A stretch of 64,000 nt of DNA from Terriglobia bacterium (lineage in GTDB: Bacteria; Acidobacteriota; Terriglobia; Terriglobales; Acidobacteriaceae). The stretch's first letter is position 1. Every line of letters starts with the position of its first letter. The stretch is from contig JAIQEU010000009.1 of assembly GCA_020073665.1 (NCBI GenBank), positions 124,001 through 188,000 on the forward strand. Reading direction: 5' to 3'. The notes below the pieces were generated by a model. The model did not search any database. It saw nothing but the letters and a program-made list of their open reading frames with translations, and was not told the origin of the DNA. Of this stretch, positions 1-64,000 are shown piece after piece. The position numbers were made by a program, and so were the translations under genes.

Positions 1-226
1 CAATCACCGCTAACACCGGGGTCGCGAGAACAATGATGTCGCTACCGCGCGTTGCATCGGCAGGATCGGTATGGCCTTTATCGATGGCGGCCTTGCTGCG
101 TGCGCGCTCCAGCACGGGCGCACGATCGCAGCCCACGATCTGGCCAGGGAATCCGTACTTCTTCAGCGCCAGCCCGAGTGAGCCCCCGATCAGGCCGGTT
201 CCGATGATAGTGATTTGGCGAACCAT
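1..226 (-). CDS. tyrA: Prephenate dehydrogenase, N-terminal part (cut by window edge)
   Basis: Only the first 75 codons lie in the window, read from the ATG at 224-226. Residues 9-18 (GTGLIGGSLG) form a Rossmann dinucleotide-binding loop directly after a hydrophobic beta strand, followed by an LKKYG helix and a CDR segment ending the second strand, as in the TyrA family. TyrA oxidatively decarboxylates prephenate to 4-hydroxyphenylpyruvate for tyrosine synthesis. The gene follows DAHP synthase and chorismate mutase on the same strand, 89 nt after aroF, which supports the call. From the fragment alone another Rossmann dehydrogenase could not be excluded. Confidence 0.85.
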   Translation of the reverse strand, partial: MVRQITIIGTGLIGGSLGLALKKYGFPGQIVGCDRAPVLERARSKAAIDKGHTDPADATRGSDIIVLATPVLAVI

Positions 227-233
227 TAAAAAA

Positions 234-312
234 GTCTTCCGTCGTCCGTCGTCCGTCGTCAGTCATCACTCAAACGTGAAACCTGACGACTGACGACCGA
301 CGACGGACGACT
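234..312. repeat. Intergenic inverted repeat of iterated GTCGTCC-like words
   Basis: The left arm (234-264) repeats the word GTCGTCC/GTCGTC four times. The right arm (282-312) carries the reverse-complement words GACGACC/GACGACGG, separated by about 17 nt, so the whole unit can fold into a long imperfect hairpin. It fills the gap between aroF and tyrA. A sister element built from a closely related word lies at 63457-63543. There is no T-tract typical of an intrinsic terminator. Confidence 0.8.
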
Positions 313-315
313 GGT

Positions 316-1335
316 TCAAGCGATCTCGCGGCCCACCACCGGCGCGATCAGGCGCAGTTCATCCATCAGCTTCGCAAACTGATCGGGGAAAAGCGATTGG
401 GCGCCGTCCGACAACGCCTTGTCCGGGTCGTGATGCACCTCAATTAGCAGCGCATCTGCGCCGGCCGCCACCGACGCTCGTGCCATGGGTGCAACCTTGT
501 CGCGCAGTCCGGTGCCATGCGAAGGATCGGAGGTCATGGGCAGGTGCGAAAGTTTCTTGATAATCGGTATTGCAGAAATGTCCAAGGTGTTGCGGGTGTA
601 GGTCTCGAACGTCCGAATGCCGCGTTCGCACAGGATCACGTCGTAGTTCCCGCCCGACATGATGTATTCCGCCGATAACAGCAACTCTTCGAGTGTGGCC
701 GCGATCCCGCGCTTGAGCAGGACGGGCTTCTTGATCTTGCCCAACTCGCGCAGCAAATTGAAATTCTGCATGTTGCGCGCACCCACCTGAAGGATGTCGA
801 CGTAAGGCACCATCATCTCGATCTGCGAAATCTCCATGACTTCGCTGATTACCAGCAGGCCAAAACGGTCGCCCGCCTCCCGTAGCAATTTCAGGCCTGC
901 CAGGCCCATGCCCTGGAAGGTGTAGGGTGAACTGCGAGGCTTAAACGCGCCGCCACGCAGCACCCGCGCGCCCGCAGCGGCCACCTGCTCCGCCACGGTG
1001 AACAGTTGCTCCCTCGATTCGACCGAGCAGGGGCCGGCCATAACGACGACTTCGGTGCCGCCAATCTTGAGCCCGTTGGCGAATTCCACCACCGTGCCCT
1101 GCGGACGAAAACTGCGTCCCGCCAGCTTGTAAGGCGCGCTGATGCGGTGGACTTCCTGCACCCCGCTGAGCACCATCAGGTTGCGGGTATCGAAATCAAT
1201 GCGCGCGCCTACCGCTGCCAGCACGGTCTGCACGGCGCCGGTGGTGCGATGCACCGAGAAGCCCATCCGCACCAGGTGTTCGATGACCTGCTGGATCTGC
1301 TCCTCGGTCGCGCTGTCTTGCATGGCAACAATCAT
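316..1335 (-). CDS. aroF: 3-deoxy-7-phosphoheptulonate (DAHP) synthase, type I-beta with N-terminal regulatory domain
   Basis: Catalyses the first shikimate-pathway step, condensing phosphoenolpyruvate and erythrose 4-phosphate in the cytoplasm. At 339 residues it has the length of the Thermotoga-type enzyme: a ferredoxin-like N-terminal domain (about 1-70, beginning MIVAMQ...ATEEQI) expected to bind aromatic amino acids, then the TIM barrel. Visible barrel motifs are GPCSVES (101-107) and [15 protein letters not shown] (128-142). The ATG at 1335 was kept because the family N-terminus starts exactly there, although no strong ribosome-binding site is visible. Nine nt downstream of the chorismate mutase gene, so co-transcribed; a functional CM-DAHPS complex is plausible but not shown. 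Confidence 0.95.
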
Positions 1336-1344
1336 AAGAAGTTG

Positions 1345-1668
1345 TCAGTCGTTTACTTCCGAATCTAGTTCCGTGTCGCCGGCGCCTTCTGCGGTGGTCT
1401 GGGGCGCGATTTCTTCCTGCTGAATCTTGCGCATGATATCCATCACACGCTCGTAGATTCGTATCAAGTCGCGCTCGGGCAACGGCCCCCGGTTTGCCCG
1501 CGATGCATTGGCGAACACTGCCTGCTCGCGGTCGGGTTCGTAGATGGGCATGCCGGCCCGGCGCTTCAACTTGCCGATCTCATGGGCAGCCTGGGCGCGC
1601 TGGTTCAGTAATTCGACCAGCTTGTGATCGATCTCATCGATTTTCTTACGCCAGTCCGCGATGTCCAT
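1345..1668 (-). CDS. Chorismate mutase, AroQ type
   Basis: A 107-residue all-helical AroQ-fold protein converting chorismate to prephenate for phenylalanine and tyrosine. The first helix carries the family pattern (IDEIDHKLVELLNQRAQAAHEIG, residues 10-32) with R24, then K35/K37 and the ExxRE-like segment around 44-49. An upstream in-frame start at 1731 exists, but those extra residues come from the repeat at 1677-1751 and look non-coding, so the ATG at 1668 is chosen. It lies between trpA and aroF in the supraoperon. A C-terminal tail rich in acidic residues follows the domain. Confidence 0.9.
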   Translation of the reverse strand: MDIADWRKKIDEIDHKLVELLNQRAQAAHEIGKLKRRAGMPIYEPDREQAVFANASRANRGPLPERDLIRIYERVMDIMRKIQQEEIAPQTTAEGAGDTELDSEVND

Positions 1669-1676
1669 AAGAACCG

Positions 1677-1751
1677 GTAGCTGGCAGTTGGTAGCAGGTA
1701 GTTGGATAAACCGGGTTCCGTGCCCAGCCACCAGCCACTAGCTGCCAGCTA
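1677..1751. repeat. Inverted repeat of TAGCTGGCAG-type words overlapping the trpA 3' end
   Basis: The left arm (1677-1705) is made of TAGCTGGCAGTTGG/TAGCAGGTAG words; the right arm (1722-1751) carries their reverse complements (CCAGCCACC.., TAGCTGCCAGCTA). The right arm runs into the last codons of trpA and supplies its terminal Leu-Val-Ala-Gly-Ser and stop. It is the same structural class as the elements at 234, 8430 and 63457 but uses a different word. Confidence 0.7.
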
Positions 1752-2499
1752 CAAGCCCTTTTATGAATTGTGCCACAGCCGCGGCTTCTTGTCCGTGATT
1801 GCGCTCGATGGTTTCGACTATCGCGCTGCCTACCACCGCTGCGTCGGCAAATTTTCCGATGGCAGCGAACTGTTCCGGGGTCGAGATGCCGAAGCCGACC
1901 GCGATTGGCAGTTGCGTATATTTACGCAGACGGCGGACGAGGTTTTTCGCATCGTCGGGCAACTGTTTGCGCGCGCCAGTCACCCCGGTACGCGAAACTG
2001 CGTACACAAACCCGCTGGAGGCCTGGGCCACCAGCTTCAAACGGTGGTCAGTGCTCGTGGGTGCAGCCAGAAACACGGTCGCCAGATTCCGCTTGCGCAT
2101 TTCCGCGAGATAGCCGGCCGCTTCTTCCACTGGCAGGTCGGTGACGAGTGCGCCGTCGATCCCAGCATCCTTGGCTGCGGCGGCGAACTTTTCCACGCCC
2201 ATGCGCATGATCGGGTTGAGATAAGAAAAAATAATTAGTCCGGCTTGCGATTGCGCGCGCACTTCTTTGGCCAGCTTGAGTACCTGCTCGAGGGTGGTGC
2301 CGTGGCGCAGCGCACGTTCGCTGGCGCGCTGGATGACCGGACCATCCGCCAGGGGATCGCTGAACGGAACCCCCAGTTCGATCACATCGGCGCCGGCCGC
2401 AATCGCCGCCAGCACCACGGCCCGAGTGGTGGCAAGGTCCGGATCGCCGCAGGTGACGTAGGCAACGAGCGAAGGCCGTTTTTGGAAAGCCAGTGGCAT
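1738..2499 (-). CDS. trpA: Tryptophan synthase alpha chain
   Basis: A 253-residue TIM-barrel subunit cleaving indole-3-glycerol phosphate to indole, which is channelled to TrpB. The catalytic glutamate lies in DVIELGVPFSDPLADGP (near residue 40) and the catalytic aspartate in ALVTDLP. The phosphate-binding VGFGIS segment is also present. It begins 28 nt after trpB, the usual B-A order. The last five codons lie in an intergenic-type inverted repeat, so the C-terminus may have been remodelled by repeat insertion; the family core is complete. Confidence 0.96.
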   Translation of the reverse strand: MPLAFQKRPSLVAYVTCGDPDLATTRAVVLAAIAAGADVIELGVPFSDPLADGPVIQRASERALRHGTTLEQVLKLAKEVRAQSQAGLIIFSYLNPIMRMGVEKFAAAAKDAGIDGALVTDLPVEEAAGYLAEMRKRNLATVFLAAPTSTDHRLKLVAQASSGFVYAVSRTGVTGARKQLPDDAKNLVRRLRKYTQLPIAVGFGISTPEQFAAIGKFADAAVVGSAIVETIERNHGQEAAAVAQFIKGLVAGS

Positions 2500-2527
2500 T
2501 GGAGGAATCGTCGACCTTTACTCGTGG

Positions 2528-3727
2528 TCAATCCAGTTTCAGGTTCTCCCGCATGATTCCGATATCTTTGTCTCCCCGCCCGGAAACATTCACCATGACA
2601 ATCTCCGACTTCTTCATCCTGGGCGCGCGCTTGATCGCTTCCGCTACTGCATGGGCGGACTCCAGCGCAGGGATGATTCCTTCGGTGCGCGCCAGCGTGG
2701 TCGTGGCCTCAAGTGCTTCCGCGTCGGAGGCCGGGACGTACTCCGCCCGGCCGCTATCCTTTAGCCAGGCGTGTTCGGGGCCGATCGAGGGATAGTCGAG
2801 TCCCGCGGACACCGAGTGCGTGGTAGCGATCTGCCCGGCGGCGTCCTGCAGCACATAAGAATAGGTGCCTTGCAGCACGCCCGGTGAGCCGCCACGAAAG
2901 CGGGCCGCATGGTCGCCCAGTTGCTCGCTACGGCCTCCGGCTTCCACGCCGATGAGTTTTACCTTCTTGTCCTTAAGGAAGTTGTAGAAGATGCCGATCG
3001 AGTTCGAGCCTCCGCCCACACAAGCTATGATCGCGGTTGGCAGCTTGCCTTCGGCTTTGAGAATCTGCGCGCGGGCTTCACGGCCGATGACTTTGTGGAA
3101 GTCACGCACCATCGTTGGATAGGGATGCGCGCCGAGCACGCTCCCCAGCAGGTAATGCGTGGTGCGGACGTTGGTGACCCAGTCGCGCATGGCCTCGTTG
3201 ATGGCGTCTTTCAAGGTGCGCGAACCGGAGTCGACCCCTCGCACTTCGGCACCCAGCAAGCGCATGCGGAAGACGTTCAGTTCCTGCCGGCGCATGTCTT
3301 CAGTGCCCATGTAGACGACGCACTCGAATCCAAACAGCGCGCATACGGTTGCGGTGGCGACACCGTGTTGCCCGGCGCCGGTTTCAGCGATGATGCGGCG
3401 CTTGCCCATACGCTCGGCCAGCAGCGCCTGTCCCAGGCAGTTGTTGATCTTGTGCGCGCCGGTGTGCAGCAAGTCTTCGCGCTTGAGATAGATTTTGGCG
3501 CCGCCAAGCTGCTTGGTCAGGCGTTGCGCGAAAAACAGCGGAGTGGGGCGTCCAGCGTAGGTGTGCAGCAGGTCAGCAAGCCTTGCCTGAAATTTGCGGT
3601 CACGCTTGGCTTTGTCATACGCGCGCTCCAGTTCTTCAAGCGCCGCCATCAGGGTTTCGGGGACGTAGCGTCCGCCGTAGACGCCAAAGCGACCAGGAGT
3701 CTGCTTCTCCCTACCTTGACTTGTCAT
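2528..3727 (-). CDS. trpB: Tryptophan synthase beta chain
   Basis: PLP enzyme joining indole and serine to give tryptophan; 399 residues, normal length. K93 in HTGAHKINN forms the PLP Schiff base and ACVGGGSN is the phosphate-binding loop. The N-terminus has the family start [16 protein letters not shown]. An in-frame extension to 3973 would overlap trpF by about 220 nt and its residues are unlike TrpB, so the ATG at 3727, 26 nt after the trpF stop, is chosen. This is the TrpB1 type, which pairs with TrpA. Confidence 0.96.
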
Positions 3728-3753
3728 CCTGAGCACTCTCGCCGTTGCTCGCT

Positions 3754-4413
3754 TCACAAAGTGTTCTCCCCTGCCCGAACCGCTGCCACAAATGCACGGA
3801 CTTTGCCGGGATCTTTTTTCCCGGGACTGGCCTCGACACCGGAGGAAACATCCACGCCCCAAGGTTTCAGTATTCGGATAGCCTCGGTCACATTCCCGGG
3901 AGTGAGGCCGCCAGCGACGACGATTGAGCACTGTTTGCTCATCAAAGAGACAAAAGCCTGGGCTTCTTCCCAATTGAATTTCTTGCCAGTACCGCCCACG
4001 GCTCCTGAATCAATAAAGATGGCAGCCAGATTTTCCGGAATGGGCCAAAACGATCCCCAAGCGGCACCCTTCTTGCGCCACGTCCATGCCACGGCGCCAG
4101 CGGGGAGAGATAGGAACACTTTTCTGTTAGTGACTTGCCTTTCCGGCCGCCGCTGTTCATCGGCGTGCAACTGGACAGCGGTCAGCCCGACTTTCTCGGC
4201 AAGGTCAGCGACCTTAGCTGGTGATTCATCCACGAACACCCCGACCTTTTCGATCCTGGCCGGCACCGCGGCTACGATTTCCCGGGCCGTTCCCGGGTCG
4301 ATCTTGCGCTGACTCTTCTCATAAAACACAAACCCCAACGCGTCCGCGCCGGCATCGACGGCCGTCAATGCGTCCTCCAGGTTCGTGATCCCGCAGATTT
4401 TGACCCATGTCAT
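3754..4413 (-). CDS. trpF: Phosphoribosylanthranilate isomerase
   Basis: A 219-residue TIM barrel performing the Amadori rearrangement of phosphoribosylanthranilate. The family start VKICGITN (residues 4-11) contains the catalytic cysteine, and the catalytic aspartate is in [23 protein letters not shown] near the end is the phosphate site. It begins 32 nt after trpC. Residues 75-130 are a little more divergent than the ends, but no frame disruption is visible. Confidence 0.94.
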
Positions 4414-4445
4414 AAGAACAGTTGCCAGTAGTCAGTTCCCGGTCC

Positions 4446-5252
4446 TCAGTTACGGGCAACAGGCGTTGTGGCAGAAAGTAACGTGCGCAGCGTTTCCCCC
4501 GGATTCTCCGCTTTCATCAGCGATTCGCCAATCAGGAACGCGTGATACCCCGCAGCCCGTAGCTTAGCGATGTCCGCCGGGTTCTTGATCCCGCTTTCGG
4601 CGACGCGGACCACATTCTGAGGGATGGCCCCCGCCAGGTTGAGGGCGGTCTCCAGACTGACCTCGAAGGTCCGCAGATCGCGGTTATTCACGCCAATCAG
4701 GTTGCAGCCTGCTTCGAGCGCGCGCTGCAATTCTTCATGGTCGTGGACTTCGCACAGCACGTCGAGCCCGTACCCGCGGCTCTGCATCGCCAGCCCGACC
4801 AGTTCTGCCCGAGACAACGCAGCCACGATCAGCAAAATAGCATCGGCACCACTGGCCAAGGCCTCGAGCAGCTGGAATTCATCCACAATGAAGTCTTTAC
4901 GCAGGCAAGCCAGTTTCGTATTCGCGGAGGCGAGTCGCAGGTTCTCGAGCGAGCCCTGGAAAAACTCTTCGTCGGTCAACACAGACAGCGCCGCCGCCCC
5001 CGCGTTCTCCAACTCTTTTGCCAGTTGCGCCGCATCGAAGTCGGCTCGAATCAACCCACGAGAGGGCGAAGCCTTCTTCAATTCCGCGATGATCGCCGGC
5101 CCTGCGTGGCTTCTTGCCTCAAGCATCCGTCGAAAGCCGCGCGGCACGTGGGCTTGGGCCCGGCGCTCCAGCTCGCGCAAATCAGCCATGGGCCGGGCTT
5201 CTGCGACTCTGCGGCGTGTGGCTGCCACAATCTGGTCAAGACGGGTAGGCAT
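4446..5252 (-). CDS. trpC: Indole-3-glycerol phosphate synthase
   Basis: A 268-residue TIM barrel closing the indole ring from CdRP. Visible family motifs are AELKKASPSRG (catalytic lysine), LRKDFIVDEFQ, GVNNRDL and VAESGI. It is the first trp gene of the supraoperon in this window. trpD and trpE are not upstream; the neighbour is an aquaporin gene 112 nt away, so the anthranilate half of the pathway must be encoded elsewhere. No leader peptide or T-box was recognised in the short upstream gap. Confidence 0.95.
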   Translation of the reverse strand: MPTRLDQIVAATRRRVAEARPMADLRELERRAQAHVPRGFRRMLEARSHAGPAIIAELKKASPSRGLIRADFDAAQLAKELENAGAAALSVLTDEEFFQGSLENLRLASANTKLACLRKDFIVDEFQLLEALASGADAILLIVAALSRAELVGLAMQSRGYGLDVLCEVHDHEELQRALEAGCNLIGVNNRDLRTFEVSLETALNLAGAIPQNVVRVAESGIKNPADIAKLRAAGYHAFLIGESLMKAENPGETLRTLLSATTPVARN

Positions 5253-5311
5253 AAAGAATTCTGATGATTATACGGGAAGGAGAACGGGCGGGCGGGGTGC
5301 TACTGAAGTGC

Positions 5312-5347
5312 GTCATCCCGCACCAGCGCAAACTGGTGCAAGATGAC
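5312..5347 (-). repeat. Imperfect hairpin downstream of the aquaporin gene
   Basis: GTCATC (5312-5317) pairs with GATGAC (5342-5347) and an inner CACCAG pairs with CTGGTG around a 6-nt loop. It sits 18 nt after the aqpZ stop codon and could end aqpZ transcription, but there is no T-run. The outer words resemble the TGTCATCCTGAG word just inside the trpB start region (around 3722), so this may be a member of a dispersed repeat rather than a terminator. Confidence 0.5.
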
Positions 5348-5364
5348 GGGGTTGGATCGTTGGC

Positions 5365-6051
5365 TTACGCCGCAACTTCCAGAAGTCCGGTGCGGTAGAG
5401 CAGGCCCGACACAATGCCTGCCACACTGGGGACCACCAGGAACAGCCATACCTGGGCAAGCGCGCGCCCACCGACCAGCAGCGCCGGACCCAGGCTGCGA
5501 GCCGGATTCACCGAGACGCCGGTAATGTTGATTCCGAAGATATGGATCGCCACCAGGGTGATGCCAATCGCCAGACCAGCCATGTGCGATGGCGCCCCTT
5601 TTTGCGTCGCTCCCAGAATGACCATGACGAACAGGAGCGTGGCCACAAACTCAAACGTAATCGCGGACGAAAGCCCATACCCCGCCAGGTAGCCCTCTCC
5701 CCAGCCGTTCTGGCCTAAACCGCTGGCGGCAGTGCTGTATCCGGTCAGCAGGCCATTGGCAATCACCGACAGCACGCCGGCCGCGGCGATTGCACCCAGC
5801 ACCTGCCCGGTGATGTAGCCAACGAGGTCGCCGCCGTTCATTCGTCCGGCGACAAACACACCCAGGCTGACCGCGGGGTTAATGTGGCATCCGGAGATCG
5901 GACCGATGCCGTAAGCCATGGCGATCAGTGCGAAGCCGAAAGCGAAGGCAATTCCCAACAAACCGACGCTCTTGCCGGCGACCACTGCCGTGCCGCAGCC
6001 GAAGAGCACGAGTGTGAACGTCCCAATAAACTCCGCCAGATATTTTTTCAC
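5365..6051 (-). CDS. aqpZ: Aquaporin Z-type water channel
   Basis: A 228-residue MIP-family membrane channel with six predicted transmembrane helices. Both pore loops carry the NPA box: HINPAVSLG (NPA at 58-60) and VNPARSLGPA (182-184), with the selectivity-filter arginine at 185. A histidine at 170 in VAIHIFGI matches the filter position of water-selective rather than glycerol channels. It lies upstream of trpC on the same strand but is separated by a hairpin, so it is probably a separate unit. Confidence 0.95.
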   Translation of the reverse strand: MKKYLAEFIGTFTLVLFGCGTAVVAGKSVGLLGIAFAFGFALIAMAYGIGPISGCHINPAVSLGVFVAGRMNGGDLVGYITGQVLGAIAAAGVLSVIANGLLTGYSTAASGLGQNGWGEGYLAGYGLSSAITFEFVATLLFVMVILGATQKGAPSHMAGLAIGITLVAIHIFGINITGVSVNPARSLGPALLVGGRALAQVWLFLVVPSVAGIVSGLLYRTGLLEVAA

Positions 6052-6117
6052 TGTCCACCTCCAGGTGGTGATTCACGTTTGCAATTGAAAAATACCAAGC
6101 CGCGTGATCCTAGGATG

Positions 6118-7170
6118 CTAATGTGTAAGCGAGACATTCAGGCCGGTGGTGAAGACAATGTCGTTCTTCTTTTTGCCCTGCGGCGGATTGCTGACGTAAA
6201 TGTCGCCGAACGAGTTCTGCCAGCCCATCCATTTGCTGATCTTGGTGACGGTTCCGAAATTGAACGTGCCGCGATAATCACCAGCGCTATTCAGATTCGG
6301 GAAGAAGTATAGGCTTTGGGTGATGGCGGTGGAAGCGTGCAACTTGTGCAGGAATTCCTCGCCTAGGGTGGCCGCGGCGAAGTTGTTCGACACGCTGGTG
6401 TACTTCTCGTGGGTATAGTTCACTCCCGCGAGGAAATCGAGCGTGGTGGCTTCCCGCTTGACTGCATGAAAGCCCAGGCCGCCCCCAAACACCGAGCGCA
6501 GATCGAGGGTCTGCAGGCTGTCGGCCTGGAAGTCGGCGTTGACGAAGTCGAACAGCCGCGGAGTAATGTCACGATCGTAGCGAATCCCGCCCTGCTCAGA
6601 ATTGGCCGTCGTCGAGGGGACCGCCCCCGGCGCATCGTTGGTGGCGTACACCGTGCCGGCATACAGCCCGAGCTTGTCGTGCAGGGTCTTGCGGTTGGCG
6701 TTGAAAGCCACCGCCAGGTTTTTGGTCTGGCTGTTGCCGCGGGTCAGGGCGAACCCGACGTTGATGCCCCCGGCCCAGTTCTCCCGGAAGCCGGGATTCA
6801 GGGACTTTTCGTATGCCGTCTGTTCCGCTTCGCTGCGGATCATCACAATGTTGTCCTTGGGCGCTTCTAGGGTGCCACCGGTCTTGGTGGCCACCTCGAT
6901 TTTCCCGTCGCTCGTCGAAACCGGGCCGACCACTGTATGGCCGTCCTTCAGCGCAATGTGCAGGGGTGCCGTGGAGGTCACTTCCTGCACTGCCGCCCAC
7001 TGCATGGTGACATCGCCGGCAAACTCAGTCTTCATGACCAGGTCCTTGCCATCAGACTTGACGATGGTGCCGGTCAGCCGGTCGCCATTCTTCAGGACTA
7101 CCTGGTCCGCCAACAGGTTGATTGAAAAAAACGCCGTGATCAGCATGAACAAAATTGCTGCGTTTCTCAT
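6118..7170 (-). CDS. DUF481-family outer-membrane protein
   Basis: A 350-residue secreted protein. The N-terminus has a signal peptide ending near LLADQ, followed by an SH3-like stretch (VVLKNGDRLTGTIV) repeated around residue 70, then a long beta-rich C-terminal part from about 125 with alternating aromatic residues, typical of DUF481/YdiY-like beta-barrels. The ATG at 7170 follows GGAGGAACTC closely; the in-frame GTG at 7182 lies in that ribosome-binding site and is rejected. Function unknown; family members are often envelope-stress associated. Confidence 0.85.
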   Translation of the reverse strand: MRNAAILFMLITAFFSINLLADQVVLKNGDRLTGTIVKSDGKDLVMKTEFAGDVTMQWAAVQEVTSTAPLHIALKDGHTVVGPVSTSDGKIEVATKTGGTLEAPKDNIVMIRSEAEQTAYEKSLNPGFRENWAGGINVGFALTRGNSQTKNLAVAFNANRKTLHDKLGLYAGTVYATNDAPGAVPSTTANSEQGGIRYDRDITPRLFDFVNADFQADSLQTLDLRSVFGGGLGFHAVKREATTLDFLAGVNYTHEKYTSVSNNFAAATLGEEFLHKLHASTAITQSLYFFPNLNSAGDYRGTFNFGTVTKISKWMGWQNSFGDIYVSNPPQGKKKNDIVFTTGLNVSLTH

Positions 7171-7312
7171 GAGTTCCTCCACAGTTGCTTGCGTCGGTAT
7201 GGAAATTCCAGTTTGAGCGACTAAACGTGGCGCGATCGAGGCCGTAACATGGAGCCTACTCCGTACTGCACAGAGCAGGGTTTACCCTTGGGGAAACAAC
7301 GAGAAAAATGCT

Positions 7313-7399
7313 TGGTGCCATCGAAGGGACTCGAACCCCCACACCCTTGCGGGTACATGGACCTGAACCATGCGCGTCTGCCAATTCCGCCACGATGGC
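7313..7399 (-). tRNA. tRNA-Leu (anticodon CAG)
   Basis: On the minus strand the acceptor GCCATCG pairs with CGATGGC followed by ACCA. The D-arm GCGGAATTGGCAGACGC is typical of class II leucine tRNAs. The anticodon arm CATGG-TTCAGGT-CCATG gives CAG, a long variable arm follows, and the T-arm contains GTTCGAGTC. The CCA end is encoded. All stems pair. Confidence 0.96.
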
Positions 7400-7567
7400 C
7401 AAAACAAACTTGCGCGGCAGCTTTGGCGGGCTGCCTGCAGGAAAGGACTACAAGTAATATTCTACTGTGGCACGCTGGACTGTCAAACTCGCGCAGCTCC
7501 CTGGTTTTGTTTTGAGCAGCGCCGCGGGCTGAAAAAGGAATAAGCTTTAGTTGAGGAGTTGCACGCT

Positions 7568-7807
7568 GTGTCCGAATCCGCGAAGGACCGCTCTCGCAAG
7601 CTGCCGGAGGACGTGGTCGGCCAGCTCCGCTCTTTGGCCCATGACCTGAGCAATTGCCTCGAGACCATCCTGCAGGCGGCTTACCTTCTATCCCAAGCCA
7701 AGGTCGACGCCAAAAGCAAGAAGTGGGCGCAAATGATTGACACCGCCGCCCAAGACGCTGCCCGCATCAATCGCGAGATTCGCGAAATCTTAAGATCGCA
7801 AAGCTAG
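7568..7807 (+). CDS. Orphan histidine-kinase dimerisation-like mini-protein
   Basis: A 79-residue protein, almost entirely helical. The segment SLAHDLSNCLETILQAAYLL resembles the H-box helix of a histidine kinase (HDLxNxL, phosphoacceptor-type His near residue 24), and the second helix (MIDTAAQDAARINREIREIL) resembles the partner helix of the DHp hairpin. There is no ATP-binding domain and no adjacent kinase. The GTG at 7568 follows GAGGAG (7553-7558) at good spacing; a TTG at 7559 lies too close to that site. It could be a stand-alone phosphotransfer or kinase-inhibitor protein; function is inferred from shape only. Confidence 0.7.
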   Translation: MSESAKDRSRKLPEDVVGQLRSLAHDLSNCLETILQAAYLLSQAKVDAKSKKWAQMIDTAAQDAARINREIREILRSQS

Positions 7808-7870
7808 GTGGCAGGACGCCAGCGGCAGGGCGCCAATAAGAAACCCGGAGCGCCAGCCCCGGGCCTTCAA

Positions 7871-7904
7871 CTCGGTACTCGTACAAGGTACTCGGTACTG
7901 GTTC
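7871..7904. repeat. Short GGTACTCG-word palindromic repeat
   Basis: CTCGGTACTCGTACAAGGTACTCGGTACTGG iterates the palindromic word GGTAC/GTAC between the mini-protein gene and osmC, which converge here. It may form a hairpin and help end transcription of both genes. It belongs to the same iterated-word style as other gaps in the window. Confidence 0.5.
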
Positions 7905-8326
7905 TAGCCCAGCCTGGCATCCATGGTGATGTTGGCCCTTAGCACCTTCGAGACCGGGCATCCGGCTTTGGCGTTTTCCGCTGCTTTTTGGAACGCGGCA
8001 GCGTCGGCGTTTGGCACTTTGCCAACCACGTCGAGATGCACTGCGGTGATCGTCCAGCCGGACTCGAGCTTTTCCATGGTCAGGGTCGCATTGGTGCTGA
8101 TGCTCTCCGGGGTCAGATTGGCCGCGCCCAGCTGCACCGAGAGCGCCATGGAGAAGCAAGCCGCGTGGGCCGCGGCAATCAGTTCCTCGGGGTTCGTCCC
8201 CGGAGCGTTTTCGAAACGGGTAGTGAACGAATACGGAGTGTTGGACAGCACTCCGCTGTTGGATGAAACCGAGCCCTTGCCGTCCTTGAGCCCGCCCTTC
8301 CACACCGCGCTAGCCTTGCGTTGCAT
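7904..8326 (-). CDS. osmC: OsmC-family peroxiredoxin
   Basis: A 140-residue cytoplasmic thiol peroxidase that reduces organic hydroperoxides. The two redox cysteines are C57 (HAACFSMAL) and C123 (AGCPVSKVL), and the OsmC start pattern MQRKASAVWKGGLKDGKG is present. Arg37 in the TTRFEN segment fits the family's conserved arginine. Length matches OsmC rather than Ohr. It stands alone between hairpin-bearing gaps. Confidence 0.93.
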   Translation of the reverse strand: MQRKASAVWKGGLKDGKGSVSSNSGVLSNTPYSFTTRFENAPGTNPEELIAAAHAACFSMALSVQLGAANLTPESISTNATLTMEKLESGWTITAVHLDVVGKVPNADAAAFQKAAENAKAGCPVSKVLRANITMDARLG

Positions 8327-8429
8327 TCCAGTCTCCTCGATTTATGAAGTTGTATTCCGTCTGGATATTGTAGATGGAGCAGAGGCCGGGTGTCAGGTGG
8401 CGGGTCGCAGGCGGAGGCGACCTCCAGCC

Positions 8430-8523
8430 GTTAGCATCTAGCACTTGGCATTTAGCCAGATAAAGTTGTGCTGGGTCTTCGAGGACCTTGACTGTCTAAA
8501 TGCTAATTGCCAATTGCTAATTC
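8430..8523. repeat. Inverted repeat of TTAGCATTT/AAATGCTAA words
   Basis: The left arm (8430-8458) reads GTTAGCATCTAGCACTTGGCA..; the right arm (8491-8523) carries complements TAAATGCTAATTGCCAATTGCTAA. The unit occupies the gap between osmC and the zinc-ribbon gene. It is AT-richer than its surroundings and shares the iterated-word, two-arm design of the elements at 234, 1677 and 63457. Confidence 0.65.
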
Positions 8524-8528
8524 CTGCT

Positions 8529-8702
8529 TCAGCAAAAATCCGAACAACTCAAGTAAAATCCGCACTTCGGACAACTCAGTTTGCAGTGGCGTCCCTTAAG
8601 TTCGGTCGAGCAGTTGGGGCAGAACTGCGACGGATTCGGGGCTTTCACGCGGTTGGTCTGGGCGGGTTCGGAGGATTGAGGAGGCTGTGAAACCGGTGGC
8701 AC
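8529..8702 (-). CDS. Small zinc-ribbon protein
   Basis: Short protein whose C-terminal half has two cysteine pairs (CPNC, then [10 protein letters not shown] and a final Cys) and a lysine/arginine-rich linker ([11 protein letters not shown]), the pattern of a treble-clef or zinc-ribbon domain. The open frame extends to an ATG at 8810, which would overlap the divergent gene. The GTG at 8702 gives 57 residues starting VPPVSQPPQ and is preferred; its ribosome-binding site is weak, so the start is uncertain. Function unknown; nucleic-acid or protein binding is plausible. Confidence 0.6.
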
Positions 8703-8808
8703 GGTTTCAAACGCTAGCCTCAACTGCAGACCAATGCAAGTACAACTTGCGGTCCCAGACCTGGGCTTGATGGTGCTCCGTCGAAATGAAATACTACCGG
8801 ACAATTCC

Positions 8809-9171
8809 ATGAACTACGGCGTCTTCCGCCTTGCTCTCGGGGTGATCAGCCGGGGTGGTCGCTTTGCTAAACGCAAGGTTCAGCTTCGCGGTTGTGAGTC
8901 GTGGCCCCTGGCCGATGGAAAGCTCTTTCAGGCCAGGGTGGGATCGCGCCAGGATGCCGGTTGGTTCGTGCAGCTCACCTATTCGTACGCGGCCGAGGGT
9001 GAATATTACTCAGGCACCTACCAGCAGGACTTTTTCCGGAAGAAGACTGCGGAGGCATTTGCCGAGCGCTTTCCGAAAGGAACCCAGATTCCCGTCCATT
9101 ACAGGCCGGGGAAGCCGGAAGCCTCCACCGTGGTCCCACAGGATCTGCACTTGCACCTGGCCGGTCTTTGA
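8809..9171 (+). CDS. DUF3592-like hypothetical protein
   Basis: A 120-residue protein from the ATG at 8809 ([11 protein letters not shown]). The core contains [19 protein letters not shown] and a C-terminal [13 protein letters not shown] segment; this resembles the DUF3592 pattern where a beta-sheet domain ends in a YxPxxPxxS element. In-frame ATGs upstream (8734, 8770) add residues that overlap the divergent zinc-ribbon gene and look unrelated. No ribosome-binding site is clear for any start. Function unknown. Confidence 0.65.
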
Positions 9172-9181
9172 CGGTGTTTCT

Positions 9182-9616
9182 CTAAGGTCGACTTGTGGGG
9201 AGATTGCTGTTCCAGCAATCCGCCACGATCAGCCATGCTCCCAGCCGCCGCCAGGCGTGGACAAACTTGCCCCGCTCCCCCACCGTCGTCCCGTTCTCCT
9301 GCCGCACGGCTACCGTATAGCGACCAATCTCGATCGCCATGTCGCTGGAGTAATCCACCTGCACCGTCTCCAGCCGCAGGTCCTGGCATCCCGACTCCCC
9401 CAGTTCCCGCAACACTCGCTCGATGGCCTTCGGCCCGTAGGCGGCTTCACGATGCGGAGGCATCAGGACGCCATCGGAGGCGAACAACACCGCCACCTGG
9501 TCGTAGTTGCCGGTATTGAAGGCGGTGTTGTAGTCCTGGGTCAATCCTCGGATGGTCGATTCCACGTCCAGAAAAGGAGCGGGGTTAGGGACACTATTTC
9601 CGAATGGCCGGTACAT
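9182..9616 (-). CDS. NTF2/SnoaL-like protein (SgcJ/DUF4440 type)
   Basis: A 144-residue alpha+beta-cone protein. The pattern IRGLTQDYNTAFNTGNYDQVAVLFASDGVLMPP (about 20-52) followed by a GPKAIERVLREL helix and beta strands ending in WLIVADCWNS is typical of SnoaL-like ketosteroid-isomerase-related proteins. AGGAGG lies 8 nt before the ATG at 9616; the TTG one codon upstream is rejected. Such proteins may bind small hydrophobic ligands or act as enzymes; no substrate can be named. Confidence 0.8.
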   Translation of the reverse strand: MYRPFGNSVPNPAPFLDVESTIRGLTQDYNTAFNTGNYDQVAVLFASDGVLMPPHREAAYGPKAIERVLRELGESGCQDLRLETVQVDYSSDMAIEIGRYTVAVRQENGTTVGERGKFVHAWRRLGAWLIVADCWNSNLPTSRP

Positions 9617-9834
9617 CAAAGCTGCCTCCTGGGGAAAAGGCTCGTTTACGCTTCTCGGTCCTTGCGAAACGTGAACGACGCTGCAATCTAAATGTCATTC
9701 TAGCCCAAAAAAGGCGGGAAGGAATCGGCGACTTTTCCAACGTAGTGGTCCGCGGCGACTGCTGCGCGTGCCCCCCGCGATCAAATCGAGGTAGAATCAC
9801 CGCCGGGCATTTTGCATGGTGGAGGGTGACCGCT

Positions 9835-11226
9835 ATGTACTTCGAACAGTTTTATCTCGGCTGTCTGGCGCACGCTTCCTACCTGCTGGGATCGGAAGGC
9901 GAGGCCGCCGTGGTCGACCCCCAGCGCGACGTCGACCTCTACCTGAGAGCCGCCGACGAGCACGGTTTGAAAATTCGACACATTCTTGAAACCCACTTGC
10001 ATGCCGATTTTGTTTCCGGGCACAAGGAACTCGCCGCCCGTACTGGCGCGAAAATTTACATCGGGTCGCAGGCCGGCGCGACGTTCGCGCACGTTGACGT
10101 ACACGACGGATTCGAGCTGCGCTTCGGCCAATTACGAATCAGAATCCTGGAGACCCCTGGGCACACGCCCGAGAGCACTTGCCTGCTGGTGACCGACGAA
10201 GAGAAGTCGCCGCGTCCCTGGGCCGTGCTTACAGGCGATACGCTGTTTCTCGGAGATGTGGGGCGTCCAGATCTTTCGAAGACGCACACTCCCGAGCAAC
10301 TGGCGGGCCTGCTTTACGACAGCCTGCACAACCAGTTGATGAAGTTACCCGACGACGTTCTGGTGTATCCCGCCCATGGCGCAGGTTCGCTGTGCGGGCG
10401 CAACATGCGTGCCGAACGCTCTTCCACCATCGGCACCGAACGGCTCACCAACTATGCCCTGCAAATCCGGAACCGGAATGAGTTCGTGAAGCAGATGACA
10501 GCCAATCTGCCAGCCCGCCCCGATTACTTCCTGCAGGATGCGGAAATTAACCGCGAAGGCGCGCCGGCGCTGGCTGACTTGCCGGAGTTACGGGCGATTG
10601 CGGCGGCAGAACTGAGAAGAATGCTGGACGATGGCGCCGTGGCGCTTGACGTCCGCCCGGGGAGCGACTTTGCAGCTGAGCACGTCCCCGGCTCCATCAA
10701 CATCGCCCTTTCCGGGCAGTTTGCGTCCTGGGCAGGGACGGTGCTGGGCTTGTCGTCACGACCCATCCTGATTGCGGGCAGCGCGGAGCAGTTGACCGAG
10801 GCCAGGCTGCGGCTGGCACGGGTGGGCATCGAAGCGGCTCGAGGATTTCTGGAAGGAGGCGTCCCCGCATGGAAGCAGGCGGGATTTCCCGTGGCGGAGT
10901 TACTTCAAATTTCAGTGCAGCAATTGAGCGAACGCATGCAGGCGCGCGCGCCGCAAGTGTTGGACGTGCGCCGCGAGCCGGAATGGCAGGCCGGGCATAT
11001 CGAGGGGGCGTCCTGGTGGCCACTCGACAGGTTCCATGCTGCGTTGCCGGGGATCGACAAGGACTCGCCGGTGGCCGTCCACTGCAAGAGCGGATACCGC
11101 AGCGTGATTGCATGCTGCCTGCTGCGGCGCGCCGGATTTCAGAACGTGATGAACGTCTCAGGCGGCTTCGACGCCTGGCAACAAGCGCAGTTACCCTTCG
11201 TAACCGAAGCGCCCGTCCAGGTGTGA
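9835..11226 (+). CDS. Persulfide dioxygenase-rhodanese fusion (CstB-like)
   Basis: 463 residues with three domains. The N-terminal metallo-beta-lactamase domain (1-230) has THLHADFVSGH (H54, H56, D58, H63) and a C-terminal PAHGAGSLCG. A rhodanese-like domain (about 265-350) lacks the active cysteine (IAGSAE at that place), and a C-terminal rhodanese has CKSGYRS with C417. This matches persulfide dioxygenase-sulfurtransferases that oxidise sulfane sulfur to sulfite and thiosulfate. The ATG at 9835 follows GGAGGG; the longer open frame back to 9604 runs through a promoter region and is rejected. The general hydrolase name would be an under-call. Confidence 0.85.
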   Translation: MYFEQFYLGCLAHASYLLGSEGEAAVVDPQRDVDLYLRAADEHGLKIRHILETHLHADFVSGHKELAARTGAKIYIGSQAGATFAHVDVHDGFELRFGQLRIRILETPGHTPESTCLLVTDEEKSPRPWAVLTGDTLFLGDVGRPDLSKTHTPEQLAGLLYDSLHNQLMKLPDDVLVYPAHGAGSLCGRNMRAERSSTIGTERLTNYALQIRNRNEFVKQMTANLPARPDYFLQDAEINREGAPALADLPELRAIAAAELRRMLDDGAVALDVRPGSDFAAEHVPGSINIALSGQFASWAGTVLGLSSRPILIAGSAEQLTEARLRLARVGIEAARGFLEGGVPAWKQAGFPVAELLQISVQQLSERMQARAPQVLDVRREPEWQAGHIEGASWWPLDRFHAALPGIDKDSPVAVHCKSGYRSVIACCLLRRAGFQNVMNVSGGFDAWQQAQLPFVTEAPVQV

Positions 11227-11286
11227 CTGCTGACGAGCAGCGGCATTGTCGTATGCTGCAGATCCTTTCGTTCGGCTCGATCAGGT

Positions 11287-11317
11287 AAAAAAACCGGCGG
11301 GCTGGGGGACCCGCCGG
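11287..11317 (-). terminator. Intrinsic terminator of the first propeller gene
   Basis: On the minus strand CCGGCGGG pairs with CCCGCCGG around an 8-nt loop and is followed by seven Ts. Part of a set: near-identical stems end the next two propeller genes. On the plus strand a TTTT follows after a short spacer, so it may also stop the upstream rhodanese gene. Confidence 0.92.
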
Positions 11318-11386
11318 TCGTTTTCATCTGCACATCCACCGCCGATCCGGCCAATCCAGCGGCGGCTGCTTCGCATCCAGAAATAC

Positions 11387-12583
11387 TTACTTAGTCACGG
11401 TGGCCAAGCCCATCGGAATCCCACCCAGGGGCAAGCCCAGGTTGATGGCAGCGTGGTTTTCGCTGAGCATGCCGTTGACATCGATGTTCAGCACATGCAG
11501 CGAGCCACCGCGATCGACCACGTACAAGAACGTCCCGGTGGGGTCGATCTTGAGGTGTGCCGGCAGTGATCCGCTCGGTGACAGTGTGAAATGCTGAAGC
11601 TGAATCGGGTTGCCCGCGTTGGTGGTGTCGTACACGGTAACGGTTCCGGACCCGGTCTCGCCGCTGTAAAGGCGGGTACCGACAGAATTCATGGTGAGCC
11701 AGCACACCAGCGAGCCCGGGTTGGAGACGCTGCGAACTATGCTCAGGTTGCCTGCGCTATCGTACTTGTTGACGGTGATCTGGCTCATGCCGGGTAGCCC
11801 GACGTAAAGTCCGTTTCGTGTGGGGATCATGACCCCACCCAGAGTTACCCCGCTGGCAACATCTTCGCTGACTTCAGAGAGTGCGCCGGCTTTGTTGGCC
11901 TTGTAGGCTACGACTTTGTCGTTCATGAACTCAATCCCGAAGAACTGCACGCGAGTTCCCGGACGCGTGAGCACCTGCGCGGGTGAGGTCCCGGATGCGA
12001 TGCTAAACGCCGAACCAGGGTTCATGGTCATAGACCCCGCCCCGGTCACCTCGAACGTCACGTAACTGGGCACTCCCCCGGTCTGTGCCGGATCGGAGTT
12101 CTTGTTCAACGCGACCATCAGGGAATCGCCGTTGGCATAGGCGTTCTCTTTGACCGCCAGACTGACCGGGTCCTGACCACCGGAGGAGAAAGGCGAGCCG
12201 GCATTCGCGGTCAAGCTGCCGTCCGTGTTGATCGAGAAGGAAGAGATGGTGTTGGAGTTCCCGTTCACTGCGAACAGCAGAGAGCCAGCGCTGTTGGAGA
12301 GCAGCTCTCCATCGGAGTCGAATTGAATGTCGGAAAACACTCCGGTTACTCCGAACCCACCGGTGAGATAGGGGGAACCGGGCAACGGTGTGAGGTTTCC
12401 CGCACCGTCATTGCTGAAACCAAGGACTTCGTTTCCACTGCCACCGGTGACGTTACCTTCCACGTACACCAGGTTGAGCTGAGCATGAGTCAACGGCGCT
12501 AAGCCAAGCGACAGGGCAAGTAGTACAAGAACCGCGAGCCCTGCCCTGTAGCCAGCGCGCCTCCCCAAGTTGGCGACTGACAT
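11387..12583 (-). CDS. Secreted beta-propeller protein, tandem paralog 1
   Basis: 398 residues with a signal peptide (MSVANLGRR...THAQ) cleaved near residue 35. The mature protein consists of repeating blades with motifs such as IQFDSDGELL, GGQDPVSLAV, LYSGETGSGTVTVYD and LPAHLKIDPTGTFLYVVDRGG, the pattern of the YVTN/6-phosphogluconolactonase-like seven-bladed propeller superfamily. AGGAGG lies just before the ATG at 12583; the open frame to 12745 is leader RNA, not protein. Closely related to the two following genes. Periplasmic or surface; substrate unknown, and lactonase activity should not be assumed. Confidence 0.85.
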   Translation of the reverse strand: MSVANLGRRAGYRAGLAVLVLLALSLGLAPLTHAQLNLVYVEGNVTGGSGNEVLGFSNDGAGNLTPLPGSPYLTGGFGVTGVFSDIQFDSDGELLSNSAGSLLFAVNGNSNTISSFSINTDGSLTANAGSPFSSGGQDPVSLAVKENAYANGDSLMVALNKNSDPAQTGGVPSYVTFEVTGAGSMTMNPGSAFSIASGTSPAQVLTRPGTRVQFFGIEFMNDKVVAYKANKAGALSEVSEDVASGVTLGGVMIPTRNGLYVGLPGMSQITVNKYDSAGNLSIVRSVSNPGSLVCWLTMNSVGTRLYSGETGSGTVTVYDTTNAGNPIQLQHFTLSPSGSLPAHLKIDPTGTFLYVVDRGGSLHVLNIDVNGMLSENHAAINLGLPLGGIPMGLATVTK

Positions 12584-12780
12584 TGTTGTCCTCCTGAAGT
12601 TTGCAACTGCTGTGATTTGGAATCGATCCGCACTCGAAGCGCGCACTTCACAGTGGGTGTCTCTTGAACGATTTATTTTAAGAATTCCCCACAGTCCTAC
12701 AGGCGGGCCCAAGCGACGGATAGCTTGCCCTTTTCGGGCGGCCATGGCTAGAGAGCGAAAGACTCTGTGAACAGTTTTGC
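12584..12780 (-). promoter_or_regulatory. Conserved 5' leader of propeller gene 1
   Basis: Shares ordered blocks with the leaders at 14163 and 15811. These are AGAGTCTTTCG-CTCT-CTAG far upstream, CCTGTAGGACTGTGGGG, a CCCAC block, GAAGTGCGCGCTTCG, ATTCC and TTCAGGAGG before the ATG. GTGGGG can pair with the CCCAC block to enclose an A/T-rich stretch, and GAAGT can pair with GCTTC. This may be a structured 5' UTR, a promoter with operators, or both. Part of the gene-free stretch 12584-12962. Confidence 0.6.
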
Positions 12781-12874
12781 AATTTTCGTGCTTTTTCTTG
12801 CCGATTCTGCCTAAGGCCCCTGCTGAGCCTAGTTGAGGTGCTTTCCAGACGGTGCACGGTGAACTTGGCGCAGC

Positions 12875-12905
12875 AAAAACCGGCGGTTTGGGGGGCCCGC
12901 CGGTT
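12875..12905 (-). terminator. Intrinsic terminator of the second propeller gene
   Basis: AACCGGCGG (12878-12886) pairs with CCGCCGGTT (12897-12905); on the minus strand it is followed by a T-run (complement of 12875-12879). It lies 58 nt after the stop codon of the gene at 12963 and closely resembles the terminators at 11287 and 14531. Confidence 0.9.
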
Positions 12906-12962
12906 CCAGTGTTTCCGCGTCCGCCGCCAACTAGAACGTCCGCGGACTTTGTCCAGGAAGCA

Positions 12963-14162
12963 CTACTTCATCATGGTAACCATGCCCTGCGCGATGGCGC
13001 CCAGGGGCAAGCCGATCTTCACCGGCGTAATCGTCTCGGTCAAGGTGCCGTCGACCGCTGAGACGTTCAGGACGTGGATGCTGCCCAGGCGATCCAGCAC
13101 GTACAAGAACTGCCCGGTGGGATCCAGTTTCAGGTGAGCCGGCAGCGAACCCGCCGCCAGGCTGAAGTGCTGCAGCTGGGTGGGTGTCGCGGGAGCGGTA
13201 GTGTCGTAAACCGTCACCGTGCCGGATCCGGTTTCACTGGTATACAGACGGTTCCCTGAGGCATTCATGTTCATCCAGCAAATCAGTGTGCCCTGGTTGG
13301 CCACGGTCTTCAGGAAGGTCAGATTGCCGAGAGTGTCGTACGTGGTCACCCCAACCTCCGACAGCATCGGTAGGCCGCTATACACCGCTTTCTTCGTCCC
13401 CGGCACCACCACGCTGCCCAGGGTAACGCTGGGTGAAATCGCTTCACTGATCTCAGTCAGCACACCCGAGCTGTTGGCCTGGTAGGTCACGACTTTGCTG
13501 TTCATGAACTCGTCCGCAAAGAACTGCACCAGCTTGCCGGGCCGTGGCATCACCTGCGCTGGCGAGGTTCCAACCGGCAGGTTGAAGATGGAGCCGGCGT
13601 TCAGGGTCATGGTTCCGGTGGAAGTCACATCAAAGGTGGCGTAACCCGGAATTCCACCGGTCTGTCCCGGATCCGAGGCCTTGTTCACGACTGTCAGGAC
13701 GGATACGTTGTTGGGCAGCACGTTTTCTTTCAGTGCCACGCTGACTGGATCCTGGCCGCCGGAAGCGAAAGGCGAGCCCGGGATCGGCCGCATGGTGCCG
13801 TCGGGGTTGATTTTGAACACGCTGATGTTGTTGGAATGGCCGTTGACCGCAAACATCAAAGTACCGGCGCTGTTGGCGATTATTTCCCCGTCAGAATCAA
13901 ACTGGATGTCGGAGAAAATACCGGTCGGGCCGGTGCCGTTGGTCAGGTAAGGTGTGTGAGCAAGTTTGGTGAGGTGCCCGGCTCCGTCATTGCTGAAACC
14001 GATGATGCCGTTGCCGCGTCCTGCCGAATTGCTGATCTCCACATAAACCAGGTTCAACTGGGCGTGGGCCACGGGTGCTGCGACTAGCGAAAACGCCAGC
14101 AGCGCCAAGGCTACCAGGGTAGACGCGTATGCGATTCGCCGCGAGAAGTTGGCGACACTCAT
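12963..14162 (-). CDS. Secreted beta-propeller protein, tandem paralog 2
   Basis: 399 residues with the same start MSVANFSRR and signal peptide ending AHAQ. Blade motifs are shared with its neighbours: GFSNDGAGHL, IQFDSDGEII, GGQDPVSVAL, LYTSETGSGTVTVYD, LPAHLKLDPTGQFLYVLDRLGS. It is the most diverged of the three in the first blade (EISNSAGRGN in place of EGNVTGGSGN). The ribosome-binding site AGGAGG precedes the ATG at 14162. It has its own leader and terminator, so each copy is a separate transcription unit. Function unknown. Confidence 0.85.
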   Translation of the reverse strand: MSVANFSRRIAYASTLVALALLAFSLVAAPVAHAQLNLVYVEISNSAGRGNGIIGFSNDGAGHLTKLAHTPYLTNGTGPTGIFSDIQFDSDGEIIANSAGTLMFAVNGHSNNISVFKINPDGTMRPIPGSPFASGGQDPVSVALKENVLPNNVSVLTVVNKASDPGQTGGIPGYATFDVTSTGTMTLNAGSIFNLPVGTSPAQVMPRPGKLVQFFADEFMNSKVVTYQANSSGVLTEISEAISPSVTLGSVVVPGTKKAVYSGLPMLSEVGVTTYDTLGNLTFLKTVANQGTLICWMNMNASGNRLYTSETGSGTVTVYDTTAPATPTQLQHFSLAAGSLPAHLKLDPTGQFLYVLDRLGSIHVLNVSAVDGTLTETITPVKIGLPLGAIAQGMVTMMK

Positions 14163-14365
14163 TTTCTTTCCTCCTGAAGTTTTGAAGCACTAGGATTGGA
14201 ACTGGCCCGCACCCGAAGCGCGCACTTCCGGTGGGTTTGTGTTTCAACCTGGTTGAAAAATCCCCCACAAGTTCTACAGGTGGGCCCCAATCATCCGAGC
14301 CATGTTCCGCTTTCTGCGAGGCGATTTCTAGTGGCAGAAAGGCTCTATGAAGTGTTTTGCAGCTA
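14163..14365 (-). promoter_or_regulatory. Conserved 5' leader of propeller gene 2
   Basis: Carries the same ordered blocks as the copies at 12584 and 15811: ATAGAGCCTTTC, CCTGTAGAACTTGTGGGGGA, TCAACCAGGTTGA, AACCCACCGGAAGTGCGCGCTTCGG split over 14220-14250, GTTCC and CTTCAGGAGG. In this copy GTGGGG..CCCAC enclose a perfect small hairpin TCAAC-CAG-GTTGA, and GGAA pairs with TTCC. The rest of the gene-free stretch to 14616 holds only the terminator of gene 3. Confidence 0.6.
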
Positions 14366-14530
14366 GTGAAGCGTTTTGCAGCTTGCGTGGCTTTCCATGC
14401 CATTCTCGAGGACGCCAGGCAGCGGTTTCTGTCGCCGGGTCGGCCGGGAGAGCAGCTTGTTGACGCCAGTTTTCTTGACAGACCACCTCGGCGCCGAACC
14501 TGGACCCCTGGACGATGGCCAGAGGCAGCA

Positions 14531-14559
14531 AGAAACCGGCGGGTGGGGATCCGCCGGTT
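14531..14559 (-). terminator. Terminator of the third propeller gene
   Basis: AACCGGCGG (14534-14542) pairs with CCGCCGGTT (14551-14559) around an 8-nt loop. The T-tract is short (TTTCTT on the minus strand), so it may be weaker than the other two, whose stem sequence it repeats almost exactly. Confidence 0.8.
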
Positions 14560-14616
14560 CGGTCTCATTCCACATCCACAGCCCGTGATCAGGCTGCAGC
14601 GGCTGTCTCCAGCCGG

Positions 14617-15810
14617 TTATTTGCTCATAGTGACGATACCCATCGGAATGGCTCCCGCGGGCATCCCCAGATTGACCGCGGTGTGAGTCTCGGTCACGGT
14701 CCCGTCGCCGGCTACGTTCAGCACGTGCAGCGATCCGCCGCGATCCACCACGTACAGGAACTGCCCGGTGGGATCCAGCTTGAGATGCGCCGGTAAGGAA
14801 CCCGACGGAGTGAGCGTGAAGTGCTGCAACTGCTTGGGGACGCCGGGGTTAGTGGTGTCATAGACGCTGATCGTCCCCGATCCAGTTTCTCCGCTATAAA
14901 CCCGGGTGCCTGCCGGGTTGATGGCCAGCCAGCAGATCAGCGCTCCCTTGTTGGGGACGGTGCGCAAGAACGACAGAGCACCCCCCGAGGTGTACTTGTT
15001 GACCGAAAGCTGGCTCACCAGAGGCAAGCCACCGTAGACCGCCCCCCTGCTGGGATGCACGATCCCACCCAGCACTGCGCTGGGAGTGGTGTCGGAACTG
15101 ACCAGACCAAGCTTGCCGGCCATGTTGGCCCGGTAAAGCGCGACCCTGGCGCTCATGAACTCGATGCCGAAAAACTGCACCGGAGCGCCGGGTCGCAGCA
15201 TAATCTGCGCCGGAGAGGATCCACTCGGCAGATTCAAGCTCGAGCCGGCATTCATGGTAACGCTGCCACTGGTAGTCACGCGGAAGGTGGTGTAATTCGG
15301 AATCCCGCCCGTTTGCGAAGGGTCTGAAGCCTTGTTCACCGCCACCATCAGCGAGTCCCCGTTGCTGTAGGCATTCTCGCGCAGCGCCAGGCTGACCGGA
15401 TCCTGTCCTCCCGAAGCGATGGGCGAGCCGATGGCCGACAAACTTCCGTTTGCGTTGACGGTAAATGCAGAAATGGTGTTGGAGTTGCCGTTTACTGCGA
15501 ACATCAAGCTCCCCGCTTTGTTCGCCACCAGTTCTCCGTCGGAATCGAACTGGATGTCGGAAAACACTCCGGTCACACCGATTCCGCCGGTGAGATAAGG
15601 AGAGCCTGAAAGTGCGGTGAGATTTCCAGTACCGTCGTTGCTGAAGCCGGCGATCACGTTGCCGCTGCCAGTGGTGACGTTGCCTTCCACGTACACCAGG
15701 TTAAGTTGAGCCTGGGCCGGCGCGGTCAAGCCCGCCGACAAGCCGAGCAGCCCCAGCGCTGCCAGCGCAGTTGCAGACACGAATCGCCGAACCAAGTTGG
15801 CGACTGACAT
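14617..15810 (-). CDS. Secreted beta-propeller protein, tandem paralog 3
   Basis: 397 residues from the ATG at 15810, which follows AGGAGG at 7 nt. Signal peptide (MSVANLVRR...AQAQ), then the same blade set as its neighbours; it is closest to paralog 1 through GNVTTGSGNVIAGFSNDG and NKYTSGG. It ends MGIVTMSK, like MGLATVTK and GMVTMMK in the other two copies. Extension to 15918 would translate the conserved leader and is rejected. Probably exported; role unknown. Confidence 0.85.
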   Translation of the reverse strand: MSVANLVRRFVSATALAALGLLGLSAGLTAPAQAQLNLVYVEGNVTTGSGNVIAGFSNDGTGNLTALSGSPYLTGGIGVTGVFSDIQFDSDGELVANKAGSLMFAVNGNSNTISAFTVNANGSLSAIGSPIASGGQDPVSLALRENAYSNGDSLMVAVNKASDPSQTGGIPNYTTFRVTTSGSVTMNAGSSLNLPSGSSPAQIMLRPGAPVQFFGIEFMSARVALYRANMAGKLGLVSSDTTPSAVLGGIVHPSRGAVYGGLPLVSQLSVNKYTSGGALSFLRTVPNKGALICWLAINPAGTRVYSGETGSGTISVYDTTNPGVPKQLQHFTLTPSGSLPAHLKLDPTGQFLYVVDRGGSLHVLNVAGDGTVTETHTAVNLGMPAGAIPMGIVTMSK

Positions 15811-15995
15811 AATTGCTCCTCCTGAATTTTTCAAGTGTGGATGGAAACCGGCTCGCAGCCCAAGAGCGCACTTCCGGTGGGTTATTCTGGCAACTTGCTT
15901 GAAAACTCCCCCACGCAAGTCTCCACCACGAGTTGCAAGCCCCAGTAGAGTGCGCCATCCACGGCGGGCCGGCTAGAGAACGAAAGACTCTATCC
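15811..15995 (-). promoter_or_regulatory. Conserved 5' leader of propeller gene 3
   Basis: Contains GATAGAGTCTTTCGTTCTCTAG, GTGGGGGAGTTTTCAAG, AACCCACCGGAAGTGCGC, TTTCC and TTCAGGAGG in the same order and similar spacing as the leaders at 12584 and 14163. The spacer between the first two blocks differs in sequence, as expected when only structure or binding sites are kept. Confidence 0.6.
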
Positions 15996-16403
15996 GAGAT
16001 TCTTACCCTGGGACGGCTCAGACCTGGCCGCTGGGGCCGGGGACCAGGGCAAAGCTGCCGTTTCCTGCCGTTGCGCGGACCGCAGCAACAGTCCGGGAAC
16101 GCAGGGACAAGCGCTGGCAGGCTCCGCCGGCACTACCAGCATCGTTGCGACATCCGGTTCAGTAAGCGGGTCACCAATCTCACCGTGACGCCGTAGATAC
16201 ACGACAGGGCGGCTCTCCCCCGAGAGCCGCTTTGCCGCAAGTGATGTGATTCCCCATGGAGACGAGGATTGGCAAGCCCAAAGCTCGATAGCCGTCTGTT
16301 CTTAGTGCGCAGGGATTCTTAGTCCACAGCGCCGCCCCGATGGGCGGTTTGCAAACCCCAAGTGCATCAATTAAGCTTGATTTCTCCGCGAGTTACCACC
16401 CAA
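15996..16403. other. Gene-free stretch with one perfect hairpin
   Basis: No credible gene. The one clear element is a 9-bp hairpin at 16209-16230 (GCGGCTCTC / GAGAGCCGC, 4-nt loop) followed by TTTG; no gene ends into it on the plus strand, so its role is open. The rest shows nothing recognisable up to tRNA-Leu(CAA). Confidence 0.5.
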
Positions 16404-16490
16404 GCCGGGATGGCGGAACTGGCAGACGCAGCGGACTCAAAATCCGCCGGGCTTCGGCCCTTGGGGGTTCGACTCCCCCTCCCGGCACCA
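16404..16490 (+). tRNA. tRNA-Leu (anticodon CAA), likely attachment site
   Basis: Acceptor GCCGGGA pairs with TCCCGGC plus ACCA. The D-arm is GCGGAACTGGCAGACGC. The anticodon arm GCGGA-CTCAAAA-TCCGC gives CAA. The variable arm is CGGGCTTCGGCCCT and the T-arm GGGGG-TTCGACT-CCCCC. All stems are perfect. Its 3' end recurs at 19090-19107 and its 3' half at 39321-39375, as expected for a tRNA gene used as an integration site. Confidence 0.97.
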
Positions 16491-16992
16491 CAATTGTCCA
16501 TTTTAGTTCGAATGGTTTACGAAGAGAATAGAGATCTGCCGGGTTGGTGAGTCCCCCCGTGGCGAACTGCCGACTGTAGTAAAACCGTAGTAATTCTTGA
16601 CAAAAAGTTAGAGACCGTTCCGGTCCCCCGCAGCCCAGCTGCGATCACGTCGGAATCGGGCAGATCCTCTTGAATCCTCAAAGGCTTTCGTCTTTAAAGT
16701 CTGCGGCAGATTGCCCTGGCGTTAAGAATCGGTTACGGAACGGTCGGGAGCGCCGCTCCAGCAAGTGAACCAGAAAACTCTGCAATTGAAGCCGTCGCTA
16801 CACCACCAATCCAAAGTGTTTACGGTCGCGCCATTCGCAGAGCGAGAATTAGTAGTTTTCCACTCACACCTCGATTCCCTTGATGGACGACTTGCTACTG
16901 CTGAGAGGTTACCGAAGTAACTTGCCGCTCTTTAGGCTGCTTCCATAGCGTGGAAGTCAGTTGAGACTGGTCCCCGGCAACAGGAGGATCGG
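16491..16992. other. tRNA-distal flank, partly duplicated at 19108
   Basis: The first about 90 nt (to 16580) align with 19108-19197, sharing GAGTCCCCC and TTTGAATGATTT-like stretches, at roughly two-thirds identity by eye. A TTGACA at about 16598 could be a -35 box, but no matching -10 was seen. No gene recognised. The end holds AGGAGG for the gene at 16993. Confidence 0.55.
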
Positions 16993-18789
16993 ATGTTTAA
17001 GTGGATTACCTTGGGTTTTTTCCTTGGGCTGCTGTTCACAGCATTCAAAGTAAGAGAATTGTATCGCCGCAATAAACAACTCTCCCGCACAGACTCCAAA
17101 ACGGGTGCGTTGAGCGAGCGCGGGTTTATAGAAGCTCTTGGAGACGAAAGCAGGCGCTCGCGCAGAAACCTTCGTCCGCTTACCGTTGCTTACATCGACC
17201 TAGACAACTTCAGACTCGTAAACAGGATTCTAGGCTACAGCGGCGCAGATGAGGTTTTGAGAGTTGTGGCTCGTACCATGCAAAACACTTTGCGCGAAGT
17301 AGATTTTGTCGCTCGTCTCCACGGAGACGAGTTTGCTCTGCTCTTGCCCGAAACGGGCGCGGAAGACGCTCCGTTGGTCCTGGGCAAGCTTCAAAAAGCC
17401 CTTAGGAAGGCGATGGCTGTAAGCCAATGGCCGGTCACATTCAGCATCGGTGCAGTGTCGTTCAACAATCCGCTGGCTACGCCTGACAGCATGATCGAGG
17501 CAACTGCCAACGTGATGCAATCCTCGGCGAAGCAGGGCGGCAAAGACCGTATTCAACACTTGGAGTTCGAATCGCGAGATAAACCGGAGTATCTTGTTGA
17601 GTGCTTAAGCTGCCGAACATCATTTATAGCTACTTCCCACCCCTTCTGTCCTTTCTGTGGAAATGCTGCACTTTCGGACTCGCAGCCAGCACAGACGGAA
17701 GCCACGGAGTCAAAGCGAGTCGCTGGCATCTGCGCGTTTCGGCTCCCACTGGACGACGGAAAAACCATTGAGTTCCATGGCCCTTCTGACATCACCAAGG
17801 AACAGGTGGAAGCAATCGTCAGCGCGGCAAACTCGTCCTTGACGGGGAGTGGCGGGGTTGACAAGGCGATCCATCGCGCCGGTGGCCCGTCGATACTAAC
17901 CGAGTGCAGAAGACTTGCTGCCAGCATGGGACGCCTGCCTGCTGGGAAAGCCGTCCTCACCGCTGGGGGAAGCCTGCCCGCAAAGCACGTAATCCACACG
18001 GTAGGGCCGTTCTACCGCGACGGAAGTCGCGGTGAAGCCGAAATACTTGCGAGTTGTTATCACGAGTGCATCAGACTCAGCGACACTCAGGCGATTACGT
18101 CCCTCGCCTTTCCTTCCATCTCTACCGGGGCGCACGGGTATCCGGTGGGCGAAGCGGCCCGCATTGCCGTTTCTGCGGTTGCTGATGCTTTGGGCGCGAC
18201 CACCCATCTCAGCCATGTTCGTTTCGTACTCTTCGACGAACGCACCCTTGGGGCGTATGTAGCAGCGGCCGAAGAGTTCGCCCTACTCAAGTCTCCCGCC
18301 TCGATGCAGGACCAGTTGACCGGACTGCCCAGCAGACGCCGTCTGTTTGCCGACTTGGATCGTCTCCTCCAAGATCCAGAGCAACGGTTTGCGCTCATGC
18401 TGATGGATTTGGACGATTTCAAGAAAGTGAACGACGAGTATGGTCATTTGACCGGAGACAACGAGCTGCGTGCCCTCGCGCAAGTGCTGTCGAACCGGGC
18501 ACCTACTTACCGACATGGCGGGGATGAGTTTGTCGCTGTTTCACCGTGTGCGGAGAGGCCGGATGCTTTGATCTTGGCTGAGTCGATTCGGGCGGATGTA
18601 GCTCGTCTCGTCTTCGAGGACCATCCAGAACTTAGGTTGACCATCGGTGTGGGAGTGGCTGTCTTTCCCGAGGACGGGAACACTATGGACGAATTGCTGC
18701 GGAGTGCTGACGCGGCGGTTTACGAAGCAAAACGTAATGGCGGTAACTGCGTCAAGACCTGTCGGGACAGGGACGCGAAGACCGCGTGA
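16993..18789 (+). CDS. Membrane-anchored GGDEF-zinc ribbon-macro-GGDEF fusion protein
   Basis: 598 residues. A transmembrane anchor (3-20) is followed by GGDEF domain 1 (about 35-190), with HGDEF at 110-114 in place of GGDEF and an intact RxxD inhibitory-site motif (REVD, 101-104) five residues before it. A zinc ribbon follows (C204, C207, C219, C222). Then comes a MacroD-type macro domain (about 245-430; AANSSLTGSGGVDKAIH, N280 and D290, PAGKAVLTAGG, FPSISTGAHGYP). GGDEF domain 2 (438-590) has DQLTGLPSRR, MDLDDFKKVNDEYGH and canonical GGDEF at 509-513. Domain 2 should make cyclic-di-GMP; domain 1 may only sense it. Macro domains bind or hydrolyse ADP-ribose adducts. AGGAGG precedes the ATG. 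First gene after tRNA-Leu. The architecture is unfamiliar to me. Confidence 0.9.
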   Translation: MFKWITLGFFLGLLFTAFKVRELYRRNKQLSRTDSKTGALSERGFIEALGDESRRSRRNLRPLTVAYIDLDNFRLVNRILGYSGADEVLRVVARTMQNTLREVDFVARLHGDEFALLLPETGAEDAPLVLGKLQKALRKAMAVSQWPVTFSIGAVSFNNPLATPDSMIEATANVMQSSAKQGGKDRIQHLEFESRDKPEYLVECLSCRTSFIATSHPFCPFCGNAALSDSQPAQTEATESKRVAGICAFRLPLDDGKTIEFHGPSDITKEQVEAIVSAANSSLTGSGGVDKAIHRAGGPSILTECRRLAASMGRLPAGKAVLTAGGSLPAKHVIHTVGPFYRDGSRGEAEILASCYHECIRLSDTQAITSLAFPSISTGAHGYPVGEAARIAVSAVADALGATTHLSHVRFVLFDERTLGAYVAAAEEFALLKSPASMQDQLTGLPSRRRLFADLDRLLQDPEQRFALMLMDLDDFKKVNDEYGHLTGDNELRALAQVLSNRAPTYRHGGDEFVAVSPCAERPDALILAESIRADVARLVFEDHPELRLTIGVGVAVFPEDGNTMDELLRSADAAVYEAKRNGGNCVKTCRDRDAKTA

Positions 18790-19089
18790 GACTGTAGAAA
18801 TTGGCGTGAGATGGACTCATAGAAAGAATGTCGGAACAGTTCGGGACCGTGATGAAATATGCCGCTAGAACGGGCAATAAAGCCGCACGGCGAATGGCAG
18901 CCGACATTCGATCTCAAAGTCCTATCACCACTGCGTTCGTCGAGTTGAGAGCTGGTAGAAGAGTGCGGGATCGGGCGATTTTTGCCCTACCGTCCCCTAC
19001 CGTTTTCTGGCGTAATAGCTGGTCAGATGGGGCCAAACAGTGGCCTTTGGTCGTTTGCTAACCCGCTATGAGCAGTGGGTCTTGCCAGT
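18790..19089. other. Gene-free stretch before the internal tRNA 3'-end copy
   Basis: Small open frames (for example 18828-19061) have no ribosome-binding site and no recognisable domain. No hairpin terminator for the fusion gene is obvious. Considered as a possible eroded remnant of integration machinery, but nothing in it supports that. Confidence 0.4.
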
Positions 19090-19107
19090 CTCCCCCTCCC
19101 GGCACCA
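19090..19107 (+). repeat. Copy of the tRNA-Leu(CAA) 3' end (attachment-site-like repeat)
   Basis: CTCCCCCTCCCGGCACCA is identical to 16473-16490, the T-arm/acceptor 3' strand and CCA of tRNA-Leu(CAA). The following about 90 nt are a diverged copy of the sequence after the intact tRNA, so a larger junction region is duplicated, not only 18 nt. Confidence 0.75.
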
Positions 19108-19274
19108 GCAGTTGTCCTCTGTATTTTGAATGATTTGCGACTAGCATAAAGGCCCTTTGGGTGGGTGAGTCCCCCGGTGGAAAGTCGCTAACCAGCATAC
19201 CGAGTCTCATTGTTTCGGGAGAGCATCGTTCGACAACTGAGGTGCCGACACCGTTGCGTCATGGTTGGAGAGAG

Positions 19275-20942
19275 TTACTGCCGTACCAGTTCCACGCGGC
19301 GATTGCGGGCGCGACCTTCCAGCGTTTCGTTGGTGTCCACCGGACGTGAAGCGCCGAATCCGGCTGTGGTAAAGCGGCTTGCGGGGATGTCATAATCAGC
19401 GACGAGGGCGTGAACGACCGCCGCTGACCTCCGCTTAGACAAGTCCAGGTTCGATGCATCGCCTCCGATGTTGTCGGTGTTGCCCTCAACGCTCAACTTC
19501 CAGTCTGGATGGTCGCGCATGACCTGCGCAATTTCGGTTAGAACCTTGTCCGATTCAGGACGTAAGGTAGCACTTGCGAAGTCGAAGTATAGGTCGTAAA
19601 TCTTTGCCCGACCGTTCTTCTCCAGTTCGTGTTCGAGTTGATTCGGAGCAGAGTCCTTCGGGGTATCCCAATAGATTTTGATGACCTGTTCGTGGCCGCC
19701 CTCGGTGGAAGCCCCAGCGAGGACCAGGGGATTGTCCGGATCGTCGAGGACATAGAGGTGGCCTTCCTTGTCAGGAAGGCTGACCACGACATCAATGACA
19801 GGCAGTTCAACCGGTTGATCGTTCACCAACACGGGAAAAGCAACGTCGCTGTTGCCATTTCTGCGTAGGGTGCATTTGAGCGGAGGTGTGTCCATCGCTG
19901 GATCGTTGCCGATACCTCCTCCCGGCGCAAAGTTCATCACCTTCTTCATGAGATCCTGGCTGGCTGCATCGCTTGAGTCTTTCGAGTCAGACGCCATCGC
20001 AGTCTTGAACGATTTCAGCAGAGCTTTGAGAGGATCTTCGTGATAGGTGAACTCCGACTGGCCTGTGGTCTTTAGTTCGTTCAGAGTCTTTCTCGACAGA
20101 CTCATCGCAGTGGTTCCAGGATGTTTTTCATCCCTTCCTTCGCGGCACATATAGCCGTCTGTTTCGGAAGAGTTTTCGATGTCGGCCACAAACACGGTCC
20201 GTCCGCATTCGATTTTGCGGGGCTTTTGCGCGTCGTTGGTGCCGCCGCTTAGGAGGCGTTCAATCCCCTGCCCCGGAGGAAATTGCTGGGAAGCGCGAAT
20301 ATGAACGAGTTGGTCCGTCACATTGTCGATAACGAAAATGGATTCGAAGTCTCCGCGCAGTTCGTCAGTTCCGGCGTGCACCAGCCGCAGGGACTTGCGA
20401 AGCGGAATCTTGCTCGACGGCGAGGAGACGAGTTCGGCAGGCGCAGGTTTCCATGCAGGGAGCGGCTGCGGTTTGCTGGTCTGCCCGGTTGCCGCTCCTA
20501 CCATTCCGGCGAGGTCGTCGCTCTTGTATGCCTGCTGAACTTTTTCGATCCGTTGCTTGGCGCGATAGGCGATGTAGGCACAGCTCCCCATCACCAGTAG
20601 CAGAAGCAGCATGCAGAGTGCTACTGCGATCATGACAAATTTCAGGAACTTCCCACCAGACTTCGCTGCCGGCGCAGTTGCCGGAGCAGGGCTGTGCACG
20701 CCCTGAAGCCGCGGAGCAGCCGCGCTTGATGCGCTCGAGGCATTCGTGCTCTCTTGCGCAACTGCAGAGGCGCCGCACTTTTCGCAAAACTTCGCTCCAG
20801 AAGGCAGGGGAGTGCCGCATCCCGTGCAGAAGCGTGGGGAGTATTCTGCGCCGGACGATTCTGCTCTACGCGTGCCGCAGGTCGTGCAGAACGACTGGCC
20901 TTCCGCCAAAGGCGATCCACATTTCACGCAGACGGTGCTCAT
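19275..20942 (-). CDS. OmpA-domain protein with two N-terminal zinc ribbons
   Basis: 555 residues. Two zinc ribbons open the protein (C5, C8, C19, C22 and C39, C42, C53, C56), then an Ala/Pro linker, a transmembrane helix (99-125), a periplasmic region of unknown fold, and a C-terminal OmpA-like peptidoglycan-binding domain (about 445-555; YFDFASATLRPES, VEGNTDNIGG, LSKRRSAAV, GFGASRPV, RARNRRVEL). The topology would place the zinc ribbons in the cytoplasm and the OmpA domain on the cell wall. GAGGGAG precedes the ATG at 20942; the longer frame to 20984 is rejected. It ends the minus-strand arm of the island locus. Confidence 0.9.
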   Translation of the reverse strand: MSTVCVKCGSPLAEGQSFCTTCGTRRAESSGAEYSPRFCTGCGTPLPSGAKFCEKCGASAVAQESTNASSASSAAAPRLQGVHSPAPATAPAAKSGGKFLKFVMIAVALCMLLLLLVMGSCAYIAYRAKQRIEKVQQAYKSDDLAGMVGAATGQTSKPQPLPAWKPAPAELVSSPSSKIPLRKSLRLVHAGTDELRGDFESIFVIDNVTDQLVHIRASQQFPPGQGIERLLSGGTNDAQKPRKIECGRTVFVADIENSSETDGYMCREGRDEKHPGTTAMSLSRKTLNELKTTGQSEFTYHEDPLKALLKSFKTAMASDSKDSSDAASQDLMKKVMNFAPGGGIGNDPAMDTPPLKCTLRRNGNSDVAFPVLVNDQPVELPVIDVVVSLPDKEGHLYVLDDPDNPLVLAGASTEGGHEQVIKIYWDTPKDSAPNQLEHELEKNGRAKIYDLYFDFASATLRPESDKVLTEIAQVMRDHPDWKLSVEGNTDNIGGDASNLDLSKRRSAAVVHALVADYDIPASRFTTAGFGASRPVDTNETLEGRARNRRVELVRQ

Positions 20943-21003
20943 GTTTTCTCCCTCGTGAGGTCGCATGGCGCGACACGGTACCAAGCGAAACCGGACCCGA
21001 CAA

Positions 21004-21804
21004 TTACTTCTTCGTGATAGTTCCTTCGTAATGCGTCTTGCTGACCTTACCGTCTTTGCCGTCTTGTTCGAAGTCGAGGTTGTATTGCAGAACGCAATTG
21101 GCGTCTTTGAGCACCCACGCCGTTCCCGTGATGTTGTAGTCCTTCAGCTGGCCGGTCATGAGTAGAGCAGCTTTGTCGGTCTGGCTATCATGCGTCGTGT
21201 CCACCGCGTATTTCACCGTGTCGTAGCCATTAACATTTTCGGTGCCAACACGGTTCACGGTTGGCTTGCTCACAAAGAGATTCCAGGGTGTTCCTCCTTG
21301 GGCCAAGCTGGTGCTTGCCATCCTCCAGCCCGACTCGTCAGAACGGGTGTAGTGGTTTGTGACCGTCTCCTCAGCGGTGCCGTTTTGGATGGCACGTACG
21401 ATAATCTTCGGATCGTCGAACCTCCGGCTTTCTGCAAAGAACTGGCGGTCTTGCTCGGTCGCGAGCCATTGATCATGATGAACGACGTCAAGAGCGTCGC
21501 CCGCGAGGTCTGCCTCGTAGTCCTTCGATTTCAAAGACGGATCACTTTCGGTCACCTTGTTGGAAAAATGTAGTGCCTGGGCAGGCGGCGGGCCCTGAAT
21601 GAACGTTTGCAAACAGTAGGTCCCGCCATCGAAATGATTGTTCGAGGAGCTGTTTGCCGGCGGAGCCTGCTTCGTGGCCGTATCTTCCGTGGCGTTCGAC
21701 GTGGGCTTAGAGGTACATCCCCAGAACGTGAGCAATGCCAGACCCACCAGGAAAGCTGCCGTTTTTGCAGTTAGAAAACTAAATTCATTTGCATTCAGGC
21801 GCAT
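21004..21804 (-). CDS. Lipoprotein of unknown function, paralog A
   Basis: 266 residues with a lipobox (LTFWGC, C30), so probably an exported lipoprotein. The C-terminal half (YDTVKYAVD, LKDYNITGTAWVLKDANCVLQY, HYEGTITKK) aligns with the next gene (YDARRYDFD, TKDYNVKGSAWIAKDDGRMVKF, HFEGTVTKK), showing a tandem duplication. GGAGCG precedes the ATG. No enzyme motif recognised; a lipid- or carbohydrate-binding beta-sheet domain is a guess. Confidence 0.8.
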   Translation of the reverse strand: MRLNANEFSFLTAKTAAFLVGLALLTFWGCTSKPTSNATEDTATKQAPPANSSSNNHFDGGTYCLQTFIQGPPPAQALHFSNKVTESDPSLKSKDYEADLAGDALDVVHHDQWLATEQDRQFFAESRRFDDPKIIVRAIQNGTAEETVTNHYTRSDESGWRMASTSLAQGGTPWNLFVSKPTVNRVGTENVNGYDTVKYAVDTTHDSQTDKAALLMTGQLKDYNITGTAWVLKDANCVLQYNLDFEQDGKDGKVSKTHYEGTITKK

Positions 21805-21822
21805 AGTACGCTCCGTGTGAAA

Positions 21823-22545
21823 TTACTTCTTGGTTACAGTCCCCTCAAAGTGTGTACTGTCGGTCTTGCCGTCGCTGAAGGTGTAAATGTTGTCGAACGA
21901 AAACTTGACCATGCGTCCGTCGTCTTTCGCGATCCACGCGGAACCTTTGACGTTGTAGTCTTTGGTTTGGCGCATACCCACTGAGTTTCCGAGTTCCATT
22001 GCCTTTTTGATGTCCGCATCAATACCGGTCAGGTCGAAGTCATAACGTCGCGCGTCGTAGCCCCCGCTCTGTTCGTCGCCGATGTATTTCACTCCCGGCT
22101 GCGCGTCGCGAATGTGTCCGTTCAAGTACGACATGCTGATCCCGCCATATGCGGCCTGCCAATTTGGGCTGCCATAGGGTGTGCCGTTCAATTGCCGGGT
22201 GCGGGTGTTTGCCGGGAAGACATCGTTGCCGACTTTCGTGGCTGGATTGCTGTCGGTTTGCTGTCCGGTAATCCCGCCAGAAGAAATATCCGCTTCGCAT
22301 TCGTACGAAAACCCGTCAGACGTGGTCTTCTTAAACGAAGCATGAAAAGCCGCAGACGGCTTCTGGATAGAGTCCTGCAATTTGTCCATCGCCGCTTGAA
22401 GGTCGGCGCCATTGTTGGGTTGAACGGCAGGCGTTACTGACGAGGTGTTCGATGTGTGCGCCGCAGGAGTAGAGGTGCACGCTGTCAGCAGTCCAAAACT
22501 CAGCAATGCGGCAGCCGCGATCAGCAGTTGAGTGTTCTTTCGCAT
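21823..22545 (-). CDS. Lipoprotein of unknown function, paralog B
   Basis: 240 residues from the ATG at 22545, preceded by GAGGGGG; lipobox LLTAC with C23. The rest is a Ser/Thr/Pro-rich linker, a helix (LQAAMDKLQDSIQK) and a beta-rich domain shared with the gene at 21004. The upstream in-frame start at 22782 would overlap the zinc-ribbon gene by over 200 nt and is rejected. 18 nt separate it from paralog A, so the two are co-transcribed. Confidence 0.8.
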   Translation of the reverse strand: MRKNTQLLIAAAALLSFGLLTACTSTPAAHTSNTSSVTPAVQPNNGADLQAAMDKLQDSIQKPSAAFHASFKKTTSDGFSYECEADISSGGITGQQTDSNPATKVGNDVFPANTRTRQLNGTPYGSPNWQAAYGGISMSYLNGHIRDAQPGVKYIGDEQSGGYDARRYDFDLTGIDADIKKAMELGNSVGMRQTKDYNVKGSAWIAKDDGRMVKFSFDNIYTFSDGKTDSTHFEGTVTKK

Positions 22546-22574
22546 CGGAGAATCCCCCTCTGTTCTTCGGGCCG

Positions 22575-23099
22575 TTATCCAACCTGTTTTGCGGCAATGG
22601 ATCCGATGAACGGAATACGAAAGTCGCAATTGTTGTAGGCCTGGTACATCAGGTACAGCCAGAAGACAAAAAAACCTAAAGAGATCAGCAGGCCGATGGG
22701 CACCAACACAAGTCCCGTCCAAGCTGTGAAACTCATCAAGATGCTCACCAGAATGCTCCATGCGATCCTGAACACAATGCACGCGGCGCTATACAGGATT
22801 GACTGCATCGCGTGAAAGCGCACGAAGCGATCATGCTTATAGGGCTCGATCACGAGGAAAACGATCCCCGTAATAAAGCCGAGCACGTAGGCCAATGCCC
22901 CCGCCACGTTAGAAGTCAGCCCGCTGGACGCAGGCTGCGCGTTCGCAGCTGCCGGCTGCACGGCCGTCGCCTGAGCTCCCGCTCCTGCCGGCTGCGCGAC
23001 GGGAGCGGCCTGAGGTCCCGCCCCGACTGGCTTACCGCAACCCGCACAGAATGCTGTTCCTTCCCTTACTGCCGCACCACAATTTGCACAGAATGCCAT
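22575..23099 (-). CDS. Zinc-ribbon DUF4870-like membrane protein
   Basis: 174 residues. An N-terminal zinc ribbon (C4, C7, C18, C21; FCANCG, FCAGCG) is followed by an Ala/Gln/Pro-rich linker, then three to four hydrophobic helices with the DUF4870 signature FLVIEPYKHDRFVRFHAMQS (about 90-108) and a C-terminal YQAYNN. AAGGAG precedes the ATG. It shares the rare zinc-ribbon-plus-membrane design with the OmpA protein encoded downstream on the same strand, which suggests a common assembly or sensing role. Function unknown. Confidence 0.85.
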   Translation of the reverse strand: MAFCANCGAAVREGTAFCAGCGKPVGAGPQAAPVAQPAGAGAQATAVQPAAANAQPASSGLTSNVAGALAYVLGFITGIVFLVIEPYKHDRFVRFHAMQSILYSAACIVFRIAWSILVSILMSFTAWTGLVLVPIGLLISLGFFVFWLYLMYQAYNNCDFRIPFIGSIAAKQVG

Positions 23100-23130
23100 G
23101 TAAGGTCTCCTTTGAATTTCAGTTCGACGG

Positions 23131-24693
23131 CTATCCGCCGCCGCAAATCTTCGCGTCGGGCTGCCGTTGCACGATGTTCTTCGTGAAGATGTCCTTGGTC
23201 GGGCTGTTCATATCTACGCCAAGAACTTTGGAATCGACACCAACCTGGCCTTTGGCGACCATGGTGAATTGCTGGCAGGGCACAATACTCTGCATGCCGG
23301 AATGCGCTGCCGTGGTCGAGATCACCACCTGGAAATACGCCGCTGCTTCGGTCGAGAGCGGATTGCCAGCTTTTGGAAGCCACGTTCCAGAGAGCGGAGA
23401 GTTCTGCAACAGTTTTCCGGCTTTCAGGTAGACCGATTGCGGAATTTCGAGGGCTTCGAAGATCTCTTCCGTTCCCACTCTCAACTCCACCCGCGGCACA
23501 GCCATGGCGACGACCACTCCGTAAGCTGCAAGCGGCGAAAACGCTACGGTCTTGTCGATCGCGCTATCGCTTTCGGCCTCGCCATCCGTTTGCATTTCCG
23601 TGCCGGACAGCTTGAAGCCTTCATCACCGGAGTAGTCCACGTGAAAGCCGCCCTGCGCGACTTCGCCCTTGGTCGTGAACGCGGGATGGAAAAGCAGCGC
23701 TTCGCTTACCTGCAACGACATCGGAAGGCCCGTGAAATCGAGCGGAACCGAGATTTTGCCGGGCAGCTTAAGCCGCACCTCGTTCATGGAGGTTTTGCTT
23801 TCGGAAGTCGACATCTCCCAATGAAAGTTCACGTTTCCGTGCAACCCCACATTCTTGTAGGTAGCCTGCTTGAACTCGCCGTCGGCCATCAGAATTGAGG
23901 CAGTCTGCGTGAACTTCGTCAGATGGCCTTTCGCCGCAATTTCTGCGTTCATGCCCGGCGCTTCGCGATGGAGTTGCAGGTCAATGTCAAGGCTGTGGTC
24001 GGAGTCGTTGAAGATGTGGTGATACTTGATCTTCCAGGTTGCGAAATCGGTGTCTTCAATCTCCTTTTCGCCCTCCAGCTCACCTGACGACGCCGCATAG
24101 ACCGTGGGCTCGTGAGCACTCCACCAATTTGAAATTGAGTTCCAGAGCGCAAGTCTGGAAGGCTGCTTCCCCAGCAAGCGGCGCTCGGCCGCACGCTGGT
24201 CAAATATTTGCTTGAAATCAACCGGGACGCTCCACTGCATTTGTGCGTTTTTCAAGGCTTCGCGCAAGGGAGCCGGCTCAGTTCCCACAATAAGGGTGTC
24301 ACCATCGAGCGCGAGAGCATCCACCCTGCGTAGATCGAGCCCCTCAAACAGCGCTATCTTCCCCGGCGCAAGCTTCTGGCGAAGCGCGGGCGAGTCTTGA
24401 AAAAGGAAGATGGTGTGGTCTTCGCTGAAACCGCGGAGCCCCTGCGAAACGGTCTGGCGATCAATGATGACTGCCTTGTCCGAATACTCCACATGAAAAA
24501 CGTTTCCGGGCTGATCCATCACGTGAAGCGCCCAGCCGCCCCCGTGTGCCCCTGCTGCCTGGTGTGACTCCAGGGCGAGAGTTCCGGAGCTCTTCCGGCT
24601 GCAATTTGTGAGCAGGAGGAGGGATGCCACGCCGAGCACCAGAATTGCGCTTCCCGAAACCTTCATGAGTTTGGTCATGTTCTGCACCTTCAT
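23131..24693 (-). CDS. Large lipoprotein of unknown function
   Basis: About 520 residues with a lipobox (LLLTNC, C31 counted from the ATG at 24693). A GTG at 24717 overlaps the preceding stop codon (TAGTG) and is an alternative start. The middle region has helix-strand alternation (AVIIDRQTVSQGLRGFSEDHTIF, LPGKISVPLDFTGLPMSLQV) without a family I recognise. It ends CQQFTMVAKGQVGVDSK..QRQPDAKICGGG. Translationally coupled to the upstream gene. Envelope-located by inference. Confidence 0.75.
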   Translation of the reverse strand: MKVQNMTKLMKVSGSAILVLGVASLLLLTNCSRKSSGTLALESHQAAGAHGGGWALHVMDQPGNVFHVEYSDKAVIIDRQTVSQGLRGFSEDHTIFLFQDSPALRQKLAPGKIALFEGLDLRRVDALALDGDTLIVGTEPAPLREALKNAQMQWSVPVDFKQIFDQRAAERRLLGKQPSRLALWNSISNWWSAHEPTVYAASSGELEGEKEIEDTDFATWKIKYHHIFNDSDHSLDIDLQLHREAPGMNAEIAAKGHLTKFTQTASILMADGEFKQATYKNVGLHGNVNFHWEMSTSESKTSMNEVRLKLPGKISVPLDFTGLPMSLQVSEALLFHPAFTTKGEVAQGGFHVDYSGDEGFKLSGTEMQTDGEAESDSAIDKTVAFSPLAAYGVVVAMAVPRVELRVGTEEIFEALEIPQSVYLKAGKLLQNSPLSGTWLPKAGNPLSTEAAAYFQVVISTTAAHSGMQSIVPCQQFTMVAKGQVGVDSKVLGVDMNSPTKDIFTKNIVQRQPDAKICGGG

Positions 24694-24716
24694 TGAGTAA
24701 GCCCTGTCGCCAGGCA

Positions 24717-25775
24717 CTACTCCGAGTCTTCCGAAACCTGGAACGTCCAGATTGCATCGAACATCAGGCCATCACCTTGGGCGCGCGCAACGTCGCCGCC
24801 GGAGAATTTCTTCTCCTTCGAAACTGGACGCAGAACGACGCCATACTCTCCCGGCATCAGCTCAGAGTTAGCAGTGACTTTGTATTTCCCGGGACCAAGC
24901 TTTAGCGGAGTGCTGGCAACGCGCTCCTCGAGAAAATGCGAATACATTTGCCAATCGGCAGCGGGGCTCGAGCGCACGTCTTCTTTGCCCTGGGTCGCGC
25001 CGACGATCCGGCAAGTGTTTTGCGCCGGCGTCAGCTTCACGATGGCAGGCTCGTACTCATCGGGATTGATTCCCGCCGCCCGCGAGAAGTCCACGGAAAA
25101 TGCCGGCTTGCTACTCTGCAGAATATTGCTGGAGGCTGGACTCGGAACGCCCCACACGTAAGTGACCGTCGGCGTGCGGTGCGACATCACGCCGGAGAAA
25201 ATGCTTCCTGCCTCTTGCACCGTGGAGCCTCCGATGCCTGAATTCATGTGACTCGTAGCGCTGTAGACCGCGGTGTTGACTCCTGCCTGCATCGCCTGCG
25301 TGACTGCTGAGTCCGCGGCCAGGCTCTTCATGGACGAAGGCTTGGTCTTGGTCTCCGCGAGTTGCGTCTTCTCGAGTTTCAATTCCTGTGAAGAGGTGCC
25401 CTGAGTGACCATCACTCGCGGCATGCGGGGCTTCGAGGGTGGCATCTCGCCGGCATTCTGATCAGAACTGGGTTGGCCGTGGGCGGATGCCGCACCAGGT
25501 GTCCCCTTTCCTGACGCGGCCAGCATCGCGTTCAACTCATTCTCGGTAACTCCCGCGGCGTTCAGCCGGATGAGCTCGCTCGTCGAGGTGTTGAACTTGC
25601 TCGGCCCGGCCTGAATGGCCGAGACAATGACTGACTCCGGCAGCTTCTTGTGTACCATCGCGATCACGTCGTCATTGGTAAGCGGCTTCTGGGCGTGTTG
25701 GCCGAACAACTGTGTAGTTCCCAGCGTCCCAAGCACGACTAAAGTCGCGAGAAAGAAGTTGAGTTTCCTTGGCAT
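24717..25775 (-). CDS. Secreted protein with LTNDDVI-type domain
   Basis: 352 residues with a signal peptide (to about QLFGQ). Residues 31-86 carry PLTNDDVIAMVHKKLPESVIV..FNTSTSELIRLNAAGVTENELNAML, a short helical module that recurs in the gene at 27614 (RLTNADVIKMLKGGIPESVIV..). The C-terminal half (about 200-350) is a beta-rich domain with CRIVGATQGKEDVRS and PGKYKVTANSELMPGEYGVVL. GGAGA precedes the ATG. I know the LTNDDVI module as a recurring segment in acidobacterial secreted proteins; its role is not known to me. Confidence 0.8.
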   Translation of the reverse strand: MPRKLNFFLATLVVLGTLGTTQLFGQHAQKPLTNDDVIAMVHKKLPESVIVSAIQAGPSKFNTSTSELIRLNAAGVTENELNAMLAASGKGTPGAASAHGQPSSDQNAGEMPPSKPRMPRVMVTQGTSSQELKLEKTQLAETKTKPSSMKSLAADSAVTQAMQAGVNTAVYSATSHMNSGIGGSTVQEAGSIFSGVMSHRTPTVTYVWGVPSPASSNILQSSKPAFSVDFSRAAGINPDEYEPAIVKLTPAQNTCRIVGATQGKEDVRSSPAADWQMYSHFLEERVASTPLKLGPGKYKVTANSELMPGEYGVVLRPVSKEKKFSGGDVARAQGDGLMFDAIWTFQVSEDSE

Positions 25776-25849
25776 GGTTTCGTCTCCTATTACGGCAGAT
25801 GCGACGTTTCTCTTCTCAACCAGCGAACCGATCTTTTGCCACGATCTGA

Positions 25850-26521
25850 TTACTCAGCGCGCTCCAATCTGGCTAGCTCCTGGTGTATTTCCAGCGCCCG
25901 TGTCTTCAGCCTGGACTGCTCCGCAGGTGAGGCCGACTTGTAACGTTGTTGGAGCGCACGCGCCTCCGCTAGTAATGCTGAATATTGGGAAGAACCTTGA
26001 ACTTGCCTGAGCTTTTGATTGAACCTGTCGATGACGGCCTGTACCCGAGCGTTTTCAGCTTCTAGTGTGGAAGCCTGCTTTTTTTGAAACTGTGTTTTTA
26101 CTTCCTCGAAACTCAAGCTCGGCTTATGCCCTGCAAGCCCCGGACGAGCGCCCCATTCCTTGAGCCGCTGTTGAATAAAGGCAGCCTTGCTCATGCTTTG
26201 CCCTCGGTAACGGACGACGGCTGCATCCGCCAGTGCACGAAATTGAGCGTGCGACATGTGTTCAACATCGGCGTTCGCTAGCAGCGACGGACTCAGCGGA
26301 GTTCCTGGATTGGCTTTCGGTGACTGAAGCAGCGTCCCAGTGCTCTGTCCCGAAAGCATGCCAGAAGCGGGCTTCGCAGGAGCCGGCGATGTGGTCGCCA
26401 CTTTTTGTTTCGGCGGGGGCGCAGTCTTGGTTGTTTGTGCACCAGCAGCGACCGAACACGCGATCAGCACCGCTGTGACTGCGCCAGCCTTCCACATCCC
26501 TGCAAGATTTCGGCGATGCAT
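25850..26521 (-). CDS. Secreted Pro/Ala-rich protein with C-terminal coiled coil
   Basis: 223 residues from the ATG at 26521, which follows AAGGAGG. A signal peptide (SVAAGAQ) and a Pro/Lys/Thr-rich linker lead to a long helical region (about 125-223: FEEVKTQFQKKQASTLEAENARVQAVIDRF..LARLERAE), likely coiled coil. A longer frame to 26770 overlaps the next gene and is rejected. Its product could act as a periplasmic spacer. No family recognised. Confidence 0.75.
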   Translation of the reverse strand: MHRRNLAGMWKAGAVTAVLIACSVAAGAQTTKTAPPPKQKVATTSPAPAKPASGMLSGQSTGTLLQSPKANPGTPLSPSLLANADVEHMSHAQFRALADAAVVRYRGQSMSKAAFIQQRLKEWGARPGLAGHKPSLSFEEVKTQFQKKQASTLEAENARVQAVIDRFNQKLRQVQGSSQYSALLAEARALQQRYKSASPAEQSRLKTRALEIHQELARLERAE

Positions 26522-26571
26522 AGATCCTCCTTGGCCATTCGCGAGAGCACGCTTACCCTGTCGAAGTCGTC

Positions 26572-27498
26572 TCATTTCCAGGGGACTCCCTTCGGCCCGG
26601 TGATATGGAGAGAAACGTGGTACTGGATATTGCAGACCGTACTCCAGTCGACCCGTACTTGTCCCGGGGTGGAAACACTGGGAAGGTCCTCGTTGACCAA
26701 AGACTGATTGCAACCCGAGGCAGAGGTGTAGATCCCGTTCTCGCCCCACACCGAGTTGTCGAACGCCCATCCGTTCTGCAGCGTGAAGGTAAAAAAGTCC
26801 TGACCGCTCTGTGTGCCCTGGTTGGGCGCGAGGGGAATGAACAGCGCGTGCGCACCGTACAAACTCGGAGTCGGAACAACGTTGTTCGGAATACTCAGTT
26901 GTGAAGAATCGGACCAGTTATTACAGAGATTGCTGTCGGCCGTTTTAGAACAGGATTTCAACGTTACATCGGCCATCGGCAAGATCTGCAGGTCTGGCGT
27001 GGCTTTGAAGTGAACTACAAAGGGATCACTCTTCACTCCATCGTTTCGCCATACTTCCAGGGTTGCAATGCCATCCATCACTCCGGAAATGTCGGGAGGA
27101 ATCTGACCGAACACGTGACTGTCGGCCCATCCCAGCACGGTAGTCTGGCGTTCTACGTAAGGTTGCCGGTAGCCCGGATAGCCCAAACGGATGATCGTGA
27201 CAGCTACTTTGTTCCCAATCTTCAGCACGATTGAGCCGGGCTGGCCGTCGGGAGAATTGAAGTTCGTACCCTGCAAAACGAACTTTCCTCCTGGAGTGAA
27301 TACCGAGGTGATGTCGAAACCCTGAATGACCGGCTTCGCTTGCGGACAGACCGCAATCGAGCACAAGACCACGTGAGCCGAGCTTGCGCTGAGCACACCC
27401 TGCGCACTCGCGACTTCGTTCAGCAGAGATATCGCCAAGGCTAGGAGAGCCGACGCTAGGCCAAGTCTTACGAGTGTTCTTGTGATTCGTGTTTGCAT
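26572..27498 (-). CDS. Secreted family protein 5 (short member, IPT/TIG-like)
   Basis: 308 residues with a signal peptide ending VASAQG. The IPT-like core KPVIQGFDITSVFTPGGKFVLQGTNF corresponds to the AVFTP..Y.I.GC.FG core of the other members. The C-terminus (VRVDWSTVCNIQYHVSLHITGPKGVPW) matches their V.W...C....Y.V...GPRGV ending. It lacks the long N-terminal extension of the others. GAGAGG precedes the ATG. Part of the five-member family on both sides of the regulator; role unknown. Confidence 0.8.
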   Translation of the reverse strand: MQTRITRTLVRLGLASALLALAISLLNEVASAQGVLSASSAHVVLCSIAVCPQAKPVIQGFDITSVFTPGGKFVLQGTNFNSPDGQPGSIVLKIGNKVAVTIIRLGYPGYRQPYVERQTTVLGWADSHVFGQIPPDISGVMDGIATLEVWRNDGVKSDPFVVHFKATPDLQILPMADVTLKSCSKTADSNLCNNWSDSSQLSIPNNVVPTPSLYGAHALFIPLAPNQGTQSGQDFFTFTLQNGWAFDNSVWGENGIYTSASGCNQSLVNEDLPSVSTPGQVRVDWSTVCNIQYHVSLHITGPKGVPWK

Positions 27499-27613
27499 TC
27501 GTACCTCTCGTCTTGCTTCATCAATCTCGCGCGTTGGGCGTTCAATTCATTTTCGGCAATGCCGGCGGCGGAAACATTCTGTACCTGCTTGTTTGCATGG
27601 TCGTATCTCCTGG
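27499..27613 (-). pseudogene. Vestigial LTNDDVI-module fragment and duplicated start
   Basis: In one minus-strand frame this gap reads ..QNVSAAGIAENELNAQRARL.., matching the end of the LTNDDVI module (LNAAGVTENELNAML in the gene at 24717). It is out of frame with the following gene. A ribosome-binding site plus ATGCAAACA near the start of the gap resembles the true start (TACGAATGCAAACA) of the gene at 26572. This suggests a gene fused to the module that was disrupted, with translation restarting downstream. Confidence 0.5.
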
Positions 27614-30127
27614 CTAGTGAAGGTTCGAGGGCCACGGGTCATTCACTCCACGAGGACCCACGACCCAGATGCCCAAGCTGTATTCCGACATGTAGTCGTC
27701 CCACCCCTGAGTACCTGCGAAGATTTGCCAATTCAGGTAGTCAACTTCGTAGTCCACACGAATTCCTTTGGAATCGAACTGAACGTTCCAACTGCCCCAA
27801 CGGCCGTAGTCCCACTTACTCCAGTGCGGCGGCGGGCTTTGCTGATACTGCGCGATTTGATCGGAATACTGGTGCTGTACGTCCCAGAGGACAAAACCCG
27901 GCAGCATCTTGGTGAAGTCGTAGGTGTCGTAGCCGGTAGCGAAAAGTTTTGGGGCACCGCGTGCAATGTCTACAGATGCGCTTTTCGCGGGATACGGCGA
28001 GAAGTACGTTATCCCGTTATTCAGCGACAACCCTTCACCTAGAGCGATGATGCTCTGTGGAACTTGGTTGAGAAAGAGTGGGTTCTGCGTATCACGAACG
28101 GCGACGAACTTGAATCCGCTGATGTGAGAAGTAACACCGTCCGCACGTTGAATTACCAGCGTCACATTGTTGTTGTCGAGTTCACCAGTGATGTTGGGGT
28201 TGAGGTGCAGGTAGAGCGCTCCCTCACTCCATCCGCCCGGATCAACGGTGAAGAACATCTGGCTGGAATCGTTAAATGCTCCAAAGAGGTGAACCGTCCC
28301 TGCCGTTGATCCGAAGTTGCATCCCTGTATGACATAGGCGTTGTACTGAGGGTCAGGGGAGAACGACGCGCCGCCGGTTGTGTTGTTGACCCAGCCGACG
28401 CCCGGCGGTCCTTGCATGCACACTTTTGTATGTAAGCCGGCAGGCAAGGCGCCGTATTTTGACGCCGACGCACCGTTTGAAACAGGATTCACGTTAATAA
28501 CCGAGTTTTGTTTCGCGCTCACTGCGGGCAGGCTGGAGTTCAGGGCGACTGTTGGCGCCGGCTTGGTGCTCAGGCTTTCAACTGTGGCGGGCCCGGACGA
28601 AGTAACCGGCTGCCGCGGCACATACAAACGTTTCTGCTGCTCTAAGGCCGCGTAAACGGCTAACGGAAGGCCGGTAGCCGAGACATTGGGATTTCTAAGC
28701 TTTCGACCCACCCTGATTGCTTTCGCGCTCTGCAAAGCCCGCGAATCAGCGCCCGGTTCTCCATCTCGAAGCCCTGATTTCTTTACAGCTGGCGGTAGTG
28801 GTTGCGGATTAAGATCGTCGGCGGCAATATTCTCGGGACTCGGTGCGGTTTCGGTCAGTTGTCGAGACGGGGTCTGACTGCATTGGTTATGGCAAGTCTT
28901 TCCGCACTTGGTGGCTTGAGCGGGATCCGTCGAGCTTAGGCAATTGGCGACGCAGGCCTTCTCGCAGTCCTCCACGTTAGTCGAGGTCGTCCCTCCCCTG
29001 CTCGACGGACCTGCGGCGCATGGGCGAACACTTCCGTCGCCCATCGCGTTCAGAACCTTTTCGCTGACGTGTGCCTGCTGCAAAGCGCGGCAGCCGGAAG
29101 GTGAGAAATCAAAGGTGCGATGAGACGAGTGGACCGACGAGACGATCACCGATTCCGGGATACCGCCCTTGAGCATTTTGATCACGTCGGCGTTGGTCAG
29201 CCTCTGACCGGGCGGCAGTGGCTGCGGATTCAGTTCCACCTTGCTTCCCGCGCTCTGGCTTCCTCCACCTTGCCCCGGCATAGTCTGACGATTCCCCATG
29301 AGTCCACCAGGCGCGGCCTGCGTTTGCGCACTTGGTGGCGCATCGGCCGCGAGCATCCCCTGCTGAGGCGTGCTGGAAAGCATTCCCGGCTGCGCGCCAG
29401 GAGAACCCGACTGAGCTCCAGGGCTACTGCTGCCGAGAAGGCGCGCGGACGGTTGCATCGCAAAGTTCACGTCATACGCCATGTTTTGGCAGGATCCCCA
29501 GTGCGCGGTCAGGTCGGCTACCGTGGAAGGAGTGACTGACGGCAGCATGTTGCACTGCCCGTTGATGATTTTGATAGGGCCAAGGATCGCAATTTTGGGC
29601 GCTGCAACCGGCGAGAACGCCAACGGCTGAGTGACGGTGAGCTTAACTTGGAGATCCGGGCCCACGGGCACGTGGTCATATCCATAGGTGCACACGTCGT
29701 ACACGTTCACCTTGCCCCCGGACAGGAACGCTTTCACCTGGCCCACGTATTTGAAGTTGTTGCTGAGGGTTGCCATTGGCGTGTACGCCTGCAAGGAACT
29801 TCCGACGCTTACCGTGATCGCCAGCCCGCTGCAACTGGAAGCTGGAATGTGTGAGATGGAGTTCGCGTCCCAATACACGAAGCCTTCGACGGTGCCGGCG
29901 CCAGGTGTCTGCAGAATCGGCTGCGGCGCTTTTGTGCCGGGGAGCTGTTGTTGCCGTTGCTGCTGGGCTGGCGCCGGACGCTGCGGGCCTGGCGCGGTGA
30001 TGTTGCGGTTCGGAGCAGGCATGGTCTGTGATACGGACTGCGCCGCAACACTTCCGCCCGACAGTAGCACCGCTGCGCTCAGACTCACTGCTCCAAGAGC
30101 CCTCAGGCATGCATTGGCTCGGCTCAT
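27614..30127 (-). CDS. Secreted family protein 1 (largest member, modular)
   Basis: 837 residues from the ATG at 30127 after AAGGAGAAGC. Signal peptide, a Gln/Pro-rich linker, a domain with SVGSSLQAYTPMAT, and the LTNADVIKMLKGGIPESVIV module (near 310-365, after NPQPLPPG). A Cys-rich segment follows (DCEKACVANCLS..KCGKTCHNQC). The C-terminal family unit has FSPDPQYNAYVIQGCNFGS, LNPNITGELDNNNVTLVIQ, FKFVAVRD and the ending YSLGIWVVGPRGVNDP. NPQPLPP occurs twice. It probably sits outside the inner membrane. It is co-directional with, and 296 nt downstream of, the regulator gene. Confidence 0.85.
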   Translation of the reverse strand: MSRANACLRALGAVSLSAAVLLSGGSVAAQSVSQTMPAPNRNITAPGPQRPAPAQQQRQQQLPGTKAPQPILQTPGAGTVEGFVYWDANSISHIPASSCSGLAITVSVGSSLQAYTPMATLSNNFKYVGQVKAFLSGGKVNVYDVCTYGYDHVPVGPDLQVKLTVTQPLAFSPVAAPKIAILGPIKIINGQCNMLPSVTPSTVADLTAHWGSCQNMAYDVNFAMQPSARLLGSSSPGAQSGSPGAQPGMLSSTPQQGMLAADAPPSAQTQAAPGGLMGNRQTMPGQGGGSQSAGSKVELNPQPLPPGQRLTNADVIKMLKGGIPESVIVSSVHSSHRTFDFSPSGCRALQQAHVSEKVLNAMGDGSVRPCAAGPSSRGGTTSTNVEDCEKACVANCLSSTDPAQATKCGKTCHNQCSQTPSRQLTETAPSPENIAADDLNPQPLPPAVKKSGLRDGEPGADSRALQSAKAIRVGRKLRNPNVSATGLPLAVYAALEQQKRLYVPRQPVTSSGPATVESLSTKPAPTVALNSSLPAVSAKQNSVINVNPVSNGASASKYGALPAGLHTKVCMQGPPGVGWVNNTTGGASFSPDPQYNAYVIQGCNFGSTAGTVHLFGAFNDSSQMFFTVDPGGWSEGALYLHLNPNITGELDNNNVTLVIQRADGVTSHISGFKFVAVRDTQNPLFLNQVPQSIIALGEGLSLNNGITYFSPYPAKSASVDIARGAPKLFATGYDTYDFTKMLPGFVLWDVQHQYSDQIAQYQQSPPPHWSKWDYGRWGSWNVQFDSKGIRVDYEVDYLNWQIFAGTQGWDDYMSEYSLGIWVVGPRGVNDPWPSNLH

Positions 30128-30316
30128 TGCTTCTTCTCCTTCTTCCTTTCCCAATCTGTCCTGGGCACTTACTTCGTCATCACCGCCAGCCTGTTTCCTG
30201 GAGGTCCGGTGAAGCGATCGAAACCTTGCGTCGCGATGGGATCTGTCGCGATGTCATGTGCGTGGAATACTGCGGCGAGGTCGCAGGGTCAAAGGAACTA
30301 CAAGTGAAATGGAACT

Positions 30317-30349
30317 GACTTGCTAAGTCGCAGAAAATGAATGAGTTGC
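30317..30349. promoter_or_regulatory. Candidate operator shared with the regulator promoter
   Basis: Contains the palindrome GACTT-GCT-AAGTC (30317-30329) and AAATGAATGAGTTGCG (30335-30349). The region between the divergent regulator and the plus-strand arm has GAATGAATGACTTAGC (33385-33400); GACTTAGC is the exact reverse complement of GCTAAGTC here. This fits a binding site of the winged-helix protein encoded at 30424, but that is inference. The rest of the 296-nt gap shows nothing else. Confidence 0.4.
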
Positions 30350-30423
30350 GAGGTTAGGTGACCCGTGCGGCTATGCCAGAAAAACACGCGCAAGGCGGGG
30401 TGACGTTCGAAAGTGAGGGGAAA

Positions 30424-33312
30424 CTAGCGCACCGGTTGATTCTCAGCGACAACGTTACTTCTGCTGGATAATGCCTCCTGAGCATGGCGAGCGAGGAGTT
30501 CCAACCCATGCTCATGTGCTTCCGAGGCAAGCGCCGTTAGTAGTGCCCGGCCTGCAGAGGCGTTGGTCTTGATTTGCAACTGGGCGAAAACCAGGCGGGC
30601 TTCGGTTTCAAGATTGTAGTAGCCAAGTTTCTTGGCCGTCGCTATCGTCGCTTTCAACTGTCGCTGTGCTGCGGAAAAAGCGGCTGAGCTGGAGCCCGCG
30701 CTCGCCATTTCAAGCCGAGCTTTCTGAATGGCCGTAGGGAGTTTCAGGGCCGGATCCGAGCTCGCGCTGCTGAATTGCACCGCGCGCTCCAAGGCGCCGC
30801 GGGCATCATCGGACTTCCCCTGCAGCAACAATGCGCGGCTCAGCTGGGTATAAGCACTGGCCGAGTCGGGGTCCCCTTTTTCTTTTTCAAACTCCACGAG
30901 GGCAGTTCTAAGCAGGCTCTCTGCGCGCTCTGGGTGACCTTCTTCGATCGACAAAACGGCCAGCTCGACCCGGCCCTCGGCGACGAGATCGGCCTGTCCC
31001 ATCCTTTCGCGCATGGCCAGCGCCTGCTCGAACTGCGCGCGCGCCCCGGTAAGGTCGCCTTCTGCTTCCAGCGCTTCGCCTAACTCGATCATCGCGCCAG
31101 TCAGATACTGGTAACTTCCCTGGGAAGGGCGCATCGAGTCGATGGCCTGCTGAGCATGCAGCTTCGCATCCTTCAACTTCCCCTGAGTGAGTTCGAGGTC
31201 TGCGATTCTCGAAAGCGCGTAGCCGGGTTCGCCGCGATCCACCGCCGAGATGAGGTCCAGCGCCTCCTGATAAGTCTTTTCGGCGCCCGGCAAGTTGCCC
31301 TCGAGATAGAGGATGTCGGCGATGTTGGCGACCGCCGTAGGGGTGTTGTTCCTATCTCCACACTGCTCGAAGTGGGTCTTAGCTTGCTGGTACAACTGCA
31401 AGGCGCGGTCCAGTTTGCCCTCGTTGGCGTAGTCGATTGCCATGTTGTTCAACACTGCACCGGTCTTGGCGTGTTCACCGAGTCCATTCAGCAAACTGAG
31501 GGCACGCTCGTAAGTTGCGATTGCCAGTTCGTAATGCCCCTCGGAGCCTTGGCGATCAGCGATCAAGCGGACGGCATCTGCTGCGCCAGCCCGGTTTCCG
31601 GTGGAGAGAAAAATGTTGTACGCGTCCTCACATACAGGCACCGCCTGTTCTGGCTGATCACCCCACAGAAGATTCATGCATTCTTCCCGCCTCGCGAGCG
31701 CATAGACAGGCGTCTTGCCTTGCGTCATCGCCTTCCGAAGGGCCTCGCGGACGAGCGCGAGCGAGGCTGGTTTGTTGATCTTGATGGCCCGCGATTCCGC
31801 AAGGTCAAGGCGCGGGTCAGTCGAAGCTGGCGACGGCAGAGCACGAAGCTGATGAACAAGTTCAAGTGCTTGGCTGGCGTTACCGCTCAATGTGGCGGCG
31901 TGGGCGAATCGCAACCCGTATTCGACGTTGTCGGGAAACAACTCGTAAAGCGCGTGATACACCGACGCGGCCTGCTCCTGGTCCCCGACACTCTCGTCGT
32001 ATTCGCCCTCAACCAGCATGCGGTCGGCGCGCGGCAGGTCGCTCGCAAGGTCCAGAGCTTTCTTGGCTTCTTCTCTATGTTTCTGCTCGTACCCCAGCTG
32101 GGACCACGCACGCGCCAGCATCGCATGGCCAAGCGAAAACTTCGGGTCGGCTTTCGTTGCTTGTTGCAGAAGGTCTTTCGCGGCGAGCGCATCAAATTGG
32201 CGCAGCTTTGCAAGGCCCAGCGCATAGAAACGCGCGGCATCGGGATCTATAGGCAGAGACGCGAGGATGCCTGCTTCCTCCGTGTCTTCCAGCGGCGGCA
32301 CTCCGAGGCGTTCACGCAGCTTCGCGCCTACGCGCGAAACCAGGCGAAACAAATCCTGTGCGCTGCCGATTTCGGCAATCTCTGAAAAAATCTCGCCCGT
32401 CCGGGCATCTTGCATGCGAATGTCCAGCCGTATCTGGCCGCGGCCGCGGTTGCCGATCGTCGTATAAGAGCCGAGAACCAAAAGGTCACTGCTCAATGCA
32501 TTTCCGATGCGCGCTGTCGTCCCCTGATCCAGAGTGTCGGTTTGTGACCAGGGCGAAGCAATGCGCAAGTTTGCGACATCTTCGCCAGAAACTAGGCGAA
32601 GCTTTTCGCCACCAGACAACTCGGTACTCAGCATTTCGGAGAGGGCAGTGGCCAGCCACGCGTCTTCGGCTTTTCCGGAAAGACTATGAAAGCCCAGAAC
32701 AGCAACTGATTTGCGGATCTGCACTGGAGCAAGGCTGCCAGGTGATTGATTAGAGCCGAAAATCCCGTTTCGTTTGTAGTGCCACAACAGCGATCCGGCC
32801 ACGATCAGCACTAAAACCGCAACAGCCGAAGCAGCATATATAAGGATCCTTCTATGCCTGGGGCCAGGCGGAGCTTGTCGTGCAGAAACAGTTTCTCCTG
32901 CCGCCGGCTGAACTTCCTTTACTGGCGCCGCTACCACGGGCCGCGGCTCGATGGTGGCCGTTTCCGGTTTGCGATCGTTTGAAACCGGTGCTATGAAGCG
33001 GTATCCGCGGCGGGGAACTGTCTCGATGAAGCGGGGATTATCGGAGTCGTCGTCGATGGCGGCGCGCAGCTTCTTGAGGATGACATTGAGGCTTCCATCG
33101 AAATCAACGTAAGTGCCTTCCGGCCAGAGTTTCTGCCGCAACTCATCGCGGGTGACGATCTCGCCCGGACGCTCCACAAGAAGAAGGAGGACTCGGAAAG
33201 GTTGGTCCTGAATCTTGATGCGCACACCATTGCGCATCAGCGTGCCGCCGGCAGCATCTGCCTCAAACAACCCAAAACGAAAGATATTTGCGAACGCTAC
33301 CCCGCGTTCCAT
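30424..33312 (-). CDS. CadC-type winged-helix regulator with TPR repeats
   Basis: 962 residues. The N-terminal OmpR/CadC DNA-binding domain (10-110) has LLLLVERPGEIVTRDELRQKLWP and FIETVPRRGYRFIAPV. A transmembrane helix (155-177) follows, then a FlgO/TolB-like segment (KSVAVLGFHSLSG..LATALSEMLSTELSG) and more than ten TPR-like repeats to about 920 (for example AVLNNMAIDYANEGKLDRALQLYQQA). This membrane-integrated one-component architecture is common in Acidobacteriota. It lies at the head of the minus arm and is divergent from the plus arm of the secreted family, so it is the likely regulator of the locus. The start codon lacks a clear ribosome-binding site. Confidence 0.9.
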   Translation of the reverse strand: MERGVAFANIFRFGLFEADAAGGTLMRNGVRIKIQDQPFRVLLLLVERPGEIVTRDELRQKLWPEGTYVDFDGSLNVILKKLRAAIDDDSDNPRFIETVPRRGYRFIAPVSNDRKPETATIEPRPVVAAPVKEVQPAAGETVSARQAPPGPRHRRILIYAASAVAVLVLIVAGSLLWHYKRNGIFGSNQSPGSLAPVQIRKSVAVLGFHSLSGKAEDAWLATALSEMLSTELSGGEKLRLVSGEDVANLRIASPWSQTDTLDQGTTARIGNALSSDLLVLGSYTTIGNRGRGQIRLDIRMQDARTGEIFSEIAEIGSAQDLFRLVSRVGAKLRERLGVPPLEDTEEAGILASLPIDPDAARFYALGLAKLRQFDALAAKDLLQQATKADPKFSLGHAMLARAWSQLGYEQKHREEAKKALDLASDLPRADRMLVEGEYDESVGDQEQAASVYHALYELFPDNVEYGLRFAHAATLSGNASQALELVHQLRALPSPASTDPRLDLAESRAIKINKPASLALVREALRKAMTQGKTPVYALARREECMNLLWGDQPEQAVPVCEDAYNIFLSTGNRAGAADAVRLIADRQGSEGHYELAIATYERALSLLNGLGEHAKTGAVLNNMAIDYANEGKLDRALQLYQQAKTHFEQCGDRNNTPTAVANIADILYLEGNLPGAEKTYQEALDLISAVDRGEPGYALSRIADLELTQGKLKDAKLHAQQAIDSMRPSQGSYQYLTGAMIELGEALEAEGDLTGARAQFEQALAMRERMGQADLVAEGRVELAVLSIEEGHPERAESLLRTALVEFEKEKGDPDSASAYTQLSRALLLQGKSDDARGALERAVQFSSASSDPALKLPTAIQKARLEMASAGSSSAAFSAAQRQLKATIATAKKLGYYNLETEARLVFAQLQIKTNASAGRALLTALASEAHEHGLELLARHAQEALSSRSNVVAENQPVR

Positions 33313-33384
33313 GGAGGGTCCAGGAATGTGACTGCATCATAGCATGGCGATTTTGACACGTCAGCAACACTCGTAATTCTTCCG

Positions 33385-33407
33385 GAATGAATGACTTAGC
33401 TGGTCAT
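33385..33407. promoter_or_regulatory. Candidate operator in the divergent promoter region
   Basis: GAATGAATGACTTAGC followed by TGGTCAT; ATGAC (33391-33395) and GTCAT (33403-33407) form an inverted repeat with a 7-nt spacer. It lies between the start codons of the regulator (33312) and of the secreted protein at 33505. It shares two words with the site at 30317-30349. No clear sigma70 boxes were identified. Confidence 0.4.
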
Positions 33408-33504
33408 AAATGAATCATGCGCAGTTCCTTTGACCCGGTGCGCTTAGGGGTTTATTTCCGAACTTGCAGGTCGGCCTTAAGTCGCCGCCGCAAAGGAGCA
33501 TCCC

Positions 33505-34911
33505 ATGGCCAGACGTGGCGCCAAATTGTCTGGGATCGTCATTTTGACCGCGATCTTCGCAACCCCAAATCTGCATTCGCAATTGTTGAGCGAATCCCGA
33601 AAGGCCACGATCCAGGAGGGGGCCGCCTTCCGCTGGAAGTTGCAACCGGAGCTCGTACAGAAGCTTTCACGAAACGTGGTCGCCGGGCCGAAGATTTCCT
33701 TCCCGATGTTGCACGGGCCCGACCCCAAGATCGCGGCTTCTGCCAGGCGGAACCGGCAAATTGTCGAGCAGGGAACCCCGTCATCTCCGGTGGAGCCCGG
33801 CGGCAGGGGACCGCTTTTGCAGCAGTCGACGACACTTCTGTCCGGGTCTTCCGCAGGCGATGTCGGGCCGCGACATGTCGAATCCGCGGCCGCTGGCGGA
33901 TCCATCTCGCCCAACATGGCTCAACCGGCGCAGGCAAAGCCGAACGGGACGGGTTCAAGCATGACCAAGATGGGCATGGCGCCTCGCCCTTTGCCATGCA
34001 TGCGTCCTGTGATTAGTGACGTGAACGGCGCGAACGGCGTCACAACCGTCATCTTCCTCGAGCCCGGAAAGAATTACGTAATTCACGGCTGCGGTTTCGG
34101 AGCCGTTCAGGGGGAGGCGTATCTCATCGGAGTGAAGTATCAGAGCTCCACTTCCGGTTCGACGCGCAGCCCGCGCAGCGTCCTCCATCCGGACTGGATC
34201 AAGCTAGTGCCCGCGCTCGGGGCTGATCCACATCAAAAGCAGGCCTGGACCGATACAGAAATTCAACTTGTTGTTGATCCAAACGCCAGCGGGTTCTATG
34301 ACAACTACTGGTCAGCGGATGTCGTGGTGTTTCCGGCCGGCGGCAAGCCGAAAATTCAGTCTATTGACGGCTTTGGTTTCTGGGCGGCCCGTCAGGAGCA
34401 GACATTACCATCGCTTCCGCTTCCCGCTTCTGGATCGCTGAATCCGAAACAGCCCAGCCCGATTTCGATGGGTTCAACTGCCTGGTTCACGCCTGCTCAA
34501 GTCAGCGACAGCGCCGGACACTTCGTTGCCGCGAATCTGCTCAGTCCGTCCGCGGCATCGTTGGTGCTGCCGGGCCACACCTTCGCCGTCGTTCGCGATG
34601 ACAACTCCGGCACATTTGCAGGCCGGCAAGACGTCCTTTCGCTCGTACCCTCGTTGCTCAATCTGGCGATTGGGTTTCAGGTTTCACACATTCAGTTGTT
34701 CAACTCCAGCCTCTCGCCTAGTTCGTGCGTTATGGGATCGAACTTCGCCACCAGCGGGAACTGGAACACTGCATCCGGCGGCCAGGATCAGGTCCTTGTT
34801 TCCTGGCAAGAACAGAGCTGCGGAACGAATGGAATCTCTGCCTATGCGATTGACATAACAGTGGCCGGTCCGCGAGGCGTCAGTCCGCAATATGCGGCGG
34901 CGAGCAACTGA
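33505..34911 (+). CDS. Secreted family protein 2
   Basis: 468 residues; signal peptide (MARRGAKLSGIVILTAIFATPNLHSQ), then a low-complexity stretch. The family core follows: CMRPVISDVNGANG, NYVIHGCGFGAVQGEAYLIG, WTDTEIQLVVDP, and the terminal unit GNWNTASGGQDQVLVSWQEQSCG..YAIDITVAGPRGVSP. AAAGGAG lies before the ATG at 33505. First gene of the plus arm. IPT/TIG-like folds often occur in cell-surface proteins; no catalytic motif is visible. Confidence 0.85.
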   Translation: MARRGAKLSGIVILTAIFATPNLHSQLLSESRKATIQEGAAFRWKLQPELVQKLSRNVVAGPKISFPMLHGPDPKIAASARRNRQIVEQGTPSSPVEPGGRGPLLQQSTTLLSGSSAGDVGPRHVESAAAGGSISPNMAQPAQAKPNGTGSSMTKMGMAPRPLPCMRPVISDVNGANGVTTVIFLEPGKNYVIHGCGFGAVQGEAYLIGVKYQSSTSGSTRSPRSVLHPDWIKLVPALGADPHQKQAWTDTEIQLVVDPNASGFYDNYWSADVVVFPAGGKPKIQSIDGFGFWAARQEQTLPSLPLPASGSLNPKQPSPISMGSTAWFTPAQVSDSAGHFVAANLLSPSAASLVLPGHTFAVVRDDNSGTFAGRQDVLSLVPSLLNLAIGFQVSHIQLFNSSLSPSSCVMGSNFATSGNWNTASGGQDQVLVSWQEQSCGTNGISAYAIDITVAGPRGVSPQYAAASN

Positions 34912-34970
34912 CAGCAACAGACGGTCGAATCGAAGTTGAAGAGATTGGGGCGCGAGTAGCGATTGAAAGT

Positions 34971-36239
34971 TTGAACAAGAAAGCCCAATTCGTTTTGGTG
35001 GTTGGGGTGGCGCAGTTTCTGTCATGCGGTGCGAGGCTTGTCGCCGTCGACCAAACATTGGAGGCATCGGCCGGAAGCTGGCCGAAGCAGTTTGTTGTTG
35101 TGCAAGCCATCGTGGAGGCGCGCGATTTGCCGATTGACCAATACGTCAAGCTGAGGACCTTGGCGCTTTCCGGTGCGAGCGCGCGCCTGGGCCCGCGAAT
35201 TAAGAACCCGCGGATTTCAAGCGGTGGATTGGATCCGGGTGTGCCAGCAATCTTGGAGAAGCAGCGGGAATACCTGCGCACACACGTCGCTGAGATACGC
35301 CAACGCGGTAGCTTGACCGAGAAGTCAGCCCAGGCACCACAACTGGAGCACAGTTCGATGCTGGGCCCCGGGCTTTTCGGAGCAGCGCTTCCTCCGCCGT
35401 CCTGCCTCCATCCGATGATCGCGGTAGTGAACGGCCGGGCGGCAGGCGCGGTGTTCACTCCGCAGTTGCCTGACACTCACTACCGTATTGAAGGCTGCGG
35501 CTTCGGCGCGGCGCCTGGTGAAGTCCAGCTCGAACCTGATCCCCGCGTTTTAGCACTAGGCACACGGCTGCAGCCGATCACGCTGCAACTCGACCGGCCT
35601 GGGGCATGGTCGGAGAACGAAATTGACGCTCACCTTGATCCGCGTCTCTCGGGCATTCCAGATTCTTCTGTAGCGCTGGTCGTGCATCTCAAGGACGGAC
35701 GGCGCGCAGAACTGCCCGGCTGCCGGTTCGTCGCGGTGCGTGGTGAACCGACACCACTGAAAACAATCGCGGCATCCTGGGCGAAGCTGAATGCCACAAC
35801 GGCGTCGTCGCATGCAATTCGTCAGCTGGAATATCTATCGCCGCCGCTCCGTGGTGAAGAAATTCCGCACGACGCTCCGGGCATGTCAGCGCTGGTGATT
35901 CGATCCGATCCGGACGCGTTTATCGGGGCACCGGATGTCTACGACTTCTCCGCCCTGAATCCGGGGTGGGTGGTCGAGAGCATCCAGATTCAGAACTACT
36001 CGATTACCTGTCCTGGAGATGTGACCCGCGCCGAGCAGGCTGGCACTTGGAACACGAGCTTTGACGCGCACGGATTCACGGTGACGTGGGCGAGGGACTC
36101 CTGCTTTTCGTTCATCCCGCCGGTTTTTCGCTTCAGCATGAGCGCCTCGCAATACGCAGTGAAAGTGTGGGTCATGGGACCAGTAGGCACAGAACCGATG
36201 GGTGTGGACCTTACGCAGAACAACCAGAAGCATGACTGA
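34971..36239 (+). CDS. Secreted family protein 3
   Basis: 422 residues starting with TTG at 34971; the resulting N-terminus (two Lys, hydrophobic stretch FVLVVGVAQFL) looks like a signal peptide. Core motifs: CLHPMIAVVNGRAAG, AVFTPQLPDTHYRIEGCGFGAAPGEVQL, WSENEIDAHLDPRLSG, CRFVAVRGEPTPL. The end reads GTWNTSFDAHGFTVTWARDSC..YAVKVWVMGPVGTEP. It follows family protein 2 after 59 nt. The start codon is uncertain because no good ribosome-binding site is seen. Confidence 0.82.
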   Translation: MNKKAQFVLVVGVAQFLSCGARLVAVDQTLEASAGSWPKQFVVVQAIVEARDLPIDQYVKLRTLALSGASARLGPRIKNPRISSGGLDPGVPAILEKQREYLRTHVAEIRQRGSLTEKSAQAPQLEHSSMLGPGLFGAALPPPSCLHPMIAVVNGRAAGAVFTPQLPDTHYRIEGCGFGAAPGEVQLEPDPRVLALGTRLQPITLQLDRPGAWSENEIDAHLDPRLSGIPDSSVALVVHLKDGRRAELPGCRFVAVRGEPTPLKTIAASWAKLNATTASSHAIRQLEYLSPPLRGEEIPHDAPGMSALVIRSDPDAFIGAPDVYDFSALNPGWVVESIQIQNYSITCPGDVTRAEQAGTWNTSFDAHGFTVTWARDSCFSFIPPVFRFSMSASQYAVKVWVMGPVGTEPMGVDLTQNNQKHD

Positions 36240-36279
36240 GAAAAGAAATGCAATATCCATTTCAAAACCGGAGGACCAA

Positions 36280-36795
36280 GTGAAAAACATTCTGATCGGA
36301 GTGATGCTGTTTTCATCGGCGGCATGGGCCCAGGGTAAGTTCCAGCCCTTGAATGTGAAAACAGGTTTATGGGAAAGCACCACAACTTCTACCACGAGTG
36401 GCCAGATGCCGATCCCGGCTGAATTGCTCGCCAAGCTGAGTCCGGAACAGCGGGCCAAAGTCGAGGCACGCATGCAAGCGAACTCTGCTCCGAAAACCAG
36501 GACGTTCACGACGAAGGGCTGTGAGACCAAAGAAAAACTTGCCGAGCAGCCTTTCAATGACCAGAAGGAGTGCAAGCAGACGGTGCTGACTTCGACCGGC
36601 AGCAGGGCGGAAATCAAAGTGTCATGTGAGATCGGCGATGTCCGGTCAACTGGAACCATGAATATTGAGGCGCTCAGTCCGGAGGCCGTGAAAGGCTCCG
36701 GGCAGATGACCTCCGACGGCGGTGGTCACACAATGAAGATAAACACGAACTTCTCGGCAAAGTGGCTTGGCGCGTCGTGTGGAGATGTCAAATGA
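36280..36795 (+). CDS. DUF3617-like exported protein
   Basis: 171 residues from GTG at 36280, which follows GGAGG at 5 nt; a longer frame to 36202 overlaps the previous gene. A short signal peptide (LIGVMLFSSAAWAQG) precedes the DUF3617-type start VKTGLWESTTTSTTSG, and KGCETKEKL, CKQTVLT, SCEIGD and SCGDVK supply paired cysteines. The family is exported and uncharacterised. It lies inside the plus arm between two family members, in the same orientation. Confidence 0.85.
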   Translation: MKNILIGVMLFSSAAWAQGKFQPLNVKTGLWESTTTSTTSGQMPIPAELLAKLSPEQRAKVEARMQANSAPKTRTFTTKGCETKEKLAEQPFNDQKECKQTVLTSTGSRAEIKVSCEIGDVRSTGTMNIEALSPEAVKGSGQMTSDGGGHTMKINTNFSAKWLGASCGDVK

Positions 36796-36872
36796 CCCTC
36801 GAAAACCGGCAGTGAATAGTGAAGTTGAATCGCCGGTTGAGTGGGCACGGAAGATCTGGCGGAGGAGGAAAG

Positions 36873-38294
36873 ATGCAGCAGAGAAGTTTCGCAACACCGA
36901 TCGCATTAGACGCCATGCGGATGCTCGGGCTCGCAGCAATCACATTCTTCGCGTTCAGCCTGCTGCCGGCAAGGGCGAGGGCGCAGGTGGAAGCGCCGCC
37001 CGCCCAGATGCAGAAGATTCCCTCCAACGTGAAGACTCGTGCGATGACCGCCGACGAACTGAAGAAGGTTCATACAGAATCCGTGCTCCAGGCCAGAGGC
37101 ACGCCCAGAACCCCGGTGCGCCATCCAGCTTCGGGGTTAATGCGAGTCCGGCCGGAAGTGCTGACAGTCCTTGAGCAACAAAAAGCATTTGTGGCCAGCA
37201 GGGGCGTCGGCATGGCACGGCCGCAGGCGCTTTCCCGGCCCCTGCTTCAGAACCAGGGGAACCTGGGCCCCGGTACCACCATGAATTCTAAAAATCCAAG
37301 CCCAGGCAACTCCGCTCAGCCCACGACCGGCGGAAGGACGAACACCGGCGCAAAGACGAACCAAGACACGCGACTGCTCGCGCCTCAACCCTTGAGAAAT
37401 ATCACGGCGGTCTGCCAGTCTCCCGCGATCTCTGATGTAAATGGCCAGGCAACCAAGGCAGTGTTCACGCCGCAGCCGGAGTACAACAATTACGTCATCC
37501 GGGGCTGCTTCTTTGGGACAAGCACAGGCCAGGTCTACCTGGTGGGAAAGTTCAATGCTCTGAAAATCAACTTGCAGCCGACCTACTGGATTGACAACGA
37601 AATCGATGCTCGTGTCGATCCCAACGTCGCCGGCGAACTGGATCAGGACAACGTCTCGCTGGTGGTGGCTCCCGTCAACGGTCAACAGATGAAAACCAAC
37701 GGGTTCAAGTTCTATGCGGTACGTTCCGATCCGGCGGTTCTGCTGCCCTCCATTCCACAGGCGTGGGCTTTGCTTTCGATCGCAGGGGGAAACGTACTGA
37801 CTACGGTTCAGGAGCAGAACGTGGTCACTGCATACTTGTCCCCAGTGGGCCCCGACGCTCCGAAAAATACCCAGGGGTGGACGGTCTTCGTCGAACGCTG
37901 GAACGGCCACGGCAAATTTGCGCCGCTCGCCGACTTTTTCTTCTTCAACAAGCTCACGCCCGGGTGGAACACGGATTCGTTTCAGACCATAACCTTTGAC
38001 CCTGCCGCATGCCTCGGAGTGGTTACATACAGGCAGACCTTCGGGACATGGGACCCCGAGTGGCAAGGCGATGACATCCGCATGAATTGGGCTGATACGT
38101 CGTGCTCTGGATTTGTGCCCCAACCCCCGGTTTTCCCACTGTTCGTGAGCACCTACAGCGACGTTACAGGCTCCGCCTATGCGCTGAATGTATGGGTACG
38201 TGGGCCGCGTTGTACCGATCCCTACACCGGGAAACTGCAGCAGCAGTGTGTGCAGAACGTGCGCACATGCGGGAGCGAAACCTGCGGCCACTGA
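36873..38294 (+). CDS. Secreted family protein 4
   Basis: 473 residues from the ATG at 36873 after GGAGGAGG; the upstream start at 36819 is rejected. Signal peptide ends ARAQ. The family core is the clearest here: CQSPAISDVNGQATKAVFTP, YNNYVIRGCFFGTSTGQVYLVG, WIDNEIDARVDPNVAGELDQDNVSLVV, FKFYAVRSDP. The middle has TPGWNTDSF and the end GTWDPEWQGDDIRMNWADTSC..YALNVWVRGPRCTDP, followed by a Cys-rich tail (CVQNVRTCGSETCGH). Last gene of the plus arm. Confidence 0.85.
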   Translation: MQQRSFATPIALDAMRMLGLAAITFFAFSLLPARARAQVEAPPAQMQKIPSNVKTRAMTADELKKVHTESVLQARGTPRTPVRHPASGLMRVRPEVLTVLEQQKAFVASRGVGMARPQALSRPLLQNQGNLGPGTTMNSKNPSPGNSAQPTTGGRTNTGAKTNQDTRLLAPQPLRNITAVCQSPAISDVNGQATKAVFTPQPEYNNYVIRGCFFGTSTGQVYLVGKFNALKINLQPTYWIDNEIDARVDPNVAGELDQDNVSLVVAPVNGQQMKTNGFKFYAVRSDPAVLLPSIPQAWALLSIAGGNVLTTVQEQNVVTAYLSPVGPDAPKNTQGWTVFVERWNGHGKFAPLADFFFFNKLTPGWNTDSFQTITFDPAACLGVVTYRQTFGTWDPEWQGDDIRMNWADTSCSGFVPQPPVFPLFVSTYSDVTGSAYALNVWVRGPRCTDPYTGKLQQQCVQNVRTCGSETCGH

Positions 38295-38324
38295 TCGAGT
38301 CGAGGATGGCGCAACTGGTGATAA

Positions 38325-38346
38325 CAGGCGATTACACTCATTGACC
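38325..38346 (+). repeat. 22-bp direct repeat, copy 1
   Basis: This 22-nt word, which begins CAGGCGATTACACTC and ends ATTGACC, occurs again at 39136-39157 in the same orientation, 811 bp away. The two copies flank the gene at 38504-39025. Both are preceded by GTGAT. They may be insertion-site duplications or ends of a small mobile segment. Confidence 0.75.
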
Positions 38347-38503
38347 CCAGGGGCGGGATTGACCCCAAAAGGCCGGGAGGGGGTTTGAGTGTAATGGGGA
38401 TTTTTCGCCAACAATCGTCGCGTGGGGTGGGTCCCTGAGAGGGCGGAGAATAGGTCTTGACGAAAACCTTTCCAAATGGTGACGTCTCATCAACGCCTTG
38501 GAA

Positions 38504-39025
38504 TTACCTCGGTTGCTTTTCAAATGTCCGGAACACGTCAAAAGGCTTGTCCGAGGACGACGACTTTAGAAAATGTTCTGATTCCAGAAGAATCTTTCCG
38601 TCTTCCGACAATTCATAGCGGCTCGTCCAGACACTGGCTAGGAAACCTCCCCTTTCTCGATGGCTCTCGATCACCAAGGTATTGCCGACCCAATACGTCT
38701 TGGCTCGGATTTGTTCGTCGTAATGCAGGGAGTTTGCCATGCGTTCCTTGCCGTCAGTCAAATAGAAATCTGTTTCAGTGCCTCCCTCGAATATATGCGT
38801 CATCGAGATTGTCGGCTCTGAATGCTTAATTACGCAGGAGTAATCTTTCGTTTCCTGCCACCATGGCGGACGCTTGGTCTTTGCACGGTTTAGCTTCCAC
38901 GTTCCAGACAAGTTTGGTTTGGACTGTTGGGCCGCGCCATCATGAGCATCCCAGCAAAACAACAACAGGAAAACGACCACGACGATGCGGGGAATCGGTC
39001 GCAAAGAACTGCTGAACGAAATCAT
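38504..39025 (-). CDS. Exported small protein of lipocalin-like character
   Basis: 173 residues; signal peptide (VVVVFLLLFCWDAHDGAAQ), then NLSGTWKLNRAKTKRPP, TISMTHIFEGGTETDFYLTDGKE, YWVGNTLVIESHRERGGF and YELSEDGKILLESEHF. These are repeated beta-hairpin elements as in lipocalin-like proteins that begin with a GTWKLN motif. GGAGG lies 10 nt upstream. It faces the plus arm and is bracketed by 22-bp direct repeats, so it may be a later insertion. No ligand can be named. Confidence 0.75.
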   Translation of the reverse strand: MISFSSSLRPIPRIVVVVFLLLFCWDAHDGAAQQSKPNLSGTWKLNRAKTKRPPWWQETKDYSCVIKHSEPTISMTHIFEGGTETDFYLTDGKERMANSLHYDEQIRAKTYWVGNTLVIESHRERGGFLASVWTSRYELSEDGKILLESEHFLKSSSSDKPFDVFRTFEKQPR

Positions 39026-39320
39026 TCTTTGACAGCCTCCACGGTCGCACGGGCCGATTTTGTGGGCACGCCGATAAGCACTTTCCAGTGAGGAGAATAC
39101 CCGAACCCTGCTGAAAAATCTGTGATTGTCGTGATCAGGCGATTACACTCATTGACCTCGGTCATAGGGCAGGGGCGACAAACTGGCGTGAGTTTCTCTG
39201 CCCAAACTCTGCCCAATAGGCCGTCACAGCACCTCACCAAATGGCACCAAACGATACGCTGCAAATTTGCAAGCCCTTGTAAATGCAGTGAATAGTGAGG
39301 TTAGAAATGAATGGGTGGCA
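39026..39320. other. Gene-free right part of the island
   Basis: Contains the second 22-bp repeat (39136-39157) and GCAGTGAATAGTGAGGTT (39285-39302), which nearly matches 36809-36826. No credible gene on either strand. It leads directly into the tRNA relic. Confidence 0.5.
39136..39157 (+). repeat. 22-bp direct repeat, copy 2
   Basis: Identical to 38325-38346 over 22 nt. It lies upstream of the start codon of the small exported protein gene, whereas copy 1 lies past its stop, so the gene is symmetrically enclosed. Confidence 0.75.
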
Positions 39321-39375
39321 CTCAGAATCCGCCGGGCTTCGGCCCTTGGGAGTTCGACTCCCACTTCCGGCACCA
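39321..39375 (+). pseudogene. Decayed 3' half of tRNA-Leu(CAA) (attachment-site remnant)
   Basis: 55 nt aligned without gaps to 16436-16490, from the anticodon loop to CCA, with four substitutions. CTCAAAATCC has become CTCAGAATCC, GGGGG in the T-stem is GGGAG, and CCCCCTCCC is CCCACTTCC, so the T-stem no longer pairs. There is no matching 5' half upstream. Anticodon-loop-to-3'-end is the usual extent of tRNA duplications left by tyrosine-recombinase integration. Confidence 0.85.
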
Positions 39376-39519
39376 GCCTAATTTAGCCGTTGCGCCAACT
39401 TCCCTTACCCTCGGGTTCGCTTAGTTCTCGCTATCGGGGCGCCTCCACGTGCATCAGGTCCAATGTTCTCCGGGCTAAGCGAACAGAGTCGAGGCAAATA
39501 ACCGGACCGCAGAACCACG

Positions 39520-40938
39520 CTAGGACTCCGTCAGGCGATACCAAGCCATCTGGGATTGAGCGCCCAGCCAGCGAAAAGGCTCGTTGGGAACGTACTCGAG
39601 GCTGGCGTTGAGGAAGGGATACTGCGTCCAGGGTTCCTCGCGGCCGGCCTCCAGGTCGGCAATGATTCTCCCGAAGACCGAAGTCAGGTTCACGCCATGT
39701 CCGCTATAGCCCAGTCCGTAGAAGATGTTCTTGTATCTTCCGGTGTATCCCACGGAAGGGGACTCGTCCATGGACCAGTCAACTACTCCATCCCAAGCTA
39801 ATTCGAAACTTACGTCCGATAGCTTGGGGTAGATTCGCGCGAGCTCACGCCGGAGTTGCGCGGAATGCGAGGCCGCCGCGCTGGCATCGCCGACCCCTCC
39901 GTTGAAAACGTAGTTGGGACTGCCTCCGCCGATGTGGATGCGATTATCTCGCGTCAAGCCGAGATAGAAGACCTCGGTGCGGCTGTCATTGAACGGAACT
40001 CGCATGCGCCATCCGATCTCGGCCAGTTGCTGCTCGCTGCACGGCTGCGTCATGGCCACATATTCGCGGACAGGCATAAACGAGTTTCGAAAGTACCCCA
40101 GTCTGGAGGTGAAGGCATTGGTCGCCAGCACCAGCGACTTTGCCTTGATGGCATGGCCGCCGGTCGTATGCAGAATGTTTTCCCGACCCTCCTCGATAGC
40201 AGCCACCACTGTGTTTTCGTAAATCTCTGCGCCGGCATTCTCGGCGGCCCTCTTGAACACGTGCACCAGTTTCATGGGATGGACGTGTCCACCGTTGGGG
40301 TCGAAGAACCCCGCCTCATAGACCTCGGTGCCGATGGCGCCTGCCAGTTGCTGCTTATCCCAGAATTCGACAGGCATGCCCAGCGATCGTGCCTGCTCCA
40401 CATAAGCCTTCGCCGCTTTGACATCGTCGGAGGTGACGAGGACTTGCAGTGCGCCATTGGTTTCCAGCTCGCAGTCGATGGCGGTGGCAACGCTGAGTTT
40501 CGACAACCTCCGGATGTTCTCGGTTGTCAGATCGTAGATCTTCTTGTCGATGGCCGGAGCCGGGCTGAACTGCATGTACCGGTCTGCGGTCATGGTTAGC
40601 ACCATGGCGCCGTTGCGCCCCGAAGCTCCGTTTCCGCAGCCCTTTGCTTCCAGGACGACGACGCGCTTTTGCGGGGAGATGCTGCGGATGTAGTAGGCCG
40701 CGGAAAGTCCGGTGAAACCGCCGCCGAGCACCGCGACGTCGACCGCGATGTCGTTCGTCAGCGGTGGATTCTGCGGTGGTTGACTTCTGGCCCAGTAGCT
40801 GCCGTTGGGTTCAAACACCAACGGTTCGCGCCATATCCGGGGAGAGACCTGGTTCAGGCCGACAGCGCCGAGCAACGCACCCCCGCTCGCGACGGCTGCT
40901 TTTTTTAGAAAGCGGCGGCGGCTGGAGAGTTCTGGCAT
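39520..40938 (-). CDS. Tat-exported FAD-dependent oxidoreductase (DAO family)
   Basis: 472 residues. A twin-arginine signal (SSRRRFLKKAAVASGGALLGAVG, residues 5-27) predicts folded export. The FAD-binding loop DVAVLGGGFTGLSAAYYIRS is near 68-87, followed by VVVLEAKGCGNGASGRNGAM, and the C-terminal FAD contact is YSGHGVNLTS. The overall pattern resembles D-amino-acid or gamma-glutamylputrescine oxidases. The substrate is unknown. It is transcribed divergently from the aldo/keto reductase gene. The 144 nt between the tRNA relic and its stop codon hold nothing recognisable. Confidence 0.88.
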   Translation of the reverse strand: MPELSSRRRFLKKAAVASGGALLGAVGLNQVSPRIWREPLVFEPNGSYWARSQPPQNPPLTNDIAVDVAVLGGGFTGLSAAYYIRSISPQKRVVVLEAKGCGNGASGRNGAMVLTMTADRYMQFSPAPAIDKKIYDLTTENIRRLSKLSVATAIDCELETNGALQVLVTSDDVKAAKAYVEQARSLGMPVEFWDKQQLAGAIGTEVYEAGFFDPNGGHVHPMKLVHVFKRAAENAGAEIYENTVVAAIEEGRENILHTTGGHAIKAKSLVLATNAFTSRLGYFRNSFMPVREYVAMTQPCSEQQLAEIGWRMRVPFNDSRTEVFYLGLTRDNRIHIGGGSPNYVFNGGVGDASAAASHSAQLRRELARIYPKLSDVSFELAWDGVVDWSMDESPSVGYTGRYKNIFYGLGYSGHGVNLTSVFGRIIADLEAGREEPWTQYPFLNASLEYVPNEPFRWLGAQSQMAWYRLTES

Positions 40939-41085
40939 GGGCAGATGGAGAAGCTCAGGGTAAGAGATCGCCGCATCCTCGGCAAGCTAAATGAGTTGAT
41001 CCGGAGCCCGGTGTCGAGGGCCAGTATTTCAGGTTGTTCCGTCGGCGTCGCAAGCGGCTGGAACGCATGGTTCTCGAATATACTG

Positions 41086-41961
41086 ATGGTTCATATGCGA
41101 AGAGCTCCCGAGAGTGATTCCCTCCTTCGCATGGCCGGCGAGTGGCTGAGCTTCCAATGGTCGAAAGGACGGGCATTGGAGCTTCCACCTTTGCCCCGCA
41201 AGTTCGCTGCCAGCGAAGAGGTCGTACTCGGCAAGACCGGCATCAAGACCAGTCTGCTCGCGATGGGAACGGGCACGCAGGGGCGGAACAAGCACTCGAA
41301 TCAGACCGCACTCGGCCAGGATGGATTGACCGCCCTGCTGCTGAACGGTTATGCGAACGGCTTGCGCTTGTTTGATACGGCCGATACCTACGGAAGTCAC
41401 GCTCATGTGGCCGCGGCGCTGAAGCAAGTGCCGCGCGAGCGGGTGACGGTGCTGACGAAAACCATTGCGCGCGATCCGGCCAGCGCGCGCGCGGATCTGG
41501 ATCGTTTTCGGCGCGAACTGGGGACAGATTACCTGGACATCTGCCTGATGCACTGCGTGCGCGAGGCCGATTGGACGGATCGCTTCCGCGGAGTGATGGA
41601 GGTGCTGTCCGAGGCCAAACAGCAAGGGATTATTCGGGCTCACGGCTGCTCCTGTCACGGCATACGGGCGCTGCGCGCGGCGGCGCGGTCACCCTGGGTT
41701 GAAATCGATCAGGTGCGTCTCAATCCGATCGGCGCCCACATGGATGCCAGCCCCAACACGGTCCTGCGCGTGCTGCACCAGATGCGCGCCGAGGGCAAAG
41801 GAATCATTGGCATGAAGATTCTCGGCGAAGGCGACATGCGCAACCGCGTGCCCGAAGCGCTGCACTACGCGCTGTCCACCGGCGTTCTCAATGCTCTTAC
41901 CGTGGGGGCGGAGAGTATCGCCGAGCAGGAAGACCTGATTCGTCAGATCGCCGCTCTCTAA
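41086..41961 (+). CDS. Aldo/keto reductase family protein
   Basis: About 290 residues. The barrel shows VVLGKTGIKTSLLAMGTGT, LRLFDTADTYGSHAHVAAALK (catalytic Asp/Tyr), VTVLTKTIA (Lys), DYLDICLMHCV and GIIGMKILGEG, the aldo/keto reductase order. The open frame starts at 40945, but its first part covers the divergent promoter; ATGs at 41086, 41095 and 41131 are all possible and none has a good ribosome-binding site. Cytoplasmic NAD(P)H-dependent reductase of unknown substrate. Confidence 0.82.
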   Translation: MVHMRRAPESDSLLRMAGEWLSFQWSKGRALELPPLPRKFAASEEVVLGKTGIKTSLLAMGTGTQGRNKHSNQTALGQDGLTALLLNGYANGLRLFDTADTYGSHAHVAAALKQVPRERVTVLTKTIARDPASARADLDRFRRELGTDYLDICLMHCVREADWTDRFRGVMEVLSEAKQQGIIRAHGCSCHGIRALRAAARSPWVEIDQVRLNPIGAHMDASPNTVLRVLHQMRAEGKGIIGMKILGEGDMRNRVPEALHYALSTGVLNALTVGAESIAEQEDLIRQIAAL

Positions 41962-41993
41962 AGCGCGGCCGGCAACAAGAAAGGTCCATCACA

Positions 41994-42812
41994 ATGCGTG
42001 CAACCTTGTCGGTGGCGATGATTGCCCGCAACGAGGAAGCGAACCTCCCTCGCACCCTCGCCGCCGTCCGCTGGGTGGATGAAATTGTGGTGGTCGATTC
42101 CGGCTCGGTGGATCACACGCCCGATATCGCGCGTTCGTTCGGCGCGAAGCATTCTTTCAACCGCGATTTCCGCGGCCATGCCGCGCAGAAAAACGTGGCC
42201 TTGGACAAATGCACCTGCGAGTGGATCCTCTTGCTGGATGCGGACGAGGTCCTGAGTCCCGAACTCGCGGAAGAGATAAAACAGACGCTGGAGGATCCGA
42301 AGTTCGAAGCCTACTGGATCCCGCGCCTCAACCTCTTTCTCGGCCGCTGGATGCGCCATGGAGGGGTTTATCCCGATCGCAAGCTACGGCTGTTCAAGCG
42401 CGGCAGGGCCCGGGTACAGGAAGGGGTGGGGCCGCACGGTACTCCGCAGTATGACGGGCCCAAGGGAACACTCAAGCATGACCTGATGCATTACGCCTAC
42501 CCGACCCTGGAGCTTTACCTGGACCACATGAATGCCTACAGTTCAGAAATCACGGAAGTCATCGTAAAAAGCGGGAAGACCAGCCGTTCCCTGGTGGCAT
42601 TCGTCTGGAACGGGGTATTGAATCCGATTGCCACCTTCATCAAGAACTACATCTTCCGCCTGGGGTTTCTGGATGGCCGCGAGGGCTTTCTGTTTCATCT
42701 GAACCATTCGTTCTACATTCATTGGAAGTACGCGAAGGCCTGGGAAGCTGTGCAGAAAACAGTTGAGCTTCCCGCGCCGGCGCACGCCGAGGGCGAGCGT
42801 CAAGTGCGCTGA
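41994..42812 (+). CDS. Glycosyltransferase family 2 (WaaE/KdtX-like)
   Basis: 272 residues. The N-terminal GT-A domain has SVAMIARNEEANLPRTL, WVDEIVVVDSGSVDHT and the metal-binding LLLDADEVLS. A short helical C-terminal region (YLDHMNAYSSEITE) follows, as in WaaE-like lipopolysaccharide core glucosyltransferases. It lies 32 nt after the aldo/keto reductase and upstream of the CDP-sugar genes. Likely modifies lipopolysaccharide core or a surface glycan on the cytoplasmic face. Confidence 0.9.
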   Translation: MRATLSVAMIARNEEANLPRTLAAVRWVDEIVVVDSGSVDHTPDIARSFGAKHSFNRDFRGHAAQKNVALDKCTCEWILLLDADEVLSPELAEEIKQTLEDPKFEAYWIPRLNLFLGRWMRHGGVYPDRKLRLFKRGRARVQEGVGPHGTPQYDGPKGTLKHDLMHYAYPTLELYLDHMNAYSSEITEVIVKSGKTSRSLVAFVWNGVLNPIATFIKNYIFRLGFLDGREGFLFHLNHSFYIHWKYAKAWEAVQKTVELPAPAHAEGERQVR

Positions 42813-42955
42813 GCCCGCGTTCCGGAACTGAGTCCCCGAACCTGAATTCACAATGGCGGCTTGCTTTTCCCAGATGCCTGCCATACTTTGATGCTGTTAA
42901 ATGGCAGATGCTCGCGTTCTGTGAGCGAGTGATCGAGGAATCGCAAGGTTAATTT

Positions 42956-43729
42956 ATGAAAGCTGTCATTTTTGCCGGCGGGCTCGGTAGCCGGTTGAGC
43001 GAAGAGACCTCCATCCGCCCGAAGCCCATGGTGGAGATCGGCGGGCGGCCGATTCTCTGGCACATCATGAAGATTTATTCGGCTTACGGTATCCATGATT
43101 TTCTGATTTGCCTGGGCTACAAGGGCTACATGATCAAGGAGTACTTCGCGAACTTTTTTCTCCACTCCGCCCCTGTGGTCACCATCGATCTGGCCAACAA
43201 CTCCATCGAGCCTCATCGTCATGAGTGCGAGCCCTGGCGCATTACGCTGGTGGAAACCGGCGCCAACTCGATGACCGGGGGACGCCTGAAGCGCGTGATG
43301 CCGCACCTGCAAGATGAGGAGATGTTCTGCTTGACCTACGGAGACGGTGTCGCTGACGTAAACATTGCGCAGCTGATCGAGTTCCATCAGCAGAAGAAAA
43401 AGCTGGTGACGCTGACCGCGATGCGGCCCGTAGGAAAGTTCGGAGCCTTGCAGATCGGTCCCGACGACAAGGTTTTGGAGTTTACGGAGAAACCGAAGGG
43501 TGAACGCTGGGTGAATGGCGGCTTCTTCGTGCTATCGCCCAAGGTCTTGCCCTACCTGACGGACGATGCCTGCATCTGGGAACGTGAACCGCTGGAGACG
43601 CTTTCCCGCGAGGGGCACGTGGCTGCGTTCAAGCATCGGGGCTTCTGGCAGCCGATGGACACTTTGCATGACAAACAGGTGCTGGAAGACCTGTGGGCCA
43701 CGAATGCGGCCCCGTGGAAGATATGGTAG
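42956..43729 (+). CDS. rfbF: Glucose-1-phosphate cytidylyltransferase
   Basis: 257 residues, full length. The nucleotidyltransferase signature is AVIFAGGLGSRLSEETSIRPKPMVEIGGRPILWHIM, with EYFANFF, LVETGANSMTGGRLKR, CLTYGDGVADV and VNGGFFVLSPKV, all typical of RfbF. It makes CDP-glucose, the entry point to 3,6-dideoxyhexoses. The stop codon overlaps the next start (ATGGTAG), implying coupled translation with rfbG. Confidence 0.96.
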   Translation: MKAVIFAGGLGSRLSEETSIRPKPMVEIGGRPILWHIMKIYSAYGIHDFLICLGYKGYMIKEYFANFFLHSAPVVTIDLANNSIEPHRHECEPWRITLVETGANSMTGGRLKRVMPHLQDEEMFCLTYGDGVADVNIAQLIEFHQQKKKLVTLTAMRPVGKFGALQIGPDDKVLEFTEKPKGERWVNGGFFVLSPKVLPYLTDDACIWEREPLETLSREGHVAAFKHRGFWQPMDTLHDKQVLEDLWATNAAPWKIW

Positions 43730-44811
43730 ATACGTTCTGGCGGGGGAAGCGAGTCTTCCTCACCGGGCATACCGGCTTCAAAGGAAGTTGGTTGTCGCTG
43801 TGGCTGCAATCGCTGGGGGCCACGGTCGCGGGGTACGCGCTCGATCCCCCCTCAACCCCGAATTTATTTGAGGCGGCGCAGGTCGGCTCCCAAATGGAGT
43901 CGGTGCTTGGCGACGTCTGCAATCTTCCAGCGATGCGCGCCGCCATCGCCGATTTCAAGCCTGAAGTCGTCTTCCACCTGGCCGCGCAGTCGCTGGTCCG
44001 GCCGTCTTATCAAGATCCGCTCGGCACCTACCACACCAACGTCATCGGCACCGCCAATCTCTTGGAATGCGTGCGTGATTGTGCGTCGGTGCGAGCGCTG
44101 GTCGTGGTCACTTCGGACAAATGCTACGAGAATCGGGGGTCGCCTCACCCCTACCGGGAGACTGACCCGCTTGGTGGGTACGACCCGTATAGCAGCAGCA
44201 AAGCTTGCGCCGAACTGGTGGTGTCCGCTTATCGAAGCTCCTTCTTTCCCGTGGAACGCTACCTGGAACATCACGTGGCGATTGCATCGGCGCGAGCTGG
44301 CAACGTCATCGGCGGAGGAGATTGGGCCCAGGACCGCCTGATTCCCGACATCATGCGCGGCTTTTCCTCCGCGCGCAGCGTGCCCATACGCAATCCGCAC
44401 GCGACCAGGCCGTGGCAGCACGTGCTGGAGCCCCTGCGGGGATACCTTTGCCTGGCACAAGGTCTTTTCCAGGACGGGACCAAATTCTCCGGGGCATGGA
44501 ACTTCGGTCCTCAGGAGGGCGATGCCAAGCCGGTGCAGTGGATCATCAAGCGACTGGCCGAGCAGTGGGGCACAGGAGCGCGGTGGGAAATTGACAAGGG
44601 CCAGCATCCCCACGAAGCCAACATGCTGCAGCTCGATTGGTCGAAGGCGGCCCAGGAACTGGGATGGCAGCCGGTACTCAGCCTCGCGGAAGCTTTGGAT
44701 ATGACGCTCAGCTGGTATCGCGAATTCCTTGCGGGCAAGAATTCCCGCAAGAAGTGCCTGGAACAGATCGCGGAGTACACGGCAAAAGCCGCGCAACCTT
44801 CAGCGCGCTGA
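43723..44811 (+). CDS. rfbG: CDP-glucose 4,6-dehydratase
   Basis: 362 residues. The SDR-extended fold shows VFLTGHTGFKGSWLSLWL (NAD loop), HLAAQSLVRPSY, VTSDKCYEN and the catalytic YSSSKACAEL, matching RfbG. It converts CDP-glucose to CDP-4-keto-6-deoxyglucose. The ATG at 43723 overlaps the rfbF stop; the longer frame from 43693 is rejected. The later dideoxysugar genes (rfbH and an epimerase) are not adjacent, so the pathway must continue elsewhere or end here. Confidence 0.95.
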   Translation: MVDTFWRGKRVFLTGHTGFKGSWLSLWLQSLGATVAGYALDPPSTPNLFEAAQVGSQMESVLGDVCNLPAMRAAIADFKPEVVFHLAAQSLVRPSYQDPLGTYHTNVIGTANLLECVRDCASVRALVVVTSDKCYENRGSPHPYRETDPLGGYDPYSSSKACAELVVSAYRSSFFPVERYLEHHVAIASARAGNVIGGGDWAQDRLIPDIMRGFSSARSVPIRNPHATRPWQHVLEPLRGYLCLAQGLFQDGTKFSGAWNFGPQEGDAKPVQWIIKRLAEQWGTGARWEIDKGQHPHEANMLQLDWSKAAQELGWQPVLSLAEALDMTLSWYREFLAGKNSRKKCLEQIAEYTAKAAQPSAR

Positions 44812-44866
44812 CGGGTCAAGCGCTCAACGTACCGCGCATTGCTGCCCTCCAATCCAGCTCGCAGGA

Positions 44867-45307
44867 TTACTTGCCACGCAGGTACTGGTCAGTTCTATTG
44901 ATCCAGTCGGCACGCGGGGGACAGAACACATCCAGATCCACGGTGTCTTCTACCGCTTCGGCTTTGTGCGGCATGTGGGGCGGAATGGTCAGCACTTCGC
45001 CCGCTTTTACCACAATTACTTTGCCGTCGATCCAAAACTTCAGAGCGCCTTCCAGAATGTAGGTGAGCTGCTCATTCACGTGGCTATGCTCGGGGACGAT
45101 GCAGCCCTGCTTTAGCAGCACACGCGCCAGCATGATCTGCTGGCCGACCACAAAATGCCGCTGCAGCAGCGGATTGAGTTGCTCTTTCCCGATGGCGTCC
45201 CAGGCAAGGTATTGCAGTTCGGCTTTCCGGGGCCGGGCCTTGCTTACGGTGCCCTTCTGCGCCACGTTACGTTTGGCGGCCTTCTTCTTTTTCTTGGCTT
45301 TCACCAT
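44867..45307 (-). CDS. Cupin-domain protein with Lys-rich N-terminus
   Basis: 146 residues. A strongly basic start (MVKAKKKKKAAKR) is followed by a single cupin barrel: GCIVPEHSHVNEQLTYILEG (metal ligands His/His/Glu) and VLTIPPHMPHKAEA. The ATG at 45307 follows the upstream stop after one nt, with AAGGAAAGG as ribosome-binding site. Last gene of the receptor-aminotransferase-amidohydrolase operon. Cupins of this size may act as dioxygenases, isomerases or sensors; the substrate is unknown. Confidence 0.85.
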   Translation of the reverse strand: MVKAKKKKKAAKRNVAQKGTVSKARPRKAELQYLAWDAIGKEQLNPLLQRHFVVGQQIMLARVLLKQGCIVPEHSHVNEQLTYILEGALKFWIDGKVIVVKAGEVLTIPPHMPHKAEAVEDTVDLDVFCPPRADWINRTDQYLRGK

Positions 45308-45308
45308 C

Positions 45309-46643
45309 TCAGTGCACCTTTCCTTCATAGAGGCCGACAGCGGTGTCGTGCAAGTAGGCTCTGGCCATCTCCAGAGCCTTGGCTTCGCTCACCTCGCCTT
45401 CGGAGACCATCTCGGCGAGCGCCGCGGCCAAGGCCGTGCGCCCTGACTGAATGCCCAGCCAGTAGCTCTCCTCCGCGCCCAGCACTTCGTTGTAAGGGAA
45501 ACTGTCAGTGCCGAAAGTGATCTTGTCGGGAAATGTCTCCAGCCACTGCTTCAGCGAATGTTTGAACTCTGACGGGTACATGGCGATCTCCTGATAGGAA
45601 GATTCCATGTAGACGTTCTTCACCGCGGCCAGCCAGATGGCCTCTCGCTCGAAGGGGTAGCCGCCGTGAATCATCACGAAGGTGGTGCCCGAGTAACGCG
45701 GGTCGCGCAAAACATTTTCCAGATTCATGATCCCGCTCTCGCTCAGGCTGAAGTAGTCGCCCACCCCGACGCAGGAGTGAATGTGCACGGGAAGGTGCAG
45801 GCGTCCGCCTTCCTTAACCAGGTAGCGGAAGATGAAGTCCTGGAAGGTACGGTAATCCTGGGTGCTGGGAATACCCCCGGCGACATAGCGGGTGTAAATG
45901 TCCTGGGCCTGGTCGTAGGAAGGATCGCTGAACTTGGTTGGCCGGAAATACGCCACCTCGAACTTCATGGCGATCGCACCCTTTTTCTGGTTGTCCTCCA
46001 GCACCCGGGTGATGAACTGAAGATAGAGCCCGAAGTTGTCCGGCAGCTTGGAGATGCCTTCCTGCTGGATCCAGCGATGCAGCATTTTCTCCTGCAGGGG
46101 CATGTACACTTCCTGGTCCGGATTGCGGGCACGTTCCCGCTGGTTGTTGAACGGCCACATAAACGAGTCGGCGAAGAACACCCACACAAAGCGCTTGGGG
46201 TCGAGATAGTCGGCCATCATCGCGCGGTTGGCCACCGACTTATCGACATTCAGCTTGTCCAGAAGGTTGGAGAAATATGCTGTGCCCTGCGCCTTCTTCA
46301 ACTCCGCCTTTTTCTGCACCAGCCACTTGGCGTGGTCGGGCGAAAGATCGTTGTAGGGATAGCCAAACAGCGCTTTGGCGGCGGAGATCAGTTCAGGGTT
46401 GGAATCGCGCTCCCGCAGCGCCACGCTTCCGGGCGGCGAGGCCATGGCATCAACGTCGGTGTCTTCGGGAAATCCGGGATGGGCGTGATGATCGAAGATC
46501 GGAATTTTCTCGATCTGCGGCAGCAACCGCTGGTAGATCTGCTGCACATCGGGTCCGGGGAACGGGCGCGCTTGCGCCATACCGGGAGCCGACCAAGCGC
46601 TAAGTGCGATTACACCAACCAGCATTTGCAGACGCAGGCTCAT
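45309..46643 (-). CDS. Secreted amidohydrolase-family metalloenzyme
   Basis: 444 residues with a signal peptide ending MAQA. The TIM-barrel metal ligands are IFDHHAHPG (H53, H55), HIHSCVGVGDYF, MIHGGYPFERE and FGTDSFPYNE (Asp), the amidohydrolase-2 arrangement. Residues 58-72 lie in an Asp/Glu-rich loop. Gap to the upstream aminotransferase is 27 nt and to the cupin 1 nt. Periplasmic hydrolysis of an amide or decarboxylation of an aromatic acid are both possible for this superfamily. Confidence 0.85.
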   Translation of the reverse strand: MSLRLQMLVGVIALSAWSAPGMAQARPFPGPDVQQIYQRLLPQIEKIPIFDHHAHPGFPEDTDVDAMASPPGSVALRERDSNPELISAAKALFGYPYNDLSPDHAKWLVQKKAELKKAQGTAYFSNLLDKLNVDKSVANRAMMADYLDPKRFVWVFFADSFMWPFNNQRERARNPDQEVYMPLQEKMLHRWIQQEGISKLPDNFGLYLQFITRVLEDNQKKGAIAMKFEVAYFRPTKFSDPSYDQAQDIYTRYVAGGIPSTQDYRTFQDFIFRYLVKEGGRLHLPVHIHSCVGVGDYFSLSESGIMNLENVLRDPRYSGTTFVMIHGGYPFEREAIWLAAVKNVYMESSYQEIAMYPSEFKHSLKQWLETFPDKITFGTDSFPYNEVLGAEESYWLGIQSGRTALAAALAEMVSEGEVSEAKALEMARAYLHDTAVGLYEGKVH

Positions 46644-46670
46644 TCTATTTCTCCACTGTCGCGAGTTGTT

Positions 46671-47858
46671 CTACCTGCCGGCAAGGGTACCCTGCCACGC
46701 CGCCGAAATCTTCATGATGCGTTCGACCGCTTCTTGCAGGGTTGCCGTCGAGGAGGCAAACGAGAAGCGCACAAAATCTTTGCCTGCAGGACCAAACGCC
46801 GCTCCCGCGATCGCCGCCACCCCGGCATCCTCCAGCATGATGTGGCTGACCTGTTCTGCGGTCATGCCGGTGCCGGCGATGTTTACCCAGGCGTAAAACG
46901 CACCCTCCGGCGGAACGCAACGGAAGCCGGGGACGCGATTCAGGTCGCGCACAAACTGCTCTCGCCGCTTGGCGAACTCATTCACCATGCGGGGCGTGGC
47001 TCCACTGGTGTCGCGCAGCGCCTCCACGGCTGCGTACTGCGTGAACTCGGCGACACAGGTGTAGCTATTCACCGTGAGCATGTTCAACGCCGGAACAATA
47101 TGCGCAGGCGCCACGGTGTAGCCCAGCCGCCAGCCGGTCATGGCGAAGCTCTTGGAAAACCCATCGATGATCAGGGCACGTTCTTCCATGCCGGGATACT
47201 TCAGCATGGAAAGGTAATTCCGGCCATAAATGATGCGGGCGTAAATTTCGTCGGAGAGCACGAGCAAGTCATGCTTGACCGCGAGTTCGGCCAGTCGGCG
47301 CTGCACAGCGTCGGTGTACACCGTCCCGGTTGGATTTCCCGGGGAATTGGTAATCAGGATCTTGGTGCGCGGAGTAATTTTCGCCGCAACCTCATCCGGG
47401 TCGGGCTGAAGGCGGTTGCGTTCGGCCAGTTCGAAGAACACCGGAACACCGCCCAGTCCGAGCGTGATCGAGGCATAACCGGGAAATCCGGGGTCGGGAT
47501 AAAGGACTTCGTCGCCGGGCTCCAGCAGCGCCATTAAGGCAAAAAAGAGGGCAATCTTGCAGCCGGGAGCGATGACAACATTGTCGGCAGAGACCTTCAA
47601 GCCGCGCGTCCGGTTCAGATAGATGGCAATTTCCTCGCGCAGCGCCGGGACTCCCTGCACCGGACAATAGCGGTCTTTGCCGTCGTCGAGCGCGTTCTTG
47701 GCGGCGTCGAGGACCGGAGTTGCCGGGTGGAAGTCGGGTTCGCCGAGTTCGAGGTGGATGATGGAGCGGCCCTGTCGCTCCAACTCTTTGGCACGCGCGA
47801 AGACCGACAAAGCCCCTTCGCCGCTCATCGACGCCATCCGGGACGCTACAGGTCGCAT
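46671..47858 (-). CDS. Class I aminotransferase
   Basis: 395 residues. The PLP fold type I pattern is complete: LELGEPDFHPATP, YCPVQGVPALREEIA, ITNSPGNPTGTVY, VLSDEIYARIIYG and the Schiff-base lysine in IDGFSKSFAMTGWRLG, with a late FRCVPPEGAFYAWVNI. It resembles AspC/ArAT-type enzymes. Context in an uptake operon suggests it deaminates an imported amino acid or peptide product. Starts 12 nt after the AhpD-like gene. Confidence 0.92.
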   Translation of the reverse strand: MRPVASRMASMSGEGALSVFARAKELERQGRSIIHLELGEPDFHPATPVLDAAKNALDDGKDRYCPVQGVPALREEIAIYLNRTRGLKVSADNVVIAPGCKIALFFALMALLEPGDEVLYPDPGFPGYASITLGLGGVPVFFELAERNRLQPDPDEVAAKITPRTKILITNSPGNPTGTVYTDAVQRRLAELAVKHDLLVLSDEIYARIIYGRNYLSMLKYPGMEERALIIDGFSKSFAMTGWRLGYTVAPAHIVPALNMLTVNSYTCVAEFTQYAAVEALRDTSGATPRMVNEFAKRREQFVRDLNRVPGFRCVPPEGAFYAWVNIAGTGMTAEQVSHIMLEDAGVAAIAGAAFGPAGKDFVRFSFASSTATLQEAVERIMKISAAWQGTLAGR

Positions 47859-47870
47859 AGGGCCTTCCTA

Positions 47871-48434
47871 CTATCGTGCCGAGCCGGGCGCTGGGGTCAG
47901 CGGGATGCGCAGCCCATCCACCAGGCGGGGAAAGAACTCAAACGCCGCCGCCACCGCGGTCAGTTCGAGAATCTGAAGATCGTTGTACACCGACTTAACA
48001 GTTGCATAGAAAGCGTCGTCGATCTGGGCGGGAGAGACATGCAACCGGTCGGCGTAACGGAAGCCGATTTTTTCCGCTTCGGTGAAGGGCCCATGTTCGA
48101 AGTCTGCCAGGCCCTCGATCTGCCCGTCGCTGGCGCCCTTCTGCCGGGCGGAGAGGCTGTGGGCTTTCAGGCCGTATTCAAAACGGTGCAGGAAACATAC
48201 GCGCACCGCCACCAGTTCCTTGTACCAGCCCGGCAGGGCGCCGTCCCCTACCATCGGTTTCAAGAACGCCGCGATGCCCTGGGCCAGCGCCGGAATGTTG
48301 GCGACGGTTTTGAACATGTTGGGCACAACGCCCCGCTGCTGCAGCAGGGCATCGTAAATCGCGCCCACCTCGGGCGAAACCTGGTCCCGCTCGAGCATCG
48401 GGATGCGCCCCTGAAAGCCCGTTGCGCGGCTCAT
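47871..48434 (-). CDS. AhpD/carboxymuconolactone decarboxylase-like protein
   Basis: 187 residues, all helical. It has the CMD-fold motif LVAVRVCFLHRFEYGLKAHSLSARQKGASDGQIEGL, but the redox CxxC of AhpD (usually ...CxYCxxAH) is absent (HRFEYGLKAH). The start codon overlaps the stop of the TonB-dependent receptor gene (TAATG), so translation is coupled. This may be a non-peroxidase member of the superfamily, for example a lactone decarboxylase or binding protein. Confidence 0.8.
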   Translation of the reverse strand: MSRATGFQGRIPMLERDQVSPEVGAIYDALLQQRGVVPNMFKTVANIPALAQGIAAFLKPMVGDGALPGWYKELVAVRVCFLHRFEYGLKAHSLSARQKGASDGQIEGLADFEHGPFTEAEKIGFRYADRLHVSPAQIDDAFYATVKSVYNDLQILELTAVAAAFEFFPRLVDGLRIPLTPAPGSAR

Positions 48435-51400
48435 TAGAACGAGAACCTTCCGGACAGCTGGATCAGGCGCGGCGTACCTTTCGTACTGGTAATCGTCCCA
48501 AAACCGAGCCCGTTAAAAATATTGTTTGGGCTCGCGAAGATGGGATGGTTCCAGATATTGAAGAAGTCTGCCGAGAACTTGAAGGTCTTGTTTTCGGTGA
48601 TACGGAAATCCTTGCCGAGAGACAGGTCCCAGTTCTGTTGGGTCGGTCCGCGGAAAGGGTTCCGCCTCAAATTGCCGAAACCGGTTTCTCCGTCCGGTCC
48701 CACAACGGGAGCACCACTGAACGCACCCGCCGCAAAGTAATTGTTAATGCGCTGGTTGAGGCTACCGCCAGCGAGAGCGGAAGAGATGGTGAAGCCGGGA
48801 TTCAGCGTGGCAGTGCTGGTGTTGGGGCTGCTCAGGTTGAAACCGGTCCCGCCCGCGGCGTCAATGATGGTGACGGGAGTCCCCGACTGGATGGTCGTGA
48901 TCCCGCTCAATGCCCAGTGGCTCAGCAGCGCTCCCTTCCATCCGTTCTGTGCGGAGAAAAGGGGGACATCCCAGTTGTAGCTGACGACCAGGCGGTGAGT
49001 GCGGTCGAAGTCCGAAGGACCATAAGAGTCGCGCAGGTTGGTCTGATCGTTGATGGCGGTGTTGAACGCGGTGTTACCGCTGGAAGTCGCGTCCAACGCC
49101 TTCGACCAGGTGTAGGCTGCCTGGAGATACAGAGACTTCGAGAAGCGATGCGACGTGGTGACTTGGAGGGAATTGTAGTGCGACCAGGCGTCGCTGGCGA
49201 AGAGCTGGTAGTTTTGAGTCGCCAGGCCCACGGCCCGCGAGCGCGCGTTGGCATTGAAGAACGTGTTCTGGTTGATGGTGTAGGGTGTTCCATCCTTGGC
49301 AACAATGGTAACCGGATGGGTTCTGGCATCGTAGGGCTGGATGCCGTCGCGGGTTTCTCTCAAGTGCGTACCCTTGGTGCCCACGTAGGCAACTTCGAGT
49401 ACCCAGTTTCCCGGCAGCTGCCGCTGAATGCTGAGGTTCCATTGCGCAGTGCTGGGTGAAACGAAATGCCGCGGCACTTCGAGTCCAAACAAGTTGATGC
49501 TGTTGCCGCCGAAGGTACCGAACGGGTTGGGCTGGCCGTTGTCGAATACCGAACATTGAGAAGTATCGGGTGTCGGCGCGCCGGTAGTGCAATCGACGAA
49601 TCCCAGGAACTGGGAATACACCGGAATGAACGCGGGGTCGATGACTCCTCCTACCGGCAATCTTCCGGGGCCCACCGCAAACACATCCGCCATGTCTCCC
49701 GGAGTACCGGTTGGGGTGGTGATGGGAAGAATGGGCGTGGTGAAGGAGAGCTGGTCCACGGTACCGACATCCTCACGAACATAGAAGATGCCGTAGCCGC
49801 CGCGGATGGACGTGGTGTGATGGCCGAACAGGTCGTAGGCAAAGCCCAGGCGCGGCCCGAAATTCGAGGCGTAACTGTTGGCCATGGTGGTGTCGCTGAG
49901 CGTCCCGGTAAAGCCTGTCACCCCAAGATTGCCTACGCATCTGGGATAGACAAACGGTACAGCGCCCTGATTGGCCAGTGCGGAAATGGTGTTGCCGATG
50001 TGGCATAGATTGTCCTTCGCCGCACCGAACAATTCCCAACGCAGTCCGGCGTTGATGGTCAGACTTGAGGTCGCCTTGTAGTCATCCTGCAAGAACAGAG
50101 CGAAATCGTTGACCCGGTATTCATGGTTTGAAACACCGCTGCCGCCGAAGGAAAATCCCGGCTGGCCTAACAGGAAGTTCTGAAAGTCGGTGCAGCCGCC
50201 CAGGGGGACGCACGGATCGGCCGGATTTCCCGGGTTTCCTGACGTGGGGAAGAAGAACAACTGCCCGTTGAAGGTTTGCGGGAAGTTCTTGTCCAGATTG
50301 ACGCGGTCGAATTCCCCACCGAAGCGGACGACGTGTTTTCCCGCGACGTAGCTGGCGGTGTCGAGGAAGGTGTAGTTGTTCTGCGTCTGGCTCTGGTCGG
50401 CGCCGGGCGTTGGCCCCAGCTGAAAAGTCGAGAAAGTGAATTTGTAGATGGTCTGGTAGAGATTGTTGTTGGGCCGGTTGATGCCCAGATCGTTCACCGT
50501 GACGATCGGCGAGTTGATCGACTTGTTGTCGATATGCACCAGGCCGAACCGGAACTCGTTCACCAGGCGAGGGCTGAACAAATGGGTTTCCGCGAAGCTC
50601 AAAAAGCGGTCGTGCACGGGCTGATCGAGAGGAAAGTTCAGGTCAGTCGGGCTGATGCTGCCGCCCAAGGTTGCGGTCAATCCGCCCGCCCCAAACGGGG
50701 TCACGGAACGGAAGTTGGAGAAAAAGAAACGTCCTGAGATCTTGTCTTTGCCTCCGCGGAAGTCACGGTCATAGTTCACCGTAAACTGGTCGTCGTTGTA
50801 CTTGCCCGCCTTGCTGAGCACGAATGCTCCAGCGCAAGTCGGGCAGGAAGGGCCCGGAAGCGATGGGAACAGGTAGCCGCTGGGATCGTTGAACTGGCCG
50901 CTCTGGAAGTTCAGCAGGCTGAGCGCGACCGGATCGATGTTGGCGGCGGTCACGTTCGGGTCGCCCGGAAAGAACGTGTTCACCAGGGTTTGCGCATAGC
51001 CCGCCGTGCCTCGCGCAGCCGTGGGAAGAATGGGCAGAGTGGTGCTGATGATGGTGCCGGTGGAAAGGCCGCTGCGCTGACGCGTTCCCTGATAATTGGC
51101 GAAGAAGAAGCCAAGCTTTCCGTCTTTGCCGATCGGGCCACCCAGGCTACCACCAAAGATGTTCTGCTTGATGTCCGGCCGCTCATTGGGAAGTCCCAGC
51201 GTGGCCTGGCTGCGCTTATTGAAATACTCGTTTGCGTTCAATGACGTGTTGCGGAAGAACTCGAACAGACTGCCGTGGAAAGTCCTGGTGCCACTCTTGA
51301 GAATGGCGTTGATGTTGCCCCCGCCGTTTCGTCCCTGGGTGGCATCGTAAAGACTGGTCTGGACCTTGAATTCCTCCACCACGTCGGGGCTGGGCAGCGG

Positions 51401-52039
51401 AGTGTTTGTGAGTTCGGCTACGTTATAGTCGGTCGCGCTGATGCCTTCAATCAGGTAGTTGTTGTTGTCCTCGCGCTGGCCGTTGACCTGGATGCGGACA
51501 TCGCCCCGTCCGAGCTGAGCCGAGCCGTTTAGTTCACTTTGCGCGCCGGCCGAGAGAGTCAGCAGCTGCTGGAAATTCCGCGTGGCCAGGGGAAGACTGC
51601 GAATAGTGCCGGCTTCAATGGCCTGACCGGTGGTGGCGTCAGTGGTCTGCAGATTCTGCACCTCGGCCTGGACCTCGATCTTCTGCTGCACCGTCGGCGG
51701 AACCACCCGGGCGGTCATGCGGGTGGTCTCGGTGACCCGCACCACCACGTCGGAGAACGTAGCCTCGGCAAACCCGGAAGCGCGGACGACCACGGTGTAG
51801 GTTCCCACCGGCAGCAACTGAGCGGTAAACGAGCCGCTGGCGTCGGTGGTGATGGTGCGAGTGACCACACCTTGTTCCTGGCTGATGATGCGCACCTCGG
51901 CGCCCGCGATCACGGCCCCGGATTTGTCCTGCACCGTGCCGGTAATTGCGCCAGTCGCTCCGCCTTGGGCCAGCATCTGTCCGGCCAGCGAAAGCCCGAT
52001 CACTGCGACCCACAACCAATTTCTCATCGCCTTTGGCAT
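48434..52039 (-). CDS. Oar-like TonB-dependent outer-membrane receptor
   Basis: 1201 residues. Signal peptide (to about AQG), then a carboxypeptidase-regulatory-like domain (about 28-115: ITGTVQDKSGAVIAGAEVRI, TDASGSFTAQLLPVGTYTVVVRASGF). A plug-like region includes LPLATRNFQQLLTLSAG and VNGQREDNNNYLIEGISA, followed by a long beta-barrel ending LSGRFSF with a C-terminal Phe. This architecture is expanded in Acidobacteriota. It heads the operon running to 44867, so it probably imports the substrate processed by those enzymes. Family members are often linked to carbohydrate or peptide uptake. Confidence 0.9.
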   Translation of the reverse strand: MPKAMRNWLWVAVIGLSLAGQMLAQGGATGAITGTVQDKSGAVIAGAEVRIISQEQGVVTRTITTDASGSFTAQLLPVGTYTVVVRASGFAEATFSDVVVRVTETTRMTARVVPPTVQQKIEVQAEVQNLQTTDATTGQAIEAGTIRSLPLATRNFQQLLTLSAGAQSELNGSAQLGRGDVRIQVNGQREDNNNYLIEGISATDYNVAELTNTPLPSPDVVEEFKVQTSLYDATQGRNGGGNINAILKSGTRTFHGSLFEFFRNTSLNANEYFNKRSQATLGLPNERPDIKQNIFGGSLGGPIGKDGKLGFFFANYQGTRQRSGLSTGTIISTTLPILPTAARGTAGYAQTLVNTFFPGDPNVTAANIDPVALSLLNFQSGQFNDPSGYLFPSLPGPSCPTCAGAFVLSKAGKYNDDQFTVNYDRDFRGGKDKISGRFFFSNFRSVTPFGAGGLTATLGGSISPTDLNFPLDQPVHDRFLSFAETHLFSPRLVNEFRFGLVHIDNKSINSPIVTVNDLGINRPNNNLYQTIYKFTFSTFQLGPTPGADQSQTQNNYTFLDTASYVAGKHVVRFGGEFDRVNLDKNFPQTFNGQLFFFPTSGNPGNPADPCVPLGGCTDFQNFLLGQPGFSFGGSGVSNHEYRVNDFALFLQDDYKATSSLTINAGLRWELFGAAKDNLCHIGNTISALANQGAVPFVYPRCVGNLGVTGFTGTLSDTTMANSYASNFGPRLGFAYDLFGHHTTSIRGGYGIFYVREDVGTVDQLSFTTPILPITTPTGTPGDMADVFAVGPGRLPVGGVIDPAFIPVYSQFLGFVDCTTGAPTPDTSQCSVFDNGQPNPFGTFGGNSINLFGLEVPRHFVSPSTAQWNLSIQRQLPGNWVLEVAYVGTKGTHLRETRDGIQPYDARTHPVTIVAKDGTPYTINQNTFFNANARSRAVGLATQNYQLFASDAWSHYNSLQVTTSHRFSKSLYLQAAYTWSKALDATSSGNTAFNTAINDQTNLRDSYGPSDFDRTHRLVVSYNWDVPLFSAQNGWKGALLSHWALSGITTIQSGTPVTIIDAAGGTGFNLSSPNTSTATLNPGFTISSALAGGSLNQRINNYFAAGAFSGAPVVGPDGETGFGNLRRNPFRGPTQQNWDLSLGKDFRITENKTFKFSADFFNIWNHPIFASPNNIFNGLGFGTITSTKGTPRLIQLSGRFSF

Positions 52040-52218
52040 ACACGCCTCCCGTGATAGTCCCCCCTGGAGGGGAGTGCGATTACGCTCGACAGGTAATCAA
52101 TCGTTGAATGGAAATGCGGTGCTGTGCGCAGAGCGGTTGCGGCAGGTTTCTCACTGCAAGTTTGCCGACAAACGATCTCGGGGCCCGCATGCAAAATACC
52201 CAAGCGCCGAACAGGTAC

Positions 52219-52236
52219 ACTTCTAACGCTAGAAGT
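52219..52236. promoter_or_regulatory. Perfect inverted repeat upstream of the receptor operon
   Basis: ACTTCTA-ACGC-TAGAAGT, 7-bp arms, about 180 nt upstream of the receptor start codon. It has the size of a dimeric regulator site, but could also be chance. No dedicated regulator gene is adjacent. The other bases of the gap 52040-52319 include a small CCCC/GGGG hairpin near 52060 and nothing else. Confidence 0.35.
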
Positions 52237-52319
52237 AAAGACAGGAAGATGGCCGAAAGACTACTAGAAAAGTGGCAGGGTTTGCAACACCACCCGCCCC
52301 GGGTCCCGTGAAACGTTTG

Positions 52320-53108
52320 TTACAGCCCTTTGTAGATGCCGCCGTCAACCAGGACGGTTTGCCCGGTAATGTAGGAAGCGCGCTCGGAGGCCAGCCAGAC
52401 AATGGTCTCGGCGACTTCCCGGGGCTCCCCCAGGCGTTTCAGCGGGGCGTCCGCTGCCCAGCCTTCGAAAACCTCTTTCTCGCTCTTGCCCAGCGCAGCC
52501 GAGCGCGTTTTCGCCAATTGCTTCAGCCGGTCGGTAGCGGTGTAGCCGGGGCCGACATTGTTGACCAGGATGCCGTCTTTGCCGAACTCGTTGGCCAGGC
52601 TCTTCACCAGGCCGACCACCGCCGCTCGTACGGCGTTGGATAGCACCAGGTCAGAAACCGGCTGCTTGGTGGTAATCGACGTGATCGTGATGATGCGGCC
52701 CCAGCGCCGCTGCTGCATGTGGGGGATGACTTCACGGGCAAAATGAACAGCGCTGAGAAAATTCAGATCCAGCGCCTTGCGCCAGTCCTCGAGGCTGGCG
52801 GCGAGAAAACCCATGGCCGGAGGCCCCCCGGCATTGGTGACGCAGATGTCGGCGCTGCCCAACCTGGCGACTGTGGCTTCCACGAAGCGGTGCACGGCAG
52901 CGGCGTCGGTCACGTCGACGGCTTCGGCATGAACTTCGGTTCCAAACTGCTTGCGGAGTCTTTCCGCTAGTTCCTGCAGGGCGACCTGGTTGCGCGCACA
53001 GATCGCCACCTTGCACCCTTCAGCAGCAAAGGCCTCAGCTGTGGCCCGCCCAATACCCTGGCTGGATGCCGCCACAATCGCGACCCGGTTCTTCAGTCCT
53101 GTATCCAT
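52320..53108 (-). CDS. SDR-family oxidoreductase with atypical active site
   Basis: 262 residues. The Rossmann start AIVAASSQGIGRATAEAFAAEG replaces the usual TGxxxGIG. NAG-type NAGGPPAMGF, IITITSITTKQPVSDLVL and a proline-glycine VGPGYTATDRL segment are present. At the normal YxxxK position the sequence is LVLSNAVRAAVVG, so the canonical tyrosine and lysine are both missing, as in a known subgroup of 3-oxoacyl-ACP-reductase-like SDRs. The C-terminus ITGQTVLVDGGIYKGL is standard. Substrate unknown. Confidence 0.88.
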   Translation of the reverse strand: MDTGLKNRVAIVAASSQGIGRATAEAFAAEGCKVAICARNQVALQELAERLRKQFGTEVHAEAVDVTDAAAVHRFVEATVARLGSADICVTNAGGPPAMGFLAASLEDWRKALDLNFLSAVHFAREVIPHMQQRRWGRIITITSITTKQPVSDLVLSNAVRAAVVGLVKSLANEFGKDGILVNNVGPGYTATDRLKQLAKTRSAALGKSEKEVFEGWAADAPLKRLGEPREVAETIVWLASERASYITGQTVLVDGGIYKGL

Positions 53109-53227
53109 ATATGCGACGGATTATAGACGGCAGTTCGAAGAATGCGCCAATCACTCCGTCCTTGCGCCGGTTGGGCCGTGGACGCTAGTCTTAGACAATT
53201 GTTTTATCTTTAAGTTTTGAGGCCCCC

Positions 53228-54172
53228 ATGGCGACGAACCCGCGGTATATCTGGATGGATGGTGAACTAAAGGACTCTGCCCAAGGGAATATTCCCTTCT
53301 TAAACGCCGGCCTGCACTACGGCTTCAGTGTGTTTGAAGGCATCCGCTGCTATGCCACCGAGCGTGGCCCGGCGGTGTTCCGCCTGCAGGAACACGTTGA
53401 ACGGCTGCTGGATTCTGCCCATATTATCGGCTTCCGCGATCTGCCCTTTACGCGTGACACAGTCGTCGATGCCATCCACCAGACCATTGCGGCCAACCGA
53501 TTTTCAGCGTGCTACATCCGGCCGCTGATCTATCTGGACGGAGCCATGAACATGGTGCTGGACAGCGGGAAGCCGCGCCTGGTAATCGCGGTGTGGGAGT
53601 GGGGCAATTTTCTGGGGCCCGAAGCCAAGGAGCGAGGTGTGCGGGCAAACGTTGCGTCCTACACCCGCCTGCACCCCAACATCACCATGACCAAGGCCAA
53701 GGTGTCCGGGAACTACGTGAACTCCATCCTGGCGAAAACCGAGTCCCTGCGCACCGGCTTCGATGAGGCAATCATGCTCGATCCCGCCGGCTACGTCGCC
53801 GAGTGTACGGGTGAGAACATTTTCGTCGTGCGCGACAAGGTGATCTGTACCGTGCCGCGGGGCGCCATCCTGGAAGGCATCACCCGCGACAGCCTGATCA
53901 CGCTGGCTCGCGACCTGGGCTACTCGGTGGTGGAGGAACCGATCTCCCGCGACCAGCTCTATATCTCGGATGAGGTCTTCGTGTGCGGCACCGCCGCCGA
54001 AGTGATCGGGCTACGCGAAATTGATTTCCGCATGATCGGGAACGGCAAGACTGGGCCCGTGGCGCGGTCCTTGCAGGATGCCTTCGAAAATGTCACGACG
54101 GGGAAACATGCGCGTTCCGCAACCTGGCTTTCCTACGTACCGGTCGCGGCTCTGTCTTCCGCCAAGGGTTGA
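53228..54172 (+). CDS. ilvE: Branched-chain amino-acid aminotransferase
   Basis: 314 residues, PLP fold type IV. Motifs: YIWMDGELKDS, LHYGFSVFEGIRCY, the Schiff-base lysine K158 in KAKVSGNYVNS, ECTGENIFVVRD, ILEGITRDSLITLA and EVFVCGTAAEVIGL. Transfers the amino group in Val/Leu/Ile synthesis or breakdown. GAGG precedes the ATG at 5 nt, and a strong terminator follows at 54213. It is in the same part of the window as ilvD but not in an operon with it. Confidence 0.96.
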   Translation: MATNPRYIWMDGELKDSAQGNIPFLNAGLHYGFSVFEGIRCYATERGPAVFRLQEHVERLLDSAHIIGFRDLPFTRDTVVDAIHQTIAANRFSACYIRPLIYLDGAMNMVLDSGKPRLVIAVWEWGNFLGPEAKERGVRANVASYTRLHPNITMTKAKVSGNYVNSILAKTESLRTGFDEAIMLDPAGYVAECTGENIFVVRDKVICTVPRGAILEGITRDSLITLARDLGYSVVEEPISRDQLYISDEVFVCGTAAEVIGLREIDFRMIGNGKTGPVARSLQDAFENVTTGKHARSATWLSYVPVAALSSAKG

Positions 54173-54212
54173 GCTGCGGCTTGAAACTGGCTGCGTCGGC
54201 CAGAAATGAGAA

Positions 54213-54244
54213 AGCCCGCGGATCGATATCCCGCGGGCTCTTTT
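54213..54244 (+). terminator. Intrinsic terminator after ilvE
   Basis: AGCCCGCGG (54213-54221) pairs with CCGCGGGCT (54231-54239), 9-nt loop, followed by CTTTTC. On the minus strand a TTTCTC follows, so it may also serve the propeller remnant that ends at 54261. Confidence 0.93.
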
Positions 54245-54260
54245 CTGCAATGCCAGACTC

Positions 54261-54830
54261 TCACTTCTTGAGTACGGCCAGACCAAGAGGCACGGTGCCA
54301 GTCGGCAACCCAAGGTTGAAGGGTGTGTGATTCTCAGCCACCGTTCCATCGGCCAAAATGTCGAACACATGCAGCACTCCGAGTCGATCGAGCACATACA
54401 GGAACTTCTCGGTCGGGTCGAGGCGGGTGTGCGTGGGCAAGGCACCTGTTCCACTCACCGCCAGGTCCTGGTTATGAGCGTTGCCCACCTTCGTCATGAC
54501 GCCGTTCTTGTCGTACGCCAGCACTTTAGTGCAGCTGATGGGCGGAGTGGTGAGGTAGAACTCCTTCAGTGTGGGATGGAAGACTCCAGCCACAGCGGCG
54601 GCCGGGAGGGTGAGGGAACTGGCCAGACTCATGATGCCGGTCCGGGAAATTCCGAGACTTTTTTCCGCTGGTGCGCCCACCGCCCCGATCCGCACCTGGA
54701 CGCAGGACAGCAGAAGACAGCTTGAAGGGCGCCGGTGATGAAGCCTGCCGGTAGTGCGTGAAGACGCACCACGCATACTCTGCGTTGCCACCGAAGGCGG
54801 ATGCCGTAACGATTTCTGTGGGAGCAGCAT
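54261..54830 (-). pseudogene. Degraded fourth copy of the secreted beta-propeller
   Basis: The last about 130 residues (GVFHPTLKEFYLTTPP, YDKNGVMTKV, LPTHTRLDPTEKFLYVLDRLGVLHVF, NLGLPTGTVPLGLAVLKK) align with the C-terminal blades of the propeller proteins encoded at 11387-15810. The region that should hold the SGETGSGTVTVYD blade is missing (about 50 residues), as are the signal peptide and the first half. The sequence upstream of residue 60 is unrelated. Either a pseudogene or a very truncated protein; the conserved leader is absent. Confidence 0.75.
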
Positions 54831-54882
54831 CTAAACTGACAAACGAGGCCTTGCGGGCACCTCTATTGGGGCATCAATCATC

Positions 54883-55491
54883 ATGAGAGATTCAGTAAGA
54901 CGCAGCCTTTTTTGGCTTTGGATATTTCTGGGCTTCCTGCTGGGCGTTGCCAGCAGAAACTTGCGCGCCCAGGAGACAGTGCTCGAACTTGACCCCGCCA
55001 ACACGACGGTTCAATTCTCACTGGATGCGACCCTGCACACGGTTCACGGGACCTTCAAACTGAAGGGCGGAACCATCCACTTCAATCCGGCCACAGGTAC
55101 GGCCAGCGGTCAGGTGACGGTGGACGCCACCAGTGGAGATACCGACAACGACTCACGCGACCACAAGATGCATAAGTCAGTTCTGGAGAGTGCAAAGTAT
55201 CCCGAGATTACCTTTACACCAACCAAAGTGAAGGGTGCGCTCGCGCCCAATGGAGATTCCACGGTGCAGGTCGAAGGCGTCTTCCGGTTGCATGGCACCG
55301 ACCACCCGATCAGCGCTTCGGTGCCCGTGCAGTTGCATGGAAACGTGCTCAGTACCAAGACTCATCTTGTGATTCCGTATGTCGACTGGGGACTGAAGAA
55401 CCCCAGCACATTCTTTCTGCACGTGAGCGACAAGGTGGAGGTTGAGGTGAGCGCAACCGGCCACCTGACGCCAGCAGGTGGGCAGCCATAG
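54883..55491 (+). CDS. YceI-family protein
   Basis: 202 residues; signal peptide ending LRAQE, then the YceI lipocalin-like fold: LDPANTTVQFSLDATLHTVHGTFKLKGGTIHF, NDSRDHKMHKSVLESAKYPEITFTP, VEGVFRLHGTDHPIS, YVDWGLKNPSTFFLHVSDKVEVEV. Family members bind isoprenoid or other amphiphilic lipids in the periplasm. No strong ribosome-binding site; the ATG at 54883 is the only start that includes the whole signal peptide. Confidence 0.92.
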   Translation: MRDSVRRSLFWLWIFLGFLLGVASRNLRAQETVLELDPANTTVQFSLDATLHTVHGTFKLKGGTIHFNPATGTASGQVTVDATSGDTDNDSRDHKMHKSVLESAKYPEITFTPTKVKGALAPNGDSTVQVEGVFRLHGTDHPISASVPVQLHGNVLSTKTHLVIPYVDWGLKNPSTFFLHVSDKVEVEVSATGHLTPAGGQP

Positions 55492-55550
55492 TCCGGCTGC
55501 AGACCAGCACGGGGATTTGAAAAGGAAGGGGCGCTAGCCCCCCTTTGAGC

Positions 55551-57863
55551 CTAGTAGCTGCCCGGGTCTTTCAACTCCTGCGGAAACGCGATGGGCACAG
55601 CCGGAGCCGTGAGCACGGGCGCATTTCGTCCGGCCTGGGTGGTATCAAACGATACGAAGCCCAGGCTGAAAGCCGGCGAACCGGACTGCAGGTTGTAATT
55701 GTCTGTGGGATAAGTCGGGTTCACGAACAGCGGATCTTTGTTCTGCGAATGAGCATCTTCGCCAACCGCCTGCCATGCACTCAACCCGGTGTACGAGGTC
55801 CGGGGTGGGACGACGTACGGGTCAGTGGTAATGAATTTCAGCGAAGAGCCATTCGGCATCCAGTACAAGTTGTGGTCCATGACAAAGCGAGTGTTGCAGG
55901 GAACCGGCTTGCCGCTCCCGCCCACGTCGAAACACGCCCACTTCCCGCCTTGCAGCGCGATCTTGTAATAAAAAATATTGTGGGTGAGAGTCAGAGAATT
56001 CGGGTTCTGCCCGCCATGGTTGACTGAGTACAGATTGGCCTCCACGAAAATGTTGTTGTCGGCCACGTTGTTCTGCGGATAAGTGTCGGACTTGCGGTCC
56101 GACAAGTTGGCGAACAGCGACGAAGAAGTCGTCCGGTAGACGAGATTGTTCTTGACCGTCACGTTCGACGTTCCCTGGTCCAGATAAATCCCATTGCCGC
56201 CAAAGCCGTCCGCATCGAGAATGGGATGGGTCACGTCATGAATCACATTGTTCAGAATCTGGTTGCCCTTGGTGCCTGAGGTTGCCAGGTAGATGGCCCC
56301 GATGTCGGAAGTCACACCCTGGCCCAGGTTGTAGAGCAGGTTGTAGGAGATAGTGTTGTCGTGCGCGTAGCTGGTCACGCCACTCGACATCCCCCATACC
56401 AACCCCACCCCGATGGCTCCGTTGTAGAAATCGCTGATTTCGTTGTGGGTGATGGTGTTGTGATGGGAGTTGCCCACCAGAACGCCGGTGCCGATGCCGG
56501 TTGGCTGCACCCGGCCGCCGCCGGTAATCAGGTTGTTCTGGACCAGAACATACTGGGCCACGTCGGCGTCGGTGTCGCGCTTGGTTTGCGGCGTCATGCC
56601 GATGCGAACCCCGCCCGATCCCAAGTCATAGAGAAGGCTGTTCACCACCTGGTTGCTGATCTGGTTCTTCACCGACCCGGTGCCAACGAATTCAACACCC
56701 CAACCCTGGGTGTGAGAAATCGTGCAGCCGTCGAAGATCACATTGCTGGAGCCGGTGAAGCTCAGAGCCGCGGGGACGCCCATTGCACCCTGCTGGTCAG
56801 CCAGCCCTCCCGCCGGGGGCAACCAGTTGTCGTGCGAAAACGTGATTCCCTGGAAAGTGACATATTGCAGATCCGTGGCAACGATCAGCTGGGTCTGCTG
56901 GGGAATGATGATTTCCGCGTTCTTGGGCGTTTCGCCTGACTGCGCCAGGTAGGTGAGCGTCCACGTGCCTGAACTGCTGGTGCAGCTAGGAGGATTGGTG
57001 CATCGATCGACGTACCACTGGCCCGGCTGGGTGAGTGACTCTTTCACGTTCTCCAGCAGGTAGCGGTGCCCGGGCAGGAATCCGTTGTCCAGATCCTGGT
57101 TGGTGGGTCCCGTCAAATACGCGATGTGTTTGGAGGTGTCCACCGACTGGAGCCGCATCCGGCTCATGGTCCACTTTTCAAAATCCAGAACTTCGACATC
57201 GCCCAACGCAATGCTGTGATAGGTGGACGCCAGGTCATTGTTGGCGTATACGAAGCGATCGAAACACTCCCACTGGCCGTTGACCTGCAGACTGCAATTG
57301 TCCGACTGCGAGTTTACGTACACCGGCCCCACGTTATGAAGATAGGTGCCCACCGTGCTCCGCGGGCGTAAGCGGCGCGTGCCGTTATAGAACAGGTTTT
57401 CGAAATTCTGATAACTGCTCGAGCTTAGCGGGACTGTCCACGTATTGCCTGAGACATTAGTCCATCCTGTGATCTTCTTCCCGCCGCTGATTACCGGGAT
57501 CTCGCACGGATAGTTCTCGTAGAGGATGGGAGTGCTGGAGGTGCCGGAATCGTCTGCCGTAAAAATCACCGGGGCGCTCAGGTAGTAGTTGCCGTTGCGG
57601 ATCATCACTAGGTGGCGGCCGCCGGGCATTCCCTGTACGGTTTTGCGCGCGCCGTCAAGCGTGGCAAAAGGCCCATCGGTTTTGCTCGGATTGGGAGCGT
57701 CCAGGGTTCCGGACCAACTGTCGTTTCCGTTGGTTGCGACGTAATAGTCGGCATTCGCGGTGCCGCAGTTAGCGCCGCCACCGCCGACCGATTGAGCGGA
57801 GCAGATGCTTACAAGCAGGATGAGAGATAACAGCAGTATAAGTGCGGCGAATCTTGAGTACAC
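55551..57863 (-). CDS. Secreted right-handed beta-helix protein
   Basis: 770 residues; signal peptide ending CSAQ. The N-terminus has YVATNGNDSWSGTLDAPNPSKTDGPFATLDGARKTV, the usual opening of secreted parallel beta-helix (pectate-lyase-like) proteins. It is followed by many short repeats with N-rich turns such as NVIFDGCTISHTQGWGV, YVLVQNNLITGG, NTITHNEISDFYNGAIG and NTISYNLLYNLGQG. Possibly a polysaccharide lyase or hydrolase; the substrate cannot be told. It stands alone on the minus strand; the 224 nt upstream of it hold nothing recognised. Confidence 0.85.
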   Translation of the reverse strand: MYSRFAALILLLSLILLVSICSAQSVGGGGANCGTANADYYVATNGNDSWSGTLDAPNPSKTDGPFATLDGARKTVQGMPGGRHLVMIRNGNYYLSAPVIFTADDSGTSSTPILYENYPCEIPVISGGKKITGWTNVSGNTWTVPLSSSSYQNFENLFYNGTRRLRPRSTVGTYLHNVGPVYVNSQSDNCSLQVNGQWECFDRFVYANNDLASTYHSIALGDVEVLDFEKWTMSRMRLQSVDTSKHIAYLTGPTNQDLDNGFLPGHRYLLENVKESLTQPGQWYVDRCTNPPSCTSSSGTWTLTYLAQSGETPKNAEIIIPQQTQLIVATDLQYVTFQGITFSHDNWLPPAGGLADQQGAMGVPAALSFTGSSNVIFDGCTISHTQGWGVEFVGTGSVKNQISNQVVNSLLYDLGSGGVRIGMTPQTKRDTDADVAQYVLVQNNLITGGGRVQPTGIGTGVLVGNSHHNTITHNEISDFYNGAIGVGLVWGMSSGVTSYAHDNTISYNLLYNLGQGVTSDIGAIYLATSGTKGNQILNNVIHDVTHPILDADGFGGNGIYLDQGTSNVTVKNNLVYRTTSSSLFANLSDRKSDTYPQNNVADNNIFVEANLYSVNHGGQNPNSLTLTHNIFYYKIALQGGKWACFDVGGSGKPVPCNTRFVMDHNLYWMPNGSSLKFITTDPYVVPPRTSYTGLSAWQAVGEDAHSQNKDPLFVNPTYPTDNYNLQSGSPAFSLGFVSFDTTQAGRNAPVLTAPAVPIAFPQELKDPGSY

Positions 57864-58087
57864 TGGCAGCCTCCGTCAGAACAAATAGTTAAGGCAGACG
57901 AGTGGCGGAGACGTGGTTGGCTCAGACTAGCCCGCCACGTGTACAAAAAACAGGTCACGAAAGGGCATTGGGCCCAGAAAAAAGGGTGGCGGAGAGAGTG
58001 AGCCTAACGTAACAAGCAGATTAGGAAAGAGTTATAGAGATTCCCAAATCGGGAAACAACGAGCCGTGGGCTCCCATTTAGTAAACC

Positions 58088-59767
58088 CTAATGCATCCTT
58101 GGACGAGTAATCGCGCCCTCGGCCGCCGACGATACCAGCGCCGCATACTTGGCGAAAACCCCGGTAGCATAGCGTGGCTCGGGTGCTTTCCAGGCCGCGA
58201 GCCGCTGCCGCAGGGCAGCGTCGCTGAGTTCGACTTCCAGCACCCGCTGCTTCACGTCAATGTGAATGGCATCGCCCTCGTGCAGGGCAGCAATGGGGCC
58301 TCCCAGAGCAGCCTCGGGGGCGACATGCCCGATCATTAGCCCGCGGGTGGCGCCGCTGAAGCGGCCGTCGGTGAGCAGCGCCACCGATTCCCCCAGTCCC
58401 TCGCCGACGATGGCCGCCGTCACTCCCAACATTTCACGCATGCCAGGCCCCCCCTTGGGGCCTTCGTTGCGAATCACCACCACGTCGCCGGGCTTGATCT
58501 GCTTGGCGGTGACCGCCGTCATGGCGTCTTCTTCGGATTCGAAAATGCGCGCCGGCCCGCGATGGCTGGGGCGCTCATGCCCGCTGATCTTGGCTACGCA
58601 ACCTTCGGGTGCCAGATTGCCGTGCAGAATGACCAGGCCGCCGGTCGCCTTCAAAGGATGATCGAGCGCGACGATGACCTGCTGACCCGGGGTTTCGACC
58701 GCGGCGTTGGCCTCCTCTGCGAAAGTCCTTCCCGTGACCGTTAGGGTTGAGCCGTCGGCGCATTTGCCGTCGAGCAGGCGCTTTGCGATCACCGGGATAC
58801 CGCCTGCCTTATCTACGTCTGCTGCCACGAAGCGTCCTGCTGGTTTCAAATCGGCGAGCAGCGGAGTGCGCTCGCTGACCTTCTGAAAATCGTCGATCGC
58901 CAGCGGGATTCCCGACTCGCGTGCCAGCGCCAGCAGATGCAGCACCGCGTTGGTCGACCCGCCCGTGCAGGCCACGCCCGCAATCGCATTGTCGAACGCC
59001 GGACGGGTGAGGATCTGACGCGGAAGGGTCCCGCGCTTCAGCAGGTCCAGCACCACCTGGCCACAGCGGAACGCGACCTCATCCTTGCGTGGATCCATGG
59101 CCGGCACGCCGTTGAAACCCATAGGCGAAAGGCCGATCAACTCCATCACCGTAGACATGGTGTTGGCGGTGTATTGGCCGCCGCACGCGCCCGCACCTGG
59201 GCAGGCGACATTCTCCAGGTCGAGCAGTTCGGCGTCGGTCATTTTGCCGGCGGCGTTTGCGCCCACGGCTTCGAACACGTCCTGGATGGTGACGTCTTTG
59301 CCCTTGTAACTGCCGGCGGCGATGGTGCCGCCGTAAAGCACCAGCCCGGGAATATTCAGCCGGGCAAGGGCCATGGCCGCGGCGGGAATAGTTTTGTCGC
59401 AGCCCACCACGCATACCAGCGCGTCGAACATTTGCCCGCGGCAGACCAATTCAATCGAGTCGGCAATGATCTCCCGGCTCACCAGCGAAGCGCGCATGCC
59501 TTCGGTGCCCATGGTCTCGCCATCGCTGATGGCGATGGTATTGAACTCCATGGGGGTGCCTCCGGCGGCGCGAATGCCCTCTTTTACCTTGGCTGCCAGG
59601 CGGCGCAGGTGGAAGTTACAGGGCATGGTTTCAATCCAGGTGTTGGCCACGCCAATGAGGGGCTGGCGGAGATCGCTGTCGGAGAACCCGATGGCCTTGA
59701 ACATGGCGCGGGCCGGTGCCCGGTCGCGCCCATCGGTGATGCCATGGCTGCGGTGTTTGGGGTCCAT
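58088..59767 (-). CDS. ilvD: Dihydroxy-acid dehydratase
   Basis: 559 residues, full length. Iron-sulfur ligands are the cysteines C50 (TMPCNFH), C123 (VVGCDKTIPAA) and C194 (AGACGGQYTANTMS). Also visible are AISDGETMGTEGM, ALDHPLKATGGLVILHGNLAPEGCV, GPKGGPGMREML and TDGRFSGATRGLMIGHVAPEA. Catalyses the third step of Val/Ile synthesis. It is divergent from the TetR gene at 59963 with 195 nt between start codons, in which a CCCTTCGGCTTCGCTCAGGG-type repeat lies. Confidence 0.96.
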   Translation of the reverse strand: MDPKHRSHGITDGRDRAPARAMFKAIGFSDSDLRQPLIGVANTWIETMPCNFHLRRLAAKVKEGIRAAGGTPMEFNTIAISDGETMGTEGMRASLVSREIIADSIELVCRGQMFDALVCVVGCDKTIPAAAMALARLNIPGLVLYGGTIAAGSYKGKDVTIQDVFEAVGANAAGKMTDAELLDLENVACPGAGACGGQYTANTMSTVMELIGLSPMGFNGVPAMDPRKDEVAFRCGQVVLDLLKRGTLPRQILTRPAFDNAIAGVACTGGSTNAVLHLLALARESGIPLAIDDFQKVSERTPLLADLKPAGRFVAADVDKAGGIPVIAKRLLDGKCADGSTLTVTGRTFAEEANAAVETPGQQVIVALDHPLKATGGLVILHGNLAPEGCVAKISGHERPSHRGPARIFESEEDAMTAVTAKQIKPGDVVVIRNEGPKGGPGMREMLGVTAAIVGEGLGESVALLTDGRFSGATRGLMIGHVAPEAALGGPIAALHEGDAIHIDVKQRVLEVELSDAALRQRLAAWKAPEPRYATGVFAKYAALVSSAAEGAITRPRMH

Positions 59768-59825
59768 GGGAGAGAGGTTACGCCAACTTGGAGGCTTTGG
59801 TCACTGGCCTTGGTGGCGTCCGGCG

Positions 59826-59848
59826 TAACCCCTTCGGCTTCGCTCAGG
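59826..59848. repeat. Dispersed-repeat-like word between ilvD and the TetR gene
   Basis: AACCCCTTCGGCTTCGCTCAGG resembles the CCCTTCGACTCCGCTCAGGG family of intergenic repeats common in many soil-bacterial genomes. CCCTTCGG/ CGCTCAGGG can form a short imperfect hairpin. No regulatory meaning is evident. Confidence 0.45.
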
Positions 59849-59962
59849 GCAGGCTGCTGGCAGCGCCCGGGATCCTGGTGGACAGCTGGCGCATGCCGGC
59901 GGACGGGTAAAGTTCACCCTGGGCATGGTTTTCCGGTTTTGCCCTGTATATTCTTTTGGCTG

Positions 59963-60550
59963 ATGACTCGTGAAGCTACCCTTGACTCCCGGCAGGAGAT
60001 CCTGCGCACCGCTGCCCGCCTGTTCCAGCTGCAGGGCTACGACGCCACTTCCATGAACGACGTTGCCGCGGCCCTCAAACTGAGCAAGGGCGGGCTCTAT
60101 CACCATTTCCAGGGCAAGGACGAGATTCTGTTTGACCTGATGAACCATGCCATGGACATCACCGAGGAGCGGGTCATCAACGCGGTGCGTGGCATCTCCG
60201 ACCCCGAGGAACGCCTGCGCTCGCTGATCCGCCGTCATATCGAAGTTGTGCTGAGCGTGCGTGACCGCGAGATCACCGTCATGCTGCACGAGAATCATCC
60301 CTTGCCGCCGCCGCTGCGCCGCCGCATCAACTCACGCAAGAAAGATTACGTGCACTTCGTTGAAAACCTGATCGCGGAGGTGCAGAGAGCGCGGCAGTCC
60401 ACGCGGAGCGTGAGCCCCCGGGCGGCAACCTTCGCACTGCTCGGCATGATCAATTGGATTTACCAGTGGTACAAGCCGGAAGGCGAACTGCGGGAAGAAG
60501 ACTTGGCGCGTCAGTACACCGAAATATTTTTTGCGGGAGCTTTTGCGTAG
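59963..60550 (+). CDS. TetR-family transcriptional regulator
   Basis: 195 residues from the ATG at 59963 (MTREATLDSRQEIL). The DNA-binding domain occupies about 8-55: ILRTAARLFQLQGYDATSMNDVAAALKLSKGGLYHHFQGKDEIL, with helix-turn-helix near 30-50. The C-terminal ligand-binding domain has ERLRSLIRRHIEVVLS and INWIYQWYKPEGELREEDLARQYTEIF, as in TetR_C_33-type regulators of lipid or acyl-CoA metabolism. The larger open frame upstream is antisense to ilvD and rejected. Divergent orientation makes ilvD or itself a possible target. Confidence 0.93.
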   Translation: MTREATLDSRQEILRTAARLFQLQGYDATSMNDVAAALKLSKGGLYHHFQGKDEILFDLMNHAMDITEERVINAVRGISDPEERLRSLIRRHIEVVLSVRDREITVMLHENHPLPPPLRRRINSRKKDYVHFVENLIAEVQRARQSTRSVSPRAATFALLGMINWIYQWYKPEGELREEDLARQYTEIFFAGAFA

Positions 60551-60564
60551 TTCTTCCGTCTAAA

Positions 60565-60646
60565 CCCCACAGAGGACACTGAGATCACAGAGGGAACCGG
60601 ATCCTGGCATTTGGTTCCTCCGTGTCCTCTGCATCCCCTGTGGTGA
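60565..60646. repeat. Inverted repeat of CACAGAGGACAC-type words
   Basis: Left arm CCCCACAGAGGACACTGAGATCAC... (60565-60598) and right arm TTCCTCCGTGTCCTCTGCAT...CTGTGGTGA (60613-60646) are imperfect reverse complements. It fills the gap between the TetR and cupin genes. This word family recurs between genes of many bacteria and may be a non-autonomous mobile element or a transcription-terminating hairpin. Confidence 0.7.
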
Positions 60647-60665
60647 ACTCCAAATCGGACGTCCG

Positions 60666-60995
60666 ATGACAACACCGAACTTCTACCAAATGGCCGAACT
60701 GCTCAAGCAGCGAGATGCCGTTGCTAAGCGCTACCTGGAGTTTCTCCGCATCCCGGCAATGAGTGCGGGAGTCTACGTGCTGGCCGCGGGCGCTGCCGAC
60801 CCTCAGAAGCCGCACAAAGAAGATGAACTGTACTACGTCGTCCGCGGACGCGCTCGTATGCGAATTGGCTCCCAAGACCAGGCGGTCAGCGCGGGCAGCG
60901 TAATTTTCGTCGCAGCCCATGTGGAGCACCGTTTCTTCGACATCACGGAAGAACTGGTGGTGCTGGTATTCTTCGCGCCGGCGGAGAGTTCATAG
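60666..60995 (+). CDS. Small cupin protein
   Basis: 109 residues. A single cupin barrel: KPHKEDELYYVVRGRARMRIG (metal ligands near His50/Glu54) and VIFVAAHVEHRFFDI (second His set). ASxxG-type turns are in place. The ATG at 60666 (MTTPNFYQM) was chosen although no clear ribosome-binding site is seen. It ends 2 nt before the GNAT start, implying an operon. Substrate unknown. Confidence 0.85.
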   Translation: MTTPNFYQMAELLKQRDAVAKRYLEFLRIPAMSAGVYVLAAGAADPQKPHKEDELYYVVRGRARMRIGSQDQAVSAGSVIFVAAHVEHRFFDITEELVVLVFFAPAESS

Positions 60996-60997
60996 AG

Positions 60998-61492
60998 GTG
61001 AAGGTCCAGATCAGCCCGATGGCCGCAGGCGATTGGCCGGAAGTGCGGGAAATCTATCGGCAAGGCATCGCCACCGGCCACGCGACGTTTGAGACCGAGC
61101 TGCCCGACTGGGAGAAGTGGGACAGCGGACATCTCGCGAGCTGCCGCCTGGTGGCGCGCGGAGACGGCGGCGTTGTGGCCTGGGCCGCCCTGAGCCCGGT
61201 CTCAAAGCGGCAGGTCTACGCAGGTGTCGCGGAAGTATCGCTTTACGTGGCCGAGACCGCCCGAGGGCTTGGCGTTGGGACCGCCCTCCTGCAAGCCTTG
61301 ATCGTCGCCTCCGAAGCTGGTGGTATCTGGACGCTGCAAGCCGGAATCTTTCCTGAGAATGCGGCCAGCATCGCTTTACACAAGTCCTTCGGCTTTCGCG
61401 AAGTTGGGACCCGACATCGCGTGGGCAAACTGGGCGATTGCTGGCGAGATACCGTGCTGCTTGAGCGTCGCAGCCCAACCGTTGGAGTGTGA
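60998..61492 (+). CDS. GNAT-family N-acetyltransferase (phosphinothricin/MnaT-like)
   Basis: 164 residues from GTG at 60998. Motifs: ISPMAAGDWPEVREIYRQGIATGHATFETELPDWEKW, the family start, then AEVSLYVAETARGLGVGTALLQAL with the acetyl-CoA loop RGLGVG, and ASIALHKSFGFREVGTRHRVGKLGDCWRDTVLLERR. This matches the Pat/YncA-type N-acetyltransferases acting on methionine-like amines. Cupin and GNAT are coupled, but their joint role is not known. Confidence 0.9.
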   Translation: MKVQISPMAAGDWPEVREIYRQGIATGHATFETELPDWEKWDSGHLASCRLVARGDGGVVAWAALSPVSKRQVYAGVAEVSLYVAETARGLGVGTALLQALIVASEAGGIWTLQAGIFPENAASIALHKSFGFREVGTRHRVGKLGDCWRDTVLLERRSPTVGV

Positions 61493-61631
61493 AGGTGGTT
61501 TGAGCACGCAGTCGCCGGCTAATCCTACCTTCCGTTGGCCAAGTGAGGCCGCGTAGCTGTACTCGACAATCTTGAGCAGCGCACTTCGCTTTCACTTCAT
61601 GTGGCCAGGAAGCGGATCTCGCCGCCGCGCC

Positions 61632-62417
61632 CTAGCTCGCTTCTTTCGCGGGTTCCTTGCTCGGAATCCAGTAAATCTCTTCCTTCAATGTCTCCTTAAC
61701 AAAGCCGATCCGCTTGAGGATGCCTTTGCCGTGTTCGATCATCTCCGGATGGCCGCATAAGTAGCCGACGGCGTTGCTGCCGTTCAGGCCCCACTGGTCG
61801 GCGTATTTGCGCAGGACGTCATCCACGCGCCCGGTCTCGCCCTTCCATTTCTCGTCATCCCATGGCCGGCTGACGCAGGGGACGTACTGCAGCCAGGGCA
61901 CTTCGGCGGCGAACTTCTCCAACTCTTCGCTATAGCCGAATTCCCACGACCGGCTGGCGCCATTTAACAGGAACAGTTTGTGCTTGCCGTCGAAGCGACC
62001 TTCCTTCCAGTCCCTGTACAGGGTGCGAACGTAGCTGACGAACGGCGCGACGCCGGTCACCGTGGATACCAGGAGGTGGTTGGTACGCCCGCTCGCAGTG
62101 TCGAGGGTGAATCTTCCTTTGGCGGCTTTGCGCATGAGCAATTCGTCGCCAGGCTGCAGTTTGTAGATTTCCGGGGTCAATTCACCGTGCGGGACCAGTT
62201 CAAAGAAGAATTCGATTTCGCTTTCCAGCGGCGAAGAAACAATGGAATAAGGCCGCTCCGACCGCTTGGTCGGGCCTTCCACCCCCAGAGTGGCGTACTG
62301 TCCGGGAGCGAACTTGAATTCCCCGCCCGCCTGAATGCGGATCATCCAGAGATCGGGCGCAAAATCCATGCGCTTGGTAATTTTGGCGTGATAAAACTTC
62401 TCATCGGCAGGGCTCAT
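61632..62417 (-). CDS. Ferredoxin-NADP reductase-like flavoprotein
   Basis: 261 residues. The FAD domain has FAPGQYATLGV and RPYSIVSSP (55-63), followed by GDELLMRKAAKGRFTLD. The NAD(P) domain has LLVSTVTGVAPFVSYVRTLYRDW, FLLNGASRSWEFGYSEEL and VGYLCGHPEMIEHGKGIL, with a C-terminal EEIYWIPSKEPAKEAS tail. This pattern fits ferredoxin/flavodoxin-NADP reductases of the bacterial class. No ferredoxin gene is adjacent. The ATG at 62417 is kept. Confidence 0.9.
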   Translation of the reverse strand: MSPADEKFYHAKITKRMDFAPDLWMIRIQAGGEFKFAPGQYATLGVEGPTKRSERPYSIVSSPLESEIEFFFELVPHGELTPEIYKLQPGDELLMRKAAKGRFTLDTASGRTNHLLVSTVTGVAPFVSYVRTLYRDWKEGRFDGKHKLFLLNGASRSWEFGYSEELEKFAAEVPWLQYVPCVSRPWDDEKWKGETGRVDDVLRKYADQWGLNGSNAVGYLCGHPEMIEHGKGILKRIGFVKETLKEEIYWIPSKEPAKEAS

Positions 62418-62668
62418 GAGTCACCTCGTTCGGCTGACTGCCCAAAGATTCGGGTAGTGTACAGGAGTCAGTCAAGCCGCCGTCAGCTGGGTACAGATGG
62501 TTGAACATTTCGGAACCAATCGCCGGCTCCGGCGTATAGAACCGTGAGGATTGCAGTTTGACACCTAATGTCCGGCCTTATATCGTTTTGCTTCGTTCAT
62601 TCTACTGCTTTGCGTCCACGGCCGTTTCCAGACCGGCGTGCGTCCGCGGAGTCCCTCAAGGAGAAATC

Positions 62669-63454
62669 ATGTTGCGAAAGTTGTTTCTGAGTGCGGCCGT
62701 CGCATTTTTGCTCACTCCCGCGCTGCTGGCGCAGACTGTGGACGAGATCATTGCCAAGAACATTGAGGCCCGTGGCGGGCTCGACAAGATCAAAGCGGTG
62801 CAGTCAATGCGCTCCAGCGGCAAGATGGAATTCGGTCCGGGCATGGAAGCGCCGGGCGTCATGATTCAAAAGCGGCCCAGCTATGTGCGGCTGGACTTCA
62901 CGGTCCAGGGCCTGACGGCCACGCAGGCTTATGATGGCAAGTCCGGATGGGCGATCATGCCTTTTACCGGGAAGAAGGATCCGGAAGCCATGAGCGCCGA
63001 TGATACCAAGGACTTTGAAGACGAAGCTGACCTGGATGGGCCCCTGGTCGACTATAAAAGCAAAGGGCATCAGGTAGAGCTCCTGGGCAAGGAGAAGGTG
63101 GAAGGAACCGACGCGTACAAAGTCAAGCTCACCCGCAAGAATGGCGATGTCGACATCATCTATGTTGACGCCGACAGCTTCCTGGAGATCAAGGAAGAGC
63201 AGACGCGGACCATTCGTGGTACCGAGCGCGAAAGCGAGACCACCCTGGGGGACTATCGCGAAGTCAACGGTCTCATGTTTCCGTTTGCCGTAGCCTCGTC
63301 CATCAAAGGCAGTCCCCAACAGCAGAAGCTGACCATCGAAAAAATAGAGTTAAATCTTCCGCTGGACGACGCCAGCTTCAAAATGCCGGCAGCCGCGCCG
63401 GTGCTGGCGGACAAGCCGGACGCCGCCAAGCCGGCGGATAAGCCGAAGAACTAG
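62669..63454 (+). CDS. Secreted LolA-like outer-membrane-lipoprotein-sorting-fold protein
   Basis: 261 residues from the ATG at 62669, preceded by AAGGAGAAATC. Signal peptide ends LLAQT. The fold shows IIAKNIEARGGLDKIKAVQSMRSSGKMEF, YDGKSGWAIMPFTG, GTDAYKVKLTRKNGDVDIIYVDADSFLEIKEEQTRTIRG, typical of LolA-like beta-sheet proteins of unknown function. The C-terminus is Pro/Lys/Ala-rich (PDAAKPADKPKN). The first 37 codons of the open frame are not coding. Precedes the BNR gene on the same strand. Confidence 0.87.
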   Translation: MLRKLFLSAAVAFLLTPALLAQTVDEIIAKNIEARGGLDKIKAVQSMRSSGKMEFGPGMEAPGVMIQKRPSYVRLDFTVQGLTATQAYDGKSGWAIMPFTGKKDPEAMSADDTKDFEDEADLDGPLVDYKSKGHQVELLGKEKVEGTDAYKVKLTRKNGDVDIIYVDADSFLEIKEEQTRTIRGTERESETTLGDYREVNGLMFPFAVASSIKGSPQQQKLTIEKIELNLPLDDASFKMPAAAPVLADKPDAAKPADKPKN

Positions 63455-63456
63455 TT

Positions 63457-63543
63457 GACGGTCGTCGGTCGTTAGTCCTTTCGTTGGCCGTCGCGGCAGA
63501 GTTGCGGCGCGCGCTTGGCCAACGACGAACGACCAACGACGGG
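63457..63543. repeat. Inverted repeat of GGTCGTTGG/CCAACGACC words
   Basis: Left arm (63457-63490) contains GTCGTCGGTCGTTAGTCC and TCGTTGGCC; right arm (63516-63543) contains GGCCAACGACGAACGACCAACGACGGG. It can form an imperfect long hairpin and fills the gap before the last gene. It has the same two-arm design as 234-312, with a related word. Confidence 0.75.
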
Positions 63544-63572
63544 CTCCTTCCATTTCATTGCGAGGTTCAAAC

Positions 63573-64000
63573 ATGTTCAAGCGTTTTTCTCTGGCGGTCA
63601 TTTGCTCTGCCGTGCTCACGCTGCTGGCTGTTCCAGCCTTCTCTCAGGATGTGCAGATCGATTCCGATACTTTCAGCGGACTCTCGGCCAGGGCCATCGG
63701 TCCTGCGGTGATGGGTGGACGCATCTCCGATATCGCGGCCGTTGCTCAAGGCCAACGCCTGACCGTCTACGTGGGTGCGGCCAGCGGCGGAGTGTGGAAA
63801 TCGCTGGACGGCGGCACGACTTTCAAACCGGTCTTCGACAAGCAGCCCACGCTCTCGATCGGTTCCATCGCGATTGACCCCTCCAACCCGCTCACGGTTT
63901 GGGTAGGCACGGGCGAGACCTGGGTGCGCAATAGCGTCTCGGTGGGCAGTGGTCTCTACCGCACTCGCGACGGCGGTGACAGTTGGGAACTCATGGGACT
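63573..64000 (+). CDS. Sortilin/BNR-repeat secreted protein, N-terminal part (cut by window edge)
   Basis: 142 codons are present before the right edge. Signal peptide (SLAVICSAVLTLLAVPAFSQ), then IGPAVMGGRISDIAAV and propeller repeats with GVWKSLDGGTTFKPVFDKQ and GLYRTRDGGDSWELM, the SxDGGxxW Asp-box of BNR/VPS10-type beta-propellers. Full-length relatives in Acidobacteriota are about 1000 residues. Exported; function of the family unknown. Confidence 0.88.
   Translation, partial: MFKRFSLAVICSAVLTLLAVPAFSQDVQIDSDTFSGLSARAIGPAVMGGRISDIAAVAQGQRLTVYVGAASGGVWKSLDGGTTFKPVFDKQPTLSIGSIAIDPSNPLTVWVGTGETWVRNSVSVGSGLYRTRDGGDSWELMG

Follow-up and report, generated by a model that had tools for sequence, protein, structure and literature searches.

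Many diguanylate cyclases carry sensor domains, as in the PAS/GAF-GGDEF proteins, where the sensors are N-terminal, and GGDEF enzymes make a signal for lifestyle switches; those that are feedback-inhibited have an RxxD inhibitory site (I-site) shortly before the GGDEF motif. The macro module, for its part, normally recognises fragments of NAD. For the MacroD of O. iheyensis (OiMacroD), the excerpted text of PMC5413906 proposes a mechanism that involves N30, D40, Y134, N27 and H44, and describes a contact between the amide of G36 and D40 in the ligand-free state; according to the same excerpts, the N30A and D40A variants have lowered but not lost activity, and Y126A in YmdB is reported to abolish it. 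Amongst GGDEF proteins, excerpts of PMC5052742 present PopA as a degenerate member that binds cyclic-di-GMP via an intact I-site. Macro genes have been linked to Thg1 operons, with no GGDEF link in the available portion of that source (PMC2904730), and E. coli YmdB affects biofilm (PMC4222554, in excerpt), in a paper whose available text contains none of the terms di-GMP, diguanyl and GGDEF. Within the accessible parts of PMC2904730, PMC7159879, PMC7824862 and PMC9503650 a macro-GGDEF fusion is not described; searching the open-licence literature, we found no paper describing one among the matches listed, nor any description of a diguanylate cyclase that reads NAD-derived ADP-ribose ligands. 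As a side observation, a Pantoea plasmid (L146:1471-3599) encodes an O-acetyl-ADP-ribose deacetylase and, ~550 bases further along that strand, a diguanylate cyclase, with a short opposite-strand gene in between; this adjacency is possibly due to chance.

Within the window, by which we mean the whole 64,000-nucleotide stretch of DNA analysed here, a gene on the forward strand (16993..18789, +) encodes a protein of 598 aa in which ORF and Pfam analysis places a zinc ribbon and a macro domain, in this order, between two GGDEF domains. These coordinates, the strand and the frame were already given in a preliminary description of the DNA and hold: the frame runs unbroken from the ATG at 16993 to the stop at 18789, with an AGGAGG ribosome-binding site (16982..16987, +) five bases 5' of the ATG, and the opposite strand has many stops in the frame read across the gene. 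All parts lie on the + strand. The protein begins with a hydrophobic segment (residues 2-20; 16996..17052; mean hydropathy 1.5), likely a membrane anchor, followed by GGDEF1 (17071..17562), a four-Cys zinc ribbon (C204, C207, C219 and C222; 17590..17670), a MacroD-type macro domain (S277, N280, S286, D290, H294 and H381; 17728..18291), assigned by Pfam, alignments and a structural model, and finally GGDEF2 (18301..18762), whose canonical active site without an RxxD inhibitory site is seen in the alignment and the predicted fold. Pfam scores GGDEF at 206 bits in total over two stretches and Macro (PF01661) at 131 bits over residues 276-392; the zinc ribbon region (199-228) has a weak NOB1-like match below the family cut-off, and is recognised by its Cys pattern. 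The preliminary description had likewise reported a degenerate GGDEF1 (HGDEF) with its RxxD intact, which we locate as REVD at residues 101-104, the zinc ribbon, with CxxC at 204 and 219, and a MacroD-type macro domain with Ser277, N280 and D290, each of which we confirm. To this our analysis adds G286S and F/Y381H, shows that GGDEF2 lacks an I-site, and identifies relatives for the individual pieces. The gene is interior to a 314,607-base contig; it may originate from an assembly join, and we regard it as near certain that the domain architecture is real. Judged by its gene content, the window probably comes from a member of the Acidobacteriota.

How rare is this arrangement? We found the full-length fusion in one of 61 relatives (among the matches listed), one of 398 family genomes and one of 396 phylum genomes, each time the window's own; the three samples overlap, and in the latter two the best three candidates were scored in most genomes. 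The genus is represented by one genome, which carries it (1/1). None of 72,556 plasmid records and none of 50,697 phage records covers 80% of macro plus GGDEF2, and the zinc-ribbon DNA has no blastn match in plasmids. A close-peptide-word scan of contigs from 84,980 species kept the best 80 of 104 relatives, and among 164 loci no open frame contains both domains except the window's own. No macro-GGDEF fusion was seen among 48 viral-contig macro loci, and a viral-contig scan with a single macro sequence returned no match. Given this single occurrence across genome, plasmid, phage and contig searches, the fusion is rare, and that of macro with diguanylate cyclase is so far unique in the collections searched. 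The preliminary description had considered that the domain pair might prove a widely described architecture; there is no second example in these collections and no describing paper in the open-licence literature, and we reject a widespread architecture, unseen as it is in the genome samples, the plasmids, the phages, the contig scan and the 48 viral-contig loci. Other phyla were covered by the close-peptide-word scan alone, and may contain independent macro-GGDEF fusions.

The genomic setting was described earlier as the first position after a tRNA, and this stands: ARAGORN calls a tRNA-Leu (anticodon caa; 16404..16490, +), the presumed attachment site, which ends about 502-503 nt before the fusion gene, and repeat searches find its 18-nt 3' end (16473..16490, +) copied exactly at 19090..19107 (+), at the right end of a 2.6-kb segment. 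Each copy of this direct repeat is followed by a 72-nt stretch (16491..16562 and 19109..19180, both +; 72% identical to one another), and a 56-nt copy of the 3' part of the tRNA, 93% identical, lies ~23 kb after the tRNA at 39320..39375 (+), possibly the far end of a larger island. In the window, the 18-nt tRNA end has three matches at ≤2 mismatches vs 0.02 expected from shuffles. Such duplication of the tRNA 3' end, exact over 18 nt at 19090 and 93% identical over 56 nt at 39320, is the pattern of a tRNA-integrated island, and the flanking tRNA-Leu repeats lend support to the locus being a putative island remnant; the tyrosine integrase family PF00589 has 19 matches in the genome and none in the window, so any element is presumably now a remnant. 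As to the earlier hint of defence cargo, no PADLOC model matches the fusion protein at E 0.001, and the location is its sole support. Use of tRNA-Leu as an attachment site is plausible, and outside the window one copy speaks to it: in a sample of 41 genomes, G021 has an isolated copy of the tRNA-Leu 3' end that breaks off at almost the same point, lies within a contig and has no tRNA gene called there. Partial copies in G022 and G024 both stop at contig ends and were dropped. At E 1e-100, none of 60 relatives gives a strong match to the flanking DAO-type gene. Further along, at 19275-20984 (-) of the window, lies a gene whose product combines a double zinc ribbon with an OmpA domain at its C-terminus and, over the OmpA part, weakly matches Zorya ZorB models.

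The pieces of the fusion can be traced separately. The anchor-GGDEF1-zinc ribbon module has one close relative, encoded by a TM-GGDEF-zinc ribbon gene in the genome G297 (63.6% over 195 residues), the frame of which ends approximately where the macro domain starts, with similarity reaching residue 252-256 of the fusion protein; upstream, too, a stretch of the window (16909..16952, +) resembles the DNA 5' of this unfused gene (77% over 44 nt). The module is matched at E 1e-42 in four of 397 genomes of the order sample, the window's own included, with two of the four matches spanning the GGDEF part only, and in one of 45 genomes of the genus of G297. As tblastn finds no macro remnants behind the G297 gene on its 5,757-base contig, the gene looks unfused; it may also have been truncated before a macro domain. 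Its surroundings hold, downstream, a transposase-like remnant by frame reading, without a family match, and upstream a 351-aa frame (L224:2655-3707, -) that by eye combines a response regulator with a sigma-like part; a search of 185 aa of this frame against Pfam gave no match.

The macro domain points elsewhere. A search matched 70 loci at E 1e-4, from which 69 frames aligned over >110 residues at E 1e-8; with the window's frame swapped for the fusion-protein segment, this leaves 68 others for comparison. The fused domain falls in a clade of 29 rows (support 99/99), and its closest relatives, up to 70% identical (L120), are stand-alone genes. In the window's own genome, a macro gene between pgk and tpiA (L082; G000:C4:113229-113747) has Cys for the catalytic Asp D290 (GGGVC) and belongs to another sub-clade; since it sits in a different clade and has this Cys, within-genome duplication as the macro source was rejected. 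Neighbouring Pfam families are PGK, TIM and SecG at L082, and PGK and TIM at L120. By tblastn, pgk, macro and tpiA follow one another in order on one strand at 27 of the 28 other clade loci (L119, L120 and L089 included), tpiA being present at all 28; the exception, L133, is macro-tpiA without pgk within 5.3 kb. Outside the clade, tpiA is nearby in 10 of the 40 macro rows, nine of which have pgk as well. We found no paper in the open-licence literature that joins macro domain, phosphoglycerate kinase, triosephosphate isomerase and operon, and the pgk-macro-tpiA order in this family poses the question of what role the macro protein performs in a glycolytic operon. Because the closest macro relatives sit in such operons, we considered that the fused domain might read another ligand altogether, namely RNA, a different nucleotide or a glycolysis-linked metabolite. 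The conserved gene order would fit this, and changes in the pocket could shift specificity; however, no result of the analysis names such a ligand, and the domain shares its fold and most of its pocket residues with ADP-ribose binders, leaving this a very unlikely explanation. Since its pieces have separate relatives and its segments differ in GC (0.53, 0.53, 0.60 and 0.57), the fusion gene is, judged from sequence, a composite.

What has become of the macro domain within this composite? Structure prediction, proposed earlier as a check, yielded confident models of both the macro domain and GGDEF2, each from an alignment of its own rows (macro and GGDEF, respectively); a full-length model, built on an alignment with macro rows only, has low-to-moderate confidence outside the macro domain. 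The AlphaFold macro model has pLDDT blocks of 91-98 across residues 251-430; among solved structures, ADP-ribose-bound OiMacroD ranks first (rmsd 1.4 Å), and the model superposes on YmdB 1spv with rmsd 0.9. The pocket keeps N280, D290 and H294 and has three changes: Ser replaces both N277 and G286, and His381 takes the place of the ribose-stacking Phe/Tyr. Of the 68 macro domains used for comparison, 67 have Asn at position 277 (the remaining one has a gap there), all 68 have Gly at 286, and at 381 the residue is Phe/Tyr in 65 and Ala/Gly in three; in the 48 viral-contig macros, the equivalents of 277 and 286 are Asn (48/48) and Gly (46/48), and 381 is Tyr/Phe in 44, His in one, Gly in one and a gap in two. 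Ser277, Ser286 and His381 occur in none of the stand-alone relatives. By alignment and motif counting, 277, 286 and 381 correspond to N27, G36 and Y134 of OiMacroD, so that of the catalytic set in that enzyme the equivalents of N30, D40 and H44 are kept, with N27 replaced by Ser and Y134 by His.

With three changes at nearly invariant pocket positions, ligand binding and hydrolysis could both differ from those of a textbook MacroD, and the changes could indeed spoil ligand binding as well as hydrolysis. Nevertheless, given that N280, D290 and H294 are kept alongside S277, S286 and H381, a ligand reader would seem to fit better than an efficient hydrolase. One could also suppose that the protein is a membrane-tethered enzyme pair, in which the macro domain retains ADP-ribosyl or O-acetyl-ADP-ribose hydrolase activity and the cyclase is constitutive, without gating. 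The three kept residues agree with this, as do the stand-alone MacroD-type genes that are the nearest macro relatives and the reduced activity that OiMacroD retains with N30A or D40A; but the loss of the N27 and Y134 equivalents to Ser and His, that of G36 to Ser, and the inactivity reported for YmdB Y126A (excerpts of PMC5413906, for the variants of both proteins) speak against it, and we consider an ungated pair quite unlikely.

The main rival to a binder of reduced turnover is relaxed selection, because the macro branch is long (0.62 vs 0.19 and 0.40 in its tree neighbours) and the changed conserved sites do not cluster significantly in the loop (three of four within 275-294, P about 0.10). 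On this account, the gene would be a young chance fusion, a mosaic from the tRNA island that is functionless in part or in whole, and the pocket changes would be decay. One carrier genome in the samples searched, the long branch, the nearly invariant sites that changed and the segment-wise composition (GC 0.53 to 0.60) are all consistent with decay; against it stand 598 codons without a stop behind a good ribosome-binding site, the surveyed catalytic residues of GGDEF2, kept except at the R446 position, and the zinc ribbon Cys, kept in both the fusion protein and its G297 relative. We judge a chance fusion unlikely, and the gene, a lone and fast-evolving example, may be non-functional.

The two GGDEF domains differ in what they have kept. 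GGDEF2, earlier called canonical (RHGGDEF), is so by our survey: it keeps D472, N480, D489, G509, G510, D511, E512 and K580, and the metal, base and A-site residues surveyed are kept, the exception among the catalytic residues being the position of PleD R446, which is Gly here and likewise in 23 of 97 homologues. The kept D489 presumably argues against the class of cGAMP-making variants. Its predicted fold (pLDDT 92.5) has PleD as the best solved match. Upstream of RHGGDEF there is no RxxD I-site in GGDEF2, where the PleD alignment has a gap. GGDEF1 shows the sequence pattern of a degenerate receptor, with a damaged A-site (HGDEF, His for the first glycine) and REVD intact; its G297 relative has QGDEF, with Gln at that glycine, and keeps REVD, and the zinc ribbon Cys pattern is common to both proteins. 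A catalytic GGDEF2 and a putative receptor GGDEF1 would be the division of labour expected for such a pair, which supports the idea of feedback; the suggestion of the preliminary description that GGDEF1 provides product feedback is thereby backed at the level of sequence.

Taken together, the fusion protein is best interpreted as a diguanylate cyclase in which the macro domain serves as sensor. We infer ligand binding, gating, feedback and enzymatic activity as follows. The macro domain would occupy the sensor position right before the catalytic GGDEF2 of a membrane-anchored diguanylate cyclase, and cytosolic ADP-ribose, O-acetyl-ADP-ribose or an ADP-ribosylated partner would bind its pocket; the signal would then pass via the last helix of the macro domain (residues 416-433) and alter the pairing of GGDEF2, and with it cyclic-di-GMP synthesis, whilst the degenerate GGDEF1, with its kept I-site, would bind the product and feed back on GGDEF2, which has no such site of its own. 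This helix ends about four residues before the start of GGDEF2 (~437), and is a plausible coupling point. A sirtuin is encoded in the window's genome and is a possible source of O-acetyl-ADP-ribose. In favour of the gated cyclase are one unbroken frame, a good ribosome-binding site and the kept N280, D290 and H294; against it, the example stands alone, with no orthologue that would reveal selection on the protein as a whole. A possible reading, which we hold tentatively, is that an ADP-ribose-type ligand gates the diguanylate cyclase and that product feedback is built into the protein. Such a fusion could let the metabolic state of the cell set its cyclic-di-GMP signal. If gating holds true, sirtuin or ADP-ribosylation activity would be tied directly to biofilm-type decisions, and the protein would be a natural case of a macro hydrolase turned sensor within a signalling enzyme. 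The wider proposal, in which a macro domain akin to the hydrolase-like genes in glycolytic operons passed, through its pocket changes, from eraser to reader and founded a new class of input, with ADP-ribose-type products of NAD switching a diguanylate cyclase and an inactive twin domain providing the feedback, is somewhat unlikely in our estimation.

Each module can be set beside a known system. The fused macro domain resembles E. coli YmdB (138.9 bits against 5cb3), O. iheyensis MacroD and human MACROD1/2 in its fold, its VxAAN and GGVD motifs and its N280, D290 and H294, but departs from them all in that Ser stands in place of the first Asn, Ser286 replaces Gly and His381 the stacking Phe/Tyr, and in that it lies between two GGDEF domains. 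The stand-alone macros of the pgk-macro-tpiA operons are its closest relatives, yet they are single-domain proteins in a glycolytic context. As in PleD and WspR, a folded domain immediately precedes a C-terminal catalytic GGDEF; unlike in those proteins, the folded domain is a macro domain and the GGDEF that follows has no RxxD site. GGDEF1, with its degenerate A-site and kept RxxD, is in turn reminiscent of PopA as presented in excerpts of PMC5052742, and differs from it in that the receptor-like domain shares a chain with a canonical cyclase.
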